Shown: positions 1 to 64,000 of the stretch, piece by piece
Layout of the letters: every line of letters starts with the position of its first letter
Position numbering within the stretch: the first letter of the stretch is position 1
Assembly: GCA_021802645.1 (NCBI GenBank)
Contig: JAJZRO010000010.1
Location: 1-64,000 of the forward strand
DNA: 64,000 nucleotides
Direction: 5' to 3'
From: Deltaproteobacteria bacterium
Lineage (GTDB): Bacteria; Desulfobacterota; Desulfobulbia; Desulfobulbales; Desulfurivibrionaceae
Position numbers and translations under genes: made by a program
Notes under the pieces: generated by a model
The model's input: only the letters and a program-made list of their open reading frames with translations
Database searches by the model: none
What the model was told of the DNA's origin: nothing

Positions 1-170
1 GGAGTGGAGATATCCTGGTTTTAAGGCACCAATGGCTTCCCTTCCCCCATCCCGGAGAGGTGCTTTCCATGTCTTCCCACCCAGGCGGTTTTCTTGTCCG
101 GTTGCCCGTTGTGGCTGCCTGCTCCTCCACCGCGGCGCCAGCAGCAGTGCAGGACTGTTGGCGGTTGCCG

Positions 171-198
171 AAGCTGATCCCTCGCGCGGGCTTTTTTT
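171..198 (+). terminator. weak possible intrinsic terminator
   Basis: A short GC-rich inverted repeat (AAGC/GCTT outside, CC/GG inside) runs directly into seven T residues at 192-198. It could end a transcript entering the window from the left. The stem is short and broken. I see no convincing gene in bases 1-299 apart from this and the leader of the hemerythrin gene; two overlapping small frames there lack a ribosome binding site. Confidence 0.3.
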
Positions 199-218
199 GC
201 TTGTCGCCACGGCTATTC

Positions 219-247
219 TTGAGTAGAGTATCTGCCAATAGTAATCA
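219..247 (+). promoter_or_regulatory. possible sigma-70 promoter for the hemerythrin gene
   Basis: TTGAGT at 219-224 and TAATCA at 242-247 are separated by 17 bases, inside an AT-rich island upstream of the hemerythrin gene. The -35 box is fair and the -10 box weak; TACTAAT just downstream is an alternative -10. The transcript would have a leader of about 45 bases. Confidence 0.3.
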
Positions 248-299
248 GTACTAATAAGCTCCATCAATACTCACAACACAGACGGAAAGGAGAAACGGC

Positions 300-707
300 A
301 TGGCCCTGCTGAACTGGAAGCCAGAATACAGTGTCAATATCAGGGAAATCGACGACCAGCACAAAAAGCTGGTGGACATGATCAACGAACTGCATGAGGC
401 CATGGTCCAGCAGAAGGCCAAGGAGGTGCTGGGTAGCGTGCTTTCAAAATTGGTGAGCTACGTTGCTACCCACTTTGCCAACGAGGAGCGGCTGATGCAG
501 AGCAATGGGTATCCGGACTTCGCCGCCCATAAGGAAAAGCACGAGAAGATGACCGCCAAGGTGCTTGCCTTGCAGAAAGAATGGCAGGCCGGCAAGGCCG
601 CCCTCGGCATCGAGGTCTCCCAGTTCCTGCGGGACTGGCTCGACAAGCACATCCTCGGCACCGACCAGAAGTACGCTCCCTTCCTGAACAGCAAGGGGGT
701 CAAGTAA
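300..707 (+). CDS. bacteriohemerythrin, oxygen-binding di-iron protein
   Basis: A 135-residue single-domain protein of the usual bacteriohemerythrin length. All expected di-iron ligands are present in order: His21, His58-x3-Glu62, His77-x3-His81 and His117-x4-Asp122. The family reversibly binds O2 at a non-heme di-iron centre. In microaerophiles and anaerobes it is thought to sense, store or scavenge oxygen, which suits the other oxygen-defence genes in this window. There is no signal peptide, so it should be cytoplasmic. The start has a strong ribosome binding site (AAAGGAGAA) six bases upstream. The gene looks monocistronic: 120 bases and a separate ribosome site precede the next gene. Family assignment is secure; the precise role is inferred. 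Confidence 0.93.
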   Translation: MALLNWKPEYSVNIREIDDQHKKLVDMINELHEAMVQQKAKEVLGSVLSKLVSYVATHFANEERLMQSNGYPDFAAHKEKHEKMTAKVLALQKEWQAGKAALGIEVSQFLRDWLDKHILGTDQKYAPFLNSKGVK

Positions 708-830
708 AAGGCCGCTTGCTTTTCGTGGTGTACTGATTATGGTAGGGGCTGGTTGTTGGGGTCTTCCCGGCCAGTCCCTGTTTGCATGACAGGGATTTGA
801 TTACCAAGTTTTTTAAGGAGGGAATGCGGC

Positions 831-1544
831 ATGTATCACGGCGATGAGTATTCTCTGGAAGCGGCCCAGGCACGGGCACAGGCTTCGACCGCCTTCATGG
901 TCAAGGTCTTCAACTGGATGGCCGCGGGCCTTGCGCTGACCGGCATTACCGCCATGGCGATGGTCCAGTCGCCGACGGCGCTCAAGTTCGTCTTCGGCAA
1001 TCCCTTTGTCTTCTACGGCCTGATCATCGGTGAACTCGGTCTCGTCATCTACCTTTCGGCCCGGGTGGCCAAGATGAGCGCCGCCACCGCCACCGGCCTC
1101 TTTCTCGGCTATGCCCTCTTGAACGGGGTGACGCTCTCGTCGATCCTGCTGCTCTACACCGGCACCTCCCTGGCGTCGACCTTCTTCGTCACCGCCGGGA
1201 TGTTCGGCACCATGGCGATCTACGGCACGGTGACCAAGAAGGATCTGAGCAGCTGGGGCTCCTTTTTGTTCATGGGGCTTATCGGCGTGGTGATTGCGGG
1301 GCTGGTGAACATCTTCCTCCAGAGCCCGATGGTCTCCTGGGTGATGTCCGGCATCGGCGTCATCGTCTTCACCGGGTTGACGGCCCACGATGTGCAGAAG
1401 ATCCGTTACCTGGGCGCCGGCGCCATGATGGGCGACGACGAGGCCGGCGTGCGCAAGGGGGCCATTTTGGGCGCCCTGACCCTCTATCTCGACTTTGTGA
1501 ACCTCTTCCTCATGCTGCTTCGGTTCATGGGGGACCGGCGCTAA
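831..1544 (+). CDS. Bax inhibitor-1 family membrane protein (YccA/YbhL type)
   Basis: A 237-residue protein made almost entirely of hydrophobic helices; about seven membrane spans can be drawn. The C-terminal half carries the family signatures: FTGLTAHDVQKI in the sixth span region and the LDFVNLFLMLLRFMG end. Bacterial members are inner-membrane proteins; YccA interacts with and modulates the FtsH protease, and some relatives are pH-dependent calcium leak channels. The first 25 residues are hydrophilic and presumably cytoplasmic. The start is preceded by AAGGAGGG with good spacing. The gene stands alone and ends about 55 bases before a strong bidirectional terminator shared with the convergent gene. 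Confidence 0.92.
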   Translation: MYHGDEYSLEAAQARAQASTAFMVKVFNWMAAGLALTGITAMAMVQSPTALKFVFGNPFVFYGLIIGELGLVIYLSARVAKMSAATATGLFLGYALLNGVTLSSILLLYTGTSLASTFFVTAGMFGTMAIYGTVTKKDLSSWGSFLFMGLIGVVIAGLVNIFLQSPMVSWVMSGIGVIVFTGLTAHDVQKIRYLGAGAMMGDDEAGVRKGAILGALTLYLDFVNLFLMLLRFMGDRR

Positions 1545-1598
1545 GCAACACCCTGGGGCGGCGCGTTCTTCTCCGGCGTCGCCCACGATCCCACGCAC

Positions 1599-1640
1599 AA
1601 AAAAAACCGGCCTGCGGAAATCCGTAGGCCGGTTTTTTTT
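1599..1640. terminator. bidirectional intrinsic terminator
   Basis: A near-perfect hairpin (ACCGGCCTGCGGA paired with TCCGTAGGCCGGT, one G-T wobble, two-base loop) is flanked by eight As on the left and eight Ts on the right. It can therefore end both the Bax-inhibitor gene on the plus strand and the converging gene at 1664-2629 on the minus strand. Confidence 0.9.
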
Positions 1641-1663
1641 GTAGTCGTCTGCGGCTTAAATCT

Positions 1664-2629
1664 TCAGTGAGTGATTGCCGACGCGGTGATCTGCCCGCTC
1701 GCTGGCTGGTATTTCCGTTGGAGTTCCGCCAGGGTGGCCAGATATTCCGGCCGCCTCTTGAGGCTCTTGGCGTTGCGCATCTCCTCGCGCAACGCATCGA
1801 GCGATGGGCGGATGTCGATGCCGTGGCTGTTGCAATGCTGGCTGTTGGCCCGGTCCAGCACCAGCACCGAGTAATACTCGACCAGCAGCCGCAGCCTGGA
1901 TTCACGGCGGAAAAGGTAGGAGCGGCCGCCGAGGGTATTGAGGAAAAAACCGGCATACTCGTAGAGGCCGGGCAACGGCATGGCGAGGTTGAGCCCGCTT
2001 CCGTTGCCGCACTCCGGCGCCTTGAGCGACCAGCGATAGAAGAGGGCCATGAGCGGCTCGAGGTTGTTGCTCTCGTTGAGGAGGATGTCGCGCACCAGCA
2101 GGACGTCATCCTTCTTGAGGATGCGGTAGAAGTGGGCGGCGTTGCTGAGGACGGTGAAGAAGGTATTGGTCTCGCCCACCACCACCGGCGGATTGGCGAA
2201 GAGCTTGTCCAGCAGCTGGCCGATGTACACCTGGGTGCCGCCGGCGAGTCGGCGTGGCGCGATATAGTCCTCCCGATCGAGTCGGCTGAAGAATCCCTTG
2301 ATTTCGCCGCTTACTTGCTGGCATTCGCCGGCAGCCGGGGCGGTGGCTGGTGGGACGGATTTGCCGGCGTGGCCTGCGGCGGTCGGTAGCGGGGGCTTGG
2401 CCGAGGGTCTTGCGGCAATCGGCGCTGGCGCGGAAACCGGACTTTCTGCCTGCGGCGTCGGCACGGGCTTGGCTGCGGCGGCTGACCTGGCCGGCGCCGG
2501 AGGTGAGACCGGCGGCCGCAACAGGAACCACCAGACGGCAACCCCGACTGCTGCGGCCAGGGCAAGCAGCAACACCACCGGCAGGCGGCGGGTCGGGCGG
2601 TGAATCTTCCGTCGTTCCGGTGAGGTCAT
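1664..2629 (-). CDS. membrane-anchored protein of unknown function with Pro/Ala-rich linker
   Basis: A 321-residue protein I do not recognise. Residues 1-15 are basic and residues 17-37 form one hydrophobic span (VVLLLALAAAVGVAVWWFLL), so it is probably anchored with the rest in the periplasm. Residues 40-100 are a Pro/Ala/Ser-rich linker. The remainder (about 100-321) is a mixed, apparently folded domain with conserved-looking Cys (GECQQ, PECGN, HCNS) that could form disulfides. The start has GGAG nine bases upstream on the minus strand. It is probably a single-gene unit: a 27-base inverted repeat lies about 95 bases upstream (2722-2748), and the terminator at 1599-1640 follows the gene. Codon use matches the neighbours. 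No enzymatic motif is visible. Confidence 0.72.
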   Translation of the reverse strand: MTSPERRKIHRPTRRLPVVLLLALAAAVGVAVWWFLLRPPVSPPAPARSAAAAKPVPTPQAESPVSAPAPIAARPSAKPPLPTAAGHAGKSVPPATAPAAGECQQVSGEIKGFFSRLDREDYIAPRRLAGGTQVYIGQLLDKLFANPPVVVGETNTFFTVLSNAAHFYRILKKDDVLLVRDILLNESNNLEPLMALFYRWSLKAPECGNGSGLNLAMPLPGLYEYAGFFLNTLGGRSYLFRRESRLRLLVEYYSVLVLDRANSQHCNSHGIDIRPSLDALREEMRNAKSLKRRPEYLATLAELQRKYQPASGQITASAITH

Positions 2630-2721
2630 GGGGCGTCTCCGTGCAGTGGTTCGGTGGCGCTGGGCGGCAGGTAACGCAGGTCGTTGCGCCGGGATGCCGG
2701 TGAGGCGGCATCCCTTGGCGG

Positions 2722-2748
2722 CTGTTCCGTCACTCTAGCGTGGAACAG
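2722..2748. repeat. inverted repeat upstream of the anchored unknown protein
   Basis: CTGTTCC (2722-2728) and GGAACAG (2742-2748) are perfect 7-base arms around a 13-base spacer that includes CTAG. They lie in the gap between the VWA-protein gene and the anchored-protein gene, both on the minus strand. It may be an operator for the latter or a transcript-end hairpin for the former; no T-run follows. Confidence 0.35.
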
Positions 2749-2813
2749 GGAGAAGGTCAAACGAAATCATCTCTTTGGCAAGTAATTTCAATGTGTTATT
2801 TGGATTTCGCCCA

Positions 2814-5147
2814 TCAGGTCGTGAGGGCGCGGTAGATCTCCGGCATGCGGTTGGGCAGGCTGCGGACGTCGTTGATGACGATGTAGTTCACCTCCCCGTA
2901 CAGGTGGGCGATGTAGTCGTGGGCCTGCTGGTCGATAGTGATGCAGAAGGGGTGGATGCCCAGATGCTTCGCCTCGATCAGGGCGTGGCGGGTGTCCTCG
3001 ATGGCATACTCCCCCTTGTAGTCGTCGTAATCCTCGGGTTTGCCGTCGGAGAGGGTGATGAGGAGCCGGGCCTTGGCGTCGGTGGCTGCAAGCAGCCGCG
3101 TCAGGTGGCGGAGCGGCGGCCCCATGCGGGTGTACTCCTGCGGGGTGATGGCGGCAATCTTGTCCCGGACGAGGTCGTTGTACGGTTCGTCGAGATGTTT
3201 GATATGGTACAGCTCGGAGCGCAGACGCCGCATCCCCGAGAAGCCGTAGATGGCATACGCGTCGCCCAGGACCGCGAGCGCCTCGCTCATGAGGAAGAGG
3301 GATTCCTTGATGGCGGTGCCCACCCATCCCTCGGTGGAGGAGGACATATCCACCAGGAAGACCACTGCGATCTGGCGCTCATCCCGGCGCAGGCGGACAA
3401 AGAGGCGGTCGGAGGGGGCCTGGCCGGCCTTGGCGTCGGCCAGGGCCTCGACGATGGCGTCGAGATCGAGGTCGTCGCCGTCGCGCTGGCGGCGGACGAA
3501 GCGTTCGCCCGGGCGCATCATCTCGAACTGACGGCGCAGCCGGAGCAGCAGCCCCCGGTGTTTCCGGTTGACCGTCTCGATGAAGGTGCCTTTGGTGGGC
3601 AGAATCTCCTTTTCGTAGAGGGCGCACCACTCCTTGCGGAAGCCGTTGCGCCGGAAATCCCATTCATCGTAGACGAGCGGCGCCTGGGCCGCCGCGTTTT
3701 CCTCCGTGGCCGGGCCGACGGCCTGCGGATGATAGCCGCTGCCGGCCATGCCCGCGGCGGCGGCGACATATGCCGCCGGCACCTGGCCGAGATCCGCGGC
3801 GATGCGCTGGCCGAGCCGTTGCAGTTCAGGCGGCAGGGCGATGGCTTGGTTGTCCACGGTTACCGTGGCCAATTCGGCGTCGAGGACGACGGTTGGCTGG
3901 GGTTGGGCTGCCTCGGTGGTGCCGGGAATGAGCAGGGCGGTGTCGGTGGCCGAATGGTTTGGCGTCGGGGCCGAGTCGCCTGCGGCGCTCTCGGTTTCCG
4001 GTGCGACGGCGGCCGGCAGCAAGGCCGCCAGGGCGGTGACGAAGCGCGTTTTCTCTTCCTGCTGCCGGCGGGAGCGTGCCGCCAGGGCCTCGGCTGGTCG
4101 GAAGGCAGCGACAAAGGGCAGCGGCGGCGTGGCCTGCACCGGACCGGCCAGCGCGGCGATGGTGTCGTACAGCCGGGCCGTTGCCCGAATGCTCGCGGCC
4201 ACCGTGGACGTCGGGGTGGCGAGGGCGCGCAGGATCGCCTGGATTTCCCCGCCCTGTCCGCCCGGGTCGTCACCATGGCAGAGGAAATGCCTGATTTCCT
4301 CCAGCGCCGCCGTCTGGGCCGAGGGTTCCAGGGGCACGGCGCGTTGCGCCAGCAGCCGGGGCAACAACGGCGCAGCCTCCTGCATCAGCCCTGGCAGTTC
4401 CTGGCGCAGCAAGGCGAGTAGCCGGGCGGTCTCGGTCAGCGCCAACAGCTCCTCGGCCAGGGCGGGTTGGGGGAAGAGACGGAAAAACGCGATGAGCGGC
4501 GGCAACCCCGCGTCGAGGCGGAGGCCGTAGCGGGCACTCACGGCCTGGAGAAGATCGTCTTCAGGGGCGGGCAGCCAGCGGTAGGTGCCAAAGGCCACCT
4601 GCGTCCACAGTAGGGAGGCGAGCAGCTTGTAGAGCAGGAAGTTCTGGCGTTCTTCTTTGAAGAAGCCGATTTCCTGGGGCAGGAAGAGGGTGGCGGTGTC
4701 GGTGGCCGTGATGGCGGTTGGGGCCAGGTCGAGGTCGAGGAGCGGGCCGGCCAGGGCCTGCACATAGGGGCGGAGACGTGGCAGGGCCGCGCTGAAGGGG
4801 AGGGCGGCTTCCCCGCGCAGCCGGCAGAGGAAGGTGCTTTCCACCGCCGCCATGAAGAGGTCGGCGCCGTGCAGCCCCTCCTTTTCGTAGGCGGCGAGCA
4901 CGGCCCTGGTCCATTCATCGAGCTGCGCCGGGGCCAGGCAGGTGAGGGCCCTGGGCAAATGGTGCAGGAACAGGGCGGCCAGGCCATGGCTCACCGGCCA
5001 GATTGCCTGGTAGTGGCGCAACACCTCGCCCTGCACGGCATCGGGCAACGCGGCGACGGCGGCGGCCTGCTCCTCCACTTCCCAGTCGTTGAGCACGTCC
5101 GGGGCGGTGATGGTCAGCAGGTGCTTGCTGATGGCATCGGCGTTCAT
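2814..5147 (-). CDS. VWA-domain protein, NorD/CbbO-like partner of the MoxR ATPase
   Basis: A 777-residue protein. Residues 1-590 are an alpha-helical, Ala/Leu-rich region typical of the long N-terminus of NorD/CbbO proteins. The last about 185 residues are a von Willebrand A domain: a MIDAS-type DMSSS motif near residue 600, a conserved Thr-containing loop (EYTRMGPPLRH) and the DGKPEDYDDYKGEYAIEDT segment characteristic of the NorD/CbbO group. Such proteins pair with a MoxR-type AAA+ ATPase to insert metals into, or activate, large enzymes such as nitric oxide reductase or Rubisco. Here the ATPase gene lies five bases upstream, but neither norBC nor rubisco genes are in view, so the client is unknown. 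I chose ATG 5147 because upstream sequence in the same frame lies wholly inside the ATPase gene. Confidence 0.85.
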   Translation of the reverse strand: MNADAISKHLLTITAPDVLNDWEVEEQAAAVAALPDAVQGEVLRHYQAIWPVSHGLAALFLHHLPRALTCLAPAQLDEWTRAVLAAYEKEGLHGADLFMAAVESTFLCRLRGEAALPFSAALPRLRPYVQALAGPLLDLDLAPTAITATDTATLFLPQEIGFFKEERQNFLLYKLLASLLWTQVAFGTYRWLPAPEDDLLQAVSARYGLRLDAGLPPLIAFFRLFPQPALAEELLALTETARLLALLRQELPGLMQEAAPLLPRLLAQRAVPLEPSAQTAALEEIRHFLCHGDDPGGQGGEIQAILRALATPTSTVAASIRATARLYDTIAALAGPVQATPPLPFVAAFRPAEALAARSRRQQEEKTRFVTALAALLPAAVAPETESAAGDSAPTPNHSATDTALLIPGTTEAAQPQPTVVLDAELATVTVDNQAIALPPELQRLGQRIAADLGQVPAAYVAAAAGMAGSGYHPQAVGPATEENAAAQAPLVYDEWDFRRNGFRKEWCALYEKEILPTKGTFIETVNRKHRGLLLRLRRQFEMMRPGERFVRRQRDGDDLDLDAIVEALADAKAGQAPSDRLFVRLRRDERQIAVVFLVDMSSSTEGWVGTAIKESLFLMSEALAVLGDAYAIYGFSGMRRLRSELYHIKHLDEPYNDLVRDKIAAITPQEYTRMGPPLRHLTRLLAATDAKARLLITLSDGKPEDYDDYKGEYAIEDTRHALIEAKHLGIHPFCITIDQQAHDYIAHLYGEVNYIVINDVRSLPNRMPEIYRALTT

Positions 5148-5152
5148 GGGCG

Positions 5153-5965
5153 CTAGAAGAGCGACCGCACCATCTCGTCGAGGGCGGCGAGCATCTCGTG
5201 GTCGTCGGTAAGGGGTTCGGTGATCGCCACCTGGCACGCCTGGCGCGGCGCGATGTCGTGGCGCATCAGCCGGCCGGCGTGGATGAGCAGGCGGGTGCTG
5301 GCGCCCTCGGTGAGCCCCGCATCCTTGAGATTCCTGGTCATGGCCGCCAGTTTGACCAGCTTGTGGGCCAGTTCCCGGTCCACCCCGGCCTCGATCTGCA
5401 CGATCTCCTCCTCGATGGTGGCGGTCGGGTAGCGGAACTCCAGGGCCACGAAGCGCTGGCGGGTCGATTGCTTGAGGTCTTTCAGCACGCTCTGGTAGCC
5501 GGGGTTGTAGGAGACGGCCAGCATGAATTCCGGCGGGGCTGTGAGGAGTTCGCCGAGTTTTTCGATGGGCAGTTCGCGCCGGTCGTCGGAGAGGGGGTGG
5601 ATCACCACGGTGGTGTCCTTGCGCGCCTCGACCACCTCGTCGAGGTAGCAGATTGCCCCGGCCTTGACCGCCAGGGTGAGCGGCCCGTCCACCCAGACCG
5701 CCTCGCCGCCCTTGATGAGAAAGCGGCCGACCAGGTCGCCGGTGGAGAGGTCGTCGTGGCAGGAGACGGTGATCAGCGGCCGCGCAAGTTCCCAGGCCAG
5801 GTACTGCATGAAGCGGCTTTTGCCGCAGCCGGTCGGGCCTTTGAGCAGCAGGGGCAGGCGGTTCTGGTAGGCGGCTTTGGCAATGGCCACTTCGTCGCCC
5901 TGGGGCAGGTAGAAGGGCTGGGTGGTGATCCGGTGCTCCTCGATCTTCTGCTCGGCATATTTCAT
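5153..5965 (-). CDS. MoxR-family AAA+ ATPase, NorQ/CbbQ-like
   Basis: A 270-residue AAA+ ATPase of the usual CbbQ/NorQ length. Walker A is GPTGCGKS (residues 43-50) and Walker B is AICYLDE (Asp109-Glu110). It also has a sensor-1 type NPGY segment and the C-terminal lid helices. Family members form hexameric rings that act with a VWA partner to remodel or activate a metalloenzyme. The VWA gene begins five bases after this stop, so the two are co-transcribed and probably translationally coupled. The start has GGAGGG upstream. No promoter is obvious in the about 90 bases separating it from the divergent HTH-zinc-ribbon gene. NorQ versus CbbQ cannot be decided from the sequence. Confidence 0.9.
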   Translation of the reverse strand: MKYAEQKIEEHRITTQPFYLPQGDEVAIAKAAYQNRLPLLLKGPTGCGKSRFMQYLAWELARPLITVSCHDDLSTGDLVGRFLIKGGEAVWVDGPLTLAVKAGAICYLDEVVEARKDTTVVIHPLSDDRRELPIEKLGELLTAPPEFMLAVSYNPGYQSVLKDLKQSTRQRFVALEFRYPTATIEEEIVQIEAGVDRELAHKLVKLAAMTRNLKDAGLTEGASTRLLIHAGRLMRHDIAPRQACQVAITEPLTDDHEMLAALDEMVRSLF

Positions 5966-6059
5966 GGCATCCCTCCTTCTTCACGCAAACGGTAATACCG
6001 ACCGCGGGGCCGGGCAAATTTTATTTGCCGCTGCCGCGGGAATGTGCCATAGGTGGAGC

Positions 6060-6398
6060 ATGAGGCAGGCAAGGGTGCGGGAGGTGGTGGGCGGCACGAT
6101 CCGGCAGCACATGGCGGCGCGGCTGGCCACGGGTTGGGCCTCGGCCAAGGAATTGTCCGCCCTGCTGCACATCGGCGAAAAAGAGGTTTACGACCACCTG
6201 ATGCACATCGAGAAAAGCGCGCCGCGCTTCGGCGGGATGCTGGTGGTGCAACCGGCGGTCTGCCGCGACTGCGGCTTTGTCTTCAAAAAGCGGGGGCGGC
6301 TGACCAAGCCGGGCAGTTGCCCTCTCTGCCGGGGCACCTTTGTGGAGGAACCGCTTTTCCGCCTGGAGCATCGCGGAGGCGGCGAGCAGGCAGGCTGA
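6060..6398 (+). CDS. HTH plus zinc-ribbon predicted transcriptional regulator
   Basis: A 112-residue protein. Residues about 5-60 form a winged-helix-like domain (ASAKELSALLHIGEKEVYDHLMHIEKS reads as a recognition helix region). Residues about 65-100 carry a zinc ribbon with Cys-x2-Cys (CRDCGFVF) and a second Cys-x2-Cys (CPLCRG). This arrangement matches the predicted regulators in which an HTH is fused to a Zn ribbon (COG3357 type). It is divergent from the AAA+/VWA pair, with start codons only about 95 bases apart, so it is a candidate regulator of that pair. I use ATG 6060, preceded by AGGTGGAG; in-frame upstream codons overlap the divergent gene's leader. The next gene follows 28 bases downstream, so the two are likely co-transcribed. 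DNA target and ligand are unknown. Confidence 0.72.
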   Translation: MRQARVREVVGGTIRQHMAARLATGWASAKELSALLHIGEKEVYDHLMHIEKSAPRFGGMLVVQPAVCRDCGFVFKKRGRLTKPGSCPLCRGTFVEEPLFRLEHRGGGEQAG

Positions 6399-6426
6399 AC
6401 GGCGGGCAAGGGAGGGAAGCAGCGGG

Positions 6427-6990
6427 ATGGCCAAGGCAACAGGGCGACGGCAGACAAAGTGGTACGAGAAGTACCTGCCCTTTGTGGCGAAGAGCCCGGA
6501 GATGCAGGTGGAGTGGCTGGAGCAAGTGGTGCGCAAGGGCTCCCTTTCCCTGGCCGAGGTGACGCCCTATCTCCGGCTGTTGCTCGCCGCCGAAGAGGGC
6601 GAGGCCAAAGCGCAGCTGGCGGAGCTGGTGAACGGCCTGGCGCCGGCCACGGTGGATCAGCTCTTGGCGGCGGCGGACGCCCATGACACGCCGCGGCTTT
6701 TTTCGCTGCTCACCGCCCCCACCGTGGGGCAGGCGGCGATAGCCATCAGCAAGGTGGTGCCGCCCTACGAAAAGGATCCTGCCCTGCTGTTGCACCGGAT
6801 CTTTCAGGCGGTGCAGGGAAAATCGCCCACCCTGCTGGCCGAGGCCGCCGATCTTGCCCGCAAGAACGGGATGGCAGGGCGTAGTTTCGAAGAGGCGTAT
6901 GCGCGGTTTCTGGAGATTCTGGAAGACGAGCGACTGCTCAGCACCCTCTATCCCAAGGCCAGGGTGCCTGGCGAGGGGGAGCCGTTCTGA
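6427..6990 (+). CDS. conserved-looking helical protein of unknown function
   Basis: A 187-residue protein I cannot place. It has no signal peptide, membrane span, cysteines or catalytic motif. The sequence is a string of amphipathic helices rich in Ala, Leu and Glu (for example residues 45-80 and 105-150) with a basic N-terminus and a flexible C-terminal tail. It is therefore probably a soluble scaffold or adaptor. The ribosome site GGGAGGG lies 10 bases before ATG 6427. The gene follows the HTH-zinc-ribbon gene closely on the same strand and lies next to the AAA+/VWA pair, so a link to that system is plausible but unproven. Codon use resembles the neighbours. Confidence 0.65.
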   Translation: MAKATGRRQTKWYEKYLPFVAKSPEMQVEWLEQVVRKGSLSLAEVTPYLRLLLAAEEGEAKAQLAELVNGLAPATVDQLLAAADAHDTPRLFSLLTAPTVGQAAIAISKVVPPYEKDPALLLHRIFQAVQGKSPTLLAEAADLARKNGMAGRSFEEAYARFLEILEDERLLSTLYPKARVPGEGEPF

Positions 6991-7034
6991 CCAGGGCGGC
7001 ACTGCCGTGGCGAAGAACCCCGGCTGCCCAAGAC

Positions 7035-7064
7035 AAAAAAAAGGGCCCCGCGTGCGGGGCCCTT
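7035..7064 (-). terminator. intrinsic terminator of the PxxKW gene
   Basis: A perfect 11-base-pair hairpin (AAGGGCCCCGC, two-base loop, complementary arm; 7041-7064) is followed on the minus strand by eight Ts (7042-7035). It ends the PxxKW transcript; on the plus strand no T-run follows. Confidence 0.9.
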
Positions 7065-7090
7065 GGCTGGACAAAGAAAAAGGGAAAGTC

Positions 7091-7351
7091 TTACTTCTTG
7101 CCGGCTGCCGCGCGCTTGGAGGCCTTCAACGGGTTGACGCGGGTCTTGGCGGTGACGATCTCCGGCTTGGCGTGGGTGGCGAAGTTGCAGATACCGAGCC
7201 GCCACTTGGCCGAGGGGACGATGTAGGCCTGGCAGAACTTCTGGGCATCGGCCTCCACGATGTGGCCGCAGCCTTCGCACTTGTCGATCACCGGCTGAAA
7301 AGCGCCGCTGGTGTATTTTTCGGTTGCCGTGTTCTGAGTTGCCTTTGCCAT
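7091..7351 (-). CDS. PxxKW family cysteine-rich protein
   Basis: An 86-residue protein carrying the PxxKW signature (Pro46-Ser-Ala-Lys49-Trp50). Four cysteines lie at 25, 28, 40 and 55 in the pattern C-x2-C-x11-C-x14-C, likely a small metal (zinc or iron-sulfur) site. The C-terminal 20 residues are Lys/Ala-rich and basic. The family is typical of Desulfobacterota; its function is unknown. A strong ribosome site (AGGAGGT) precedes the ATG. The gene has its own promoter with perfect 17-base spacing about 85 bases upstream and its own terminator, so it is monocistronic and probably well expressed. A GC-rich hairpin sits in the leader just before the ribosome site. Confidence 0.88.
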   Translation of the reverse strand: MAKATQNTATEKYTSGAFQPVIDKCEGCGHIVEADAQKFCQAYIVPSAKWRLGICNFATHAKPEIVTAKTRVNPLKASKRAAAGKK

Positions 7352-7363
7352 TGCTCACCTCCT

Positions 7364-7387
7364 GGCCCCCGCTTTTCCTGCGGGGCC
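7364..7387 (-). promoter_or_regulatory. leader hairpin before the PxxKW ribosome site
   Basis: On the minus strand GGCCCCGC and GCGGGGGCC pair around the seven-base loop AGGAAAA, ending immediately before the AGGAGGT ribosome site. It could stabilise the mRNA or modulate ribosome access. Confidence 0.4.
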
Positions 7388-7435
7388 TCATTCCGAATGC
7401 AGATGGGTTTCCTGCCGTAGTTTTAAGAAAGTGGT

Positions 7436-7464
7436 TATATAAATGATTCCATTCGCCCTGTCAA
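7436..7464 (-). promoter_or_regulatory. sigma-70 promoter of the PxxKW gene
   Basis: On the minus strand TTGACA (7464-7459) and TATATA (7441-7436) are separated by exactly 17 bases. The -35 box contains the stop codon of the upstream broken lipase frame, so the truncated lipase ends exactly at this promoter. Confidence 0.65.
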
Positions 7465-7854
7465 ATGAAAAGCAGGGACGCGAGAGGGTTAACCGCCATC
7501 ACCGATGCCAGGCCGCCCCCCAGAGAATGACCCGTAAGAGTGATTTTCGCATTGGGATTGTCGGCCTTGACTTGCATATAATATTCGGCAGCCTGAAACA
7601 ATTGGCTCTCAGGAACGCCGAATACGCCTAACACAAGATCAGCGGCTAAATCGCCAAAGCTTTTGTTGTAGGTGCCTGCATAGGAGATGACGATTTCGTC
7701 ACCGCGCTGAAAGGAGACCGCTTCGAAGCCACTGGGTTTTGTTTGGTGGTTGAACTCCGACCACTCTTCTGGAACGGGAAGCCAATTCATTCGATCACGA
7801 GTGTCCAAATATGCATGCCCTTGCCATCAAGGCATATTCAGTGGTTGTCGTCAT
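7461..7854 (-). pseudogene. broken class 3 lipase gene (frameshift and 3' truncation)
   Basis: Reading from ATG 7854 (GGAG nine bases upstream) gives MTTTTEYALMARA and then a stop within seven codons. A different frame continues with YLDTRDRMNWLPVPEEW and runs to the lipase nucleophile elbow GHSLGGGLAS. The frames are split by a 4-base tandem duplication, ATGCATGC on the plus strand at 7811-7818; removing one copy restores MARAYLDT. The elbow Ser is present, but the frame stops 14 residues after it, so the catalytic Asp/His half is missing. I therefore call it a dead fragment of a class 3 lipase (alpha/beta hydrolase). GC content is clearly lower than in the flanks. Its upstream partner at 7895-8617 is 40 bases away on the same strand. 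Confidence 0.75.
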
Positions 7855-7894
7855 ATCGATTCATCTCCGTTGTGATTTCAATAAACCGAAATAG

Positions 7895-8617
7895 CTAGTT
7901 CTGGCCGTCTGTCGAGATAGGAGGTCTGGTAATGGGATGTGGCGCTTTGGCTCCCCCCGGAGAGCGCCACCCTCCTTTGCCGTCATATTCCATTTCAGGA
8001 TATCTCCACGGTCCATCATCCTTCGTAATTGGTTCGCGGATAATCTGACGCAGGTAGGGTTCCAGATTACGGTTTTCTTCCTTGATCGTTTCAACGGTAA
8101 GCAGGCCCGTCCGGTGATTCGAGTCAGGTCTGCCAACCGCCACGTTCGATTCTTTGAGCATAAGAGGGAACTCGGCCAACGAAATCTGTCGCCATTCATT
8201 GCCGTCGTACTTGAAAAATACATACGGCGGATTGGGACGCTTCCAATAGTTGTAGGCAATACACCCCGCCGGTGTGGTGGCGATGTAAGGAATGTCACCA
8301 AAAAATCCCACCAGCACCAGCATCAGGCTCTCACCTTGGGGCGGGTTTCGGTGGTCGGTTTCCCAAGTGACCTTCTTTCCGGTACCAGGAACCGGAAAAA
8401 CCCATTTCTCTTTCAGGATCACTCGCTCATGACTATCAAGGGTCGGATAGCCGCCAAAAGTCTGCGACCGTTCCACGACGATTTTCCTGCCGTCATGCAG
8501 CAGTACTTCTTCCTTCCAACTTGCCGAGTTGCCAAATCCCAAAAATCCGAATGCGTTCAGGCTGGTTCCCAACACCATGAATGCGACCAGTACCCCCAGT
8601 CTTTTCCCGTATTTCAT
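7895..8617 (-). CDS. secreted protein of unknown function next to the broken lipase
   Basis: A 240-residue protein with a probable signal peptide (residues 1-23, hydrophobic core LGVLVAFMVLGTSLNAFGF). The body is beta-rich and polar (KEEVLLHDGRKIVVERS, VTWETDHRNPP), with a Pro-rich tail. I cannot assign a family. It is co-directional with the lipase remnant and 40 bases from it. Comparable secreted proteins beside lipases are sometimes antitoxins or accessory proteins for exported phospholipase effectors; that is inference only. The ribosome site is a modest GAGGA nine bases from the ATG. GC content is well below that of neighbouring genes, suggesting transfer. The first codon overlaps the stop of a short upstream frame (ATGA). 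Confidence 0.72.
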   Translation of the reverse strand: MKYGKRLGVLVAFMVLGTSLNAFGFLGFGNSASWKEEVLLHDGRKIVVERSQTFGGYPTLDSHERVILKEKWVFPVPGTGKKVTWETDHRNPPQGESLMLVLVGFFGDIPYIATTPAGCIAYNYWKRPNPPYVFFKYDGNEWRQISLAEFPLMLKESNVAVGRPDSNHRTGLLTVETIKEENRNLEPYLRQIIREPITKDDGPWRYPEMEYDGKGGWRSPGGAKAPHPITRPPISTDGQN

Positions 8618-8697
8618 GCTGCCATCCTCAATAAGGTGGTCTCTGCGTTGACGTTCTTCTTGGCCCCGAGGCGCTGGTTGAGGCGAACCGTCGTCAC
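8614..8697 (-). pseudogene. possible 3' remnant of a lost gene upstream of the secreted protein
   Basis: A 27-codon frame (VTTVRLNQRLGAKKNVNAE...) ends in a TGA that overlaps the ATG of the next gene by four bases, the usual junction of co-translated genes. It has no good start or ribosome site: an in-frame stop lies shortly before its GTG. It also uses GC-rich codons unlike the gene after it. I read it as the tail end of a gene whose 5' part has been lost. Confidence 0.35.
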
Positions 8698-8778
8698 GTC
8701 AGCTTACATAAAAATGGAGCAGCAGGGCAATGGGTTTTTGCGCGGCGTTCTGCCGTGGCGAAGCGTTGGGTACCACCC

Positions 8779-8807
8779 TTGTTTTTGCTCATTCCTTCCG
8801 CTATAAC
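8779..8807 (+). promoter_or_regulatory. probable promoter of pilC
   Basis: TTGTTT (8779-8784) and TATAAC (8802-8807) are spaced by 17 bases in an AT-rich stretch 41 bases before the pilC ATG. The rest of the gap from 8698 shows no gene. Confidence 0.5.
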
Positions 8808-8848
8808 AAAACCTGAAATATCGGCATTCAATCTGAAGGAGACATGTC

Positions 8849-10060
8849 ATGCCAATCTATCAGTGGAAGGGGGTTAACTCCTACGGCGAGAAGCGCAGCG
8901 GCAAGGTGGAGATGGCCAACGAGGCCATGGTCCAGGCGCATCTCAAGAAGATGCGCATCACGCCCTCGCTGATCAAGGAGGCCCCGCCGGACCTGCTCGC
9001 CAATATCGCCTTCATGAAGCCCAAGGTGACGGGCAAGGATGTGGTGATCTTCACCCGCCAGCTCTCCACCATGATCGATGCCGGCCTGCCCCTGGTGCAG
9101 AGCCTGGAGATCCTGAGCGATCAGCAGGAGAACGCCACCTTCAAGCAGATCCTGCGGGAGATCCGTTCCGACGTCGAGACCGGCACCACCTTTGCCGATG
9201 CCATGAAGAAGCACCCCACCGTCTTCGACAACCTTTACTGCAACATGGTGGAGGCCGGCGAATTGGGCGGTATCCTCGACACCATCCTGAATCGTCTGGC
9301 GGCCTTCATGGAAAAGAACATGGCGCTCAAGAAGAAGGTGAAGGGCGCCATGACTTACCCCATCATCTGTCTCTGCATTTCCTTCGTGGTGCTCGCGGTC
9401 ATGCTCATCTTCGTGGTGCCGGTCTTCCAGAAGATGTTCGCCGACTTCGGCTCCGCCCTGCCGGCGCCCACCCAGATGGTGGTGAACATGAGCGACTTTG
9501 CCAAACACAATTTCCATTTCATCATCGGCGCCATCATCGCCGCCATCTTTGCCATCAAAAAAGTGTACAAAACCGAAAAAGGACGTGAAAGGATTGACGA
9601 ACTTCTGTTAAAGATGCCTATCGTGGGTACCCTGCTGCGGCGGGTGGCGGTGGCCAAGTTCACCCGGACGCTCGGCACCATGCTCCAGAGCGGCGTGCCG
9701 ATTCTCGATTCCCTGAATGTCGTGGCGCGAACCTCCGGCAACAAGGTGGTGGAGAAGGCGGTCTTCCGGGTGACCGACAGCATCAGCGAAGGCCGCGCCA
9801 TTGCCGAGCCGCTGGCGGAAACCGGGGTCTTCCCCGGCATGGTGGTGCAGATGATCAATGTCGGCGAGGCGACCGGCGCCCTCGATGTCATGCTGACCAA
9901 GATCGCCGACTTCTACGACGAGGAGGTCGATCAGGCGGTGGAGAACCTCACCGCTGCCATCGAACCCTTGATGATGGTCTTCTTGGGCGGCATGATCGGC
10001 GGTCTGGTCGTTGCCATGTACCTGCCGATCTTCAGCATGGCAGGGGCCGTCGGCGGTTGA
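8849..10060 (+). CDS. pilC: type IV pilus / type II secretion inner-membrane platform protein
   Basis: A 403-residue GspF/PilC-family protein of normal length. After a short N-terminal cytoplasmic segment it has two GspF domains (about 65-190 and 270-395), each followed by hydrophobic spans: TYPIICLCISFVVLAVMLIF, a second span near 215-235, and the C-terminal LMMVFLGGMIGGLVVAMYLPI. PilC is the platform on which the PilB and PilT ATPases act. Neither these nor other pilus genes are in the window, so the gene is isolated here. That is unusual, because pilC normally follows pilB-pilT; the lower-GC patch just upstream may have split the locus. GAAGGAGA lies six bases before ATG 8849. Confidence 0.92.
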   Translation: MPIYQWKGVNSYGEKRSGKVEMANEAMVQAHLKKMRITPSLIKEAPPDLLANIAFMKPKVTGKDVVIFTRQLSTMIDAGLPLVQSLEILSDQQENATFKQILREIRSDVETGTTFADAMKKHPTVFDNLYCNMVEAGELGGILDTILNRLAAFMEKNMALKKKVKGAMTYPIICLCISFVVLAVMLIFVVPVFQKMFADFGSALPAPTQMVVNMSDFAKHNFHFIIGAIIAAIFAIKKVYKTEKGRERIDELLLKMPIVGTLLRRVAVAKFTRTLGTMLQSGVPILDSLNVVARTSGNKVVEKAVFRVTDSISEGRAIAEPLAETGVFPGMVVQMINVGEATGALDVMLTKIADFYDEEVDQAVENLTAAIEPLMMVFLGGMIGGLVVAMYLPIFSMAGAVGG

Positions 10061-10134
10061 GGCGGAAAAAATGTGAAGAGCGGGAATTGTCAGTACCGTT
10101 TTGGGTGATAACCTTTTGTCGTATGTCATTTTGA

Positions 10135-11463
<1,329 letters not shown>

Positions 11464-11496
11464 GGGCTAACGGCGCAATTGAGAAGGAGGGGTATC

Positions 11497-11784
11497 ATGA
11501 CCCTGACCAAAGCGGATTTGATCCAGAAGGTGTATCAAAGCCACGGACTGACCAAGGCGCAGGCCGCCGATGCGGTGGAGGCCTTTTTGCGGATCACCAA
11601 GAACTGCCTCCAGAGCGGCGAGGATCTCTTGATCAGCGGCTTTGGCAAGTTTAATGTGAAGCAGAAAAGCGCCAGGCGCGGCCGCAACCCCCAGACGGGC
11701 AGCGAGTTGATTCTCTCGGCCCGCAAGGTGGTGACCTTCAAGCCCTCCGGCATCCTCCGGAACCGGATCAATAACGGCAAATAA
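11497..11784 (+). CDS. ihfA: integration host factor subunit alpha-like DNA-binding protein
   Basis: A 95-residue HU/IHF-family protein, full length for IHF-alpha. It opens with MTLTKADLIQKVY, as alpha subunits do, has the DNA-bending arm GRNPQTG with its intercalating Pro, and ends with the VVTFKPSGILRNRIN helix. It bends DNA at specific sites as a heterodimer and affects replication, transcription (especially sigma-54) and recombination. I use ATG 11497 because AGAAGGAGG stands six bases upstream; upstream in-frame codons have no such site. ihfA is more often near pheT; here it sits between eno and lpxD. A clear terminator follows at 11840. HU is the alternative, but the N-terminus and arm favour IHF-alpha. 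Confidence 0.85.
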   Translation: MTLTKADLIQKVYQSHGLTKAQAADAVEAFLRITKNCLQSGEDLLISGFGKFNVKQKSARRGRNPQTGSELILSARKVVTFKPSGILRNRINNGK

Positions 11785-11839
11785 CAGCGGCATGCTGGTG
11801 TCACCGGCCGCTGGTGGCCCACAAACAAAGGTATTGCAG

Positions 11840-11882
11840 GCGGGGCGTTTCCGTGTGAGGCGGGAACGGCCCGCTTTTTTTT
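11840..11882 (+). terminator. intrinsic terminator after ihfA
   Basis: GCGGGGCGTTTCCG pairs with CGGGAACGGCCCGC (two mismatches), directly followed by eight Ts. It separates ihfA from the lipid A gene cluster, whose first ribosome site begins one base after the T-run. Confidence 0.85.
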
Positions 11883-11894
11883 GAGGAGCGAGCA

Positions 11895-12959
11895 GTGGTG
11901 ACAGCGGGAGCAACGACGAGAACCTTGGCGGAACTGGCGGCCCTGGTGGGCGGCGAACTGGCCGGCCCGCCGGAGTTGGTCATCTCCGGCCTGAACGACT
12001 TGGCCACTGCCGGCGACGGGGAGATCACCTTTGTCACTGATGGCCGGCGCCTGGAGGCGTTGGCTGCCTGCCGGGCGGCGGCAGTGATCCTGCCCCAGGC
12101 GGTGGCGGCAATCGACCGGCCCGCCATCCGGGTCCGCGATCCGTATCTCGCCGCCGCGCTCATCCACCAGCATTTTCTGGCCCGGCCCTTTGGCGCGGCC
12201 GGCATCCATCCCACCGCGGTGATCGGCAGCGCATGCCACATCCCGGCGGCGGTGACCATCGGCCCCCACGCGGTGCTGGGCAACGGAGTGCGGCTCGGCG
12301 AACGGGTGACCATCGGGCCCGGGGTGGTGATCGGCGACGAGGTGGCGATCGGCGACGACGCCCTCCTGCACCCCAACGTGACGATCGCGGCGCGCTGTGT
12401 GCTCGGCAACCGGGTCATCATCCACGCCGGCACGGTGATCGGCAGCGACGGCTTCGGCTATGCCACCGACGGGGCGGGGCGTCATGTCAAACGGCCCCAC
12501 GTCGGCATCGTCCAGATCGACGACGACGTCGAGATCGGCGCCAATACGGCCATCGACCGGGGCACCTTCGGCAAGACGTGGATCAAGGCGGGCGCCAAGA
12601 TCGACAATCTGGTGCAGCTCGGCCACAACGTGGTGATCGGCGAGCATTCCTTCCTGGTGGCCCAGGTCGGCATCGCCGGCAGCACCACCACCGGCCACCA
12701 TGTTGTGATGGGCGGGCAGGTCGGGCTGGCCGGCCATCTGACCCTCGGCAACGGGGTGATGATCGCCGCCAAGTCCGGGGTGCACGACGACCAGCCCGAT
12801 GGCGCGGTGATTGCCGGCATCCCGGCCATTCCCCACAAGAGATGGCTGCGGGCCAGTGCGGCCGTGGCCAAGCTACCGGAACTGGTCAAGGAACTACGGG
12901 AAGTGAAACGCCAGGTGGCGGAGCTGCTCAAAACATTGCGGCCTGGCGACAAGGAATAG
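11895..12959 (+). CDS. lpxD: UDP-3-O-(3-hydroxyacyl)glucosamine N-acyltransferase
   Basis: A 354-residue LpxD of usual length; third committed step of lipid A synthesis, acylating the 2-amino group of UDP-3-O-acyl-glucosamine from acyl-ACP. Residues 1-100 are the uridine-binding domain. Residues about 105-310 are left-handed beta-helix hexapeptide repeats (IGxxxxI/V pattern). The catalytic His is His244 in NLVQLGHNV. The C-terminal helices carry the VAKLPELVKELREVKRQ coil. Translation seems to start at GTG 11895, with GAGGAGC six bases upstream; a second GTG follows at 11898. It heads a cluster with fabZ, lpxA and lpxI. Confidence 0.94.
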   Translation: MVTAGATTRTLAELAALVGGELAGPPELVISGLNDLATAGDGEITFVTDGRRLEALAACRAAAVILPQAVAAIDRPAIRVRDPYLAAALIHQHFLARPFGAAGIHPTAVIGSACHIPAAVTIGPHAVLGNGVRLGERVTIGPGVVIGDEVAIGDDALLHPNVTIAARCVLGNRVIIHAGTVIGSDGFGYATDGAGRHVKRPHVGIVQIDDDVEIGANTAIDRGTFGKTWIKAGAKIDNLVQLGHNVVIGEHSFLVAQVGIAGSTTTGHHVVMGGQVGLAGHLTLGNGVMIAAKSGVHDDQPDGAVIAGIPAIPHKRWLRASAAVAKLPELVKELREVKRQVAELLKTLRPGDKE

Positions 12960-12995
12960 GCGCCTGCCAGGCGTATTTTGGGAGGGAGAAAAACG

Positions 12996-13442
12996 ATGAG
13001 TGTGGACCCCAAGCGTCTCGACATCAAGGAGATTCTGAACCTGCTGCCCCACCGCTACCCGTTCATCATGGTGGACCGCATCGTGGACATTGAGTTGGGC
13101 GTGGCGATCAAGGGCATCAAGAACGTCAGCATGAACGAGAACTTTTTCCAGGGCCACTTCCCCGGCGAACCGGTGATGCCCGGCGTGCTCATGCTGGAGG
13201 GCATGGCCCAGGTGGGCGCGCTTTTGGCCTACCTCACCGACCGCGAGATGGCCGGCAACAAGCTCGTCTATTTCGCCGGCCTCGACAAGGTCAAGTTCCG
13301 GCAAAAGGTGGGGCCGGGCGACCAGCTGCTCTACGAGCTGACGGTGCTGAAGCGCAAATCCCGGTTCTGGGTCATGGCCGGCAAGGCGACGGTGGACGGC
13401 AAGCTGGTGGCCGAGGCCGAGCTGATGGCCACCTTTGCCTGA
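12996..13442 (+). CDS. fabZ: 3-hydroxyacyl-[acyl-carrier-protein] dehydratase FabZ
   Basis: A 148-residue hot-dog-fold dehydratase. The catalytic pair is visible: His54 in FQGHFPGEPVMPG and Glu68 in LMLEGMAQ. FabZ dehydrates 3-hydroxyacyl-ACP in fatty-acid elongation and competes with LpxA/LpxD for the same substrate, which explains its classic position between lpxD and lpxA. ATG 12996 has GGGAGGGAGA upstream; a TTG 18 bases earlier lies in that ribosome site and is not the start. It is 36 bases after lpxD and about 80 bases before lpxA. Confidence 0.96.
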   Translation: MSVDPKRLDIKEILNLLPHRYPFIMVDRIVDIELGVAIKGIKNVSMNENFFQGHFPGEPVMPGVLMLEGMAQVGALLAYLTDREMAGNKLVYFAGLDKVKFRQKVGPGDQLLYELTVLKRKSRFWVMAGKATVDGKLVAEAELMATFA

Positions 13443-13523
13443 TTCTGCACGGCCCACCCCGGACCTGCACCGCTGGCGCCCTTGCCAGAACGGTAACCAT
13501 TACGACGCGAGTACGAGAGACCC

Positions 13524-14327
13524 ATGCCCATTCATCCCACTGCGGTTGTCGATCCTGCTGCCACGCTCCACGAGACGGTGAACGTCGGTCCTTACACCAT
13601 CATCGGGCCGGCGGTCACCATCGGCGCCGACTGCGAGATCGCCGCGCACTGTGTCATCACCGGCCCGACCCGCATCGGGGTCGGCAACAGGATCGGCCCC
13701 TTTGCCACCATCGGCGCGCCGCCCCAGGACCTGAAATACCACGGCGAGCCCACCGAGCTCATCATCGGCGACCACAATGTGATCCGCGAATACGTTTCCC
13801 TCCACCGCGGCACGCCTACCGGCATCGGCTATACCCAGGTCGGCAGCCACAACCTGCTCATGGCCTATGTGCATATCGCCCACGACTGCATCATCGGCAG
13901 CCATGTGGTCATGGCCAATGCCGCGACGTTAGCCGGTCATGTCGCCATCGAAGACCACGCCATCATCGGCGGGCTGACCGCCGTGCATCAGTTCAGCCGC
14001 ATCGGCACCTACTGCTTCATCGGCGGCATGTCCGGGCTGAGCAAGGACGTGCCGCCCTATGTCATCATGTCCGGTATTCGCGATCAGATGCGGGTCACCG
14101 GCATCAACCGGGTGGGACTCAAGCGGGCCGGCTTTAGCGCCGAGGCGATCAACGGGCTGGTGCAGGCCTTCAAGATCATCTTCCGGCGCCCGGAGCTGTT
14201 GCTGCAGGAGGCATTGGACCAGGCCCTGGCCGAGGTGCCCGATTGCGCGGAGGTGCAGCATCTGGTGGAGTTTTTCCGCACCTCCAAGCGGAGCGTGCTG
14301 AGAACCGCGGGCGATGACGACGAGTAA
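13524..14327 (+). CDS. lpxA: acyl-ACP--UDP-N-acetylglucosamine O-acyltransferase
   Basis: A 267-residue LpxA, first enzyme of lipid A synthesis. The protein is mostly left-handed beta-helix hexapeptide repeats (residues 1-185) followed by the helical C-terminal domain. The catalytic base is His120 in HIAHDC, and the HRGT loop near residue 94 is conserved. Acyl-chain length cannot be read with confidence. A GAGAG ribosome site is weak but correctly placed. The 3' end overlaps the next gene by 14 bases, indicating coupled translation with lpxI. Confidence 0.95.
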   Translation: MPIHPTAVVDPAATLHETVNVGPYTIIGPAVTIGADCEIAAHCVITGPTRIGVGNRIGPFATIGAPPQDLKYHGEPTELIIGDHNVIREYVSLHRGTPTGIGYTQVGSHNLLMAYVHIAHDCIIGSHVVMANAATLAGHVAIEDHAIIGGLTAVHQFSRIGTYCFIGGMSGLSKDVPPYVIMSGIRDQMRVTGINRVGLKRAGFSAEAINGLVQAFKIIFRRPELLLQEALDQALAEVPDCAEVQHLVEFFRTSKRSVLRTAGDDDE

Positions 14328-15150
14328 GATCGGGATCATCGCCGGCGGCGGCCAGTTTCCGCTGCTCTTCGCCGAGGCAGCCAAGGCGCAGGGCCGGCAG
14401 GTGATGGCCGCGGCCCACAAGGGCGAGACCTGGCCGGAGATCGACCGGGTCGCCGACCGCGTCTGCTGGGTCAAACTCGGGCAGCTCGGCAAAATCATCT
14501 CCTTTTTCAACGCGGAGCAGGTCACGGAGGTGGTGCTGGCCGGCACCATCACCAAGACCAGAATCTTCAAGGACGTCTGGCCCGACCTTAAGGGGCTCAC
14601 CCTCTGGAGCAGGATCGACATCCGCCAGGACGACGCCATCCTGCGGGCCGTGGCCGCGGTGCTGGAAGAGGAAGGCATCCGCGTGCTGCCCTCCACCCTC
14701 TACCTGCCGCAGCTCCTTTTCCCCAAGGGCGTGCTCACCAAGAAACGCCCCTCGGCCGAGCAACAAGAGGATATCCGTTTTGGTTGGCGGACGGCGCGGG
14801 CGGTGGGGGCGCTGGACATCGGCCAGTGCGTGGTAGTCCGCGACCGCTCGGTGCTGGCGGTGGAGGCCATCGAAGGGACCGACGCCGCCATCCGCCGCGG
14901 CGGCGAATTGGGCCATGAGCAGGCAGTGGTGGTGAAGGTGCGTAAACCCAACCAGGATTTCCGTTTCGACCTGCCGGCCATCGGCCTTACGACCATCGAG
15001 ACCATGCGGGCGGCCAAGGCGGCGGTGCTGGCGGTGGAGGCCGGCCAGGCCCTGCTCTTCGACTGCGACGAGGTGGTGCGCCAGGCCAACCTGGCTGGCA
15101 TTATCGTGGTCGGGGTGGAGGAAGCGCCGGACGGCCAGCTTTCCTTCTGA
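14314..15150 (+). CDS. lpxI: UDP-2,3-diacylglucosamine diphosphatase LpxI
   Basis: A 278-residue protein of the LpxI (formerly DUF1009) family, which replaces LpxH in alpha- and deltaproteobacteria and cleaves UDP-2,3-diacylglucosamine to lipid X and UMP. Family features: N-terminal IGIIAGGGQFPLL, the AGTITKTRIF segment, and the C-terminal VRKPNQDFRFDLPAIGLTTIE with the acidic/aromatic residues of the active site. The start overlaps the lpxA end by 14 bases. lpxB, which usually follows, is missing here; instead a nucleotidyltransferase comes next. Confidence 0.93.
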   Translation: MTTSKIGIIAGGGQFPLLFAEAAKAQGRQVMAAAHKGETWPEIDRVADRVCWVKLGQLGKIISFFNAEQVTEVVLAGTITKTRIFKDVWPDLKGLTLWSRIDIRQDDAILRAVAAVLEEEGIRVLPSTLYLPQLLFPKGVLTKKRPSAEQQEDIRFGWRTARAVGALDIGQCVVVRDRSVLAVEAIEGTDAAIRRGGELGHEQAVVVKVRKPNQDFRFDLPAIGLTTIETMRAAKAAVLAVEAGQALLFDCDEVVRQANLAGIIVVGVEEAPDGQLSF

Positions 15151-15170
15151 CCCGGCCCCGGTAAAAGACC

Positions 15171-16088
15171 ATGGCCATCCTGCCGAAGAAAGCGATGATC
15201 CTGGCCGCCGGCCTCGGCACCCGGCTGCGGCCCTATACCCTCGCGCGGCCGAAACCGCTCTTCCCGGTGCTCGATACGCCCTTGCTCGGGCTCATTCTCC
15301 GGCAGGTGCAGGCGGCCGGCTTCGGGCCGGTGGTGATCAACGCCTACCATCTCGCCGGGCAGATCGTTGCCGCCTTCCAGCAGGAACCCGAGGTGATTCT
15401 CCAGGTCGAGACCAAGGAGATGGGCACCGGCGGCGGCCTGCGGCTGGCCTGGCCCCATTTTGACCAAGGCCCGGTGCTGATCGTCAACGGCGACGTGGTG
15501 CACAACCTCGATCTCGCCTGGGTCTACGCGGAGCACCTCCGTGCCGGCAATCAGGTGACCATGGTGATGCACGATCATCCCCGCTTCAACACGGTGCGGG
15601 TGGCGCCGGATGGCCGCATCACGGGCTTTGCCGCCGCTGGCGAGACTGTCGCTCCAGGGGAGCGGCTGCTCGCCTTTACCGGCATCCACGTGGTGGCGCC
15701 GGAGGTGCTGGCGCCGATTCCCCCTGGCACCTTTTACAACATCATCGATTGCTACCGCGACCTCATTACCGCGGGCGGCCGGATCGGGGCGCTTACGGTG
15801 CAGGGCCACTTCTGGACCGACATGGGCACCCCGGCCGATTATCTCGCGCTCCATGGCCGGCTGCTGGCTGGTGAGGCGCCGCCGTCGTTACCCGGCCTGC
15901 CCCCGATTGCCGGGCCGGTGTATCAGGGGCAGGCGGTGCGGGTGGGGAAGGGCGTCCGCTTCGACGACTGGGTTGCCATCGGCAGCCATGCCATGATTGG
16001 TGACCACACGCAGCTTTCCCGGGTGGTGGTGTGGGACGGCGCCGTTGTGCCGGCCGGCACCGTGGCTGTTGATGCGATTTTGACCTGA
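15171..16088 (+). CDS. sugar nucleotidyltransferase (NTP_transferase family)
   Basis: A 305-residue protein. Residues 6-230 form a nucleotidyltransferase domain: the signature LAAGLGTRLRPYTLARPKPL at 11-30, an NGDVVHN metal-site motif near 107, and the FTGIHV and GHFWTDMGTP segments. Residues about 245-305 look like a short left-handed helix tail (GKGVRFDDWVAIGSHAMIGDH). It probably makes an NDP-sugar from a sugar 1-phosphate. The next gene encodes an aminoglycoside-phosphotransferase-fold kinase. This pairing resembles the MurU/AmgK cell-wall recycling pair, in which AmgK phosphorylates the anomeric position of MurNAc/GlcNAc and MurU uridylylates it. The tail makes it longer than MurU, so a different sugar is possible. 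Confidence 0.82.
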   Translation: MAILPKKAMILAAGLGTRLRPYTLARPKPLFPVLDTPLLGLILRQVQAAGFGPVVINAYHLAGQIVAAFQQEPEVILQVETKEMGTGGGLRLAWPHFDQGPVLIVNGDVVHNLDLAWVYAEHLRAGNQVTMVMHDHPRFNTVRVAPDGRITGFAAAGETVAPGERLLAFTGIHVVAPEVLAPIPPGTFYNIIDCYRDLITAGGRIGALTVQGHFWTDMGTPADYLALHGRLLAGEAPPSLPGLPPIAGPVYQGQAVRVGKGVRFDDWVAIGSHAMIGDHTQLSRVVVWDGAVVPAGTVAVDAILT

Positions 16089-16109
16089 GCCGGGAGCGAG
16101 GACTCTGCC

Positions 16110-17168
16110 ATGGTGTGCGATATCCCTGCCGAAAGCCGTGCCGCCCTCGTTGCCTTGCTGGCCCGGAGTGGTATCGCCTCCGGCATCGGCGACTTGGATT
16201 GTCTTTCCGGCGACGGCTCCGACCGGCTCTTTGTGCGTTGTGCCACCCCGGCCGGCTGCAAGCTGTTGGCCGCTCTGCCGAGCCGGCTCAACCCCAAGGG
16301 CATGGCCGAGGCCCGGGCCGCCTTTGCCATCGGCCGCCACCTCTTTGCCGCTCGCGTGGCGGTGCCGGAGATGATCGCCTTTGACCAAGCCTCGGGCATC
16401 CTGCTCATGCAGGATCTGGGCGACGAACTGCTCTACGACCGGGTGCGGCGAGCGCCCGTCGAGGCGGCGCATTGGTACCGACTGGCCATCGAGGCACTGG
16501 TCGCCCTGCAGGTCAAGGGGGCACCGGGATTCCCGCAGGAGGCCTGCTGGGACACCCCGGTCTACGACAAGGCGTTGATGCTCGCTCGGGAATCGGGCTA
16601 TTTCTATCAGGCCCTCTGTTGCGATTTCCTCGGCATGGGGCCGATGGCGCCGGAGTTGGCCGCGGAGTTCGAAGCCCTGGCCAGCCGCGCCAGTGCAGAG
16701 CCGGCCGGCTTTGTCCTCCACCGCGATTTCCAGTCGCGGAATCTGATGATCCACGAGGGGCGCATCCGGATCGTCGATTTCCAGGGGGCCCGTCTCGGCC
16801 CCCTGGGCTACGACCTGGCCGCCCTGCTCATCGATCCCTACGTGAATCTGCCGCATGTTCTGCGGGCGGAGTTATTCGACCACTACTGCAATGTGGCGGC
16901 CGGCTACCTGTCCTTTGACCGGCAGGCCTTTAGCGCTGGCTACTATTATCTCGCGCTCCAGCGCAATCTCCAGATGCTGGGTGCCTTTGCCTTCTTGTCG
17001 CAGCAGCGGGGCAAGCCCTTCTTTGCCGCCTACCTCCGGCCGGCGGCAGACCACCTGGTCGGCCATCTGGCCCTGCCGGCCGGGGAGGCATTCCCGTCCC
17101 TTACCCAACTCGCCCGCGACGTGGCTGCAACCCTGGCCGGGCACAAGGAGATTCCCCATGGTCCGTGA
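16110..17168 (+). CDS. aminoglycoside-phosphotransferase-fold sugar kinase (AmgK-like)
   Basis: A 352-residue APH-fold kinase. The N-lobe spans about residues 20-115. The catalytic loop is VLHRDFQSRNLM and the metal-binding segment IVDFQGARLGPLGYDLA, both in the form seen in the AmgK/YihE-like group rather than true antibiotic kinases. With the nucleotidyltransferase 21 bases upstream it probably phosphorylates an amino sugar (MurNAc or GlcNAc) salvaged from peptidoglycan. There is no sign that it acts on aminoglycosides. ATG 16110 has a modest GGGAGCGAG site. Its last 11 bases overlap the start of der. Confidence 0.82.
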   Translation: MVCDIPAESRAALVALLARSGIASGIGDLDCLSGDGSDRLFVRCATPAGCKLLAALPSRLNPKGMAEARAAFAIGRHLFAARVAVPEMIAFDQASGILLMQDLGDELLYDRVRRAPVEAAHWYRLAIEALVALQVKGAPGFPQEACWDTPVYDKALMLARESGYFYQALCCDFLGMGPMAPELAAEFEALASRASAEPAGFVLHRDFQSRNLMIHEGRIRIVDFQGARLGPLGYDLAALLIDPYVNLPHVLRAELFDHYCNVAAGYLSFDRQAFSAGYYYLALQRNLQMLGAFAFLSQQRGKPFFAAYLRPAADHLVGHLALPAGEAFPSLTQLARDVAATLAGHKEIPHGP

Positions 17169-18504
17169 CCGCTTGCCCCTGGTTGCCCTGGTTGGCCGGC
17201 CCAACGTCGGCAAGTCGAGTCTCTTCAACCGGCTGGCCAAGTCGCAGAAGGCCATCGTCGATCCCACTCCCGGCGTGACCCGCGACCGCCACTACGAAAA
17301 GGTCACCTGGCACGACAAGACCTTCCTCCTCGTCGATACCGGCGGCATCGAAGCCAGCGACCAGGCGGACCAGATCAACCGGATGATCCAGGAGCAGACG
17401 CGGCAGGCCATCGAGGAGGCGGACGTCATCCTGCTGCTCCTCGACGGCCGCGAAGGGGTGCTGCCCGACGACCTCAAGGTGGTGGATCTGCTGCGCCGTT
17501 CCGGCAAGGCGGTTCACTACCTGGTGAACAAGATCGACGACCCCGCCCAGGAGCAGCGGCTGTTGTCGCCCTTCTACGAACTGGGAGTCGAGCGCCTCTG
17601 GCCCCTTTCGGCGGCGCACGGTTTGGGGGTGAGCGATTTCTTCAGCCACCTGGTCGAGGAGCTGGCCCCGGCGCCCGAGGAGGAACTGCCGCCGGAGACG
17701 ATCCGCATCGCTTTCTTAGGCCGGCCCAATGTCGGCAAATCCTCGCTCGTCAATCGGCTGGTGGGCGAGGAGCGCATGGTGGTCTCCAACGTGCCCGGCA
17801 CCACCCGCGACTCGGTGGATACCCTGCTCACGCGCAAGGGCCGGCATTACCTGCTCATCGATACCGCCGGCATCCGCCGCAAGGGCAAGGTGCAGGAGAA
17901 GATCGAGAAATTCAGCGTCATGCGCGCCCTGCGGGCGCTAGAGCAGTGCGACCTGGCCTTCATCCTTATCGATGCCGACGAGGGGATCACCGAGCAGGAT
18001 ACCAAGGTCATCGGCTACTGCATGGAACGCGGTCGCGCCTGCCTGCTGCTCATCAACAAGTGGGACCTGATCGCGAACGACAGCAAGCGACAGAAGCGGT
18101 TGCAGGAGGAGGTGGAGCGCGCCACCCACTTCATCGGCTTTGCCCCGGTGCACCGGGTCTCCGCCCTGACCGGCAGCGGGGTGACGAAGCTCTTCTCCCT
18201 CATCGACCAGGTCTATCGCCAGTACGGCCAGGAGTTCTCCACCGCCCAGCTCAACAAGGTGCTGAGCACGGCCCTCGCCGCCCACACGCCGCCGATGCAT
18301 CAGGGCCGGCGTCTCAAGTTCTACTATGTCACCCAGGTGGCGACCCGGCCGCCCACCTTTGTGATGTTCGTCAATTACCCCAAGGGGGTCCATTTCTCCT
18401 ACTACCGCTTCCTGGTCAACCAGTTCCGGGAACAGCTCGGCCTCGACAAGACGCCGCTCAAGATCCTCCTGCGGGAGCGCGAGCGCAAGCAGTACGGCGA
18501 GTGA
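17158..18504 (+). CDS. der: ribosome assembly GTPase Der (EngA)
   Basis: A 448-residue double GTPase. Two G domains each show GRPNVGKSS (residues about 13-21 and 184-192), a switch G2 Thr, DTGGIE / DTAGIRR (G3) and NKID / NKWD (G4). A KH-like domain forms the C-terminus (PPTFVMFVNYPKGVHFSYYRFL). Der is essential for maturation of the 50S subunit. I start at ATG 17158, which overlaps the kinase gene by 11 bases and has AAGGAG seven bases upstream; a longer upstream frame reads through the kinase gene in the wrong frame. Downstream, a CCGCAAA/TTTGCGG hairpin (18527-18544) lacks a T-run in this direction. Confidence 0.97.
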   Translation: MVRDRLPLVALVGRPNVGKSSLFNRLAKSQKAIVDPTPGVTRDRHYEKVTWHDKTFLLVDTGGIEASDQADQINRMIQEQTRQAIEEADVILLLLDGREGVLPDDLKVVDLLRRSGKAVHYLVNKIDDPAQEQRLLSPFYELGVERLWPLSAAHGLGVSDFFSHLVEELAPAPEEELPPETIRIAFLGRPNVGKSSLVNRLVGEERMVVSNVPGTTRDSVDTLLTRKGRHYLLIDTAGIRRKGKVQEKIEKFSVMRALRALEQCDLAFILIDADEGITEQDTKVIGYCMERGRACLLLINKWDLIANDSKRQKRLQEEVERATHFIGFAPVHRVSALTGSGVTKLFSLIDQVYRQYGQEFSTAQLNKVLSTALAAHTPPMHQGRRLKFYYVTQVATRPPTFVMFVNYPKGVHFSYYRFLVNQFREQLGLDKTPLKILLRERERKQYGE

Positions 18505-18627
18505 GCCGGAAGGTCGCGTGAAAAAACCGCAAATCCCTTTGCGGCACGCGGTTGTTCTGGCATAATGAAAGAGGGTCCTGTCAGGCCCTCGGTCCGTCGC
18601 GTCCCCTTTTTGTCGGAGGAATCTCCC

Positions 18628-20808
18628 ATGCAACTGCCCATTACCCTGGAAGAGGCCATCACCGAGTGGGAACGCTTTGAGCAGTATCTGGTCCAGGCGC
18701 GCTATTCCGTGCGTGATCCCAAGGACGGCGCGCCGCTCGAAAAGGATTTGTCCCAGGTGCTCCTGCGGGTGAGCACGCAGTTTCGCCACCCCGAGGTGGC
18801 CAAGGCGCTCTTGCAGCAGCGCTTCATCACCGCCACCCCCTTCCTGATGAACGGCGGCAACCCCCATACCGACCGCTGCGGCTATTATTCCTGCTACCCG
18901 CTGGGCGACGTGGAGGACTCCACCGACGCCATCTTCGCCATGGAGCGTGATCTGGTCGCCATCTTCCAGCACGCGGGCGGCGGCGGCATCGATGTCTCGA
19001 AAATCCGGCCCAAGGGCGCCATGGTGGACAACGGCCAGGGCGTCGCTTCCGGACCGGTTTCTTTTGCCAAGGGTTTTTCCCAGCTCTCGGCCCGGGTCAG
19101 CCAGGGCGGCAAGCGGCGCGGCGCCTTGATGATCCAGGCGGACTGGAACATCAAGGACATCAAGGAGTTCATCACCTTCAAGGGCGATGATCCGGGCAAG
19201 TACAGCGGCTGCAACGTCTCGATCAACGTGACCAACGAGGCCTTCTGGGACAACGAGGAACTGCTCAGGCTCATTGCGCAGTACATCTGGAAATCCGGCG
19301 ATCCGGGGCTGCTCTTCACCGAAAAGAGCCTGGCCAATACGCCGGTGCCGGCCCGCTTCAATCCGGTCTTTTCCAACCCCTGCGGCGAATATCTCTCCAC
19401 CAAGGATACCGCCTGCAACCTGCTCACCATCTCGCTGCCCAAGTGTCTGGCCAAAAAACAGGAAGAGTACCTGGCCAATGTGTTCGAGACCGCCCGGCTG
19501 GCCGCCATGGCCGGCAACGAGGTGCTCGACCTCGGCGGCTTCCCGCCCATCGAGCGGATCAGGAAGAATACCCTCAGGTTCCGGCCCATCGGCATCGGCT
19601 TCACCGGTCTGCACCAGGCGATGAACCATTTCGGAGTTTCCTACGCCGACGAGCATCTGGCGCCGCTCTTTGCCAAGGCCACCCAGCTGGCCCTGATGCT
19701 CGGCTCCATGCAGGGCAGCCTTGATTACGCCGAGTTCGCCATGGCCGCGGGCGGCGAGAAGCTTAAGCCCCGGGAGTGGAATCCGGAGTATGTGGCAAAG
19801 ATCGAGAGCGAGGCGCTCTCCTTCATCCAGACCGGCATGCCGGCCAAGAAGGCGTGGACCAAACAGGCGAAGAATCTCTTTGCCACGGTGAAGAAGCTGG
19901 GCGGCCTCTACAACTCGGTGACCACCTCCCAGGCGCCCACCGGCTCCATCTCCCAGTTGCTGCGCATCGCCTGCACCGGGGTGGAGCCGTATTTCTCCAT
20001 GGTCCAGAGTCGCAAGGTCAAGGATGTGGACGACTCCTGGAAGGAGTTCACCCTGGTGCCGCTGGAGTTCTACTCCTACGACGAGAAGCAGCTCGACGAG
20101 GTGGCGCGGCAGACTGCCCACCTGATCGAACCCTATCAGCAGATCCGCATCCTGGAGGCCTGCCAGGCCTTCAACCATACGGCAGTCTCCAAGACCATCA
20201 ACCTGCCGGCCGAGACCACGGTGGAGGAGATCGGCAAGATCCTCCAGTATGCCCGCCAGAGCAACCTGAAGGGCATCACCATGTTTCGCGATTCCTCCAT
20301 GGAGGCGGTGTTGCGCGACGGCATCCGGCGGCCGGAAGGCGCCAGCGACTTCAGCGATCTCGATGAACGGCGCGGCAGCACCTTCAAGTTCCGGGGGCCG
20401 GCGCCGCTCTACGTCACCGCCAACCGCGGCAAGAACGGCCACGTGCGCGAGGTCTTCCTCAATACCACCAAGTCGGGCTCCACCCTCCACGGCATGAGTG
20501 AGGCCTTGGGCCGGGTGATCTCGGTCGCCCTCCAGCACGATTATCGGCTGGTCGGCAAGCTCGCCCGGACCCTGGAGGATATCTCCTCGGACGGCGCCTG
20601 GCACAACGGCTTACTCGGCCGGGTCTATTCGATCCCGGCCGCCTTGGCCAAGGTGCTCGACAACTGTGCGGCCGACGACGCCGACAGCAATCCCGAGCCC
20701 TACGAAGAGCCGTCCTCCTATGCCTCCTGTCCGGCCTGCGGCCACCTTACCCTGCGGCGCAGCGGCGGCTGCAGCCTGTGCGAGAGCTGCGGTTATTCGA
20801 CCTGCTAG
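18628..20808 (+). CDS. nrdJ: adenosylcobalamin-dependent ribonucleotide reductase (class II)
   Basis: A 726-residue class II reductase, oxygen-independent and using coenzyme B12 as radical source. Seen: the substrate-site segment FLMNGGNPHTDRCGYYSCYPL, the radical/catalytic loop NPCGEYLST, the phosphate-binding APTGSISQLL, and a C-terminal tail with two Cys-x2-Cys pairs (CPACG, CESCG) typical of NrdJ tails that re-reduce the active site. ATG 18628 has CGGAGGA upstream; the earlier in-frame ATG at 18565 has none. A small hairpin (18570-18589) lies in the leader. I looked for a B12 riboswitch, which often controls nrdJ, but the 123-base gap is too short and shows no B12-box. A sole B12-dependent enzyme fits an anaerobe. 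Confidence 0.95.
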   Translation: MQLPITLEEAITEWERFEQYLVQARYSVRDPKDGAPLEKDLSQVLLRVSTQFRHPEVAKALLQQRFITATPFLMNGGNPHTDRCGYYSCYPLGDVEDSTDAIFAMERDLVAIFQHAGGGGIDVSKIRPKGAMVDNGQGVASGPVSFAKGFSQLSARVSQGGKRRGALMIQADWNIKDIKEFITFKGDDPGKYSGCNVSINVTNEAFWDNEELLRLIAQYIWKSGDPGLLFTEKSLANTPVPARFNPVFSNPCGEYLSTKDTACNLLTISLPKCLAKKQEEYLANVFETARLAAMAGNEVLDLGGFPPIERIRKNTLRFRPIGIGFTGLHQAMNHFGVSYADEHLAPLFAKATQLALMLGSMQGSLDYAEFAMAAGGEKLKPREWNPEYVAKIESEALSFIQTGMPAKKAWTKQAKNLFATVKKLGGLYNSVTTSQAPTGSISQLLRIACTGVEPYFSMVQSRKVKDVDDSWKEFTLVPLEFYSYDEKQLDEVARQTAHLIEPYQQIRILEACQAFNHTAVSKTINLPAETTVEEIGKILQYARQSNLKGITMFRDSSMEAVLRDGIRRPEGASDFSDLDERRGSTFKFRGPAPLYVTANRGKNGHVREVFLNTTKSGSTLHGMSEALGRVISVALQHDYRLVGKLARTLEDISSDGAWHNGLLGRVYSIPAALAKVLDNCAADDADSNPEPYEEPSSYASCPACGHLTLRRSGGCSLCESCGYSTC

Positions 20809-20844
20809 CCGAAGGCTACGGCTGGTCTTGGCGGTGGGGCCGGA

Positions 20845-21201
20845 CTAGCAGCACTCTTCCAGGAGGTAGTGTTTCCCGTCCACGCTGACGAAATGAACGC
20901 CGCTGAGTTTCGGCAGCCCGGCGATTTTCCACGCCTTTTCCGGGTTGATGAATTCCTCGCTGACGCATTCCCGTGGTTGATGGATGTTCTTGCAGACGTA
21001 ATTTAAGATCGGAAACGCCTGGTACTTTTTGTAATACGCCCGCAGGAAGCGCAGGATTTCCAGCATCTCCTCAGTCAAGGCAGGGACACCCTCCCGTTCG
21101 GCCAACATCCGGGCAATGTTCTCATCCCATGTTTCCGGGTCCGTCAGAAAGCCGTCGGCATCGATTTGCGGTTTATGTGCGGCGCATTCAGGTCCAGCCA
21201 T
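20845..21201 (-). CDS. DsrC/TusE-family protein lacking the canonical C-terminal cysteines
   Basis: A 118-residue protein that follows the DsrC/TusE fold closely: DADGFLTDPETWDENIA, ALTEEMLEILRFLRAYYKKY, and a C-terminal arm WKIAGLPKLSG. True DsrC ends GACKxAGLPKPTGCV, with two redox cysteines that carry the trisulfide. Here the first is replaced by Trp (AWKIAGL) and the second is absent (SGVHF). The protein instead has a longer tail ending in Cys-Cys, plus Cys at 6 and two near residues 69 and 79. It may be a regulatory or alternative sulfur carrier rather than a sulfite-reductase partner. Start ATG 21201 is chosen for AGGAGG six bases upstream. It is last in a minus-strand run after the desulfoferrodoxin remnant. 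Confidence 0.85.
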   Translation of the reverse strand: MAGPECAAHKPQIDADGFLTDPETWDENIARMLAEREGVPALTEEMLEILRFLRAYYKKYQAFPILNYVCKNIHQPRECVSEEFINPEKAWKIAGLPKLSGVHFVSVDGKHYLLEECC

Positions 21202-21264
21202 GTTGTCCTCCTGTTCGTTGGTTGACGGACGACCCTTCACATGCGGTCCCCGGCCTTTTATTCA

Positions 21265-21295
21265 GCCGGCGCCTATTGCGACCGAGGGCGCCGGC
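21265..21295. repeat. strong GC hairpin between desulfoferrodoxin and DsrC-like genes
   Basis: GCCGGCGCC (21265-21273) and GGCGCCGGC (21287-21295) are perfect 9-base arms around a 13-base loop, overlapping nothing coding. No T-run follows on either strand, so it may mark mRNA processing or differential stability rather than termination. Confidence 0.5.
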
Positions 21296-21303
21296 ATCGG
21301 CGT

Positions 21304-21695
21304 CTAGCGAGTAGCGATTGCCTTGGAGTTTTCCCAGAAACCATGAAGGTTGCAGAACGATGCCGCGAGAAGCGTGTCGGGCTGAGTCCTTCTGGGCGTG
21401 GTGGTGACGGCGTGATGGGTATGGATCGGCCCGGTGTTTGGCCCCGGCAGAGATTCACCGTGGGCGGTGAATTCGAAGTTGCCGACTGGTAACAGAAATT
21501 GTCTCCTGTCGGTTGGCAAAGCAGCCGGATCCATCTGATCTGGTGTTCCGTGGCGTTCGGACGGGCTGGTCCCTTGCCCACCGAGAGGGTTGCCGCGAAC
21601 CATTCGCCCGTGCCAACAGCATCCGGGCAGTCGATTACCGGCCCGTGCTTTTCGGCCTTCCAGTCGGCCACTTGGAAGATGGTCCCTCGATTCAT
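21304..21695 (-). pseudogene. desulfoferrodoxin-family superoxide reductase gene with a frameshift
   Basis: From ATG 21695 (AGGAGGG seven bases upstream) the frame reads GTIFQVADWKAEKHGPVIDCPD and TEHQIRWIRLL, as in the iron centre II domain of desulfoferrodoxin. It then loses similarity at GDNFCYQ. From that point the next frame continues VGNFEFTAHGESLPGPNTGP, THHAVTTT and SFCNLHGFW to a stop at 21304. One missing G near 21486 (CAGGTC expected, CAGTC present) explains both halves. Across the two frames the Fe ligands (His in EKH, TEHQ and AHGE; Cys and His in CNLH) and the Glu-Lys loop are all kept. The repaired protein would be about 130 residues, without a desulforedoxin domain, and would reduce superoxide to peroxide. 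It is either a recent mutation or a sequencing error. Confidence 0.82.
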
Positions 21696-21816
21696 GGCGA
21701 ACCCTCCTGGGATGGGTTGGAAAGTCTATGGACCTTCCCTCGGTAAGCGGGGTACCAGGGATGTTGCCGCGCCATGGTGCTTTCGGTGGAAAGGGGCACC
21801 CGGCTCGACACAGGTA

Positions 21817-22113
21817 TCAGGGCCGGATGCTCTGGTAGCGGGCATAAAGCCCCTTCACCCGCTCGCGGAGCCTCCGGATACCCTGGGTGTCCTCCTTGGT
21901 AAGCCAACGGGGTTCGCTGATGGAGTAAATACATTTGTGCAGTTCATCGATAACGCCTTCGGTGGCGTTGCACCATTCGTCCGTGCAGAGGGAGGACATC
22001 GCCGCGGCCTCGTCGATGTCCTTTTCCAGGAGATCAAGCGCTTTTTCGAGACTGCTCATGAACTCCAGGTGGGCCATCCGCATGGTGTTTTCCATCTCGG
22101 TCTGTCGCTGCAT
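21817..22113 (-). CDS. small helical protein of unknown function (second of a pair)
   Basis: A 98-residue hydrophilic protein, mostly long amphipathic helices (AHLEFMSSLEKALDLLEKDIDEAAAM and DTQGIRRLRERVKGLYARYQS). The central segment LCTDEWCNATEGVIDELHKCIYSISEPRW has three Cys and looks like its conserved core. There is no signal peptide or membrane span. I do not know the function. It has AGGAGGA nine bases before ATG 22113. It stands between another small helical protein and the desulfoferrodoxin gene, which suggests a part in oxygen or redox response in an anaerobe. A start at Met7 is possible but lacks its own ribosome site. Confidence 0.75.
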   Translation of the reverse strand: MQRQTEMENTMRMAHLEFMSSLEKALDLLEKDIDEAAAMSSLCTDEWCNATEGVIDELHKCIYSISEPRWLTKEDTQGIRRLRERVKGLYARYQSIRP

Positions 22114-22185
22114 GATGAGATCCTCCTGTTAGGCCGCCGCTGGGGTGGATGATTCTTTGCCAGCGGCAATGGGGTGACGGGTGGC

Positions 22186-22488
22186 TCAGCCGCCGATGTC
22201 GTAGTCGAAAAGGGCCTTCTCCACCTTGTTGTATTCGTCGCCCAGATCGCCGAGTTTGCCTTTCAGGGCCTCCCGCTCGGGTGCCCATTCGGTAGGGCAG
22301 GCCGTCCGCAGGCTATCAAGGCGGTCGTCAAGTTCCGTCATGATGATGTGCAGACCGTTTACCTTTTCGTACATCCGCTGCTTGTCTCCGGTGGGCAATT
22401 GCTCTATCTGCCGAATGACATTGTAGAGTTTGGCCTTCCAGGCGGTAAGTTCCGTGTCGATGTTACGGCAATAATCCTTGAGTTCCAT
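22186..22488 (-). CDS. small helical protein of unknown function (first of a pair)
   Basis: A 100-residue soluble protein of two or three amphipathic helices: YCRNIDTELTAWKAKLYNVIRQ, KVNGLHIIMTELDDRLDSLR and EALKGKLGDLGDEYNKVEKAL. Cys7 and Cys64 are the only cysteines, the latter in CPTEW; the next gene has a similar-looking CTDEWC. The two may interact or descend from a common helical hairpin, but I cannot show homology. AGGAGGG stands four bases before the ATG. It is the first full gene after a promoter, leader ORF and attenuator-like hairpin. The gap to the second gene is 72 bases. Function unknown. Confidence 0.75.
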   Translation of the reverse strand: MELKDYCRNIDTELTAWKAKLYNVIRQIEQLPTGDKQRMYEKVNGLHIIMTELDDRLDSLRTACPTEWAPEREALKGKLGDLGDEYNKVEKALFDYDIGG

Positions 22489-22519
22489 AGTCCCTCCTGC
22501 GGTAGTAGGTGTGAGGTTG

Positions 22520-22542
22520 GCCCGTCAACCAGGGTGACGGGC
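22520..22542. repeat. second leader hairpin before the small-protein operon
   Basis: GCCCGTCA (22520-22527) and TGACGGGC (22535-22542) are perfect 8-base arms with a 7-base loop, without a T-run. It lies between the attenuator-like terminator and the first gene of the operon, and could act in an alternative leader fold. Confidence 0.5.
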
Positions 22543-22579
22543 ATGGTATGAGGCACAAGGAAAAAGCTGCGTCTGCCGG

Positions 22580-22622
22580 AAAAAAGACGAAACCCTCCGC
22601 CGGATGGCTAATCCGTGGAGGG
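22580..22622 (-). terminator. attenuator-like terminator in the leader of the small-protein operon
   Basis: Read on the minus strand: CCCTCC, A, CGGAT, five-base loop TAGCC, ATCCG, GC, GGAGGG, then TTTCGTCTTTTTT. Eleven base pairs with a small internal loop and an interrupted T-run. It stands after a consensus promoter and before the first structural gene. The stop codon of the leader ORF lies in its loop, so a ribosome there would cover the 5' arm. Confidence 0.65.
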
Positions 22623-22655
22623 CTCTTTGGGTAGCGTGAGAACAACTTCGTACAT
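22608..22655 (-). CDS. putative 15-residue leader peptide
   Basis: ATG 22655 opens a 15-codon frame (MYEVVLTLPKEPSTD) ending in TAG. GGAG stands seven bases upstream, and the start lies about 30 bases after the predicted transcription start. Its last four sense codons form the 5' arm of the terminator hairpin and the stop codon lies in the loop. This is the geometry of a translation-controlled attenuator. The codon content gives no obvious amino-acid sensor, unlike trp or his leaders. It could instead be the truncated start of a deleted gene. No homologue is known to me. Confidence 0.4.
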   Translation of the reverse strand: MYEVVLTLPKEPSTD

Positions 22656-22691
22656 GGAGGGTCTCCGTTGTTGAAGTTGCTGTTAGAAATA

Positions 22692-22720
22692 ATGATAGAT
22701 GGCCCTTGTTTCTTTGTCAA
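22692..22720 (-). promoter_or_regulatory. consensus sigma-70 promoter of the small-protein/desulfoferrodoxin/DsrC-like operon
   Basis: On the minus strand TTGACA (22720-22715) and TATCAT (22697-22692) are separated by exactly 17 bases. It is the best promoter match upstream of the operon and puts the start of transcription near 22685, giving a leader of about 200 bases before the first full gene. Confidence 0.7.
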
Positions 22721-23130
22721 TCAGGGCAGCGAAGGCAGGATAGATGCAGAGCGCCGGGGTATCGGGACGGCAGTCTTTGTTGGCTATGGTTTTCCGGTCA
22801 ATTGATCGCCCCGCGCTGGGCAAGGAGCGGCTTTCCTGCCAGCTCGTCCCTTTCGATGGTCTTGCGACAGGAGGTGTTGGCCCAGGCAGGCCATCTCTCC
22901 TCCGCCGGCCGGCAGGGAGGTGCGGCCGGTGAGACACCAGCGCGCTAGGGATGGCCCTTGATGCTTCTCCGCCATGCGCGCCGTCTTGGGCGGGCACCAT
23001 TGTATCTCCGGCATCACCCTTTGGCCAGCGAGGCCGGCCGCTCGGCAGCAAGAAAGTTCCTTGAATCGGGAACACGGAGAATGGTACAACTTTTTGGTGC
23101 GGGTCGCTAAAAAAACCTGGAGCGAGGAGA
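22721..23130. other. intergenic region with no recognisable gene
   Basis: About 400 bases between the divergent operon promoter and the histidine kinase region. Frames on both strands are open by chance but show no ribosome sites, domain motifs or host-like codon pattern. A few short inverted repeats are present, none with a T-run. Confidence 0.5.
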
Positions 23131-23289
23131 ATGGCCGACGAAACAGGCATGAAGCGTTTTCTCTGGAGGGGAAGCGATGGCAGCCAGCAGGTGATGCCGC
23201 TCCCTGGCGGCCGCTGCTTCGAAGCGGTTCTTTTCCCCGCTGCTCCACTTTCCTTCCCCCGTCCCGTCCGGGCCGGCGGGGCGCGTTAA
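23131..23289 (+). CDS. putative 52-residue ORF abutting the histidine kinase
   Basis: A short frame (MADETGMKRFLWRGSDG...) whose TAA is directly followed by the ATG of the kinase gene. GGAG stands eight bases before its ATG, whereas the kinase gene has no clear ribosome site, so it may serve for translational coupling. The C-terminal half is Pro/Arg-rich and not protein-like, so it may be just an upstream ORF. No family is recognised. Confidence 0.25.
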   Translation: MADETGMKRFLWRGSDGSQQVMPLPGGRCFEAVLFPAAPLSFPRPVRAGGAR

Positions 23290-25260
23290 ATGGTCGAGCG
23301 TCCCGTGTTCAGACTCCCCCTCTTCACCAGCAAGGGCAAGTACAATCAGGCTGTGCTCTGCTTCATGGTGGTGCTGTTTTCCTTCATGGTATTGGTCGAT
23401 TTTCTCATTGTCCGCCATCAGCGCGCCTTTCTTCTCGAAAATGCCCGCGAACAGGCAAGTCGCGACCTCCAGCTCATGGGCGCCTTTGTCGTCGATCCGC
23501 TGCTGGCCTACGATTTTTTGTGGGTGGATCAGTTCATGACCCGGTGGGGCAAGGATCACGCCGAGGTGATCGAACTGACCGCGGTCCTGCCCAACGGCGC
23601 CACCGTGGTCAACTTCCGGCGTCCGCTGCCGGCGAGCGCCACCTCCTTCCCGGTCAGCTATCGCGTCGATTTCATGGGCGAACCGGTGGTGACGCTCAAG
23701 AGCGTGGTTTCCTGCCAGGCGGTGGAGGAGATGCTCCGCAAACTCCACCGCCAGCTCTTTGTCGCCTCGTTCGGTTTCATGATCTTCGTTGGGATTGCCG
23801 TCTGGTTTACGTTGAAGCGGCTGGCGCTGATCCCCCTCGAACTGGAGATCGAGCAACGCCGGCAGGTGGAGCAGGAGCTGGCGCATGCCCGTGACCAATT
23901 GGAGGAACGGGTGCAGGAGCGGACCGTGGAGCTTGAGTCGGCCAACATCCAGCTCAAGAAGGAGATCGTCGAACGCCGGGCTGCGGAACTGAGCCTGGCC
24001 AGTCTGCACCGCCAGAACGAGATGATCCTGGAGTCGGTGGGCGAGGGCATTTACGGCATCGACGTCTCCGGCCACATCACCTTCATCAACCGGGCGGCCC
24101 TGGCCATGCTCGGTTATGCCGAGAGCGGCGACGACCTGATCGGCGCCCATCTCCACGACTTCGCGCACCATGTCCGCTGGGACGGCGTCCCCTATCCCGT
24201 GGTGGAGTGCCCCATCTGCCGTTCCTTTGCCCATCCTTCGCCGCAGCGTGGCAGCGAGAACTACTTCGGGCGGCGGGACACCACCATCTTCCCGGTGGAG
24301 TATGTGAGCGCGCCGCTCAAGGAGGATGGCGCGGTGATCGGTACGGTCGTGGTCTTCGAGGATATTACCGAACGCAAGCGGGCCGAACGGGAGTTGCTCG
24401 CCCTCACCGACACCCTGGAGCGGCGGGTCAAGGAACGCACCGCCCGGCTCGATGCGGCCAATGCCGATCTGCGGGAGACCTTGGGGCAGTTGGAGGAGAT
24501 GCAGAATCAGTTGGTGGAGACGGAGAAGATGGCGGCCTTGGGTGGTCTGGTGGCCGGGGTGGCCCACGAGATCAACACGCCGGTTGGCATCGGGGTGACC
24601 GCGGCCTCGCACCTCAATAAGGCCACCCAGGAGTTCCTCGCTCTCTACGACGCGCAGGCCATGAAGCGCAGCGATCTGGAGAAATACCTCCAGACCTGCC
24701 AGGATTCAAGCCGGCTCCTGCTCTCGAATCTCAACCGGGCGGCGGAGCTGATCCGCAGCTTCAAGCAGGTGGCCATCGACCAGTCCGGCGAGGCCCGGCG
24801 CCGTTTTCAGATGAAGGGCTATGTGGAGGAGGTGCTGTTGAGTCTGCGGCCGATCCTGAAGAAGACCCGCCTCCGCGTCACCGTCGACTGCGACGACGCC
24901 TTGGTGCTCACCAGCTATCCCGGTGCCTTCTCGCAGATCATCACCAATTTCATCACCAATTCGGTCATCCATGCTTACGAGGCGCAGCAGGAAGGGCATC
25001 TTGCCTTCCGGATCACCGCTGCCGGCGGCCGCCTTACCTTCCGGTATAGCGACGATGGTCGCGGCATTCCGCAAGAAAACCTTGCGCACATCTTCGAACC
25101 GTTTTACACCAGCAATAGAGAAAAAGGGGGGAGTGGTCTCGGGCTCCACATCGTCTACAACATCGTCACCCAGAAGCTGGGTGGCACCATTGTCTGCGAA
25201 AGTGCGCCGGGAAAAGGGACCACCTTTGTCGTGGAGATGCCGATCGCCAACGGGGGGTGA
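23290..25260 (+). CDS. PAS-domain sensor histidine kinase
   Basis: A 656-residue membrane kinase. Membrane spans at about 21-41 and 158-176 enclose a periplasmic sensor of about 115 residues. A coiled coil (185-240) leads to a PAS domain (about 243-362) containing a Cys pair (CPIC, 307-310), then a second coiled coil (365-412). The H-box is GVAHEINTP with phospho-acceptor His426. The ATPase domain has NFITNSVIHAY (N-box), SDDGRGIP (G1) and GGSGLGLHIV (G2). There is no receiver domain. The partner is surely the regulator that starts seven bases after its stop. Signal unknown; the Cys pair in PAS could sense redox or metal. No ribosome site is clear before ATG 23290, so coupling to the small upstream ORF is possible. 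Confidence 0.9.
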   Translation: MVERPVFRLPLFTSKGKYNQAVLCFMVVLFSFMVLVDFLIVRHQRAFLLENAREQASRDLQLMGAFVVDPLLAYDFLWVDQFMTRWGKDHAEVIELTAVLPNGATVVNFRRPLPASATSFPVSYRVDFMGEPVVTLKSVVSCQAVEEMLRKLHRQLFVASFGFMIFVGIAVWFTLKRLALIPLELEIEQRRQVEQELAHARDQLEERVQERTVELESANIQLKKEIVERRAAELSLASLHRQNEMILESVGEGIYGIDVSGHITFINRAALAMLGYAESGDDLIGAHLHDFAHHVRWDGVPYPVVECPICRSFAHPSPQRGSENYFGRRDTTIFPVEYVSAPLKEDGAVIGTVVVFEDITERKRAERELLALTDTLERRVKERTARLDAANADLRETLGQLEEMQNQLVETEKMAALGGLVAGVAHEINTPVGIGVTAASHLNKATQEFLALYDAQAMKRSDLEKYLQTCQDSSRLLLSNLNRAAELIRSFKQVAIDQSGEARRRFQMKGYVEEVLLSLRPILKKTRLRVTVDCDDALVLTSYPGAFSQIITNFITNSVIHAYEAQQEGHLAFRITAAGGRLTFRYSDDGRGIPQENLAHIFEPFYTSNREKGGSGLGLHIVYNIVTQKLGGTIVCESAPGKGTTFVVEMPIANGG

Positions 25261-25267
25261 GAGGGGC

Positions 25268-26842
25268 ATGGGACAAGAGAAGGAGCAGCTGATTTTTGCC
25301 GAGGAGTCGGCCGCCGTCAAGGAGAAGAGGCCGGCGGTGGGCGATACCTGGAAGGTCCTCATCGTCGACGACGAGGAGGAGGTGCATGCGGTCACCCGGC
25401 TGGTGCTCAAGGATTTCCACTTTGCCGGTAAGGGGCTGACCTTTCTTGAGGCGTACAGCGGCGGCGAAGCGAAAGAGCTCATTGCCGCGCATCCGGACAC
25501 CGCGGTCATGTTTCTCGACGTGGTCATGGAGCGCCACTGCGCCGGCCTGGATGTCGTGCGGTATGTGCGGGACGAACTCAAGAATTCCTTTGTCCGCATC
25601 ATCCTCCGTACCGGCCAGCCCGGCCAGGCGCCGGAGGAAAAGGTCATCGTCGAATACGACGTCAACGACTACAAGGAAAAGACCGAACTTACCGCCCAGA
25701 AGCTCTTCACCAGCATGGTGGCCTCGCTCCGGGCCTACCGCGATATTCTGACCATCGAGGCGAACCGGCGGGGGCTGGAGAAGATCCTCGAAGCGACCCG
25801 CACCATCTGCAAGACCCGCTCGCTGGAACGGCTTGCCTCCGGAGTGCTGGCCCAGATGGTCGCCCTGTTGCGCCTTGACGAGAGCGCGATCTACTGCACT
25901 ACCTCCGGGGTGGCGCTCAGCAACACCCGTGGCGGCTTGCGGGTCTTGGCCGCCACCGGCGAGTACGAGCGCTATCTCGCCGCCAACGCCACCGAGGTGC
26001 TGCCGCCCAATATCCTTGCCTTTGTCGAGCGGGCGGCGGCAAACAAGGACAGCCTCTACGAAGAGAACCGCTACGTCGAGTATTTTTGCAGCGAAAACGG
26101 CGACGAGGCGGTGGTCTATCTGGAGGGCGATCACGTACTTAACGACCTCGACCGCCGGTTGATCCGCCTCTTCTGCGCCAACGTGCAGGTGGCCTACGAG
26201 AATGTGATCCTGAACCAGGAGATCGAGGGTACCCAGAAGGAGATTATCTATACCTTGGGCGAACTGGCCGAGGTGCGCTCCAGCGAGACCGGCAACCATG
26301 TCAAGCGCGTCTCGGAATACTGCCGCCTGCTGGCCGAACTCGCCGGCCTCGAGGAGCGCGAGGTGGAGATCATCCGCCTGGCCTCGCCCATGCACGACAT
26401 CGGCAAGGTGGCGATTCCCGACGCCATCCTGAACAAGCCGGGGCCGCTGACCGGCGAGGAATACGAGGTGATGAAAGCCCACACCATCCATGCCCAGCAG
26501 ATGCTGGGACTCTCCGATCGGGAGATCATGAAGGCCGCCACCGTCATTGCCCTCCAGCACCACGAAAAATATGATGGCACCGGCTACCCGCGGGGGCTCA
26601 GCGGTGAGGAGATTCATCTCTACGCGCGGATCACCGCCATTGCCGACGTCTTCGATGCCCTCTGCAATGACCGCTCGTATCGGCATGCCTGGGCCATGGA
26701 CGACATCGTGGGGCTGTTCCGCAAGGAGCGGGGGACGCATTTCGACCCGGCGCTGGTGGACCTCTTTCTTGACCATTTCCCCCGTTTTGTCGAAATCAGG
26801 AACGTCTTTGCAAATCATACTGGCACGCTGGCCCAGGCCTGA
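25268..26842 (+). CDS. response regulator with DUF3369 and HD-GYP domains
   Basis: A 524-residue regulator. Residues 28-150 form a receiver domain (acidic pocket VDDEEE at 33-38; phospho-acceptor Asp84 in MFLDVVM). A middle domain of the DUF3369 type follows (about 165-320, GAF-like, with the conserved NTRGGLRVLAATGEYE). The rest is an HD-GYP phosphodiesterase with HDIGK and HHEKYDGTGYPRGL. HD-GYP enzymes hydrolyse cyclic di-GMP, so the kinase/regulator pair probably adjusts cyclic di-GMP and hence motility, pili or biofilm. I use ATG 25268, seven bases after the kinase stop with GAGAGGGG before it; an upstream in-frame start would lie within the kinase gene. Confidence 0.93.
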   Translation: MGQEKEQLIFAEESAAVKEKRPAVGDTWKVLIVDDEEEVHAVTRLVLKDFHFAGKGLTFLEAYSGGEAKELIAAHPDTAVMFLDVVMERHCAGLDVVRYVRDELKNSFVRIILRTGQPGQAPEEKVIVEYDVNDYKEKTELTAQKLFTSMVASLRAYRDILTIEANRRGLEKILEATRTICKTRSLERLASGVLAQMVALLRLDESAIYCTTSGVALSNTRGGLRVLAATGEYERYLAANATEVLPPNILAFVERAAANKDSLYEENRYVEYFCSENGDEAVVYLEGDHVLNDLDRRLIRLFCANVQVAYENVILNQEIEGTQKEIIYTLGELAEVRSSETGNHVKRVSEYCRLLAELAGLEEREVEIIRLASPMHDIGKVAIPDAILNKPGPLTGEEYEVMKAHTIHAQQMLGLSDREIMKAATVIALQHHEKYDGTGYPRGLSGEEIHLYARITAIADVFDALCNDRSYRHAWAMDDIVGLFRKERGTHFDPALVDLFLDHFPRFVEIRNVFANHTGTLAQA

Positions 26843-26890
26843 GGTGCCGCTGCCGCCGGGCTGCAGCCGGTTGGCGGAATCAGGGGAACC

Positions 26891-27535
26891 ATGCGCACCT
26901 CGATCATCGTGGCCACGACGCTCTGCGGCCGGATCAGTCCAGGCGGAATGAGCAGTGCCATCGACCGCCGCTTCCTGGAAGACCAGCGGGCGGCGACCGA
27001 TGCGAGCCTGCTCGGCGCCGGCACGCTGCGGGAAGGGGATGCCCAGATGCGCGGTCCCGGCGGCAGCTTGCCGCCGCAGCGGTGGCGTTGCATCATTACC
27101 GCCTCCGGCGATCTGCCGGTGGAAGGCCGCACCCTTTTTCGCGAAGGCCCGCCACCGCTTGTTTTCACCTCGCAAACAGCCGTGCCGGACCTGACCCGTC
27201 GGTTGGCCGGCCGGGCCGAGATCATCGCGCTGCCCGCCGCCGGCTCGGTGCTTTCGCTGCCCCACCTCCTGGCCGAATTGACCGGCCGGGGCGTGCAGTC
27301 GCTGCTTATCGAAGGCGGCGCCCATCTCAACTACGCGGCGTTGCGTCAGGGCGTGGTGGATGAGGTCTTGGTGACCATCACCCCGAAACTCTCGGGCGAG
27401 AAAGGGGCGCCAACCCTGGCCGATGGTCCGACGCCGCTCGGCGCGCCGTTTCTCGACCTGACCCTGCGCGCCTGTGAACAGGCCGATACCGGCGAACTCT
27501 TCTGCCGCTATCAGGTCAATTCCCGGAGGTCGTGA
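26891..27535 (+). CDS. RibD C-terminal-domain (dihydrofolate reductase-fold) protein
   Basis: A 214-residue protein of the RibD_C / DHFR-like fold: N-terminal strand RTSIIVATTLCGRIS, an NADPH-site like ASLLGAGTLREGD, LLIEGGAHLNYAAL (the characteristic EGG motif) and VDEVLVTITPKLSGEKGAPTL. There is no deaminase domain, so it is not a complete RibD. Such stand-alone proteins reduce pyrimidine or pterin substrates. Two bases separate it from the PP-loop gene, and a FolE2/MptA-type GTP cyclohydrolase lies nearby, so a pterin or folate role is plausible. AGGGGAA precedes ATG 26891. Confidence 0.82.
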   Translation: MRTSIIVATTLCGRISPGGMSSAIDRRFLEDQRAATDASLLGAGTLREGDAQMRGPGGSLPPQRWRCIITASGDLPVEGRTLFREGPPPLVFTSQTAVPDLTRRLAGRAEIIALPAAGSVLSLPHLLAELTGRGVQSLLIEGGAHLNYAALRQGVVDEVLVTITPKLSGEKGAPTLADGPTPLGAPFLDLTLRACEQADTGELFCRYQVNSRRS

Positions 27536-27537
27536 CC

Positions 27538-28281
27538 ATGCACAAACAGGAACTCGCCATCCTTTATTCCGGCGGCACCGATTCGCTGGCGTTGTATGCC
27601 TTGGCCGCCGCCGGCCATCATCCCGCGTTGCCGCGGCCGGTGCGGATTCATCTTCTGCACATGCTGAACGGCATGGGCCGCTTCCCCGAGTGGCCGAGAA
27701 ACCGGTTTCACGTGGCCCGCGAGATCCTCGGCCGCAAGGTGGCTGACCCTGCGCGGCTGCCCGCCGCCGAGATGGTGGAGCTCGACATGGGCCGCCTTTT
27801 CCAGGGGCTGTGGCTCGACCGCTACGAAGAGCTGATGCCCCGATTTAACGGCAAGAATCTGGTCTGTGTCGCCTGCAAACTCGCCATGCACACCCGGGCC
27901 ATTCTCTATTGCACCGAGCACTTCGTGCCGCAGCTGGTGGCGGGCTATGCCCGTCGGCAGGGCTTTTATCCGGAGCAGACCCCGGCCTTCATGGAGCGGA
28001 TCGCCGCCTTTTCCGCCCGTTTCGGCATCACCACCACCTTCCCGGTCTTTGAGGAGTTCGACGATCAGATGGTGACGCGCCATGTGCTGGAGGAGTTCGG
28101 CCTGCCCTCGACCGGCGGCGGCGAACGCAAGTGCCTCTTCTGCCAGACCCTCACCACCGCCACCGAGGCGGAGATCGGCGCCTATGTGGAGGCCATGATT
28201 CCCAAACTCACCGAGTATGTGGAGTATTGTCTGGCCGGCCGGGTCCGGGAGGCAGCGTACTGCTTTCCGCCGGGCCGCTGA
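27538..28281 (+). CDS. PP-loop (adenine nucleotide alpha-hydrolase) ATPase with four-Cys site
   Basis: A 247-residue protein with the PP-loop motif LYSGGTDSLA near the N-terminus, as in QueC, TtcA and other enzymes that adenylate a substrate before substitution. Two Cys-x2-Cys pairs, CVACK (about 105) and KCLFCQ (about 195), could bind zinc or an iron-sulfur cluster. I cannot say whether it modifies tRNA, a pterin or something else. ATG 27538 is favoured over GTG 27532 because GGAGGT lies seven bases upstream. It starts two bases after the RibD-like gene stop and is closed by a strong terminator at 28414-28443, so these two form an operon. Confidence 0.8.
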   Translation: MHKQELAILYSGGTDSLALYALAAAGHHPALPRPVRIHLLHMLNGMGRFPEWPRNRFHVAREILGRKVADPARLPAAEMVELDMGRLFQGLWLDRYEELMPRFNGKNLVCVACKLAMHTRAILYCTEHFVPQLVAGYARRQGFYPEQTPAFMERIAAFSARFGITTTFPVFEEFDDQMVTRHVLEEFGLPSTGGGERKCLFCQTLTTATEAEIGAYVEAMIPKLTEYVEYCLAGRVREAAYCFPPGR

Positions 28282-28349
28282 GGCCGGGTCCTTCCAGGAC
28301 GGTGGCTGCCACCGCGTCAAGGGCCGCCCCGCTTGGAAGATTTAGGCGG

Positions 28350-28389
28350 CCAAGGTGATCACCTGAAGCGAAAAGGCGTCGCCCCTTGG
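28350..28389. other. compact structured element after the PP-loop gene
   Basis: CCAAG (28350-28354) can pair with CTTGG (28385-28389). Between them lie a perfect 12-base palindrome AGGTGATCACCT (28353-28364) and GGCGTCGCC. It is followed 25 bases later by the terminator. It may be an operator or a folded RNA; no known riboswitch consensus matches. Confidence 0.3.
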
Positions 28390-28413
28390 GCAAGAAGAAG
28401 TAACCGTCCTGTC

Positions 28414-28443
28414 CCCCTTCCTGCTTTGGGAAGGGGTTTTTTT
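28414..28443 (+). terminator. intrinsic terminator after the PP-loop gene
   Basis: CCCCTTCC (28414-28421) and GGAAGGGG (28429-28436) pair around a seven-base loop, followed by seven Ts. It closes the RibD-like/PP-loop operon. Confidence 0.88.
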
Positions 28444-28517
28444 GTTGTACAATGAGCGCAAAGGTGACCGATGCCGGCCAGAGCGATGCCGGCCCCCTCA
28501 GCCCACGGCAGGACTCG

Positions 28518-29321
28518 ATGCGCATCAGCTGCGTCATTCCCACCCGCGACCGCATCCAGATGGTGCAGCGCGCCATTGCGAGCGTGCTGGCCCAGGAGCG
28601 TCCCTGCGACGAGATTGTCGTGGTGGACGACGGTTCGGTGGACGGCACCGCGGACCGGCTTGCCGCGCGGTTCCCGCAGCTGCGGCTGCTGCGCCTGTCC
28701 GGCGTTGGCCCTGGCCAAGCCCGCAACGCCGGGGTCGGTCTTGCCACCGGCGAGGTCCTCATGTTCCTCGATTCGGATGACGAATGGACGCCGGACCATG
28801 TGCAGCGCCTGCTGCCGCTGCTGAACGGAGGGTATGCGGTGGCCTACGGCACGGCCCGGACCCTTGATCTGGTAAGTGGTGGCGAGTTCCTCATCCCAGA
28901 CCGCGGCGTCGGCCCTACGGGTGCATGTTTTGACGCCTTGCTGCGCTGGTGTTTTCTGGTGCCTTCCGCCATGGCGGTGCGCCGGGCCGCTTTCGACCGG
29001 GTGGGCGGTTTTGTCCTCAACGATCTGGGCGAAGACTGGGGTCTTTTCTTGCAACTGGCCCAGCATTATCCCTTCGGTTTCGCCGGCCCGGAGCCGATCA
29101 CCGTCCGCTACCTGCATGAAGGCAGTCAGTGCCGTCTCCACAACCGGCAGACCATTTTCGCTGCCGTCTCCGCCCTGCACCAGCTCGGCTGGGAGGCGGG
29201 ATGGCACAGTGCCGCCACCGCCCGCTTCAGTGAACTCCTCAGCTGGCTTAACCAAAAGGATGACCCATGGACAACCGTGCACGAGTGGTACCTCTCCATG
29301 AAACGGGAAAATCTGGTGTGA
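28518..29321 (+). CDS. family 2 glycosyltransferase
   Basis: A 267-residue GT-A-fold transferase. The domain begins at once with RISCVIPTRDRIQMVQRAI. The nucleotide-binding VVVDDGSVDGT follows at about 35, then LSGVGPGQARNAG, and the metal motif LDSDDEW (DxD) near 95. The acceptor half has FVLNDLGEDWGLFLQLAQ with the catalytic ED. The sugar and acceptor are unknown; genes for sugar-nucleotide synthesis are not adjacent. An earlier in-frame ATG at 28452 lies only nine bases after the terminator T-run, has no ribosome site and would add a low-complexity 22-residue tail, so I prefer ATG 28518 with AGGA before it. The next gene overlaps its 3' end. Confidence 0.85.
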   Translation: MRISCVIPTRDRIQMVQRAIASVLAQERPCDEIVVVDDGSVDGTADRLAARFPQLRLLRLSGVGPGQARNAGVGLATGEVLMFLDSDDEWTPDHVQRLLPLLNGGYAVAYGTARTLDLVSGGEFLIPDRGVGPTGACFDALLRWCFLVPSAMAVRRAAFDRVGGFVLNDLGEDWGLFLQLAQHYPFGFAGPEPITVRYLHEGSQCRLHNRQTIFAAVSALHQLGWEAGWHSAATARFSELLSWLNQKDDPWTTVHEWYLSMKRENLV

Positions 29322-30229
29322 GCAGCCGTTTTTCCGCGGCCGAACACCAGCGGGTGCTGGCGGTTTCCGGCGACGTGCCGGAGGAGCGGCCCGCCTTTGC
29401 CCTGCCGCTTTCCGAGGTCGGCATCAGCGGCAAGACCGTCTGGGTCTCGCTGCCCCAGGGGACCTTGCCCTTTGCCGCGGCCATGCACGTCGATCTGGCG
29501 GCAGAGCGCCGGGGCATTCACATGTCGCGGCTGGAAGAGGCGATGACCGCCCTGCACCAGCGGCAATTTGCCGATCTGCGCGGCTATGGGCTGGAACTGG
29601 CCCGGATGATGCTCGACCGGCAGCAGGCAAGCCGGGGCGCCGTCATGCTCCGGGGCAAGTTGCCTCTGCTGCGACAAACCCTGATGAGCGGCCGCACCTC
29701 GCTCGATACCATCGAGATCAGTGCCCGGGTCGAGATGGCAGGGGAAGGATCGGCGGTCCGCGAAGAGGTGGTGGTCGGCGCCGGTATTTACCATATCACC
29801 GCCTGCCCCTGCACCCAGGCCTACAACCGGGTGTTGTTCGGCGAACGGGCCGGCGAATCGCCGCAGCCCACGCACTCCCAACGGTCGTTCACCACCCTCG
29901 CCATGGCGGCGCATGGGGGAGAGCCGGCCTACGACGAACTGGTCGACTGCCTTGCCACGGCGCTGCACGCCACCCAGGACCTGCTCAAAAGACCGGATGA
30001 GGCGGAGATCGTGCTGCAATCCCATCTGCGGCCGCAATTTGCCGAAGACGCGGTCCGCGAGGTCGCCCGTGCTGCGGGCCGTTGTTTCGGCAGCCGGTTG
30101 CCGCCCACCAGCACGGTGGCCATCGAATCCCTGAGCCTGGAGAGCATCCACATCCACGACGTGCGCTGCCGGCTCGACACCACCCTCGGCGCCATCCTGG
30201 CCGCCGACAACGGTCATGGTCACCCTTAA
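29267..30229 (+). CDS. folE2: GTP cyclohydrolase of the FolE2/MptA family
   Basis: A 320-residue type IB GTP cyclohydrolase, making the pterin precursor (dihydroneopterin triphosphate or its cyclic phosphate) for folate or related cofactors. Seen: GIHMSRLEEA, the metal Cys region HITACPCTQAYN and THSQRSFTTLAM. The TACPC...THSQR form is closer to archaeal MptA-like members than to the CPCSK...HNQRS form of typical bacterial FolE2, so the reaction product is uncertain. ATG 29267 has AAAAGGA upstream but overlaps the glycosyltransferase gene by 55 bases. GTG 29318, which overlaps its stop by four bases, is the alternative start. Its end overlaps the next gene by 14 bases. Confidence 0.85.
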   Translation: MDNRARVVPLHETGKSGVSSRFSAAEHQRVLAVSGDVPEERPAFALPLSEVGISGKTVWVSLPQGTLPFAAAMHVDLAAERRGIHMSRLEEAMTALHQRQFADLRGYGLELARMMLDRQQASRGAVMLRGKLPLLRQTLMSGRTSLDTIEISARVEMAGEGSAVREEVVVGAGIYHITACPCTQAYNRVLFGERAGESPQPTHSQRSFTTLAMAAHGGEPAYDELVDCLATALHATQDLLKRPDEAEIVLQSHLRPQFAEDAVREVARAAGRCFGSRLPPTSTVAIESLSLESIHIHDVRCRLDTTLGAILAADNGHGHP

Positions 30230-31682
30230 CCAGGACTGGTTGCGGCACTATCCATCGCGCCTGCGCACCCTTCTGGCGGAAGTGATCCGGGCGAGCGGCG
30301 CGCCTTGCTATGTGGCCGGCGGCGCGGTCCGTGACTGGCTCCTGGGCATCGCGGCCCAGGATCTCGATTTTGCCGTCCCTGCCGGCGCCATCCCCTTGGC
30401 CCGTCAGCTCGCCAAGCGGCTGGGGGGGGCCTTTGTGCTGCTCGATGCCGAAGAGGAGGCGGCCCGGGTGGTATGGCAGCAGTATTGCCTCGACTTTACG
30501 AGCTTTCGCGAGCAGAGCCGCACCATTGAGGAGGACCTCGGCCGGCGGGATTTCACCGTCAACGCCATGGCCGTGGTCCTGGCGCCGGACGGCAAAGGGC
30601 TCGCCCCGCCGTACACCCTCATCGACCCCACCGGCGGCGGGGCGGACCTCGCCGCCCGGTTGATTCGTCATGCGGCGCCGGCGGCCTTCCGGCGCGATCC
30701 GCTGCGTCTCCTGCGCGCCTATCGCTTCCAGGCCACCCTGGGCTTTGCCCTGGCGCCGGCCACCGTGCATCAGATCGAACACGAACGGGCCTTGATCCGG
30801 CAGACGGCAACCGAACGGGTCGCCTATGAACTGGATCGTCTGCTGGCAACGCCGGTCGCCGCCACGGTGCTCGGCGACATGGCGGCCAGCGGCCTGTTGT
30901 TCGAGGTGCTGCCGGAATTGCAGCCGGGGGTGGGGATGGCGCAGCCCGCCAGCCACCATCTCGACGTCTTTGCCCACGGGCTGCGCACCGTGGCCTGTGT
31001 GGCCGAGGTGGGCGCCGACCCCGGTCGCTTCTTCCCCCAGCCAACGGCATTGATCGACTATCTTGCCGATGCGCACCATCGTCTCCATCTCGTCTGGGCC
31101 GCGCTTTTTCACGACGTGGGCAAGCCCGCGAGCTTCGCCCTGCGGGAAGGGCGCATCACCTTTTACAACCACGACCGCACCGGCCGGGAACTCTTCGACC
31201 AGGCCGCCGACCGTCTCCGCTTCAGCCGGGAGAAGCGCGACTGCATCGGCCGGTTGATCGCCCACCACATGTGGCCCTTCCACCTGAACAACGCCCGGCT
31301 CAAGACCGGCATCACCCCCCGCGCCTGCCTCAAGCTGATCAAGGCGATCGGCCCTGAATTGTCCGGCCTCTTCCTGCTCGCCATGGCCGACAGCCTGGCC
31401 GGCGAGGGGCCCGGCAAACCGGCGGGCATGGAGGCGTCGCTGGCCGAGCTTTATGGCGAGGTGATGCAGGTTTACGAGACGCGGATCAGGCCGGTGCTGG
31501 GCGGACCGCTGCTGCTCAACGGCCACGATTTGCAGGCATTGTTCTCCCTGCCGCCGGGGCCGTTGTTGGGTGCCATGCTGCGCGAACTGGAGCAGGCCCA
31601 GGTGGAGGGAGCGGTGCGGGATCGGCATGAAGCCATTGCCTGGGTGCGCCGCTTTCTCGCGGCCCGGGCGGGGGAGAAATGA
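30216..31682 (+). CDS. CCA-adding enzyme / poly(A) polymerase family nucleotidyltransferase with HD domain
   Basis: A 488-residue class II nucleotidyltransferase. The head has CYVAGGAVRDWLLG (about 31-44) and the metal pair DLDF (about 51-54). Then come the RRDFTVNAMAV motif, the RDPLRLLRAYRF motif and the neck. The C-terminal half has an HD domain (LVWAALFHDVGKP near 300, AHHMWPF). These proteins add or repair the tRNA 3'-CCA; an HD domain is typical of CCA enzymes with phosphohydrolase activity. A role as poly(A) polymerase or A-adding enzyme cannot be excluded. The three tRNAs in the window encode CCA, so this would serve repair. ATG 30216 overlaps the previous gene by 14 bases. Confidence 0.88.
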   Translation: MVTLNQDWLRHYPSRLRTLLAEVIRASGAPCYVAGGAVRDWLLGIAAQDLDFAVPAGAIPLARQLAKRLGGAFVLLDAEEEAARVVWQQYCLDFTSFREQSRTIEEDLGRRDFTVNAMAVVLAPDGKGLAPPYTLIDPTGGGADLAARLIRHAAPAAFRRDPLRLLRAYRFQATLGFALAPATVHQIEHERALIRQTATERVAYELDRLLATPVAATVLGDMAASGLLFEVLPELQPGVGMAQPASHHLDVFAHGLRTVACVAEVGADPGRFFPQPTALIDYLADAHHRLHLVWAALFHDVGKPASFALREGRITFYNHDRTGRELFDQAADRLRFSREKRDCIGRLIAHHMWPFHLNNARLKTGITPRACLKLIKAIGPELSGLFLLAMADSLAGEGPGKPAGMEASLAELYGEVMQVYETRIRPVLGGPLLLNGHDLQALFSLPPGPLLGAMLRELEQAQVEGAVRDRHEAIAWVRRFLAARAGEK

Positions 31683-31765
31683 TTTGACGGCCTTTGCGCC
31701 GCCAAGGTACGCTGCAAAGTGGAGACCGAGTCAGCCGGCAGCTGAAGGAACGAACGAGGGAAACG

Positions 31766-34240
31766 ATGGGAAGCAAGACACCGAAAGGCCCATACTGCAC
31801 CATTCGCGCGAGCCTCTCTTCCGAGGAACTGAGGAAGACCATCAACCATCATCTTTTGAGCTTCCTGGGCCGCGATCCGCAACGGGCCGGCAATCGGGAG
31901 ATGTACAAGGCGCTGGCCTATACGGTACGCGACTTCCTCATCGAGCGCTGGATCAGCACCCAGAAGAGCTTTTACGCCAAGCACAGCAAGCGGGTGTATT
32001 ATCTCTCCCTCGAATTTCTGGTCGGCCGCTCCCTGGGCAATTCCCTCATCAATCTTGGCCTCTACGACGAGGTGGCCGAGGTGCTCAAGGAGATGGGCTA
32101 TGACCTCGAAGAACTCCGCGAGGAAGAGGAGGACGCGGCGCTGGGCAACGGGGGGTTGGGCCGATTGGCGGCCTGTTTCCTCGACTCCATGGCGACCCTC
32201 GGAGTGCCGGCTTACGGGTACGGCATCCGCTATGAATACGGCCTCTTCTACCAGCGACTAGTCGATGGTTACCAGGTTGAGCACCCGGACAGCTGGCTGC
32301 GCTACGGGACCCCCTGGGAGTTCGAGCGGCCGTGGAATCTGTATCCGGTGCAGTTTTACGGCCGCGTGCACCGCTATCGCGATGCCCAGGGCATCCTCCG
32401 CAGCGAATGGGTCGACGCCGAGGAGGTGATGGCCATGGCCTGCGACGTGCTGGTGCCCGGCTTCAACAACGACACGGTCATCAACATGCGGCTGTGGACC
32501 GCCCGCGCCTCCCGCGAGCTCGATCTGGTTTCTTTCAACCGGGGCGACTACATCGCGGCGGTGCAGACCAAGGTGCAGTCCGAGACCATCTCCAAGGTCC
32601 TCTACCCGTCGGACGAGATCCGCGAGGGCCAGCAGTTGCGGCTCAAACAGCAGTATTTCTTCGTGGCCGCCACCTTTCAAGACATCCTGCGCCGCTACAA
32701 GAAGAAGCATGAAACCTTCGATGGGTTCAGCGACGCCATTGCGGTGCAGTTGAACGACACCCACCCCAGTATCGCCATCCCGGAGCTGATGCGGCTGCTG
32801 GTGGATGTGGAGGGGGTGCCGTGGGAGCAGGCGTGGCGGATCTGCGTCAACACCTTCGGCTACACCAACCACACCCTGATGCCGGAGGCCCTGGAATCCT
32901 GGCCGGTGGAATTGCTTGGCCGCATGCTGCCGCGCCATCTGGAAATCATCTACGAGATCAACTACCATTTCCTGCAGGAAGTGGCGGCGTATTTCCCCGG
33001 TGATAACGAAAAGATTCGGGCGATGTCGCTCATCGAGGAGGCGCCGGTCAAAAGGGTGCGCATGGCGCATCTGGCCATTGTCGGCAGCCATTCGGTCAAC
33101 GGCGTGGCGGCGCTGCATTCCCACCTGATGCGGACCCGGATCTTCCGGGATTTTCATCAGCTTTTTCCCCACCGCTTCAACAACAAGACCAACGGCATCA
33201 CCCAGCGCCGCTGGCTGCTCAAGAGCAATCCCGGCTTGGCCGCCCTCATCACCGAGACCATCGGCGGCTCCTGGGTGACGAACCTGGAGGCCTTGCGCCA
33301 GCTGGAACGCTCTGCCGCCGACAAGAAGTTCCAGCAGCGCTGGCAGGCAGTGAAACTCGCCAACAAAGAACGACTCGGCCACCATATCCGGGAGGCCTGC
33401 GGGGTGGAGGTGGACCCCGAGAGCCTCTTCGACGTCCATGTCAAGCGGATCCATGAGTACAAGCGGCAGCTCTTGAACATCCTCCACGTCACCATCCTCT
33501 ACCAGCGCATCATCCACGGCAAGGACCCCGAGGCGCCGCCGCGCACCGTGATCTTCGCCGGCAAGGCAGCGCCCTCCTATGCCCGGGCCAAGCTGATCAT
33601 CAAGCTCATCACCTCGGTCGCCGAGGTGGTGAACAGCGACCCCTTGACCGGCAACCGGCTGCGGGTGGTCTTCGTCCCCAACTATGGGGTGTCGCTGGCG
33701 GAGAGGATCATCCCGGCGGCGGATCTTTCCGAGCAGATTTCCACCGCCGGCACCGAGGCCTCGGGCACCGGCAACATGAAGCTGGCCCTGAACGGCGCGC
33801 TTACCATCGGCACCCTGGATGGCGCCAACATCGAGATCCGGGAGGAAGTGGGGGCGGAGAACATCTTCATCTTCGGGCTTACCGCCGACGAGGTGGCCAG
33901 CGAACGGCAGCAGCCGACCCGGACCGCCGAGCAGATTTATCGCAACAACGCCGAGGTGCGGATGGCGCTGGACAGCATCAGGAACGGCGCCTTCAGCCAG
34001 GGAGACACCTATCTTTTCGCCCCCATTGTCGAGGCATTGCTCAGTCCCCGCGATCCGTATCTGGTGTTGCGGGACCTGGAGGATTACTGCCGCTGCCAGC
34101 AGGAGGTGGGGCGGTTGTTTCTCGACCGTCCGACCTGGACCAAGCGTTCCATCCTGAACGTGGCTCGCATGGGCAAATTCTCCACCGACCGCACCATCCG
34201 CGAGTATGCCGAGGATATCTGGGGGGTGCGACTCGGCTGA
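31766..34240 (+). CDS. glgP: glycogen/starch/alpha-glucan phosphorylase
   Basis: An 824-residue GT35 phosphorylase of standard length, releasing glucose 1-phosphate from alpha-1,4-glucans. The PLP site is EASGTGNMKLAL with Lys672. Other conserved stretches include LGNGGLGRLAACFLDS, IAVQLNDTHPSIAIPEL, VHVKRIHEYKRQLLN and GTLDGANIEI. ATG 31766 has GAGGG seven bases upstream; the earlier in-frame start lies in the intergenic gap. It suggests glycogen storage, feeding glycolysis together with enolase; no other glycogen gene is in view. It is 83 bases after the CCA-type gene. Confidence 0.97.
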   Translation: MGSKTPKGPYCTIRASLSSEELRKTINHHLLSFLGRDPQRAGNREMYKALAYTVRDFLIERWISTQKSFYAKHSKRVYYLSLEFLVGRSLGNSLINLGLYDEVAEVLKEMGYDLEELREEEEDAALGNGGLGRLAACFLDSMATLGVPAYGYGIRYEYGLFYQRLVDGYQVEHPDSWLRYGTPWEFERPWNLYPVQFYGRVHRYRDAQGILRSEWVDAEEVMAMACDVLVPGFNNDTVINMRLWTARASRELDLVSFNRGDYIAAVQTKVQSETISKVLYPSDEIREGQQLRLKQQYFFVAATFQDILRRYKKKHETFDGFSDAIAVQLNDTHPSIAIPELMRLLVDVEGVPWEQAWRICVNTFGYTNHTLMPEALESWPVELLGRMLPRHLEIIYEINYHFLQEVAAYFPGDNEKIRAMSLIEEAPVKRVRMAHLAIVGSHSVNGVAALHSHLMRTRIFRDFHQLFPHRFNNKTNGITQRRWLLKSNPGLAALITETIGGSWVTNLEALRQLERSAADKKFQQRWQAVKLANKERLGHHIREACGVEVDPESLFDVHVKRIHEYKRQLLNILHVTILYQRIIHGKDPEAPPRTVIFAGKAAPSYARAKLIIKLITSVAEVVNSDPLTGNRLRVVFVPNYGVSLAERIIPAADLSEQISTAGTEASGTGNMKLALNGALTIGTLDGANIEIREEVGAENIFIFGLTADEVASERQQPTRTAEQIYRNNAEVRMALDSIRNGAFSQGDTYLFAPIVEALLSPRDPYLVLRDLEDYCRCQQEVGRLFLDRPTWTKRSILNVARMGKFSTDRTIREYAEDIWGVRLG

Positions 34241-34291
34241 GTCCGAGCGGCGCGTCCTCTTAACCCTATCGTGTTGCAAGGAGGTTTGGTG

Positions 34292-34867
34292 ATGAAGGTA
34301 GTGGCATTTTCCGGCAGTGCCCGCAAGGGCGGCAATACCGCGCAACTCCTCAATCTGGCCCTGGCGGAACTCAAGGCGGCCGGGATCGAGACCGAACTGG
34401 TTGAACTGGCCGGGCAGCCGATCCAGGGCTGTATCGCCTGCTACCAGTGCTTCAAGGAAAAGAATCAACGCTGCGCCGTGGAGAAGGACATGGTCAACGA
34501 CTGTATCGCCAAGATGGTGGCGGCGGACGGCATCCTGCTCGGCTCGCCCACCTATTTCGCCGATGTTTCGGCCAGCATGAAGGCGCTCATCGAGCGGTGC
34601 GGCATGGTGTCTCGTGCCAACGGCGATATGTTCCAGCGCAAGGTCGGGGCGGGGGTGGTGGCGGTGCGCCGGGCGGGCGCCTACCATGTCTTCAGCTCGC
34701 TCAACGCCTTTTTCCTCATCGGCCAGATGATCGTGGTCGGCTCCTCTTACTGGAACATCGGCATCGGCCGGGAGCCCGGCGAGGTGACGGGCGATGCGGA
34801 GGGGGTCAAGACCATGCAGGAACTGGGGCAGAACATGGCGTGGCTGCTCCAGAAGGTGCGCGGCTGA
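34292..34867 (+). CDS. iron-sulfur flavoprotein-like NADPH-dependent FMN reductase family protein
   Basis: A 191-residue flavodoxin-fold protein. The phosphate loop is FSGSARKGGNTAQLL (residues about 5-19). A compact cysteine motif follows, C-x2-C-x2-C-x7-C (GCIACYQCF...RC, about 51-67), which matches the iron-sulfur flavoprotein pattern that binds a 4Fe-4S cluster. Then comes the flavin loop SPTYFADVSASMKALIERC. Such proteins occur in anaerobes as electron carriers and in O2 or peroxide reduction. ATG 34292 has a perfect AAGGAGGT six bases upstream; an in-frame GTG at 34271 lies before it. A strong terminator follows at 34903. Confidence 0.85.
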   Translation: MKVVAFSGSARKGGNTAQLLNLALAELKAAGIETELVELAGQPIQGCIACYQCFKEKNQRCAVEKDMVNDCIAKMVAADGILLGSPTYFADVSASMKALIERCGMVSRANGDMFQRKVGAGVVAVRRAGAYHVFSSLNAFFLIGQMIVVGSSYWNIGIGREPGEVTGDAEGVKTMQELGQNMAWLLQKVRG

Positions 34868-34902
34868 ACGCGCAGACACAGGTCAAGAAGGGGAGCGGAT
34901 TG

Positions 34903-34931
34903 CCCGGGAGGTGCGCCTCCCGGGTTTTTTT
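34903..34931 (+). terminator. intrinsic terminator after the iron-sulfur flavoprotein gene
   Basis: CCCGGGAGG and CCTCCCGGG pair perfectly around a four-base loop and run into seven Ts. It acts on the plus strand only; the convergent recO gene ends 17 bases further on. Confidence 0.92.
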
Positions 34932-34947
34932 GCGTGCAAGGAGGGGG

Positions 34948-35715
34948 TTAGTCCGTGATCGGCAAGGAGGCCAGGAAATGGGGCCAGGAGGAGATCTCCC
35001 GCTGGAGTAGATGGCGGTCGTAGTAGCGCAGCAGGGTGAGGGATTCGCGGATGGCGTCTGGGGAGAAGTGCAGCCGGTCGAGTTTGCTGCCCTCCATGTG
35101 TTGGGCGGCATGGAGGAGTTTCGCCGTTTCCAGGGAAACCGGGACCTGGCCGTGGTCGGTCTCGCGGTTGCAGGGGTTGCAGATCAGCCCGCTGTTGCTG
35201 GTGCTGAAATGATAGGGCCGCCGGGTCGGGGTAAGGTTGCCGCAGCGCAGACAGCCGGCGAGGTTGGGCCGGTAGCCGAGGAGATCGAGCATCCGGATCT
35301 CGAAGAGGATCACGGTGGCAAAGGGTGGTTGCCCCTGTTCCAGGGCGGTGAGACCCCAGCGCAGCAGGGTGAAGAGCGCGGGATCGGCATCGTGCTCCCT
35401 GGTCCATTGGAGCATCTGTTCGCAGAGCAGGGTGGCGGCGGTGTAGCGGCCGTAGTCCTGGCGGAGCGAGGGAAAGGCGTGGAGCAGTTCCGCTTGATCA
35501 AGTCGCATCAGCGAACTGGTGCGACTCTCCGCATAGGTGAGATCGAGGAGTGAAAACAGTTCCAGCTTGTTGACGAACCGTTTTTTGCTCCGTTTGGCGC
35601 CCTTGGCGATCCCGGAAAGTTTTCCCAGTTCCTGGCTGTAGCAGGTGACGATCTTGTCGGCATCGCCATGGTCCATGACTTGGAGGACCACGGCGAGCGT
35701 CTGACGGAGGGTCAT
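34948..35715 (-). CDS. recO: DNA repair protein RecO
   Basis: A 255-residue RecO of usual length, the recombination mediator that with RecR loads RecA on SSB-coated gaps. An N-terminal OB fold (VVLQVMDHGDADKIVTCYSQELGKLSGIAKGAKRSKKRF) is followed by a helical domain with a four-Cys zinc site (CLRCGN and CNPCNRE, about 155-185). The ATG directly follows the stop of the RodZ-like gene (TAA-ATG, no gap), so it is coupled to it. It is the last gene of the long minus-strand run from 49.3 kb. Confidence 0.95.
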   Translation of the reverse strand: MTLRQTLAVVLQVMDHGDADKIVTCYSQELGKLSGIAKGAKRSKKRFVNKLELFSLLDLTYAESRTSSLMRLDQAELLHAFPSLRQDYGRYTAATLLCEQMLQWTREHDADPALFTLLRWGLTALEQGQPPFATVILFEIRMLDLLGYRPNLAGCLRCGNLTPTRRPYHFSTSNSGLICNPCNRETDHGQVPVSLETAKLLHAAQHMEGSKLDRLHFSPDAIRESLTLLRYYDRHLLQREISSWPHFLASLPITD

Positions 35716-37305
35716 TTAGTGCTGGTCGGGCTGCGGCTGGATGGAGATGCGGGTGGTGTTGCCGGCCTTGCCCAGCGGCGGCAGCTTGGTGTTGTTGAGT
35801 ACCAGATCAACCCCGCCGGCATTACCGATAAAGAGATGAATCCGCTTGCTGGCCTGCCAAACGGCCTTGTCGCCGGCCTTGAAGTATTGCGGCTTGGGTT
35901 TTTCTCCGTCGATCTGGATGCGCACCCAGGTATCTTCGCGGAAGGTGGCATCAAGAGCGTAGGGGGGGTGTATGGGGCGGATGGCGGCAATCAGCTTCTC
36001 CGCCGTGCTCATTTCTCGGGCCGGTTTTTCTCCTTCGGCGCCCGGCGAGGGCGTCTTCACCGTTTTTTCCTTTTTGATCGGCCCCGGCGGGGCCAATTCC
36101 TTGAGCGGCGCCTTGGGCGCTGCGGCTGGGGTTGTCGGCAGCGAGGCGACCGCAGTTGCCGACGGGGCAGGAAGAGGCGTGGGTTTCACCGCCGTTGGCA
36201 GCGGCGCAGTCACCGGCGCTGCCGGTGTCTTTGCTGGCGGTGGGGCCGCCTTGGCTTGCAGGCTCGGCTTGGGCAACGGCGCCGGCGGCACGATGGTTTG
36301 GGCAGGGAGCGCGGCTTTGGCTGGCCCCGTTGTCTGGGCAGCAACAATCGGGGGAGCCGCCGCCCGTGGCGGAGGCGCCGGAACCGCTACGGCTTGGCGC
36401 GGCGCCATGGTCGCCGTCGGGGCCGGCGGCGATGTGACCGCGGTTGCCGGCCGAGCGGGGGGAGGCGTGGTTTTTACTGCCATTGGCGGCGGGGCTGCCT
36501 TGGCGGGCAGGCCCGGCTTGGGTAACGGAGCCAGCGGTTGCGGCTGCGGTGAAGAAGCGGTAGCGGCCGTCGGGGCAGTGGTCCTGGGGGGCGGCGCTGG
36601 TGCTGTCGTGACTGTTTTTGCCGGCGCCACCGCGGCCGGGGGTGGACCCGGAACGACGGCCGTTGGTGCCGGAGAGGGCGCAGACACGGGTGGTGCCGCG
36701 GCTGTCGGCGGTGTCGCCGCGGGCGGGTTTTCCCCAGTCGGCACTGGCGGCGGTTGGGTAGCCTCGGGTGGCGGTGGTGGGGTTTGCGGCAGCGGCGGCG
36801 GTTGGGGTTGTGGCTGGGCTTCGGCCATCTTGGCCGGCGCCGGTGGCTCCGGTGGAGCGGTGATCTTGTAGCCCAGGTAGAGGATCAAGGAAACCAGGAT
36901 GACCACTGCGGCGGCAAAGAGGTGGCGTTCGGCATGGAAACTCGGCGGTTCGGCCATGGTCTCGCCGGCCAGCACCTCCTGGGCGTTGACCTTTTCGTCG
37001 GGGATGGCCGTTTTCTCTCCCCGGTGCTGCAGATAGAGCCGCAGCATCTCCTCCGGGTCGAGCCCCAGATATTGGGCGTAGATCTTCACGAAGCCGCGGG
37101 TGAAGACCTCGGCGGGCAACTCGTCGCGGTTGTCTTCTTCCAATGCCTTCAGGGTGACGGCATGGATGCGGGTGTCCTTGGCGGCCACTTCGAGCGCTAT
37201 CCGCCGGTCCTGCCGGGCGTGGCGCAAGAGGCTGCCGAGGGTTTCGGGCTTTTCGGGAGCAGGGCCTGTCGTCTGGGAAGCAGAAGTATCCGGTGTGGTG
37301 GTCAT
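35716..37305 (-). CDS. RodZ-like protein: HTH, one membrane span, very long Pro/Ala linker, DUF4115
   Basis: A 529-residue protein. Residues 22-92 are the RodZ-type helix-turn-helix (TLGSLLRHARQDRRIALEVAAKDTRI, EEDNRDELPAEVFTRGFVKIYAQYLGL). One membrane span lies at 129-147. The C-terminal about 100 residues (YALDATFREDTWVRIQIDGE ... LVLNNTKLPPLGKAGNTTRISI) form the periplasmic DUF4115 domain. RodZ links MreB to the elongasome and sets rod shape. Between span and domain lies an unusually long stretch (about 150-420) almost wholly of Pro, Ala, Val, Thr and Lys, which may cross the peptidoglycan. Such low-complexity DNA is prone to repeat-length change. It is followed without gap by recO. Confidence 0.88.
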   Translation of the reverse strand: MTTTPDTSASQTTGPAPEKPETLGSLLRHARQDRRIALEVAAKDTRIHAVTLKALEEDNRDELPAEVFTRGFVKIYAQYLGLDPEEMLRLYLQHRGEKTAIPDEKVNAQEVLAGETMAEPPSFHAERHLFAAAVVILVSLILYLGYKITAPPEPPAPAKMAEAQPQPQPPPLPQTPPPPPEATQPPPVPTGENPPAATPPTAAAPPVSAPSPAPTAVVPGPPPAAVAPAKTVTTAPAPPPRTTAPTAATASSPQPQPLAPLPKPGLPAKAAPPPMAVKTTPPPARPATAVTSPPAPTATMAPRQAVAVPAPPPRAAAPPIVAAQTTGPAKAALPAQTIVPPAPLPKPSLQAKAAPPPAKTPAAPVTAPLPTAVKPTPLPAPSATAVASLPTTPAAAPKAPLKELAPPGPIKKEKTVKTPSPGAEGEKPAREMSTAEKLIAAIRPIHPPYALDATFREDTWVRIQIDGEKPKPQYFKAGDKAVWQASKRIHLFIGNAGGVDLVLNNTKLPPLGKAGNTTRISIQPQPDQH

Positions 37306-37341
37306 GAGGGGTTCAGGCGGTCCTTGGTCGGGCAGCGGGAA

Positions 37342-38325
37342 TTAGAGCATGGTCTTGATGTATGCTTCGTCGCGCAGTTCCTTGACCCACTTGTTGTACT
37401 GGCTGTCCATGGCCTGTTTGTAAAGCAGATCGCGGATCTCGTCATGCACCGCCTCCAGCGGTTGTTGGGCCCGGATATTGCCCTTGTCCGAGAGCAGTTT
37501 GAACATCTGGTAGCCCGTCGCTGTTTCCACAAGGGGGCTGGTCTGCCCCGGGGTGAGGGAAAGTATCTGTTTGCGCATGGCCGCAGAGAGTTCTTCCTTC
37601 TTGAAGACCCCGATATCTCCGCCATCGGCGGCCGAAGGCAGATCCGACATCTTGCGGGCCACCGAACGGAAATCGTCGCCGGCGAGCACCAGGCGCCGCG
37701 CTTCTTCCGCTTTTTTCAATGCCGCGGCCTTCTCGTCGGGGGTGTCTTCCTTCCAGGAGAAGCCCATCTGGAGGATATGGTAGGCATCGGCCGTGATCTT
37801 TTCCGTATAGTTCTTTTCGTAATATTCCTTGATCTTTTCCTCGGTGATGACCACCTTGGCGCGAATCTCCTGGCCGACGAGCTTGGATTGCAGGATCTGG
37901 ACGCGCAACGAGTCACGGTATTGCTTTTCGTTGGAGCCCATCATGGCGAGGTCCTGGAGAAACTTGGCCCGGGTGACATTGTTGCGGGCGAGAATGCTGC
38001 TGATGGCTTCATCCAGTTCGGCATCCGACACAGTGATATTGAGCTTGGCGGCGCGTTGTTCCACGATCAGTTTGTCAATCAGGCCGGAAAGGACCTGTTG
38101 CCTGGCCTGGAGCAGGGCGGCATTGATCTGGTCCGGCGGGGCCTGCTGGGTGATGCGTTTGAAGATGGGGGCGCCTTCCCGGTTCAGGTCGGAAAAGGTG
38201 ATGACGTCGTCATTGACGACGGCGACCACCCGGTCGACGGTTTCGGCGGCAGCGCTGGCAGGGGTTGCAGGGAGGTGGAGCAGAGCGAGGAGCAGGAGGG
38301 CGGAGAGATAACGCATTTTGGGCAT
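37342..38325 (-). CDS. SurA-like periplasmic peptidyl-prolyl isomerase chaperone
   Basis: A 327-residue protein with a signal peptide (MPKMRYLSALLLLALLHLPATPASA, cleavage near residue 25). It has a SurA N-terminal chaperone domain (VVAVVNDDVITFSDL onward), then one parvulin PPIase domain (about 190-290, ITADAYHILQM to VETATGYQMFKLLSDK). SurA proper has two parvulin domains; this one has one, as in many deltaproteobacterial homologues. It helps outer-membrane proteins to fold before BamA inserts them, and bamA lies two genes away in the same run. I start at ATG 38325; a TTG further upstream lacks a ribosome site. Confidence 0.88.
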   Translation of the reverse strand: MPKMRYLSALLLLALLHLPATPASAAAETVDRVVAVVNDDVITFSDLNREGAPIFKRITQQAPPDQINAALLQARQQVLSGLIDKLIVEQRAAKLNITVSDAELDEAISSILARNNVTRAKFLQDLAMMGSNEKQYRDSLRVQILQSKLVGQEIRAKVVITEEKIKEYYEKNYTEKITADAYHILQMGFSWKEDTPDEKAAALKKAEEARRLVLAGDDFRSVARKMSDLPSAADGGDIGVFKKEELSAAMRKQILSLTPGQTSPLVETATGYQMFKLLSDKGNIRAQQPLEAVHDEIRDLLYKQAMDSQYNKWVKELRDEAYIKTML

Positions 38326-38390
38326 AGGATTCTCGCGTGCGGAGTGAATCGGCAAGCTTTTATAGATTGCCTTTTATACCACAGTTTTCA

Positions 38391-41300
38391 TTAGATAGCA
38401 CCCTCGGTCAGCGCCCGCAAGATATTTTTGGTCGCCAGACAGATAGCCTCGGCGGTGTCGAGCCCGGCGGCCGGCACCAGCAGCTTCTGGTCGGGGGTAA
38501 AGCGCAGATGTTCCGGTTGGGCCGCCACCAGGGCGAGGATGCGTTCCGGCCGCACCGGTGTCTTGGGGTGGAAGGTGAAGACCAGCGACTTGGGCCCCTG
38601 TTCGAATTTCGCGATCTTGAGTTGCCGCAAAGAGCGCTTGAGATCGAGGACCGCCAACAGATTGCGGGTCTCGGTGGGAATGGGGCCGTAGCGGTCTTCC
38701 AGTTCCGCCGTCAGATCGGCGAGGGCCTCCTCGCTCTCCGCGCTGGTGAGCTTGCGATAGGCGATGTACCGCTGGTTGGTGTCGCTGATGTAAGAGGCGG
38801 GGATATAGGCGGAGAGGCGCAGGTTGATCTCGGGCTCCACCTCCTCCTCGGCGCTGACCTCTTCGCCTTGCTGGGCGCGGCGTTTCAGGTCGAGGACGGT
38901 CTTTTGCAGCAGGTCGAGGTAGAGATCGTAGCCCACCGCCGCGATATTGCCGCTCTGGGATTCACCGAGGATGTTGCCGCCGCCCCGGATCTGCAGGTCG
39001 CTCATGGCGAGCTTGAAGCCGCCGCCGAGATCGTTGTAGTCCATCAGCGCCCGCAACCGCTGCTGGGCATCCTTGGAAAGCCCGTCCAGCGAGGGCACCA
39101 GCAGGTAGGCATAGGCCTGCTCGCTCGAGCGCCCCACCCGGCCGCGCAACTGATAGATCTCGGCGAGCCCCAGCCGGTCGGCCCGGGTGATGATGATGGT
39201 GTTGGCGTTGGGGATGTCGAGGCCGGACTCGATGATGGTGGTGCAGACCAGGACGTTCACCTCGCGCCGGACGAAACGGATCATGATGTCTTCGAGCGGT
39301 TTGCTCGCCATCTGGCCGTGGGCCACCGCTACCTTCGCCTCTGGCACCAGCTGGTTGACTTTGCGGGCGATATCATGGATGGACTGCACCCGGTTGTGGA
39401 CCAGAAAGACCTGGCCGCCGCGGGCGAGTTCCCGGCTCACCGCCTCCTTGATCACCAGGTCGTCGTAACGGGCGATGAAGGTCTTTACCGTGCGGCGGTG
39501 GGCGGGCGGCGAACTGATCACCGAAAGATCGCGGACGCCTAAGAGCGAGAGCTGCAAGGTGCGGGGGATGGGGGTGGCGGTGAGGGTCAGCACGTCGACC
39601 TGGGTGCGGAGCTTCTTGAGCTTCTCCTTGTGCACCACGCCGAAACGGTGCTCCTCATCGATGATCAGCAGTCCCAACTTGTGGAAGGCGACGTCCTGGG
39701 AGAGCAGGCGGTGGGTGCCGATGACGATGTCCACCTGGCCGGCGGCCAGAGCGCTGATGATCTTCTTTTGTTCCGCCGGGGTGCGGAAGCGGTTGAGGGA
39801 CTCGATCCGAAGGGGAAAGCCGCGCAACCGCTCGCGGAAGGTGGCGGTATGCTGCTCGGCCAGGACGGTGGTCGGCACCAGCACCGCCACCTGCCGGTTG
39901 TCCTCCACCGTCTTGAAGGCGGCGCGCACCGCCACTTCGGTCTTGCCGTAGCCGACGTCGCCGCAAACCAGACGGTCCATGGGACGTTCGCTGGTGAGAT
40001 CGTCCAGCACTTCGTTGATCGCCTTGATCTGGCCGGGGGTTTCGTCGAAGGGGAAGGATTCCTCCAACTCGTGGAAGAGTTCGTCCGGCTGGGAAAAGGC
40101 ATGGCCTTTGGCCAACTGCCGGCGGGCATAGAGGTTGAGCAGGTCCTGCGCCACCTGCCAGACCGCCTTCTTGACCTTTTGCTGGGTGCTCTGCCACGCC
40201 TTGCCCCCCAGTTTGTCCAGATTCGGTTCCCGGTCGTTGATCCCCTTGTATTTGCTGACCACGGCAAGCTGGTCGACCGGCACGTAGAGCTTGTCCGCGT
40301 CTTTGTATTCGATGAGCAGAAAATCGTTGGGCAGACCATTCAGCTCCAGGGTGGCCAGGCCCCGATAGATGCCGATGCCGTGGTCGCGGTGGACAATGAA
40401 GTCGCCGAGGTTCAATTCGTCGAAGCGGACGACTGCCTCGCCGGCGGGCTGGCGGGTCTGCTTGCGGCCGCCCAGCCGCTGTTCGCCGAAGAGCTCGCTT
40501 TCGGAAAGCCAGTGCATCTTCTCCGCCGGCAGGTCGAAACCGGCCGACAGGGGATGGTCGAAGAGCACTAAGCCGGGCGGCAGTTTGCCTTCGTGGGGAA
40601 GGGGGGCCGGGGAGACCGTGGCGGTGATGCCATACTGGCCGAGCAATTCGGCCATGTGTTCGGCGTGACGCGTCGTGCGGCAGGCGAAAAAAACCCGGTC
40701 GCCCTGGTCGAGCCAACCCACGATCTCCCGGGCCAGCGGCGGCAGCAGGCCCTGCTGGTGGCGGTGCAGTTCCAGCTGCTGCTTGAGGAGCAGGTGGTTG
40801 CCGGCCTGAATGGTGATGGCGTTGGCGGCTTCCTGGGCATCGGCGATGGCGTGGCAACGGATGAGCGGTCGGGACGCCAGGGCAGCGAAGAGGTCGGTGG
40901 TGGTCAAAAAGAGATGTTCCGGCGGCAGGGCGGGCTGATGATTGGCGCCAGCCTCGGCAAAATTGGCCCGGATGCGTTCCCAGGCCAGATCAAGCGACTG
41001 CCGCATGGCGATGGGGTTGACGAGGAAAACGAGGGCTTCCCGCGGCAGGAAATCGAGGGGCAGGGCCGGGCTTCCATAGAAGAGAGGCAGGAAGAATTCG
41101 CTGCCGGGAAAATCCCGCCCTATCTCGAGTTTTTCCCGGATGGTCGCGGCCTGCTCTTCATCCCAGCCGTATTCTGCCGCAGCAGCATCGAAGCGGGCCA
41201 ACAGGGTCTGGTGCTGATCGGTGCCTGGCGCGGGAAAGAGGACGTCCGAGGCGGGCAGGAGCACCGCCTCGGACAGCTCGCCGACCGACCGCTGGCTGAT

Positions 41301-41888
41301 GGGGTCGAAGAGGCGCAACGATTCGAGCAGGTCGCCCAAAAAATCGAGGCGCAATGGATGGTCGAAGCCGGGCGGGAAGATATCCATGATGCCGCCGCGC
41401 ACGCTCATTTCGCCCACGTTCTGCACCAGGGCCACCGCTTCGTAGCCGGCAGTGAGAAGGTTCCGGCGCAGTCCCTCCTGGTCGATCTCCTCGCCGCGGA
41501 TAATGAGTTCCGCCAGGGTATTGAGCCTGTTCTTGGGGATGGTACGGCGGATTATCGCCTCGGCCGAGGCGATGAAGCAGAAGGGGGTATCGGCGGTGAG
41601 CGCCCGGTTCAGGGCGGCCAGGCGGGTTGCGGTGGTGGCGGGATCAGGGGCCAGCGGGGTATAGGGCGGAATCTCGTAACCAGGGAAAACCCCCACCGGC
41701 AATGGCGAAAACAGGGCGAGATCCTGCTCCAGGGCCTGCGCCTCCTGTTCTGAGGCGCACAGGCAGACAATGGGCCGCGCCATCTGTACCGCCGCCCGGG
41801 CGATTTCATAGGCCGCGGCACTGCCGCTTACGCCAACGAGTTCCAGCGGGAACTGCCGTTGCTCGAGCGCGGCGGCAAGGGATGGCAT
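38391..41888 (-). CDS. mfd: transcription-repair coupling factor
   Basis: A 1165-residue Mfd. N-terminal UvrB-like domains (residues about 1-330, with SVRGGIMDIFPPG and LDFLGDLLESLRLFD) bind UvrA. A CarD-like RNA-polymerase-interaction domain follows (NLGDFIVHRDHGIGIYRG, near 475). Then comes the RecG-like translocase with Walker A GDVGYGKTEVA, DEEHRFGV box, TATPIPRT and QLRGRVGRS, and the C-terminal TRCF domain. Mfd removes RNA polymerase stalled at lesions and recruits UvrAB. GTG 41918, overlapping the end of bamA, is an alternative start; neither has a good ribosome site, suggesting coupling to bamA. Confidence 0.96.
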   Translation of the reverse strand: MPSLAAALEQRQFPLELVGVSGSAAAYEIARAAVQMARPIVCLCASEQEAQALEQDLALFSPLPVGVFPGYEIPPYTPLAPDPATTATRLAALNRALTADTPFCFIASAEAIIRRTIPKNRLNTLAELIIRGEEIDQEGLRRNLLTAGYEAVALVQNVGEMSVRGGIMDIFPPGFDHPLRLDFLGDLLESLRLFDPISQRSVGELSEAVLLPASDVLFPAPGTDQHQTLLARFDAAAAEYGWDEEQAATIREKLEIGRDFPGSEFFLPLFYGSPALPLDFLPREALVFLVNPIAMRQSLDLAWERIRANFAEAGANHQPALPPEHLFLTTTDLFAALASRPLIRCHAIADAQEAANAITIQAGNHLLLKQQLELHRHQQGLLPPLAREIVGWLDQGDRVFFACRTTRHAEHMAELLGQYGITATVSPAPLPHEGKLPPGLVLFDHPLSAGFDLPAEKMHWLSESELFGEQRLGGRKQTRQPAGEAVVRFDELNLGDFIVHRDHGIGIYRGLATLELNGLPNDFLLIEYKDADKLYVPVDQLAVVSKYKGINDREPNLDKLGGKAWQSTQQKVKKAVWQVAQDLLNLYARRQLAKGHAFSQPDELFHELEESFPFDETPGQIKAINEVLDDLTSERPMDRLVCGDVGYGKTEVAVRAAFKTVEDNRQVAVLVPTTVLAEQHTATFRERLRGFPLRIESLNRFRTPAEQKKIISALAAGQVDIVIGTHRLLSQDVAFHKLGLLIIDEEHRFGVVHKEKLKKLRTQVDVLTLTATPIPRTLQLSLLGVRDLSVISSPPAHRRTVKTFIARYDDLVIKEAVSRELARGGQVFLVHNRVQSIHDIARKVNQLVPEAKVAVAHGQMASKPLEDIMIRFVRREVNVLVCTTIIESGLDIPNANTIIITRADRLGLAEIYQLRGRVGRSSEQAYAYLLVPSLDGLSKDAQQRLRALMDYNDLGGGFKLAMSDLQIRGGGNILGESQSGNIAAVGYDLYLDLLQKTVLDLKRRAQQGEEVSAEEEVEPEINLRLSAYIPASYISDTNQRYIAYRKLTSAESEEALADLTAELEDRYGPIPTETRNLLAVLDLKRSLRQLKIAKFEQGPKSLVFTFHPKTPVRPERILALVAAQPEHLRFTPDQKLLVPAAGLDTAEAICLATKNILRALTEGAI

Positions 41889-41907
41889 GGCAGGGCGGAG
41901 GGGGAGG

Positions 41908-44649
41908 TTAGAAGCCACCGCCGATACTGAAGTCCCACACGCCCTGTTTTTCGTCGGGGGCCGGATCGAGATTGTAGCCCCATTCCAACCGCAGCGGTCC
42001 CATGGGCGAGAGCCAACGGAAACCGAAGCCCACGGCCTTCTTGAGATTGTTTACGTCCCAGGACTGCGAATTGGTGTAGACGTTGCCGGCGTCGAAGAAG
42101 ACATCGCCCTTCAGACCGATTTCCTGCGCAATGGGGAATATCCATTCGGCGTTCACGTACCACATCTTCTCGCCGCCGATGCGGACAATGCGGCCGTCGG
42201 AGAGGGTTTCGGTGGGGCTGACCTTGCTGTTTTCAAAGCCGCGGATGGTGTTCAAGCCGCCGAGGAAAAATTTCTCGTAGATCGGCAGTTTGCCCGTTTC
42301 GTTCGCCACCGCATAGCCGGCCGAGCCTTTGAGGTGGAGGACCGTCTCGTTGAACCACGGCCGGTTGACCTCCTTGAGATAGGGTACCTCGGTCCACGGG
42401 AAGAACCAGCTGGTCGCGCCTTCCACCTTGGTGAAGGCGCTGTCGCCGCCGAGGATGCTACCGGCTTGTTTGAGCGAGATACTGTGCACCGTCCCCTTGG
42501 TGGGGTCGCTGGGGCGATCGCGGGTGTCGCGGGCCGCTCCGAGCTTGATGTAACTGGTGGCGCCGTTCCAATAGAGGTCGGCGGCCACCGGATCGTAGTC
42601 CGAGACGTTTGTATAGTCGTAGCCGTATGCCCAGAAGAGCTGCCATTTTTCCCAGATGGGGTAGCCGAAGCGCACCGCGCCACCCTTGGAATCCTGGGTG
42701 TAGTCGTCGTATTCCCGGCGCCAGTTGTAGGCATCGAAGCCGAAGAGGAGCTTGGAGTCGTCGAGGTGCGGCTCGGTAAAGCTGAAGTTGAAGCGGCTGG
42801 AGACGGAGCTCAGGTTGGCGGCCAGGGAAACGCGCTGGCCCTTGCCCATGAAGTTGTTCTGGCTGATCTCGCCCATGACGGAAATACGGTCAACCGAGCT
42901 GTAGCCGGCGCCGATGCTGAAGGTGCCGGTAGGCTTTTCCTTGACGTTTACGACGACGTCCATCAGGTCGTCCTGGGTGGTGGGCTCGGGCGTGATGTTG
43001 ACCTCTTCGAAGTATTCGAGGTGCTGGAGTCGCTCGGTGCTCTTGCGGATGGCGGTCGCGTCGAGGAGACCACCCTCCTTGAGTTGCATCTCGCGACGGA
43101 TGACCTTGTCGCGGGTGCGGGTGTTGCCCTTGATGACGATGCGGTTGACGTGGACCAGGGTGCCTTTCTTGATGTCGATCACCACGTCCATCCGCTTGAG
43201 GTCGGCGTTCTTCTGCAGTTGCGGGTTGACCTCGGCAAAGGCATAGCCGTGTTCGGCGTAGCGGTCGGTAAGACGCATGACGTCCTCGCGCAACACCTGG
43301 CGGCTGAAGAATTTCTCCTGGTTGAGCTTCACCAGCGCCAGGAGATCGTTCTTGTCCTCGATGAGATCGCCGGCGAGATCAATGGTGCCGACGCGGTAGC
43401 GTTCGCCTTCGGCGATATCGAAGGTGATGTAGAGCCACTCGCCTTCCCGCTGCACCTCCGGTTCGCCGACCTGGGCCTCGACGTAGCCGTGGTTGTGGTA
43501 GAAGGCGGCGATTCGCGCGCGGTCCTGGTCGAGGATGTCGCGTTTCAGGCGGCCCGATTCGGTAATCCAGGAGAGGAGCCCCTTTTCCGAGGTGGCCATG
43601 ACCTTTTTGATTTCTTTTTCGCTGAAGGCGGTGTTGCCGACGATGCGGATCTCCTTGATATAGACCTTGACGCCTTCGGTGATGAGAAACTGGATATTGA
43701 CCCGTTCCGGTTTGGGGTAGTCGAGCTTGGCGGTGACCTCGGTGTTGTAGAACCCCTTGTCCTTGTAAAGCTTTTTGATATTCTCCACCGAACTTTGCAC
43801 CTCTTTGGTGCTCAGGATGGTGTTGGGGTGGACCGAGAGGACATCCTTGATCTCCTTTTCTTCCATCTCCTTGTTGCCGCCGATGGTGATCTGGCCGATC
43901 ACCGCCTTTTCGGTGACGACGAAGGTCACCTCCCGCCCCTTGTCGGTGTCCGTCACCTCAAGCTGGACATCGTCGAAGTAGCCCATCTTGAAGATGTTCT
44001 TGAGATCGTCGCGGAGTTGGGCAGCGGAATAGATATCGCCGGCCTGGCTCTTGATCTGCCGCATGATCGCACCGGAATCGGTCTTCTGGTTGCCCTTGAT
44101 TTCGATCTTGGCGATCAACAGTTCGCGCTCGGTATCGGCGAGCACCTCTTTGACGGCCTGTTCCAGCGCGGGATTGAGGGCGGCGATCGAGTCGGCCTTC
44201 TGGTAGATGTACCGTGGTGGTTCCTGGCCGAGCAGATCAAGCACCGTGAGGTCGATACTCAAGGTCTCGCCGAGCTGGGTCAGGCTGCCGACCACGGCAT
44301 AGTTGGCGGTCTTGGCGCCGGCCAGCGGAAGGAGCGCCTCGACAGTCGGCGGCCACCCCTTCTGGTAGCTGAGCTGTTTCGTCACCTCGGCGCGGGAGAG
44401 CATGGGGATGCCCTTGGCGGCGAGGATTGTCTGCAGGGCTTGGTCGGCCTTGGTCGTCAAGGCGTCCGGCGATGCGGGGCTGTTGATTTTGAGCGGCAGG
44501 AAGAGAGTGGGGGTGCGGGGCGGCGCGGCGTGGGCACAGAGCGGAGCGGCAAGAAAGAGGAACAGACTGCACAGGAAGCCGATCAAAGCGAGAAGGCTGG
44601 GGAGGCGCAAAGTGTAACGCCGGCCAGCGGGAAAGGTCGGTTGTCTCAT
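41908..44649 (-). CDS. bamA: outer membrane protein assembly factor BamA with extra N-terminal domain
   Basis: A 913-residue BamA. A signal peptide (about 1-41) precedes five POTRA domains from about residue 178 (AKIEIKGNQKTDSGAIM, GQITIGGNKEMEEKEI, IKEIRIVGNTAFSEKEI, VGTIDLAGDLIEDKNDL, VNRIVIKGNTRTRDKVI). A 16-strand barrel (about 580-913) ends in Phe and contains the FLGGLNTIRGFE lid motif. Residues 42-177 are an additional domain not present in E. coli BamA: TPTLFLPLKINSP, YAVVGSLTQLGETLSIDLTVLDL. It resembles the N-terminal nucleotide-like fold seen in TolB-type/CsgG-type periplasmic proteins. It heads the outer-membrane part of the cluster, 154 bases from lolD. ATG 44649 is chosen to give a normal signal peptide; ATG 44682 is upstream in frame. 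Confidence 0.94.
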   Translation of the reverse strand: MRQPTFPAGRRYTLRLPSLLALIGFLCSLFLFLAAPLCAHAAPPRTPTLFLPLKINSPASPDALTTKADQALQTILAAKGIPMLSRAEVTKQLSYQKGWPPTVEALLPLAGAKTANYAVVGSLTQLGETLSIDLTVLDLLGQEPPRYIYQKADSIAALNPALEQAVKEVLADTERELLIAKIEIKGNQKTDSGAIMRQIKSQAGDIYSAAQLRDDLKNIFKMGYFDDVQLEVTDTDKGREVTFVVTEKAVIGQITIGGNKEMEEKEIKDVLSVHPNTILSTKEVQSSVENIKKLYKDKGFYNTEVTAKLDYPKPERVNIQFLITEGVKVYIKEIRIVGNTAFSEKEIKKVMATSEKGLLSWITESGRLKRDILDQDRARIAAFYHNHGYVEAQVGEPEVQREGEWLYITFDIAEGERYRVGTIDLAGDLIEDKNDLLALVKLNQEKFFSRQVLREDVMRLTDRYAEHGYAFAEVNPQLQKNADLKRMDVVIDIKKGTLVHVNRIVIKGNTRTRDKVIRREMQLKEGGLLDATAIRKSTERLQHLEYFEEVNITPEPTTQDDLMDVVVNVKEKPTGTFSIGAGYSSVDRISVMGEISQNNFMGKGQRVSLAANLSSVSSRFNFSFTEPHLDDSKLLFGFDAYNWRREYDDYTQDSKGGAVRFGYPIWEKWQLFWAYGYDYTNVSDYDPVAADLYWNGATSYIKLGAARDTRDRPSDPTKGTVHSISLKQAGSILGGDSAFTKVEGATSWFFPWTEVPYLKEVNRPWFNETVLHLKGSAGYAVANETGKLPIYEKFFLGGLNTIRGFENSKVSPTETLSDGRIVRIGGEKMWYVNAEWIFPIAQEIGLKGDVFFDAGNVYTNSQSWDVNNLKKAVGFGFRWLSPMGPLRLEWGYNLDPAPDEKQGVWDFSIGGGF

Positions 44650-44803
44650 GGTCACCCGAAAAGGTTCAGTCGTCTCTGGCATGTGGTCACTGGTTCGTGA
44701 TGGCCGGCTGGCGTGGCTTTTGGGGACGGTGTCCGGCCGGGCACGATGACGTTGACACCCTTCTTTACCACGGGGGAGATGGAAAGAGAAGCCGAAATTC
44801 GTT

Positions 44804-45485
<682 letters not shown>

Positions 45486-45493
<8 letters not shown>

Positions 45494-46715
45494 AGCGCAG
45501 GGCCACCGCCGGGTCGATTTTGGCCGCCTGGTAGGATGGATACAGGGTGGCCAGGAAGGTGATCAGCACGGCGGAGAGGGCGATCAAGGCCACATCGAAC
45601 GGCAGTACCTTGACCGGCAGGGTGGAGACGGGATAAACGTCCGGCAGCTTGATGAAGTGGTAGCGGCTCAGGATTTCGCAGAGGGTGAGCCCGCCCGCGA
45701 TGCCCAAAATGGTGCCGGTGAAGCCGATCACCAGCCCTTCGTACATGAAGATGCGCATGATGCTGCCCGAGGTGGCGCCCATGGATTTGAGAATGGCGAT
45801 GTCCTTGGTCTTTTCCATCACCACCATGATCAGGGTGCTGACGATGTTGAAGGCCGCCACCAGCACCACCAGGGTCATGATGACCGAGAGCGCGGTCTTC
45901 TCCAGCTTGAGCGCCGAAAAGATGTTGCGGTTCATCCGCATCCAGTCCTTGGCGAGATACCCAGGCCCCAGGACCCGTTCGATCCGGCGGGCGATCTCGG
46001 CCGCGGTGTCGATGTCCGCCACCTTGACCTCCAGGCCATGCACGGCGTCGCCGAGGTTGAAGAAATCCTGGGCCGTGGCCAGGCTCACATAGGCGAGGGA
46101 GGAGTCATACTCGTACATGCCGGTGTCGAAGATGCCGACCACCCGGCAGACCTTGATCTTGGGCAGCACCCCCATGGGGGTCAGGGGACCTGCGGCGGAG
46201 AGGAGCTTCACCCGGTCGCCGACCATGACCTGGAGCTGATTGGCCAGCTCCTTGCCGAGGATGATGCCGGGCAACCCCTGGTTGCCGTTAGCGGGGTTCA
46301 GGGCGTCGATGGTGCCCGCCACCATATGGCGATTGAGGTCGAGCACGCTGGTGGCCGAGGCCGGGTCGAGGCCGCGCAGCACGGCGCCGGTACCGCCCGC
46401 GCCGCCGGTCAGCATGGCCTGGGAATAGATGTAGGGGGTGACCCCGACCACGCCGGGGATCTTGGCGATGGTCGCCGCGGTGGTCCGGTAGTCGGGCAGC
46501 GTGCCCCCCAGATCCTGCACCACCACATGGGAGTTGATGCCGAGGATCTTGTCGCGGAATTCCGAGGTGAAGCCGGTCATCACCGCCAGCACCACGATGA
46601 GTGCCATCACCCCCACCGTGACCCCGGCCACCGAGATGAGCGAGATGAGCGAGATGAAGCTCTGTTTCCGCTTGGCCTTCAGGTACCGGAGGCAGACGAA
46701 CCACTCGAAGCGCAT
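45486..46715 (-). CDS. lolC: lipoprotein-releasing ABC transporter permease (LolC/LolE family)
   Basis: A 409-residue FtsX-fold permease. Span 1 lies at about 22-48 ([30 protein letters not shown]), followed by a large periplasmic domain (50-270). Three C-terminal spans follow ([62 protein letters not shown]), ending in the family signature [12 protein letters not shown]. Only one permease gene is present. E. coli has separate lolC and lolE; a single fused-role permease (LolF type, homodimer) is common outside gammaproteobacteria. AGGAG precedes the ATG. It begins eight bases after the lysS stop. Confidence 0.94.
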
Positions 46716-46723
46716 GACAGCTC

Positions 46724-48202
46724 CTATTTCTTCTCCGACCGCAGATGGGGGAAGAGGATGACGTCGCGGATCGAGGGCGAGTCGGTGAGCAGCATGGTGA
46801 GACGGTCGATGCCGATGCCCTGGCCGGCGGCCGGCGGCATCCCGTACTCCAGGGCGCGCAGGAAGTCGTCGTCCACCTCCGGGAAGATCTCGTCGTCGTC
46901 GCCCCGTTCGGCGATCTGCTTTTCCAGGCGCTGGCGCTGATCGATGGGATCGTTCAGTTCGCTGAAGGCATTGGCCATCTCCCGGCCGGTGATGAAGAGT
47001 TCAAAGCGGTCGGTGACCTGCGGGTTTTTCTCGTTGCGCCGAGCGAGCGGCGAAACCTCGGTGGGGTAGGCGGTGATGAAGGTGGGGTTGACGAGTTTTT
47101 CTTCCACCAATAATTCAAAGAGTTCGGTTTTGACCTTGCCGGGGCCGGCCTGGGGCTGGAGCTGGATGCCCTTCGCCAGCGCGAACTCGCGGCATTTGGC
47201 CTCGTCGGTCAACAGGGCGGGGTCGAGCTTGGCGACCTTGAGCAGCGCCTCGTCCATGGTGTAGCGCTGCCAGGGAGGCGAAAGGTCAACCTCCTGGCCC
47301 TGGTAGGTGATGACCATGGAACCGCACACCTCGGCCGCGATCCAGGAGAGCATCTCCTCGGTGAGGTCCATCAGGTCCTCGTAGGTGGCGTAGGCCTGGT
47401 AGAACTCCAGCATGGTGAATTCCGGGTTGTGGCGGGTGGAGAGGCCTTCGTTTCTGAAGTTGCGGTTGATCTCGAAGACCCGTTCGAAGCCGCCGACCAA
47501 GAGCCGTTTGAGGTAGAGTTCCGGCGCGATGCGCAGGTACAGGTCCATGCCGAGGGCATTGTGGTGGGTCTTGAAGGGGCGGGCAGTGGCACCGCCGGCA
47601 ATCGGCTGCATCATCGGGGTTTCCACCTCGAGGAAGCCGCGGTTGGTGAGGAATTCCCGCACCAGCCGGATGATCTCCACCCGTTTGCGGAAGGTGTCCC
47701 GCACCTCGGGGTTGACCATGAGATCCACGTAGCGCTGGCGGTAGCGGGTCTCCACGTCGGTGAGGCCGTGGAATTTCTCGGGCAGCGGTCTGAGCGACTT
47801 GGTCAGCGATTTGAGGCTGCTCGCCTGAATGGTGGGCTCCTTGGTCTTGGTGCGGAAAAGGGTGCCGGTAAAGCCCACGATGTCGCCGATGTCGAGCTTT
47901 TTGAAGAGATTGTAGAGTGGTTCGCCGATCTCGTCGCGCTTCACGTAGACCTGGATGCGGCCGGACTCGTCCTGTACCTGGATAAAGGCGGCCTTGCCGA
48001 AGCTGCGGATCGCCATGATGCGGCCGGCGATGGTTTTGACCCCCTCGGCCAGCGGGGCGTCGCCCGTCGGGTCGTCCTGGGGCAGGATGTCCCGGATGCG
48101 GTGCATGGGTTTGAAGTCGTTGGCATAGAGGGAGGTGCCCTGGTCGGCGAGCTCCTGGGCCTTCTCTCGGCGTTGCTGTAAAATCTGGCTTGATTCGTCC
48201 AT
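46724..48202 (-). CDS. lysS: lysine--tRNA ligase (class II)
   Basis: A 492-residue class II lysyl-tRNA synthetase. The N-terminal OB anticodon domain ([28 protein letters not shown], about 65-95) leads to a catalytic core with motif 1 ([18 protein letters not shown]), motif 2 ([23 protein letters not shown]) and motif 3 ([14 protein letters not shown]). It charges tRNA-Lys. I choose ATG 48202; a TTG seven codons earlier has no ribosome site. It lies between a MetE-like gene (36 bases upstream) and lolC (eight bases downstream), so it is co-transcribed with the lipoprotein exporter. Confidence 0.97.
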
Positions 48203-48238
48203 ATACGTCTCTTTGCGGGGCAATAGGGTGGTTGCTGG

Positions 48239-49321
48239 TTACGGCGTCAGGTGCGTGGCGCGCAGACTGGCGGAGAGGTCGCGGGTCAACTCCAGCACCT
48301 TCATGGCGTAGGGCAGCGGCAGCGAGCCGGTGCCGCAGCTCGGGGTGATCAGGGTCTGGCGCAGGAGGGCGGTTTTATCCCAGCGGGCGTTGACGAGCTG
48401 GCCGGCCTGTTCCTCCCAGCGGGCGGCGAGCGAATCGGCGGACTCCCGGTCGAGCTGCTCCTTTTCCGAGGTCGGCACGATGCCCCACGCCAGGATGCCG
48501 CCCCGATCGAGGAAGCCATAGAGCTGTTCCTTGCAGACGACAAGCCGGTCGAAGAAGCTGTAGGCGTCGAAGCTCAGGATGTCGAGCGGCAGCGAAAGGA
48601 GGAACTCCCAGTCGGTGTTGGCGCAGACATGGATGCCGGCCAAGCCCCCGGCTTGGTGGATCGCCTCGATCACCTCGGTGAGATCCTGGCGGATCTCGTC
48701 GAGCGACATGGTGATGAACGACGAGGATCCCAAGCCCGCCAGAGCCGGCTCGTCGATGAAGACGATGGCCGGTGTGTCGAGTTGGCCCAAGAACTGGGCT
48801 TGCCAGGCCGCCTTGAGGGCGAGTCCCTTGACCACCACCTCATGGATGGCCGGCTCGTAGTAGCCGAGCCGCTTGTTCTCGTCCATGAGGCCGGTGAGCA
48901 GGGTGAAGGGGCCGGTGATTTGACCTTTCAGGGCGCTCACGGCCGGACGCGTCTTGGCCACCTCCAGCAGTTCGTAGAGGCCGCGGGCGCGCTCTCGGCT
49001 CACCACAAAGGGTGAAGCGTTCAACGCCGCCGGCGATTCCATGGCCGCGAGATACTGTTCGAAAAAGGCGAGCTGGTCGGTGGGAAACTGCTCGGTATGG
49101 ATATTGAAATAGGTGCGATCTCCCTCCTCGACCACGCCGGGGAAGCCCTCGAGGAACTGGTTCAGCATGCCCTCCTTGGGATTCACCGGCAACTGGGGCC
49201 AGAGCGGCACCGCCGGGGTATGGTCGAAGATGATCGCGAGCGCCTCGCGGTGGTCGGCAACCGGCAGGCTGCCGATCAGGGTGGCGAGTCCGTTGGCAAT
49301 GAAGGGGCGTGGCGTGGTCAT
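48239..49321 (-). CDS. MetE/UROD-like cobalamin-independent methyltransferase-fold protein
   Basis: A 360-residue protein with the TIM-barrel of cobalamin-independent methionine synthase C-terminal domain and uroporphyrinogen decarboxylase-like methyltransferases. The zinc ligands are visible: His-x-Cys in GIHVCANTDWE (about 235) and the last Cys in LITPSCGTGSLP (about 333). IFIDEPALA-like VFIDEPALAGLG and ALKGQITGPFTLL are family motifs. It lacks the N-terminal half of MetE, as in the short 'core' methionine synthases of archaea and some anaerobes. It could transfer methyl groups to homocysteine, but donor and substrate are not certain. ATG 49321 is preferred to an upstream in-frame start in an AT-rich leader; its ribosome site is weak. 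Confidence 0.82.
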   Translation of the reverse strand: MTTPRPFIANGLATLIGSLPVADHREALAIIFDHTPAVPLWPQLPVNPKEGMLNQFLEGFPGVVEEGDRTYFNIHTEQFPTDQLAFFEQYLAAMESPAALNASPFVVSRERARGLYELLEVAKTRPAVSALKGQITGPFTLLTGLMDENKRLGYYEPAIHEVVVKGLALKAAWQAQFLGQLDTPAIVFIDEPALAGLGSSSFITMSLDEIRQDLTEVIEAIHQAGGLAGIHVCANTDWEFLLSLPLDILSFDAYSFFDRLVVCKEQLYGFLDRGGILAWGIVPTSEKEQLDRESADSLAARWEEQAGQLVNARWDKTALLRQTLITPSCGTGSLPLPYAMKVLELTRDLSASLRATHLTP

Positions 49322-49581
49322 GCGGGTGCCTGCGGCGGATAAGGTGGCTGCATCGTGTTTATCGGCCTTCTTGCTAGCAATAATGGGCTGAAAAGTCAAC
49401 GAAATTCGCCGGGACCGGCGGGTGGCGGGAGAGGAGTGGTGGGCTGGAGCGGTCGGCGTGGGGCCTGGCCTTCTTGGTGGCCTCCCCGGGATGGCGCTGC
49501 CGAGGAGAGGCGCGCGAGGTAAGACGTTGTTTTTCCGTCAGCGACCGCTGGACGGTGGTGCCTCCGGCGCCGCCATCTTAC

Positions 49582-49610
49582 TTGACGGGCTTCATAAAGT
49601 TGATTATTTT
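49582..49610 (+). promoter_or_regulatory. promoter of tRNA-Leu
   Basis: TTGACG (49582-49587) and TATTTT (49605-49610) with a 17-base spacer end 11 bases before the mature tRNA, as expected for a tRNA promoter. The rest of the 49322-49581 gap holds no clear gene. Confidence 0.6.
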
Positions 49611-49621
49611 CAGTTGTTCGA

Positions 49622-49704
49622 GCGAGAGTGGCGGAATTGGCAGACGCACTGGACTTAGGATCCAGCGGGTAACCGTAGGGGTTCGACTCCCCTCTCTCGC
49701 ACCA
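49622..49704 (+). tRNA. tRNA-Leu (anticodon UAG)
   Basis: Cloverleaf folds fully: acceptor GCGAGAG/CTCTCGC, a D arm with GG in the loop, anticodon stem CTGGA/TCCAG with loop CTTAGGA (anticodon TAG at 49656-49658), the long variable arm CGGGTAACCGT typical of class II tRNAs, T arm GGGG-TTCGACT-CCCC, discriminator A and encoded CCA. Confidence 0.97.
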
Positions 49705-49872
49705 TACGTCTGCGATTGCGGCATCTATGCAGACAAGATAATCCAGGTTGATGCGCAGGTGAGAGCACCCTTTACGCGTTTGAGTGCGAATCACATTCCA
49801 GGCCGTAGGTTTTCCTGTTTTTCCCCTGCCGTCATAACAGAATAACCGGAACACGTAAAGGAAGGGTATACC

Positions 49873-51168
49873 ATGCAGGTAAGTGTTGAAGATGTCAGTG
49901 CATTGACCAAGCGGATGAGCATTGTTCTGCCGCAGGACTATGTGACCAAGGCGCTGGAGGCTGCCTATGACAAGTTGAAGGGCGAGGTGAACCTCAAGGG
50001 CTTCCGCAAAGGCAAGATTCCGCGCCAGATTCTGGAGAAAAACTACGGCGCCAAGGTGGAATACGACGTGGCCGATAAGATGATCCAGGACACCTACTTC
50101 GATGCCCTGGAGAAGGTCAACCTCGACGCGGTGGCGCACCCGGAGGTTCGCGACTACAAATACGAAAAGGATGGCTCCTTTGCCTATCAGGCCGAGGTGG
50201 ACGTGCGGCCCCAGTTCGAGTTGGGCGAGTACAAAGGGATGGAGATCGAGCAGCCCGAGGTCGTGGTAACCGCCGCCGAGGTCGATCAGGAGATCGAAAC
50301 CCTGCGCCGTCAGATGGCCCCACTCAAGGGGGTGGAGGATCGGGGCCTTGTCGAGGGCGACATCGCCATCATCGACTTTGCCGGCTTCCACAACGGCGAG
50401 GCCATGAAGGAGGTCAAGGGCGAGAATTATTCCGTCGATGTGGGCTCGGGCCGCAACGGCAAGGAGTTCGAGGAAAAATTGATCGGCCTCAAGAAAGGCG
50501 AGGAGACTGTGCAGATGGTCGATTTCCCGGCCGGCTTCTCGAACCCGGTGTTGGCCGGAAAGTCGGTGGAGTTCCGCATCACCGTGAAGGATGTCAAGGA
50601 GCGGGTGCTGCCGGCTCTGGATGACGACTTTGCCAAGGAGGTGGGCGCAGAGTTCAAGAGCCTTGATGACCTGAAGCAGCAGATTCGCGAGCGTCGGCTT
50701 AAGAAGAAGGAGGAGAGCCAGCGCGGCGACCTGACCGACCGGCTCATGGCCAAGCTCCTTGAGAACCACCCCTTTGAAGTGCCGCCGCGACTGGTGGGTT
50801 TTGAGATTGAGGCGCTCATCAAGGAGCTGGAAGACAATCTCGATCGCCAGGGCATGACCCTGGAATCCGCCGGGTTGACCAAGGAAAAGCTTATCGAGCA
50901 GTACAAGGAGGCGGCCGAAAAGCGGGTGCGCGGCGACTTCCTGCTCAAGAAGATTGCCGAGAAGGAAGGTATCAAGCTGGAGAACGAAGATATCGAAAAG
51001 GGTTTCCAGCGGATTGCCGATCAGTATAATATGCCCATGGACGAGGTGAAGAAATTCTTCCAGAGCCGCAACGAGCTGCTGCCTTTCATGAGCGAGCTGT
51101 TGAGCGAGAAGATTCTGAGCTTCCTGATCGAGCACGCCTCGGTCAAACGCGTGGCCGTTACGGCCTAA
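49873..51168 (+). CDS. tig: trigger factor
   Basis: A 431-residue ribosome-associated chaperone and prolyl isomerase. The ribosome-docking signature GFRKGKIP lies at residues 43-50. The central FKBP-type PPIase domain is about 150-240 (EGDIAIIDFAGFHNG ... KSVEFRITVKDV), and the C-terminal arms are helical. It meets nascent chains at the tunnel exit. AGGAAGGG precedes the ATG. It begins the classic tig-clpP-clpX-lon order, 30 bases before clpP. Confidence 0.97.
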   Translation: MQVSVEDVSALTKRMSIVLPQDYVTKALEAAYDKLKGEVNLKGFRKGKIPRQILEKNYGAKVEYDVADKMIQDTYFDALEKVNLDAVAHPEVRDYKYEKDGSFAYQAEVDVRPQFELGEYKGMEIEQPEVVVTAAEVDQEIETLRRQMAPLKGVEDRGLVEGDIAIIDFAGFHNGEAMKEVKGENYSVDVGSGRNGKEFEEKLIGLKKGEETVQMVDFPAGFSNPVLAGKSVEFRITVKDVKERVLPALDDDFAKEVGAEFKSLDDLKQQIRERRLKKKEESQRGDLTDRLMAKLLENHPFEVPPRLVGFEIEALIKELEDNLDRQGMTLESAGLTKEKLIEQYKEAAEKRVRGDFLLKKIAEKEGIKLENEDIEKGFQRIADQYNMPMDEVKKFFQSRNELLPFMSELLSEKILSFLIEHASVKRVAVTA

Positions 51169-51198
51169 CACTCATCCAGCACGGAAAGGTACGGACGC

Positions 51199-51801
51199 AT
51201 GAGCCTGATCCCCTTTGTCATCGAACAAACCCCCCGCGGCGAGCGCTCCTATGACATCTATTCGCGCTTGCTCAAGGAGCGGATCATCTTCCTCGGCACC
51301 GCGGTGAACGACGAGGTGGCCAACGTGGTCATCGCCCAGATGCTCTTTCTCGAGGCGGAGGATCCGGACAAGGACATCACCTTCTACATCAACTCGCCGG
51401 GCGGGGTGGTGACCGCCGGGCTGGCCATCTACGACACCATGCGCTACGTCAAGTGCGACATCGCCACCCTCTGTCTTGGCCAGGCGGCCAGCATGGGGGC
51501 GGTGCTGCTGGCGGCCGGCACCAAGGGCAAGCGTTACTCGCTGCCCAACTCGCGCATCCTCATCCACCAGCCCATGGGCGGTTTCCAGGGCCAGGCCACC
51601 GACATCGACATCCATGCCCGGGAGATCCTGAAGATCCGGCAGAGCCTCAACAAGATCCTGGCCGACCACAGCGGCCAGAAGCTCAAGAGGATCGAGGCCG
51701 ACACCGAGCGCGATTATTTTATGAGTGCCGAAGAGGCCAGGGAGTATGGTATTATTGATAAAGTGTTGGTCGAACGGTCGAACCCCAACGAGGAGTCGTA
51801 A
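51199..51801 (+). CDS. clpP: ATP-dependent Clp protease proteolytic subunit
   Basis: A 200-residue serine protease subunit; 14-mer chamber working with ClpX. Catalytic triad: Ser98 (GQAASMGA), His123 (RILIHQP), Asp172 (ERDYF). It has the N-terminal [22 protein letters not shown] axial-loop region. A GGAAAGG ribosome site lies upstream. clpX follows two bases after its stop and shares the transcript. Confidence 0.98.
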
Positions 51802-51803
51802 GC

Positions 51804-53066
51804 ATGGCCAAGAACCATAACGGCGAGATCGAGGTGACCTGTTCCTTCTGCGGCAAGACGCAGGATGAGGTCAAGAAGCTCATTGCCGGCCCGACAGTCT
51901 ACATCTGCAACGAATGTATCGACCTCTGCAACGAGATAGTCAGCGAGGATCGGCAACAGGAGCTGGAGGCCCAGGCAGAGGCGGTCACCATGAAGCCGGT
52001 GGACATCAAGGCGCACCTTGATGGCTATGTGATCGGTCAGGAGCAGGCCAAGCGGATCCTGGCCGTGGCGGTGCACAACCACTACAAACGGATCGAGGCC
52101 CAGGGCCGGGGCGACGGCAACGAGGTGGAATTGCAGAAGAGCAACATCCTGCTGGTCGGCCCCACCGGCAGCGGCAAGACCCTGCTGGCCCAGACCCTGG
52201 CCCGCATCCTGAACGTGCCCTTCACCATCGCCGACGCCACGACCCTTACCGAGGCCGGGTACGTCGGTGAGGATGTGGAGAATATCCTGGTCAGCTTGCT
52301 TCAGGCGGCGGACCACGACGTGCAGCGTGCCCAGCGCGGCATCGTCTACATCGACGAGATCGACAAGATCGCCCGCAAGTCCGACTCCGCCTCGATCACC
52401 CGTGATGTCTCCGGCGAGGGTGTGCAGCAGGCGCTCTTGAAGATCATCGAGGGCACCATCGCCAACGTGCCGCCCAAGGGCGGCCGCAAGCACCCGCAAC
52501 AGGAATACATCAAGATCGACACCTCGAACATCCTCTTCATCTGCGGCGGCGCCTTTGTCGGCCTCGACAACGTGATCCGCCAGCGGGTCGGCACCAAGTC
52601 CATGGGCTTCGGCGCCAAGGTGGTGGGCAAGACCAAGAAGAAGATGGGCGAGATCTTAGCCCAGACCGAGTCCGAGGATCTGTTGCGTTTCGGTCTCATC
52701 CCCGAGCTGGTGGGCCGTCTGCCGGTGGTCGCCACCATGGAGGAGCTGCAGGAGGAAGATCTGGTTCGCATCCTGCGCGAGCCCAAGAACGCGCTCACCA
52801 AGCAGTACGAAAGGCTTTTCGAGTACGACGGCATCCGGCTGCGCTTTACCGAAGGAGCGCTGAGCGCCATCGCCAAGGAGGCGATCCGCCGCAAATCCGG
52901 CGCGCGCGGCTTGCGGGCGGTGATGGAGGAGGCGATGCTCGACGTGATGTACGAACTGCCCTCCCAATCCAATGTCCGCGAATGCGTGATCAGCGAGCAG
53001 GTGATCGTCAACCACGATTATCCGGTGGTACTCTACGACAACGAGGAAACCAAGAAGAGCGCCTGA
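51804..53066 (+). CDS. clpX: ATP-dependent Clp protease ATP-binding subunit
   Basis: A 420-residue AAA+ unfoldase. The N-terminal zinc-binding domain has Cys13, Cys16, Cys35 and Cys38. Walker A GPTGSGKT and Walker [10 protein letters not shown] are present. The substrate-gripping loop (GYVGEDVE), the ClpP-docking IGF-like loop region and arginine-rich sensor 2 (KSGARGLR) follow. It unfolds ssrA-tagged and other substrates for ClpP. The ribosome site GAGGAG lies inside the end of clpP. Confidence 0.98.
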
Positions 53067-53094
53067 TCGGTCGCGGCGCCTCTTCCCATCTGCC

Positions 53095-55509
53095 ATGAGC
53101 CTCTTTGCTTCCGACAACAAGGTTTTTCCCATGATGCCCCTGCGGGATATCGTGCTCTTCCCGCACATGGTGGCCCCGCTGGTGGTGGGTCGGGAACGCT
53201 CCATCAAGGCCCTGGAAGAGGCCATGGCCCAACGGTCGGAAATCTTTTTGGCCACCCAGAAGGATGGCGCCCAGGACGAGCCCTCTGAAAAGGATGTTCA
53301 TGAAACCGGTACCGTGGCCACGGTCATGCAGCTGTTGCGGCTGCCGGACGGGACCATCAAGGCGCTGGTGGAAGGCAAACGGCGGGCGCGGATAGTGGAG
53401 CATCTCCCCCAAGCCGAGTTTTTCGTGGTCCGGATCGAGGAGCACACGGAGGAGGCCCTCGGTTCTCACGAGGCCGCGGCCTATCTCCGCGAGTTGCGGG
53501 AATCCTTCCGCGAGTATGTCAAACACAACAAAAAGGTACCCAGCGAGGTGATCAAGTCGCTGGCCCGCGTCGAAGACCCTGCCAAGTTTGTCGATGTCCT
53601 CGCGGCCCATTTGCCCGTGGCCGCGGCGGAAAAACAACCGATTCTCGCCGCCTTCCCACTGGTCGAACGGTTGGAGCTGGTTCTGGGATTGATCCACAAG
53701 GAAATCGAGATCTCCCGGCTGGAGGAAAATATCCGCAGCCGGGTGAAGCAGAAGATGGACAAAACCCAGAAGGAGTACTACCTCGCCGAACAGCTCCGCG
53801 CCATCCAGAAAGAGATGGGCGGGAGCGATGAGGGGGGCTCGGATGTCGCCGAACTGGAGAAGGCGATCAAGCAGAAAAATCTGCCCCAGGCCGCCCGCGA
53901 CAAGGTGGAGCAGGAGTTCAAGAAGCTGAAGATGATGCCCGCCATGTCGGCCGAGGCCACGGTGGTGCGCAATTACATCGACTGCATTCTGAATCTTCCG
54001 TGGCAGGAGAAGAGCGAGTCCACCATCGACATCGATGAGGCGGAGCGCATTCTTGAGGCGGATCATTACGGTTTGGCAAGGCCCAAGGAGCGTATTCTGG
54101 AATATCTCGCGGTGCAGGCCCAGGTGACGAAGATCAAGGGGCCGATCCTCTGCCTGGTGGGGCCGCCGGGGGTGGGCAAGACCTCGCTCTGCAAATCCAT
54201 TGCTCGGGCCATGGACCGCAAATTCGTGCGTCTTTCCTTAGGGGGGGTGCGCGATGAAGCCGAGATCCGCGGCCACCGGCGTACCTACATCGGCGCCATG
54301 CCGGGCAAGATCATCCTTTCCATGCAGAAGGCCAAGGTGGTGAATCCGGTGGTCTGCCTCGACGAGGTGGACAAGATGAGCACGGACTTCCGCGGCGACC
54401 CTTCGGCCGCCCTTCTTGAGGTCCTTGATCCGGAGCAGAACAACAGCTTCAATGACCACTATCTCGACCTCGATTACGATTTGTCCGATGTCTTCTTCGT
54501 GACCACCGCCAACACCCTGATGGGTATCCCGGCGCCGCTCCAGGATCGCATGGAGATCATCAAGCTCAACGGCTACACCGAGGAAGACAAGATGCAGATC
54601 GCCTTGGGGTTCCTGGTGCCGAAGCAACTGGAGGCGAACGGTTTTGCGCCCCACGACATCATGGTGGCCGAAGGCGCGGTGCGGGAGATCATCCGCCGCT
54701 ATACCCGCGAGGCCGGGGTGCGGAACCTGGAGCGCAGCATTGCTGCCATTTGCCGCAAGGTGGCCCGCGAACGCCTCCAAAAGAAGACGACCAAAAAGTT
54801 TCGTATCGCTCCAGCCTCCGTTGCCAAGTATCTCGGGGTGCCGAAATACCGGTTCGGTCTGGCCGAGGAGATCGACCGGGTGGGGCTTGCCACCGGACTC
54901 GCCTGGACCGAGGTGGGCGGCGAGCTGCTGCAGATCGAGACCGCTCTCATGCCTGGCAGGGGTAAGCTCATCGTGACCGGCAAGCTGGGGGAGGTCATGC
55001 AGGAGTCGGCCCAGGCCGCCGTGAGCTACGTGCGGACCAGGGCCTTGCGCCTCGGTCTGTTGCCCGATTTCTACCAGGACCTTGACATCCACATCCATGT
55101 GCCTGAGGGTGCCATTCCCAAGGACGGCCCCTCGGCCGGCATTACCATGGTCACCTCGCTGGTGTCGGCCATGCTGAAGATACCGGTGCGTAAGGATGTG
55201 GCCATGACCGGCGAGGTGACCTTGCGCGGTCGCGTGCTGCCGATTGGCGGCTTGACCGAGAAGCTGCTGGCGGCCAAGCGCGGGAATATCAAGCTGGTGC
55301 TCATCCCCAGGGAGAACGAGCGCGACCTCAAGGAGATTCCGGCCAGGATTCTGAAGGATCTGGAGATCGTGCTGGTGGAGCATGTGGACCAAGTGCTGGA
55401 GCGGGCCTTGCTGTTCCGTGAGAACGAGACATTGTTCAAGGGCACGGCCAAGGCGCCAATGACCAGTGGGCTTGGCTATGGCATGGACGGCACCGTGGCG
55501 GCCCACTAA
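53095..55509 (+). CDS. lon: ATP-dependent protease Lon
   Basis: An 804-residue LonA. N-terminal substrate domain ([15 protein letters not shown]), coiled coil (about 190-260), AAA+ domain with Walker [10 protein letters not shown] near residue 356 and Walker [10 protein letters not shown], and protease domain with catalytic Ser680 (PKDGPSAG) and Lys723 (GGLTEKLLA). It degrades damaged and regulatory proteins. It begins 28 bases after clpX; the ribosome site before ATG 53095 is weak. No clear terminator follows. Confidence 0.98.
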
Positions 55510-55578
55510 GGGGGGCGCGCAACTGTCGTCGCATGGTCCGTCGTAGCTGGACATTTTCATCGAAGACCGAGTTTTCCC

Positions 55579-55607
55579 TTGACGAAACAAGGCCCACATG
55601 GTTTAAA
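55579..55607 (+). promoter_or_regulatory. promoter of the tRNA-Val/tRNA-Asp unit
   Basis: TTGACG (55579-55584) and TTTAAA (55602-55607), spacer 17 bases, 17 bases before the mature tRNA-Val. Confidence 0.55.
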
Positions 55608-55624
55608 GGGTGCCACATTTGCGA

Positions 55625-55700
55625 GGGCGAATAGCTCAGCTGGGAGAGCGTCGGCCTTACAAGCCGAGGGTCACAGGTTCGATCCCTGTTTCGCCCACCA
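55625..55700 (+). tRNA. tRNA-Val (anticodon UAC)
   Basis: A 76-base tRNA with acceptor GGGCGAA/TTCGCCC, anticodon loop CTTACAA (TAC), T arm ACAGG-TTCGATC-CCTGT, discriminator A and encoded CCA. It shares a transcript with tRNA-Asp seven bases further on. Confidence 0.98.
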
Positions 55701-55707
55701 AAGTTGA

Positions 55708-55784
55708 GGAGTGGTAGTTCAGTCGGTTAGAACGCCGGCCTGTCACGCCGGAGGTCGCGGGTTCGAGCCCCGTCCGCTCCGCCA
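55708..55784 (+). tRNA. tRNA-Asp (anticodon GUC)
   Basis: A 77-base tRNA with acceptor GGAGTGG/CCGCTCC (one G-T pair), anticodon stem CCGGC/GCCGG and loop CTGTCAC (GTC at 55742-55744), T arm GCGGG-TTCGAGC-CCCGT, discriminator G and encoded CCA. Followed by a terminator. Confidence 0.98.
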
Positions 55785-55795
55785 GCAACTCAGAG

Positions 55796-55827
55796 AGGGA
55801 TCACCGGAAGGTTGATCCCTTTTTTTT
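55796..55827 (+). terminator. intrinsic terminator of the tRNA unit
   Basis: AGGGATCA pairs with TGATCCCT around a nine-base loop, followed by a run of eight Ts. Confidence 0.92.
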
Positions 55828-55883
55828 GTTTTGTACGCCCTGCAACAAGCCGGAAATGAGGGCCATTCTGGGCGAGAATACGC

Positions 55884-55912
55884 TTGACAAGGGGGGTGGC
55901 TCTCTGTATATC
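55884..55912 (+). promoter_or_regulatory. sigma-70 promoter of the mla operon
   Basis: TTGACA (55884-55889) and TATATC (55907-55912), spacer exactly 17 bases. It predicts transcription from about 55920, a 70-base leader before mlaE. Confidence 0.7.
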
Positions 55913-55989
55913 CTTGTTAGGTTTTGTTTTGATTGAATTTTTCGCGCAAAAGGCGATCCGTTTCGGTTCGCGCCCAAGAAGAGTACACC

Positions 55990-56778
55990 ATGCTGCAACA
56001 GATTGAGCGGCTCGGCAACAATACGATTTACTACCTGCAAGACCTGGGGCGGATGGGGCGTTTCCTGCTCCGCTCCATCGGCGGCATTTTTCAGCGTCCT
56101 TTTCGTTTGCAGGCGACGATCCGCCAGACGCAACTCATCGGCGCCAATTCCTTTGTGGTCATTTTTTTCACCGCAGCCTTTACCGGAATGGTTCTAGGGC
56201 TACAGGGTTATTACACCCTGCGCAAGTTCGGTTCCGAGGGGGCGCTCGGTTCCGCAGTAGCCCTTTCACTCATCCGTGAGCTGGGCCCGGTGCTGACCGC
56301 CCTCATGGTGACGGGCCGGGCCGGCTCAGCCATGTGCGCGGAGCTCGGCATCATGCGCAATTCGGAGCAGCTTGACGCGCTGGAATGCATGGCCGTGGAC
56401 CCCTTCCGTTACCTTATCACCCCGAAACTCCTGGCCACCCTCATCTCCATCCCTCTCCTCACTCTTATTTTCAACGTGGTCGGTATCTTCGGCGGTTATG
56501 TCGCCGGGGTCAAGCTGTTGGGGGTTAATCCAGGAGCCTATTTCAGCGGCATGGCGCAGAGCGTCATCAACAAGGACATCAACCTCTGCATCGTCAAGTC
56601 CTTTGTTTTTGCCTTGCTGGTGGTTTGGATCTGCACCGGTCGCGGTTATTTTGTCCACGCCATCCGTGGCGCGGGTTTCGGTGCCGAAGGAGTGAGTCGG
56701 GTGACCACCCAGGCAGTGGTGCTTTCCTCCATCAGTATCCTTATTTGGGACTATCTGCTGACGGCGATTTTGCTATGA
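55990..56778 (+). CDS. mlaE: phospholipid ABC transporter permease MlaE
   Basis: A 262-residue MlaE-family permease with five or six hydrophobic spans (FVVIFFTAAFTGMVLGLQG, LSLIRELGPVLTALMVTGRAGSAMCAELG as the coupling region, LATLISIPLLTLIFNVVGIFGG). It is the membrane part of the inner-membrane MlaFEDB complex moving phospholipid between inner and outer membrane. I use ATG 55990 with AGAAGAG before it; an in-frame start at 55933 lacks a site. It overlaps mlaF by the ATGA junction. Confidence 0.95.
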   Translation: MLQQIERLGNNTIYYLQDLGRMGRFLLRSIGGIFQRPFRLQATIRQTQLIGANSFVVIFFTAAFTGMVLGLQGYYTLRKFGSEGALGSAVALSLIRELGPVLTALMVTGRAGSAMCAELGIMRNSEQLDALECMAVDPFRYLITPKLLATLISIPLLTLIFNVVGIFGGYVAGVKLLGVNPGAYFSGMAQSVINKDINLCIVKSFVFALLVVWICTGRGYFVHAIRGAGFGAEGVSRVTTQAVVLSSISILIWDYLLTAILL

Positions 56779-57542
56779 ACGAGCCGATCATCCAATTCGA
56801 CGCTGTCAGCAAGTCCTTTGGCAGCCAGCGGGTACTTGCCGGGGTGGATTTCGTCATTCCGTCGGGCAAGACCACGGTGATCGCCGGGGCCAGCGGCCAG
56901 GGCAAGAGCGTGACATTGAAGCTCATGTTGGGCCTTTTGAGGCCGGATGCGGGGCGGATATTGGTCAAGGGACAAGACGTGGCGCAGATGGGCGCCAGTG
57001 GCTTGAATGCGATGCGCATGCATTTCGGGGTGCTGTTCCAGGGGGCAGCCCTCCTTGATTCGCTTTCGGTTTTCGACAACGTGGCCCTTCCTTTGGAGGA
57101 ACGCACCAAGCTTTCCCGCCCGGAAATCCGTGCCAAGGTGCTGGGCATGCTCGACCAACTTGGTCTCGGTGGTCACGAAAATAAATTTCCGGCCCAGCTT
57201 TCCGGTGGCATGAAAAAACGGGTGGGGTTGGCCAGGGCGCTTATGCTGCAACCGGAGATCATGCTTTTTGATGAGCCTACCACCGGCCTGGATCCAGAGA
57301 AATCCATGGAGATTTATCAACTCTTTGCGCGAACTCAGCAGCAGTTCGGTTATACCTCGATCATCGTGAGTCACGATATCCCCAAGATTTTCAATCTGGC
57401 CGATCACGTCATTATCATGGACAAGGGGAAGATTTCCGCGTTCGAAAACCCCGAGGCCATCCAGCACAGTACGGACCCGGATATCAGGGAGTTTGTCCAT
57501 ACGACCATGGGCAACATTTATCGAAGCAGGGAAATGGAATAG
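56775..57542 (+). CDS. mlaF: phospholipid ABC transporter ATPase MlaF
   Basis: A 255-residue ABC ATPase: Walker A AGASGQGKSV, signature LSGGMKKRVGLARAL, Walker B MLFDEPTTGLDPE, H-loop IVSHDIPK. The GGMKKR form is typical of the Mla/Ttg2 group. Its start overlaps the mlaE stop by four bases. It energises lipid transport in the Mla system. Confidence 0.95.
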   Translation: MNEPIIQFDAVSKSFGSQRVLAGVDFVIPSGKTTVIAGASGQGKSVTLKLMLGLLRPDAGRILVKGQDVAQMGASGLNAMRMHFGVLFQGAALLDSLSVFDNVALPLEERTKLSRPEIRAKVLGMLDQLGLGGHENKFPAQLSGGMKKRVGLARALMLQPEIMLFDEPTTGLDPEKSMEIYQLFARTQQQFGYTSIIVSHDIPKIFNLADHVIIMDKGKISAFENPEAIQHSTDPDIREFVHTTMGNIYRSREME

Positions 57543-57546
57543 GGCC

Positions 57547-57993
57547 ATGAAGAAACTCAATGTAGATCTGATCGTCGGGCTTTTCGTCGTGGCCGGTTTT
57601 CTGGCCTTTGTCTATCTCTCCTTGCAATTGGGTGAATTTTCCCCTTTTTCCATGGAGAAGGATTACGAGGTTAAGGCGGAATTCACCAACATCTCCGGCC
57701 TGAAACCGGGGGCGGTGGTAGAGATTGCCGGGGTTCCTGTCGGCAAGGTTGCGAAAATCTATCTGGGGAAAGAGGACCGTGCGGTCATCTCCATGGCCAT
57801 CGACAAAAAAATAAAGATCAGCGAGGACGCCATTGCCTCAGTCCGGACCCAGGGAATCATCGGCGATAAATATGTCCGGATTAGCCAGGGCGGAAGTTCG
57901 GATTTTCTGAAGAATGGGGATTCGATCACGGACACCGAATCGGTGGTGGACTTGGAGGAACTGGTCAGCAAATACATCTTCGGTAAAGTGTGA
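57547..57993 (+). CDS. mlaD: MCE-domain phospholipid-binding protein MlaD
   Basis: A 148-residue protein with one membrane anchor (LIVGLFVVAGFLAFVYLSL, about 8-26) and a single MCE domain (YEVKAEFTNISGLKPGAVVEIAGVPVGKV to TDTESVVDLEELVSKY). MlaD forms a periplasmic hexameric ring on MlaFE. The start is four bases after mlaF; an in-frame start at 57493 would lie inside mlaF. Size matches E. coli-type MlaD. Confidence 0.94.
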   Translation: MKKLNVDLIVGLFVVAGFLAFVYLSLQLGEFSPFSMEKDYEVKAEFTNISGLKPGAVVEIAGVPVGKVAKIYLGKEDRAVISMAIDKKIKISEDAIASVRTQGIIGDKYVRISQGGSSDFLKNGDSITDTESVVDLEELVSKYIFGKV

Positions 57994-58145
57994 GGGACGC
58001 ACCGGGCGCCTTGCTCGGCAGATGCCTTTAGTTAATGCTTGCGGCGCAAGGTGATTTGGACGATTATGAAAAAGGGATATGGGGCGCAATGACCCATAAT
58101 TGTTTGTCGGGGACACTTCGGCGTCATATGGTTGAGGATGGCATT

Positions 58146-58943
58146 ATGAAGAATCGGGCGGGTTTTGTGGTTGCGTGGTGTCTGATCTTGTTTTTCCTGG
58201 GATTCAGGGTTCCCGTGGCGCAGGCGGCTGCGGATCCCTATACGGAAGAGATGGCCAGTACCAGCGAATCGAACGGAATGGAGGCGATTGCCGATCCGTT
58301 AGAGCCAATGAATCGGTTCTTTTTTGAATTCAACGACCGACTTTATTTTTGGGTTTTGAAACCCGTTTCCACCGGGTATTCCTACGTGGTGGCGGAGGAC
58401 GTCCGGATGAGTATCCGCGATTTCTTCTACAACCTGCTTGCCCCGGTACGGATCGTCAACAGTCTCCTACAGGGCAAGGTGAAAAACAGCGCCACGGAAC
58501 TGGGCCGCTTTGTCATCAACTCGACCGTCGGGGTGGTTGGCTTCGGCGACCCGGCCACGAACGAATTCGGCCTGCCCCGTAGGGACGAGGACTTGGGGCA
58601 GACGTTGGGGGTATACGGGATCGGGGATGGCTTTTATATCTGTTGGCCGATTCTGGGTCCTTCATCCCTGCGGGATACGGTCGGGCTGGTGGGGGATTCT
58701 TTTCTCGATCCGGTTTCTTATCTGATGGCCGCGGATTTCGCCGCCGGTGCCGCGGTCTATAGCGGTTCCGAGGTGAACAAGACTTCGTTGACCCTTGGCG
58801 ATTACGAGGAGTTCAAGGAGGCCGCCTTTGACCCCTATCTGGCCTTGCGTGATGCCTATCAGCAGTATCGGCGGAATAAGATAAAAGACGGGAACGGCGC
58901 CCCGGACAGTTCGCTCTACAAGGAAAAAAGGGACGAGGACTGA
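58146..58943 (+). CDS. mlaA: outer-membrane lipid asymmetry protein MlaA (VacJ)
   Basis: A 265-residue MlaA with an N-terminal signal (about 1-28: MKNRAGFVVAWCLILFFLGFRVPVAQA). No lipobox Cys is evident; the E. coli protein is a lipoprotein, so the form is somewhat different. Family motifs include DPLEPMNRFFFEFNDRLYFWVLKPVSTGY, RINNFLSNLLAPVRIVN-like RDFFYNLLAPVRIVN, TVGVVGFGDPA and WPILGPSSLRDT. It takes misplaced phospholipids from the outer leaflet to MlaC. ATG 58146 has GAGG eight bases upstream; 150 bases separate it from mlaD. Confidence 0.93.
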   Translation: MKNRAGFVVAWCLILFFLGFRVPVAQAAADPYTEEMASTSESNGMEAIADPLEPMNRFFFEFNDRLYFWVLKPVSTGYSYVVAEDVRMSIRDFFYNLLAPVRIVNSLLQGKVKNSATELGRFVINSTVGVVGFGDPATNEFGLPRRDEDLGQTLGVYGIGDGFYICWPILGPSSLRDTVGLVGDSFLDPVSYLMAADFAAGAAVYSGSEVNKTSLTLGDYEEFKEAAFDPYLALRDAYQQYRRNKIKDGNGAPDSSLYKEKRDED

Positions 58944-59194
58944 CCGCGGGAATTTCCCGATGAGCGTTTCTGTGCCCCTCTTTTTTCTCAGGTGGGCATA
59001 GGTTGAGGCGCGCCCCGACGGGACCCGAAAACAGATGTTGCAGCGCGAGGGAAGTCCCGGTATAAGTGCTCCCATTGGTATCGCGATAGATTTGTTCATC
59101 ATCCACACTCCTTAAAAATATTGTTTCTCCTGGCGGGCGGCCGCCTGAACCGTGCCGCTGCGGGGAAGCAGCCAACTGAATAGAGAGAGTCGCC

Positions 59195-59854
59195 ATGCGT
59201 TTTCCCTGGAAAGTCTTGGTAATCGGGTTGAACCTTCTCTTCCTGTTGTCCGCGATGGGCGGTCGCGCGGTTGCTGCGCCAGCTGAACCGTTGGCGGTGG
59301 TGAAGCAGGCAGTGGACGAAATTCTCTCTATCTTGCAGGACAAAAAGTTTTCAGGCGCCGCCAAAAAGGAAGAGCGGTGGAAGCGGATCAGTGTGGTGGT
59401 GGAAAATTATTTTGATTTTGAAGAAATATCCATGCGAACCCTCGCCCAGGCATGGAAAGAGCGGACTCCGGCGGAGCGTAAACAGTTTGTCGGACTCTTC
59501 CGGCAATTGTTGGAACGGACATATATCAACAAGGTCGATAATTATTGCCACGAACAGGGTGTTGCCTGCGTTGGCAAGGTGGTGAACTTCAAGCGTCAGG
59601 AGATTCAGGGCGACAAGGCCGTTGTCTATACCAGTTTCGTCCGGGATAACGTCGAGACACCGGTGGAATATAAGCTACAGAATGAATCCGGCCGCTGGAT
59701 GGTCTACGATGTGGTCATTGAGGGCGTCAGCCTGGTGCGTAACTATCGTTCCCAGTTCAAGAGCATCCTTGCCAGGGAACAGTTCGGGGGGCTGCTGGCC
59801 AAAATGGAAGAGAAGGTCAAGAAGGGCGAACCGATGGAGGGGGCGCCGAAATGA
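59195..59854 (+). CDS. mlaC: periplasmic phospholipid-binding protein MlaC
   Basis: A 219-residue Tgt2/MlaC-family protein with signal peptide (about 1-28, VLVIGLNLLFLLSAMGGRAVAA). It has the NTF2-like lipid pocket domain (RTLAQAWKERTPAERKQFVGLFRQLLERTYINKV, and WMVYDVVIEGVSLVRNYRSQF near the end, the most conserved part). It shuttles phospholipids between MlaA and MlaFED. AGAGAGAG precedes the ATG. The stop overlaps the next gene as ATGA. Confidence 0.94.
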   Translation: MRFPWKVLVIGLNLLFLLSAMGGRAVAAPAEPLAVVKQAVDEILSILQDKKFSGAAKKEERWKRISVVVENYFDFEEISMRTLAQAWKERTPAERKQFVGLFRQLLERTYINKVDNYCHEQGVACVGKVVNFKRQEIQGDKAVVYTSFVRDNVETPVEYKLQNESGRWMVYDVVIEGVSLVRNYRSQFKSILAREQFGGLLAKMEEKVKKGEPMEGAPK

Positions 59855-60342
59855 CGGCTACGGCCTCGGCGCATGAGGCCAAGGGTGCCGCTTTGCCGTT
59901 GGCGACAGTTCGGGAACTGAACGCCATCCTGCCTTTCTTTTCGTCCCAAGAAGTGGAAGATCTGTTGCCCTATGTGACCCAGCGCACAGTGGCGGCTGGC
60001 GAGGGGCTGTTGCGGGACGGTGACCCGGCGGATTTTTTGGGGTTTCTTCTTGCCGGCCGCTTGGCGGTGAAGAAGGAGACCGCCTTCCAAGGCAAATATA
60101 TCCTGGTGGCGGTCATTGAGCCGGGAGGGCTGGTCGGTGAATTGGCGGCGGTGGAAAAAGGCCGGCGGAGTGCCACCGTGGTAGCCATGGAGGAATGCCG
60201 GTTGCTGCTGCTTTCCCACGACGCCATGAACCGGATGCTTGTGGAGAAGAGTGCCTTGGGAATCGCGGTGCTCAAGCGGGTTATCCATGTCCAGGGGCAT
60301 CGACTGCGCCAAGCCAGTGAGCGACTCTCCTGGATACTCTAG
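59851..60342 (+). CDS. cyclic-nucleotide-binding domain protein
   Basis: A 163-residue protein consisting of one cNMP-binding domain (about 22-150): LLRDGDPADFLGFLLAGRLAV, GKYILVAVIEPGGLVGELAAVEKGRRSATVVAMEECRLLLL with the phosphate-cassette-like GGLVGELAAV...RSATV. There is no HTH, so unlike Crp it should not bind DNA. It overlaps mlaC by four bases, so it belongs to the mla operon and may regulate lipid transport or envelope stress. The ligand (cAMP, cGMP or none) cannot be read. A terminator follows. Confidence 0.85.
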   Translation: MTATASAHEAKGAALPLATVRELNAILPFFSSQEVEDLLPYVTQRTVAAGEGLLRDGDPADFLGFLLAGRLAVKKETAFQGKYILVAVIEPGGLVGELAAVEKGRRSATVVAMEECRLLLLSHDAMNRMLVEKSALGIAVLKRVIHVQGHRLRQASERLSWIL

Positions 60343-60407
60343 CCCCAGTGTCCAGCGTCGTATTCGGTTCCCGACAACTCCTTTGGCTCCTCAAATAGTA
60401 CGGCGTA

Positions 60408-60442
60408 CCCCGGTCTGCTGCCGGGGCGTTTTGGTTTTTTTT
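60408..60442 (+). terminator. probable terminator of the mla operon
   Basis: CCCCGG (60408-60413) and CCGGGG (60421-60426) pair around a seven-base loop, followed by CGTTTTGG and eight Ts (60435-60442). Confidence 0.65.
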
Positions 60443-60455
60443 AGTGAGCGCCTTC

Positions 60456-61025
60456 ATGGCTGATCCGGATGTGGCAAAGGGCTGGCGGCGACGCTGCAAG
60501 CGGGATGAGGCAAAGAGTGGCGAGAGGCTTCCCCCACAGCTGCCCCACCGATTTGTGCGTAGTCTCCTGGCATACGGGATACTGGTTTTCCTGCTGACCG
60601 CATTTTTTATCCATACCAGGCAACTTCCTTATGATTATCTCGCCTGGGCGACGCTGTTGGGAGTTTTGTTTGGCGTTGCCATTGCCGGCTTCGACCGCCT
60701 CGCCTCTTGGCTGCGCACCTTTCTTGCGTTGCGTTGCAGCCGGGCGATCTGTGGATTTCTACTCTTTTTTGCCTACGTCCTTGGCTATCTGGTGCTTTTT
60801 TCCTTGATCGTCACCTATCCGGTGGGCATTCTCATCGAGCGGGGCAGCGGCTCGGCGGCCACGGCCATGGCGTATGGGCTTTTCACCATCAACATCATCC
60901 TGGTTTTTGCCATTTTGGGCTGGCTTGACTGGGAGCGTTTCGTGGCCAGTCGACGAGACCGCTTTCCGTGGCATCGGCGCCCCGCCGCGCCGGAGTCTGA
61001 GGGTGCGAAAACACTTGACAAGTAA
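60456..61025 (+). CDS. membrane protein of unknown function
   Basis: A 189-residue protein with a basic N-terminus (about 1-37) and four hydrophobic spans: LLAYGILVFLLTAFFIHT, YLAWATLLGVLFGVAIAGF, GFLLFFAYVLGYLVLFSLIVTYPVGILI and AYGLFTINIILVFAILGWLDW. I do not recognise a family. An upstream in-frame GTG at 60444 lies two bases after the terminator T-run and is unlikely. The stop codon overlaps the -35 box of the next operon. The position between the Mla and fatty-acid operons suggests an envelope role, nothing firmer. Confidence 0.7.
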   Translation: MADPDVAKGWRRRCKRDEAKSGERLPPQLPHRFVRSLLAYGILVFLLTAFFIHTRQLPYDYLAWATLLGVLFGVAIAGFDRLASWLRTFLALRCSRAICGFLLFFAYVLGYLVLFSLIVTYPVGILIERGSGSAATAMAYGLFTINIILVFAILGWLDWERFVASRRDRFPWHRRPAAPESEGAKTLDK

Positions 61026-61042
61026 CGGGAATTGTCTATACT
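61015..61042 (+). promoter_or_regulatory. sigma-70 promoter of the yceD-rpmF-plsX-fabH operon
   Basis: TTGACA (61015-61020) and TATACT (61037-61042), spacer 16 bases; the -35 box lies within the end of the preceding gene. Confidence 0.7.
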
Positions 61043-61075
61043 CCGACGTTCTATTTTCGGCGAACAGGTGAGCCT

Positions 61076-61597
61076 GTGCAGGTGCGGTTTGACGAAATTC
61101 CTGCCGAGGGGCGGGAGTTCGAAATCAAGGATACCTCCTGGTTTCCCGCGGAGGAGATCCAACCGATCGGGCCGGTGCAGGCGCGAATTTTCTTGGAGCG
61201 CCGCGGTGAGGATCGCGTCTTCCTTCAAGGGGCACTGGTTGGCCAGGTGCGTTTAATCTGCGACCGCTGCCTGGAAGAGTTTGATTGCAGGCTGGATCAG
61301 GAGTTTCGGATCGATCTCGAACTGGCGGACCAGGGTGCGGCTCTCCTGGACGCCGAGGCGGAGCATGCCTGCCAGGGCAGCGAGATGGACGTGATGTTCC
61401 TCACGGAGCCGCTCATCGGTCTCGGCGGGATCCTTGCCCAGCAGGTTTTCCTCTCGTTGCCGGCCAAACGGTTGTGCAGTGAGGACTGCCAAGGGTTGTG
61501 CCCACACTGTGGGGCCAATCGGAACATTGTGCGGTGTGATTGTCATGAAGCGGCGAAAAATTCGCCGTTTGCCATACTGAAGAAATTGCAACATTGA
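61076..61597 (+). CDS. YceD (DUF177) family protein
   Basis: A 173-residue protein of the YceD/DUF177 family that precedes rpmF and plsX in most bacteria. A typical LICDRCLEEF (CxxC) in the middle and a C-terminal Cys cluster (LCSEDCQGLCPHCGAN...CDC) suggest zinc. The plant relative is needed for 23S rRNA accumulation; the bacterial role is linked to ribosome synthesis. It starts at GTG 61076 with AGGTGA five bases before it. It is first in the operon. Confidence 0.9.
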   Translation: MQVRFDEIPAEGREFEIKDTSWFPAEEIQPIGPVQARIFLERRGEDRVFLQGALVGQVRLICDRCLEEFDCRLDQEFRIDLELADQGAALLDAEAEHACQGSEMDVMFLTEPLIGLGGILAQQVFLSLPAKRLCSEDCQGLCPHCGANRNIVRCDCHEAAKNSPFAILKKLQH

Positions 61598-61648
61598 AAG
61601 AACGCGTGCAGTACGCGCAATATTGAATACCGCCGGAGGACGACGATC

Positions 61649-61831
61649 ATGGCATTACCAAAAAGAAGACACTCCCATTCCCGCACCCGGACGCGTCGCG
61701 CCCACGACTTTTTGACCGCGCCGACCATCGCGACCTGCGAAAAGTGTGGCGAACCCAAGCTCCCCCATCGGCTCTGCCCCAACTGCGGTGCCTACAAGGG
61801 GCGTTCGGTTATCAAGCTTGCCGAAGAATAG
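61649..61831 (+). CDS. rpmF: 50S ribosomal protein L32
   Basis: A 60-residue L32: [16 protein letters not shown] at the N-terminus and the four-Cys zinc site CEKCG...CPNCG. GGAGGA precedes the ATG. Its place between yceD and plsX is conserved across bacteria. Confidence 0.98.
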
Positions 61832-61843
61832 CAGAGCGTCGGG

Positions 61844-62887
61844 ATGGCGTTGCGAATCGCCCTGGATGCCATGGGCGGCGACAAGGGGCCGGAAGAGATG
61901 GTCGCCGGCGCCGTCCTGGCGGTTCGGGGAACCGGCCTCTCGGTAACTCTCCTCGGCGACGAGGCGCGGCTTAGGGCGGCGCTTGCCGCTCACGTCTTTC
62001 CTGCCGACCGGATCGAGGTGGTGCACGCCTCCCAGGTCGTAGCCATGGATGAATCCCCCTTCGACGGGATTCGCAAGAAGAAGGATGCCACCATTGTCCG
62101 TGCCTTTGCCCTGCATCGGGAGGGCAAGGTCGATGCCGTGGTGAGCGCCGGTAACTCCGGGGCGACCATGGCGGCGGCCATCAAGTATCTTGGCCGGCTG
62201 GATGGCATTTCCAGGCCTGGTATTGCCGGTATCTATCCCACCCTCAAGGGGCCGGTGGTGATGATGGATGTCGGCGCCAACGTGGACTGTCGGCCGCGGC
62301 ATCTGTACGAATTTGGCATCATGGCCGCCGCCTTTTCCCGCGAACTTTTCGGCGTCGAACGCCCTCGCATCGGCCTGTTGAGCATCGGCGAGGAGGGCGG
62401 CAAGGGCAACATCCTGGTCAAAAAATCCCACGATCTTTTCCTGAAAAGCTCCCTCAACTACATCGGCAACGTCGAAGGCCGCGATACCTTCCAGGGTGAC
62501 GTGGACGTCATCGTCTGCGATGGCTTTGTCGGCAACGTCTGCCTGAAACTCAGCGAAGGTCTTGCCGAGGCGGTTTTCTCCATGCTCGGCGATGAGATCA
62601 GGAAGAGTGTCAAGGCCAAATTCGGCTATCTGTTGGCCAAGGACGCCTTTGCCGCGTTTCGCAAGCGGGTCGATTACGCCGAATACGGCGGCGCCCCGCT
62701 GTTGGGGATCAAGGGAACCGGCATCGTCTGCCACGGCCGTTCCAATGCCGTGGCCATCAAGAACGCCATCCGGGTCGCTTCCGAGATGGTCTCTCACCGG
62801 GTCAACGATCACATCGTCGAGTTGCTCGCTGCCGACAATCTCGACGACCTGCTGGCCGAGGCCGAGTCCAGTGGAGCGTTGCAATGA
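61844..62887 (+). CDS. plsX: phosphate acyltransferase PlsX
   Basis: A 347-residue PlsX, which makes acyl-phosphate from acyl-ACP for glycerol-3-phosphate acylation (PlsY route). Signature stretches: IALDAMGGDKGPEEMVAGA, VSAGNSGATMAAA, RPGIAGIYPT and GNVEGRD. It begins 12 bases after rpmF with no clear ribosome site. The stop overlaps the fabH start (ATGA). Confidence 0.97.
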   Translation: MALRIALDAMGGDKGPEEMVAGAVLAVRGTGLSVTLLGDEARLRAALAAHVFPADRIEVVHASQVVAMDESPFDGIRKKKDATIVRAFALHREGKVDAVVSAGNSGATMAAAIKYLGRLDGISRPGIAGIYPTLKGPVVMMDVGANVDCRPRHLYEFGIMAAAFSRELFGVERPRIGLLSIGEEGGKGNILVKKSHDLFLKSSLNYIGNVEGRDTFQGDVDVIVCDGFVGNVCLKLSEGLAEAVFSMLGDEIRKSVKAKFGYLLAKDAFAAFRKRVDYAEYGGAPLLGIKGTGIVCHGRSNAVAIKNAIRVASEMVSHRVNDHIVELLAADNLDDLLAEAESSGALQ

Positions 62888-63861
62888 ATCACGCGGTCAT
62901 CATCGGCACCGGCTCCGCCTTGCCGGAACGGGTACTGACCAATTTCGACCTGGAGCGCATGGTCGATACCTCGGATGAATGGATCACTACCCGCACCGGC
63001 ATCAAGACCCGCCGGATTGCCGGCAAGGACGAGAATACCTCGCAGCTGGCCAGCCGGGCCGCGCGCAGGGCGCTGGAAATGGCGGGCCTCGGCCCGGCCG
63101 ACCTTGATTGCATCATCGTCGGCACCATCACCCCCGATATGACCATGCCCTCCTGCGCCTGCCTGGTGCAGAAGGAACTCGCCGCCAACCGGGCCTTCGC
63201 CTTTGATCTCAATGCCGCCTGTTCCGGCTTTCTTTTCAGCCTTGATGTGGCTGACAAATATCTCTGCGCCAATCCCGCCATGAAGATTCTGGTGATCGGC
63301 GCTGAAACCCTGTCGAGCCGCGTCAACTGGCAGGATCGCAACACCTGCGTGCTGTTCGGCGACGGCGCCGGCGCCTGCGTGGTGACCGGCACCAAGGCGG
63401 AGCGGGGAATCCTGGCCAGCCGCCTTTTTGCCGATGGCTCTCTTTGGGAGCTGCTGCACCTGGAGGCCGCTCCCAGCCTGAACCAGGAACTTCGCCGGCC
63501 CGGCCAGGAGGGGGCTGCAATCCGGATGGCCGGCCGCGAGGTCTTCAAGATCGCGGTACGGGCCATGGCGGATGCCCTGCAACAGGTGCTTGCCGAAGCG
63601 CAGGTGGAGGTCGGTCGGGTAGGGCTTGTCATCCCGCACCAGGCCAACATCCGTATCATCAAAAGTCTGGCTGATCATTTGTCCCTTCCCATGGAAAAAA
63701 TCTATGTAAACGTGGATAAATATGGTAATACATCGGCGGCAACCATCCCAATTGCCATCGACGAAGCCAGCCGGACCGGGCGGCTCCGGGAGGGAGATCT
63801 GCTGCTGCTTTGTTCTTTTGGCGGCGGTTTCACCTGGGGCGCAACGCTGATCAGGTGGTAA
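62884..63861 (+). CDS. fabH: beta-ketoacyl-ACP synthase III
   Basis: A 325-residue FabH that starts fatty-acid synthesis by condensing acetyl-CoA with malonyl-ACP. The catalytic triad is readable: Cys113 (AACSGFLF), His252 (IPHQANIRI) and Asn282 (YGNTSAA). WITTRTGI and the C-terminal GGGFTWGA are typical. Coupled to plsX by four-base overlap. Confidence 0.97.
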   Translation: MNHAVIIGTGSALPERVLTNFDLERMVDTSDEWITTRTGIKTRRIAGKDENTSQLASRAARRALEMAGLGPADLDCIIVGTITPDMTMPSCACLVQKELAANRAFAFDLNAACSGFLFSLDVADKYLCANPAMKILVIGAETLSSRVNWQDRNTCVLFGDGAGACVVTGTKAERGILASRLFADGSLWELLHLEAAPSLNQELRRPGQEGAAIRMAGREVFKIAVRAMADALQQVLAEAQVEVGRVGLVIPHQANIRIIKSLADHLSLPMEKIYVNVDKYGNTSAATIPIAIDEASRTGRLREGDLLLLCSFGGGFTWGATLIRW

Positions 63862-63912
63862 CCCTTTGCATGGATAAGAAAAAACCATCGGAACCGAGAG
63901 ACAGGGGGAATC

Positions 63913-64000
63913 GTGGACTATTTTCTGACTGAAGAACAGCAGATGATCGTGGATGTGGCCCGGCAGATCACGGAGGAGCTGATCATCCCGCAGCGGGCCG
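63913..64000 (+). CDS. acyl-CoA dehydrogenase, 5' end only
   Basis: A frame from GTG 63913 to the window edge reads MDYFLTEEQQMIVDVARQ and continues ITEELIIPQRA, the standard N-terminus of acyl-CoA dehydrogenases (FAD enzymes of fatty-acid or branched-chain acid oxidation). GGGGGAA precedes the start. The rest lies outside the window, so substrate type is unknown. Confidence 0.8.
   Translation, partial: MDYFLTEEQQMIVDVARQITEELIIPQRA

Follow-up and report, generated by a model that had tools for sequence, protein, structure and literature searches.

Upstream of a minus-strand gene cluster in the window (the whole 64,000-nucleotide stretch of DNA analysed here), a short reading frame sits between a promoter and a terminator-like hairpin, which raises the question of whether this leader regulates the genes that follow and, if so, how. 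As a rule, a leader-peptide attenuator acts at a single locus and responds to the product or drug that it senses. Judged by comparative sequence analysis, the window element is a real, conserved regulatory element; we put at about 0.75 the probability that it belongs to a conserved family of cis-acting translational attenuators present at many loci, in which a ribosome bound at the leader stop would block the terminator.

Architecture of the window leader

The initial annotation described a promoter, a ribosome site, a 15-codon frame and a hairpin with a T-run, all of which were confirmed on the minus strand. The features of the leader are as follows.

22692..22720, minus strand: sigma-70-type promoter TTGACA-17-TATCAT (read from the sequence and from recurrence in the family)
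22641..22681, minus strand: 5' hairpin AGCAACTTC.../...GAAGTTGTT, enclosing the ribosome site and start codon, with an inner GGAG/CTCC hairpin (RNA fold)
22663..22666, minus strand: Shine-Dalgarno sequence GGAG of the leader ORF
22608..22655, minus strand: leader ORF MYEVVLTLPKEPSTD-stop, whose MYEVVLTLP aligns with the family sequence MKEVVLKLP(I)-stop
22590..22625, minus strand: terminator hairpin, overlapping the 3' end of the leader ORF (sequence, fold and family covariation)
22580..22585, minus strand: T6 run of the terminator
22520..22542, minus strand: second perfect 8-bp hairpin GCCCGTCA/TGACGGGC, without a T-run

The promoter boxes, TTGACA at 22720-22715 and TATCAT at 22697-22692 with a 17-nt spacer between them, score 11/12, and promoter-like sites of at least 9/12 occur twice in 3 kb, compared with 0.8 expected from shuffles. 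The ORF extends from ATG (22655-22653) over 15 sense codons to TAG (22610-22608) within the terminator loop. Pairing of the terminator arms at 22625-22617 and 22598-22590 (GAGCCCTCC and GGAGGGTTT), together with an inner CGGAT/ATCCG, yields 11 Watson-Crick pairs plus flanking G-U/A-U pairs, followed by T6.

Folding of the 109-nt leader gave a predicted energy of -36 kcal/mol (z -4.3), with 0 of 200 shuffles as stable, and resolved the RNA into two hairpins, the terminator and the 5' hairpin (22681-22641). The latter, which covers the ribosome site, was absent from the initial annotation and was revealed by the fold. The second perfect 8-bp hairpin reported ahead of the first gene is indeed present (arms 22542-22535 and 22527-22520, minus strand), but no counterpart was found in relatives. 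An Rfam scan of the window returned nothing in the leader, with no leader-family match at E<=5, and showed the c-di-GMP-I-GGC aptamer (RF03167) to be absent.

A family of related leaders

BLASTN searches of the leader against 38 and 258 genomes gave only scattered matches of 17-45 nt and no true homologue; the ten matches inspected were all in unrelated sequence. A covariance model built from the window leader alone produced only sub-significant matches, two of which (G048:C31 and G231:C232) later turned out to be real. The route to the family was reading the DNA upstream of orthologues of the window's first gene. In an uncultured Desulfobulbaceae bacterium (L033) this DNA contains ATG-AAA-AAG-GTT-GTG-TTG-AAA-CTA-CCA-ATT-TAG, encoding MKKVVLKLPI-stop, and in a Desulfocapsa MAG (L037) it contains ATG-AAC-GAA-GTT-ATC-CTA-AAG-CTA-CTT-TTA-TAA, encoding MNEVILKLLL-stop. 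Directly 3' of both stops lies a terminator of the GCCTCC...GGAGGC or GCCTCC...GGGGGC type. Independently of the orthologue route, the L037 leader was the sole match of the window-only covariance model in 224 kb.

A two-sequence model comprising the window and L033, with one L033 base omitted to hold the arms in register, matched in 18 of 253 order genomes, many times at E-values of 1e-5 to 1e-16. After iteration to 20 sequences, the model matched 51 of 258 class/order genomes at E<=0.1; below 1e-4 there were 53 matches, spread over 22 genomes. The highest copy number was 13, in a genome of 4.0 Mb. In the phylum sample, 36 of 395 genomes carry the element (E<=0.01), several of them with 8-10 copies and one single-contig genome with 4; these copy numbers are approximate, because the E-values rest on a short calibration, many genomes are fragmented MAGs and several multi-copy phylum genomes have 5-9% contamination. 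Among 27 genomes of the window's own family, a strong copy was found in the window only. A pattern match on a viral contig (L232), next to or inside phage genes, was rejected as chance.

The element thus belongs to a family with dozens of members in sulfate-reducer-type bacteria, one that is apparently undescribed. No Rfam 15 family covers it in the window or the relatives scanned, where the only leader-family match was a sub-gathering His_leader on the wrong strand of L191. We found no paper describing it in a search that spanned open-licence papers, and an earlier description elsewhere is possible. Within these sources, the original statement that no known leader family matches still holds.

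The leader ORF is conserved as a peptide

In an alignment of 107 distinct elements, the aligned start codon is ATG in 83 and GTG or TTG in 12, figures which, like the other ORF statistics, carry some ascertainment bias in later matches because the models were built from elements with a leader ORF. An in-frame stop begins no more than 6 nt from the terminator arm in 69 of the 107, at exactly one position in 54, as against 1 and 7 for the other frames. An SD-like 4-mer is present at -17 to -3 in 80 of 106 members, compared with 7.7 +/- 2.5 in shuffles. A canonical start and the arm-proximal stop are both present in 61 elements, 51 of which encode exactly 10 residues.

The peptide consensus is about M-K-E-V-x-L-K-(M/V/L)-P-(I), with variants such as MKEVILKMPI, MRRSFRKVPI and MKWIFQKMPI, in which K-x-P-(I) is kept at the C-terminal end. 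In the phylum set, the information at codon positions 1/2/3 is 1.82/1.63/0.19 bits for Pro9 and 2.00/1.82/1.15 bits for Lys7. By this sequence comparison the ORF is evolving as coding DNA, its amino acids being kept while third positions drift. The codon-position signature and the ribosome sites are those of a translated leader, and the intrinsic terminator abutting or overlapping the ORF before the regulated gene likewise places the element in the general class of ribosome-mediated transcription attenuators. As the initial annotation remarked of the window peptide, no single amino acid dominates: the consensus contains no repeated codon and hence no run for a sensed amino acid of the trp/his/leu type.

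The position of the stop within the hairpin loop, as first described, applies to the window but is not the family norm, in which the stop lies right at the base of the terminator 5' arm. Relative to L033, an indel has removed the normal stop position, so that translation of the window leader would run through the 5' arm to the loop stop. About a third of the aligned members do not have the stop at the arm, and a few are without a canonical start, which suggests that some are decayed, truncated or differently wired. In L095, L103, L176 and L192, ATT or ATC occupies the aligned start while peptide and stop are otherwise intact; these may be either non-canonical starts or decaying copies.

Conservation of the terminator, promoter and 5' hairpin

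Covariation of the terminator arms was scored over 62 and 48 distinct members. Cells with both sides changed numbered 69 compared with 17 in shuffles for the order set and 42 compared with 9 for the phylum set, no shuffle being as high in either case. Sigma-70-like promoters scoring at least 10/12 occur upstream in 21 of 105 members, as against 2 of 105 when shuffled, and many members have a TTGACA-type site 65-108 nt before the start codon. Most members are predicted to form a 5' hairpin over the ribosome site; its own-versus-swapped pairing is supported in the phylum set (1/5000) and gave no significant signal in the order set. When the ribosome site was instead paired with the 5' arm of the terminator, own-versus-swapped comparison gave no signal, and no conserved antiterminator was found in this way.

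Across relatives, then, many loci share the promoter, SD, ORF, stop-to-terminator distance and terminator, and the remainder of the leader drifts; together with the codon-level signature of the ORF, this pattern strongly supports the attenuator reading originally proposed for this site.

Genes downstream of the elements

In the window, the leader is followed by an oxygen-defence operon.

22186..22488, minus strand: first gene, 100-aa helical protein with weak, below cut-off similarity to the sll1863 stress-response family
21817..22113, minus strand: second gene, 98-aa protein of unknown function, conserved in the family
21300..21695, minus strand: neelaredoxin-type superoxide reductase (Desulfoferrodox) in two frames, with a break near 21485
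20845..21201, minus strand: DsrC/TusE-like sulfur-relay protein

The upstream neighbour is a histidine kinase gene on the plus strand (23290 onward), divergent from the leader, and the window terminator therefore serves no upstream minus-strand gene. Over the family, 91 of 105 loci have a co-directional next gene, usually 30-250 nt away, the automatic next-gene calls being wrong at a few loci including the window. This placement is evidence independent of the covariance models.

The targets are mixed. They include a Fur-type regulator (two genomes), multihaem cytochromes, the superoxide-reductase operon, radical-SAM/B12 proteins (four genomes), nucleotide cyclases, PAS/histidine-kinase proteins, acyl-CoA dehydrogenase, PAP2, GYD and many exported or membrane proteins, and some oxygen-stress genes recur among them. 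A redox state had been suggested as one possible trigger. Considering that the downstream genes have so many unrelated functions, this suggestion is unsupported, and a redox-specific attenuator was rejected in view of the unrelated targets that the family has in addition to KatG/Fur, cytochromes and superoxide reductase. No amino-acid biosynthesis genes were noted downstream of the elements.

At L101/L119 and L168, in two genomes, the element precedes the gene for the Fur-type regulator, which at L119 is followed by a catalase-peroxidase (KatG) gene. At L085, L090, L122 and L183 it precedes the same radical-SAM/B12-binding (DUF4070) gene, and these four make a good set for following the evolution of one copy.

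Proposed mechanism and comparison with known systems

Sequence comparison establishes that the family exists and is conserved at the level of translation, that the stop keeps its spacing from the terminator, that the terminator covaries and that the next genes are mostly co-directional. In the mechanism that we propose, transcription would start at the dedicated promoter, and a ribosome would bind GGAG and translate the peptide of about 10 codons, ending at the base of the intrinsic terminator hairpin or, in the window, inside it. A ribosome at the leader stop would sterically block the terminator 5' arm, allowing RNA polymerase to read into the downstream gene. With no ribosome at the stop, due either to folding of the ribosome site in the 5' hairpin or to rapid release, the terminator would form and yield an RNA of roughly 105 nt. 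From the stop abutting the 5' arm and the conserved C-terminal K-x-P-(I), both of which match the precedent class, we infer the direction of the switch, such that translation would give readthrough (ON) and its absence termination. In the window, a ribosome at the loop stop would still lie over the 5' arm, and readthrough is predicted there too. That the nascent K-x-P-(I) C-terminus slows release is speculative; proline among the last three residues in 47 of the 61 intact ORFs hints at stop-codon arrest and is suggestive only.

Three precedents bear on this mechanism. In synthetic tR2 constructs in E. coli, moving the stop from 28 to 5 bp before the terminator brought termination down from ~90% to <10%, a repression that was lost once translation was uncoupled (PMC4824070); a terminator a few bp past a stop was repressed by the translating ribosome with distance being critical, as would apply here, although these constructs are engineered, with full-length genes, and not a natural regulatory family. 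The macrolide-inducible transcriptional attenuator of the streptococcal mefA/msrD operon has a very short leader peptide (MsrDL, MYLIFM) whose stop likewise lies beside an intrinsic terminator; ribosomes stalled at the stop of this 6-residue leader block the hairpin and cause readthrough, an antiterminator being unneeded (PMC10314930). It differs in having one locus, an antibiotic trigger and an unrelated peptide, whereas the new family has many loci per genome, heterogeneous targets and a 5' hairpin over the ribosome site. In the tnaC leader of the E. coli tryptophanase operon, arrest occurs at termination, when the P site contains the C-terminal Pro24 and the A site the stop, and leads to antitermination (PMC8429421), a likeness to the action proposed for the family. 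However, tnaC prevents Rho termination and senses tryptophan via residues such as Trp12, while the family has an intrinsic terminator and a 10-aa peptide with no Trp in its consensus; compared by eye, the two peptides have only the proline near the C-terminus in common. The bmrB leader of Bacillus subtilis bmrCD (PMC4191407) also uses a leader ORF and terminator for ribosome-mediated transcription attenuation but is single-locus and drug-responsive, with an unrelated peptide.

Alternative explanations

One alternative, unlikely but the strongest of them, is an independent small RNA, or a gene for a tiny peptide, that carries its own promoter and terminator, acts in trans and happens to lie ahead of other genes. 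It would account for the self-contained promoter-terminator unit, the strongly folded 5' hairpin, the presence of up to 13 copies per genome and the CCTCC/CCTTC motifs, which could base-pair with ribosome sites. However, co-directional next genes at 91 of 105 loci, mostly within 250 nt, go far beyond what action in trans needs, and further arguments against it are that half of the members keep the stop-to-terminator spacing exact to the nucleotide and that copies occur at unrelated loci. An improbable reading makes the leader ancillary to a c-di-GMP riboswitch in tandem sensing, the window copy being a relic after riboswitch loss. RF03167 does lie directly 3' of the leader terminator in L033 (3439-3517), L037 (7738-7812) and L086 (1406-1480), and the window copy is without the riboswitch present in its closest counterparts; but these are the only three of the Rfam-scanned loci with a riboswitch, and ORF and terminator are conserved without it.

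Classical amino-acid-sensing attenuation, in which the ribosome stalls at repeated regulatory codons and terminator and antiterminator exchange, would explain why leader ORF and terminator are present, yet it is very improbable given the lack of a repeated codon, of amino-acid biosynthesis targets and of a conserved antiterminator in the own-versus-swapped comparison. We give least credence to the ORF being what is left of the start of a deleted gene, or a frame that arose by chance over an ordinary terminator. The lack of a DNA-level BLASTN match in relatives and the non-conserved stop position in the window would fit such an origin, but the recurrence of the same peptide, together with its ribosome site and terminator, at many unrelated loci and with drifting third codon positions speaks against it, and a remnant of a deleted gene, the counter-explanation named at the outset, is contradicted by the existence of the family.

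A possible regulon based on one peptide

Beyond the multi-locus attenuator itself, we tentatively suggest, as a possibility rather than an expectation, that one conserved 10-residue peptide serves as a device controlling many genes genome-wide in Desulfobacterota, with K-x-P-I-stop abutting a terminator as a shared sensor of arrest or termination rate, so that a single translational signal would govern as many as about a dozen unrelated genes in a genome. If so, the signal could be release-factor activity, ribosome availability or a small molecule, and the regulon would be defined by its leader peptide, not by a transcription factor or riboswitch. Such reuse of a peptide-plus-terminator cassette would represent new regulon wiring, in environmentally important anaerobic sulfur-cycle bacteria whose RNA regulation is little known. 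The family makes testable whether nascent K-x-P-(I) itself keeps the ribosome at the stop, and what would then free it.

Further observations

At L033, L037 and L086 the leader and the riboswitch place two terminators in series, which possibly forms an AND gate of translation and c-di-GMP. In the window, the N-terminal and C-terminal halves of the superoxide reductase (21300-21695) each match Desulfoferrodox in two overlapping frames, indicating either that the gene is frameshifted near 21485 or an assembly error. The L037 counterpart (9023-9349) also looks degraded, while the part present in L033 is intact. On the plus strand, 18565-20808 encodes a class II (B12-dependent) ribonucleotide reductase that falls below the curated cut-off of all NCBIfam models and is a divergent form.
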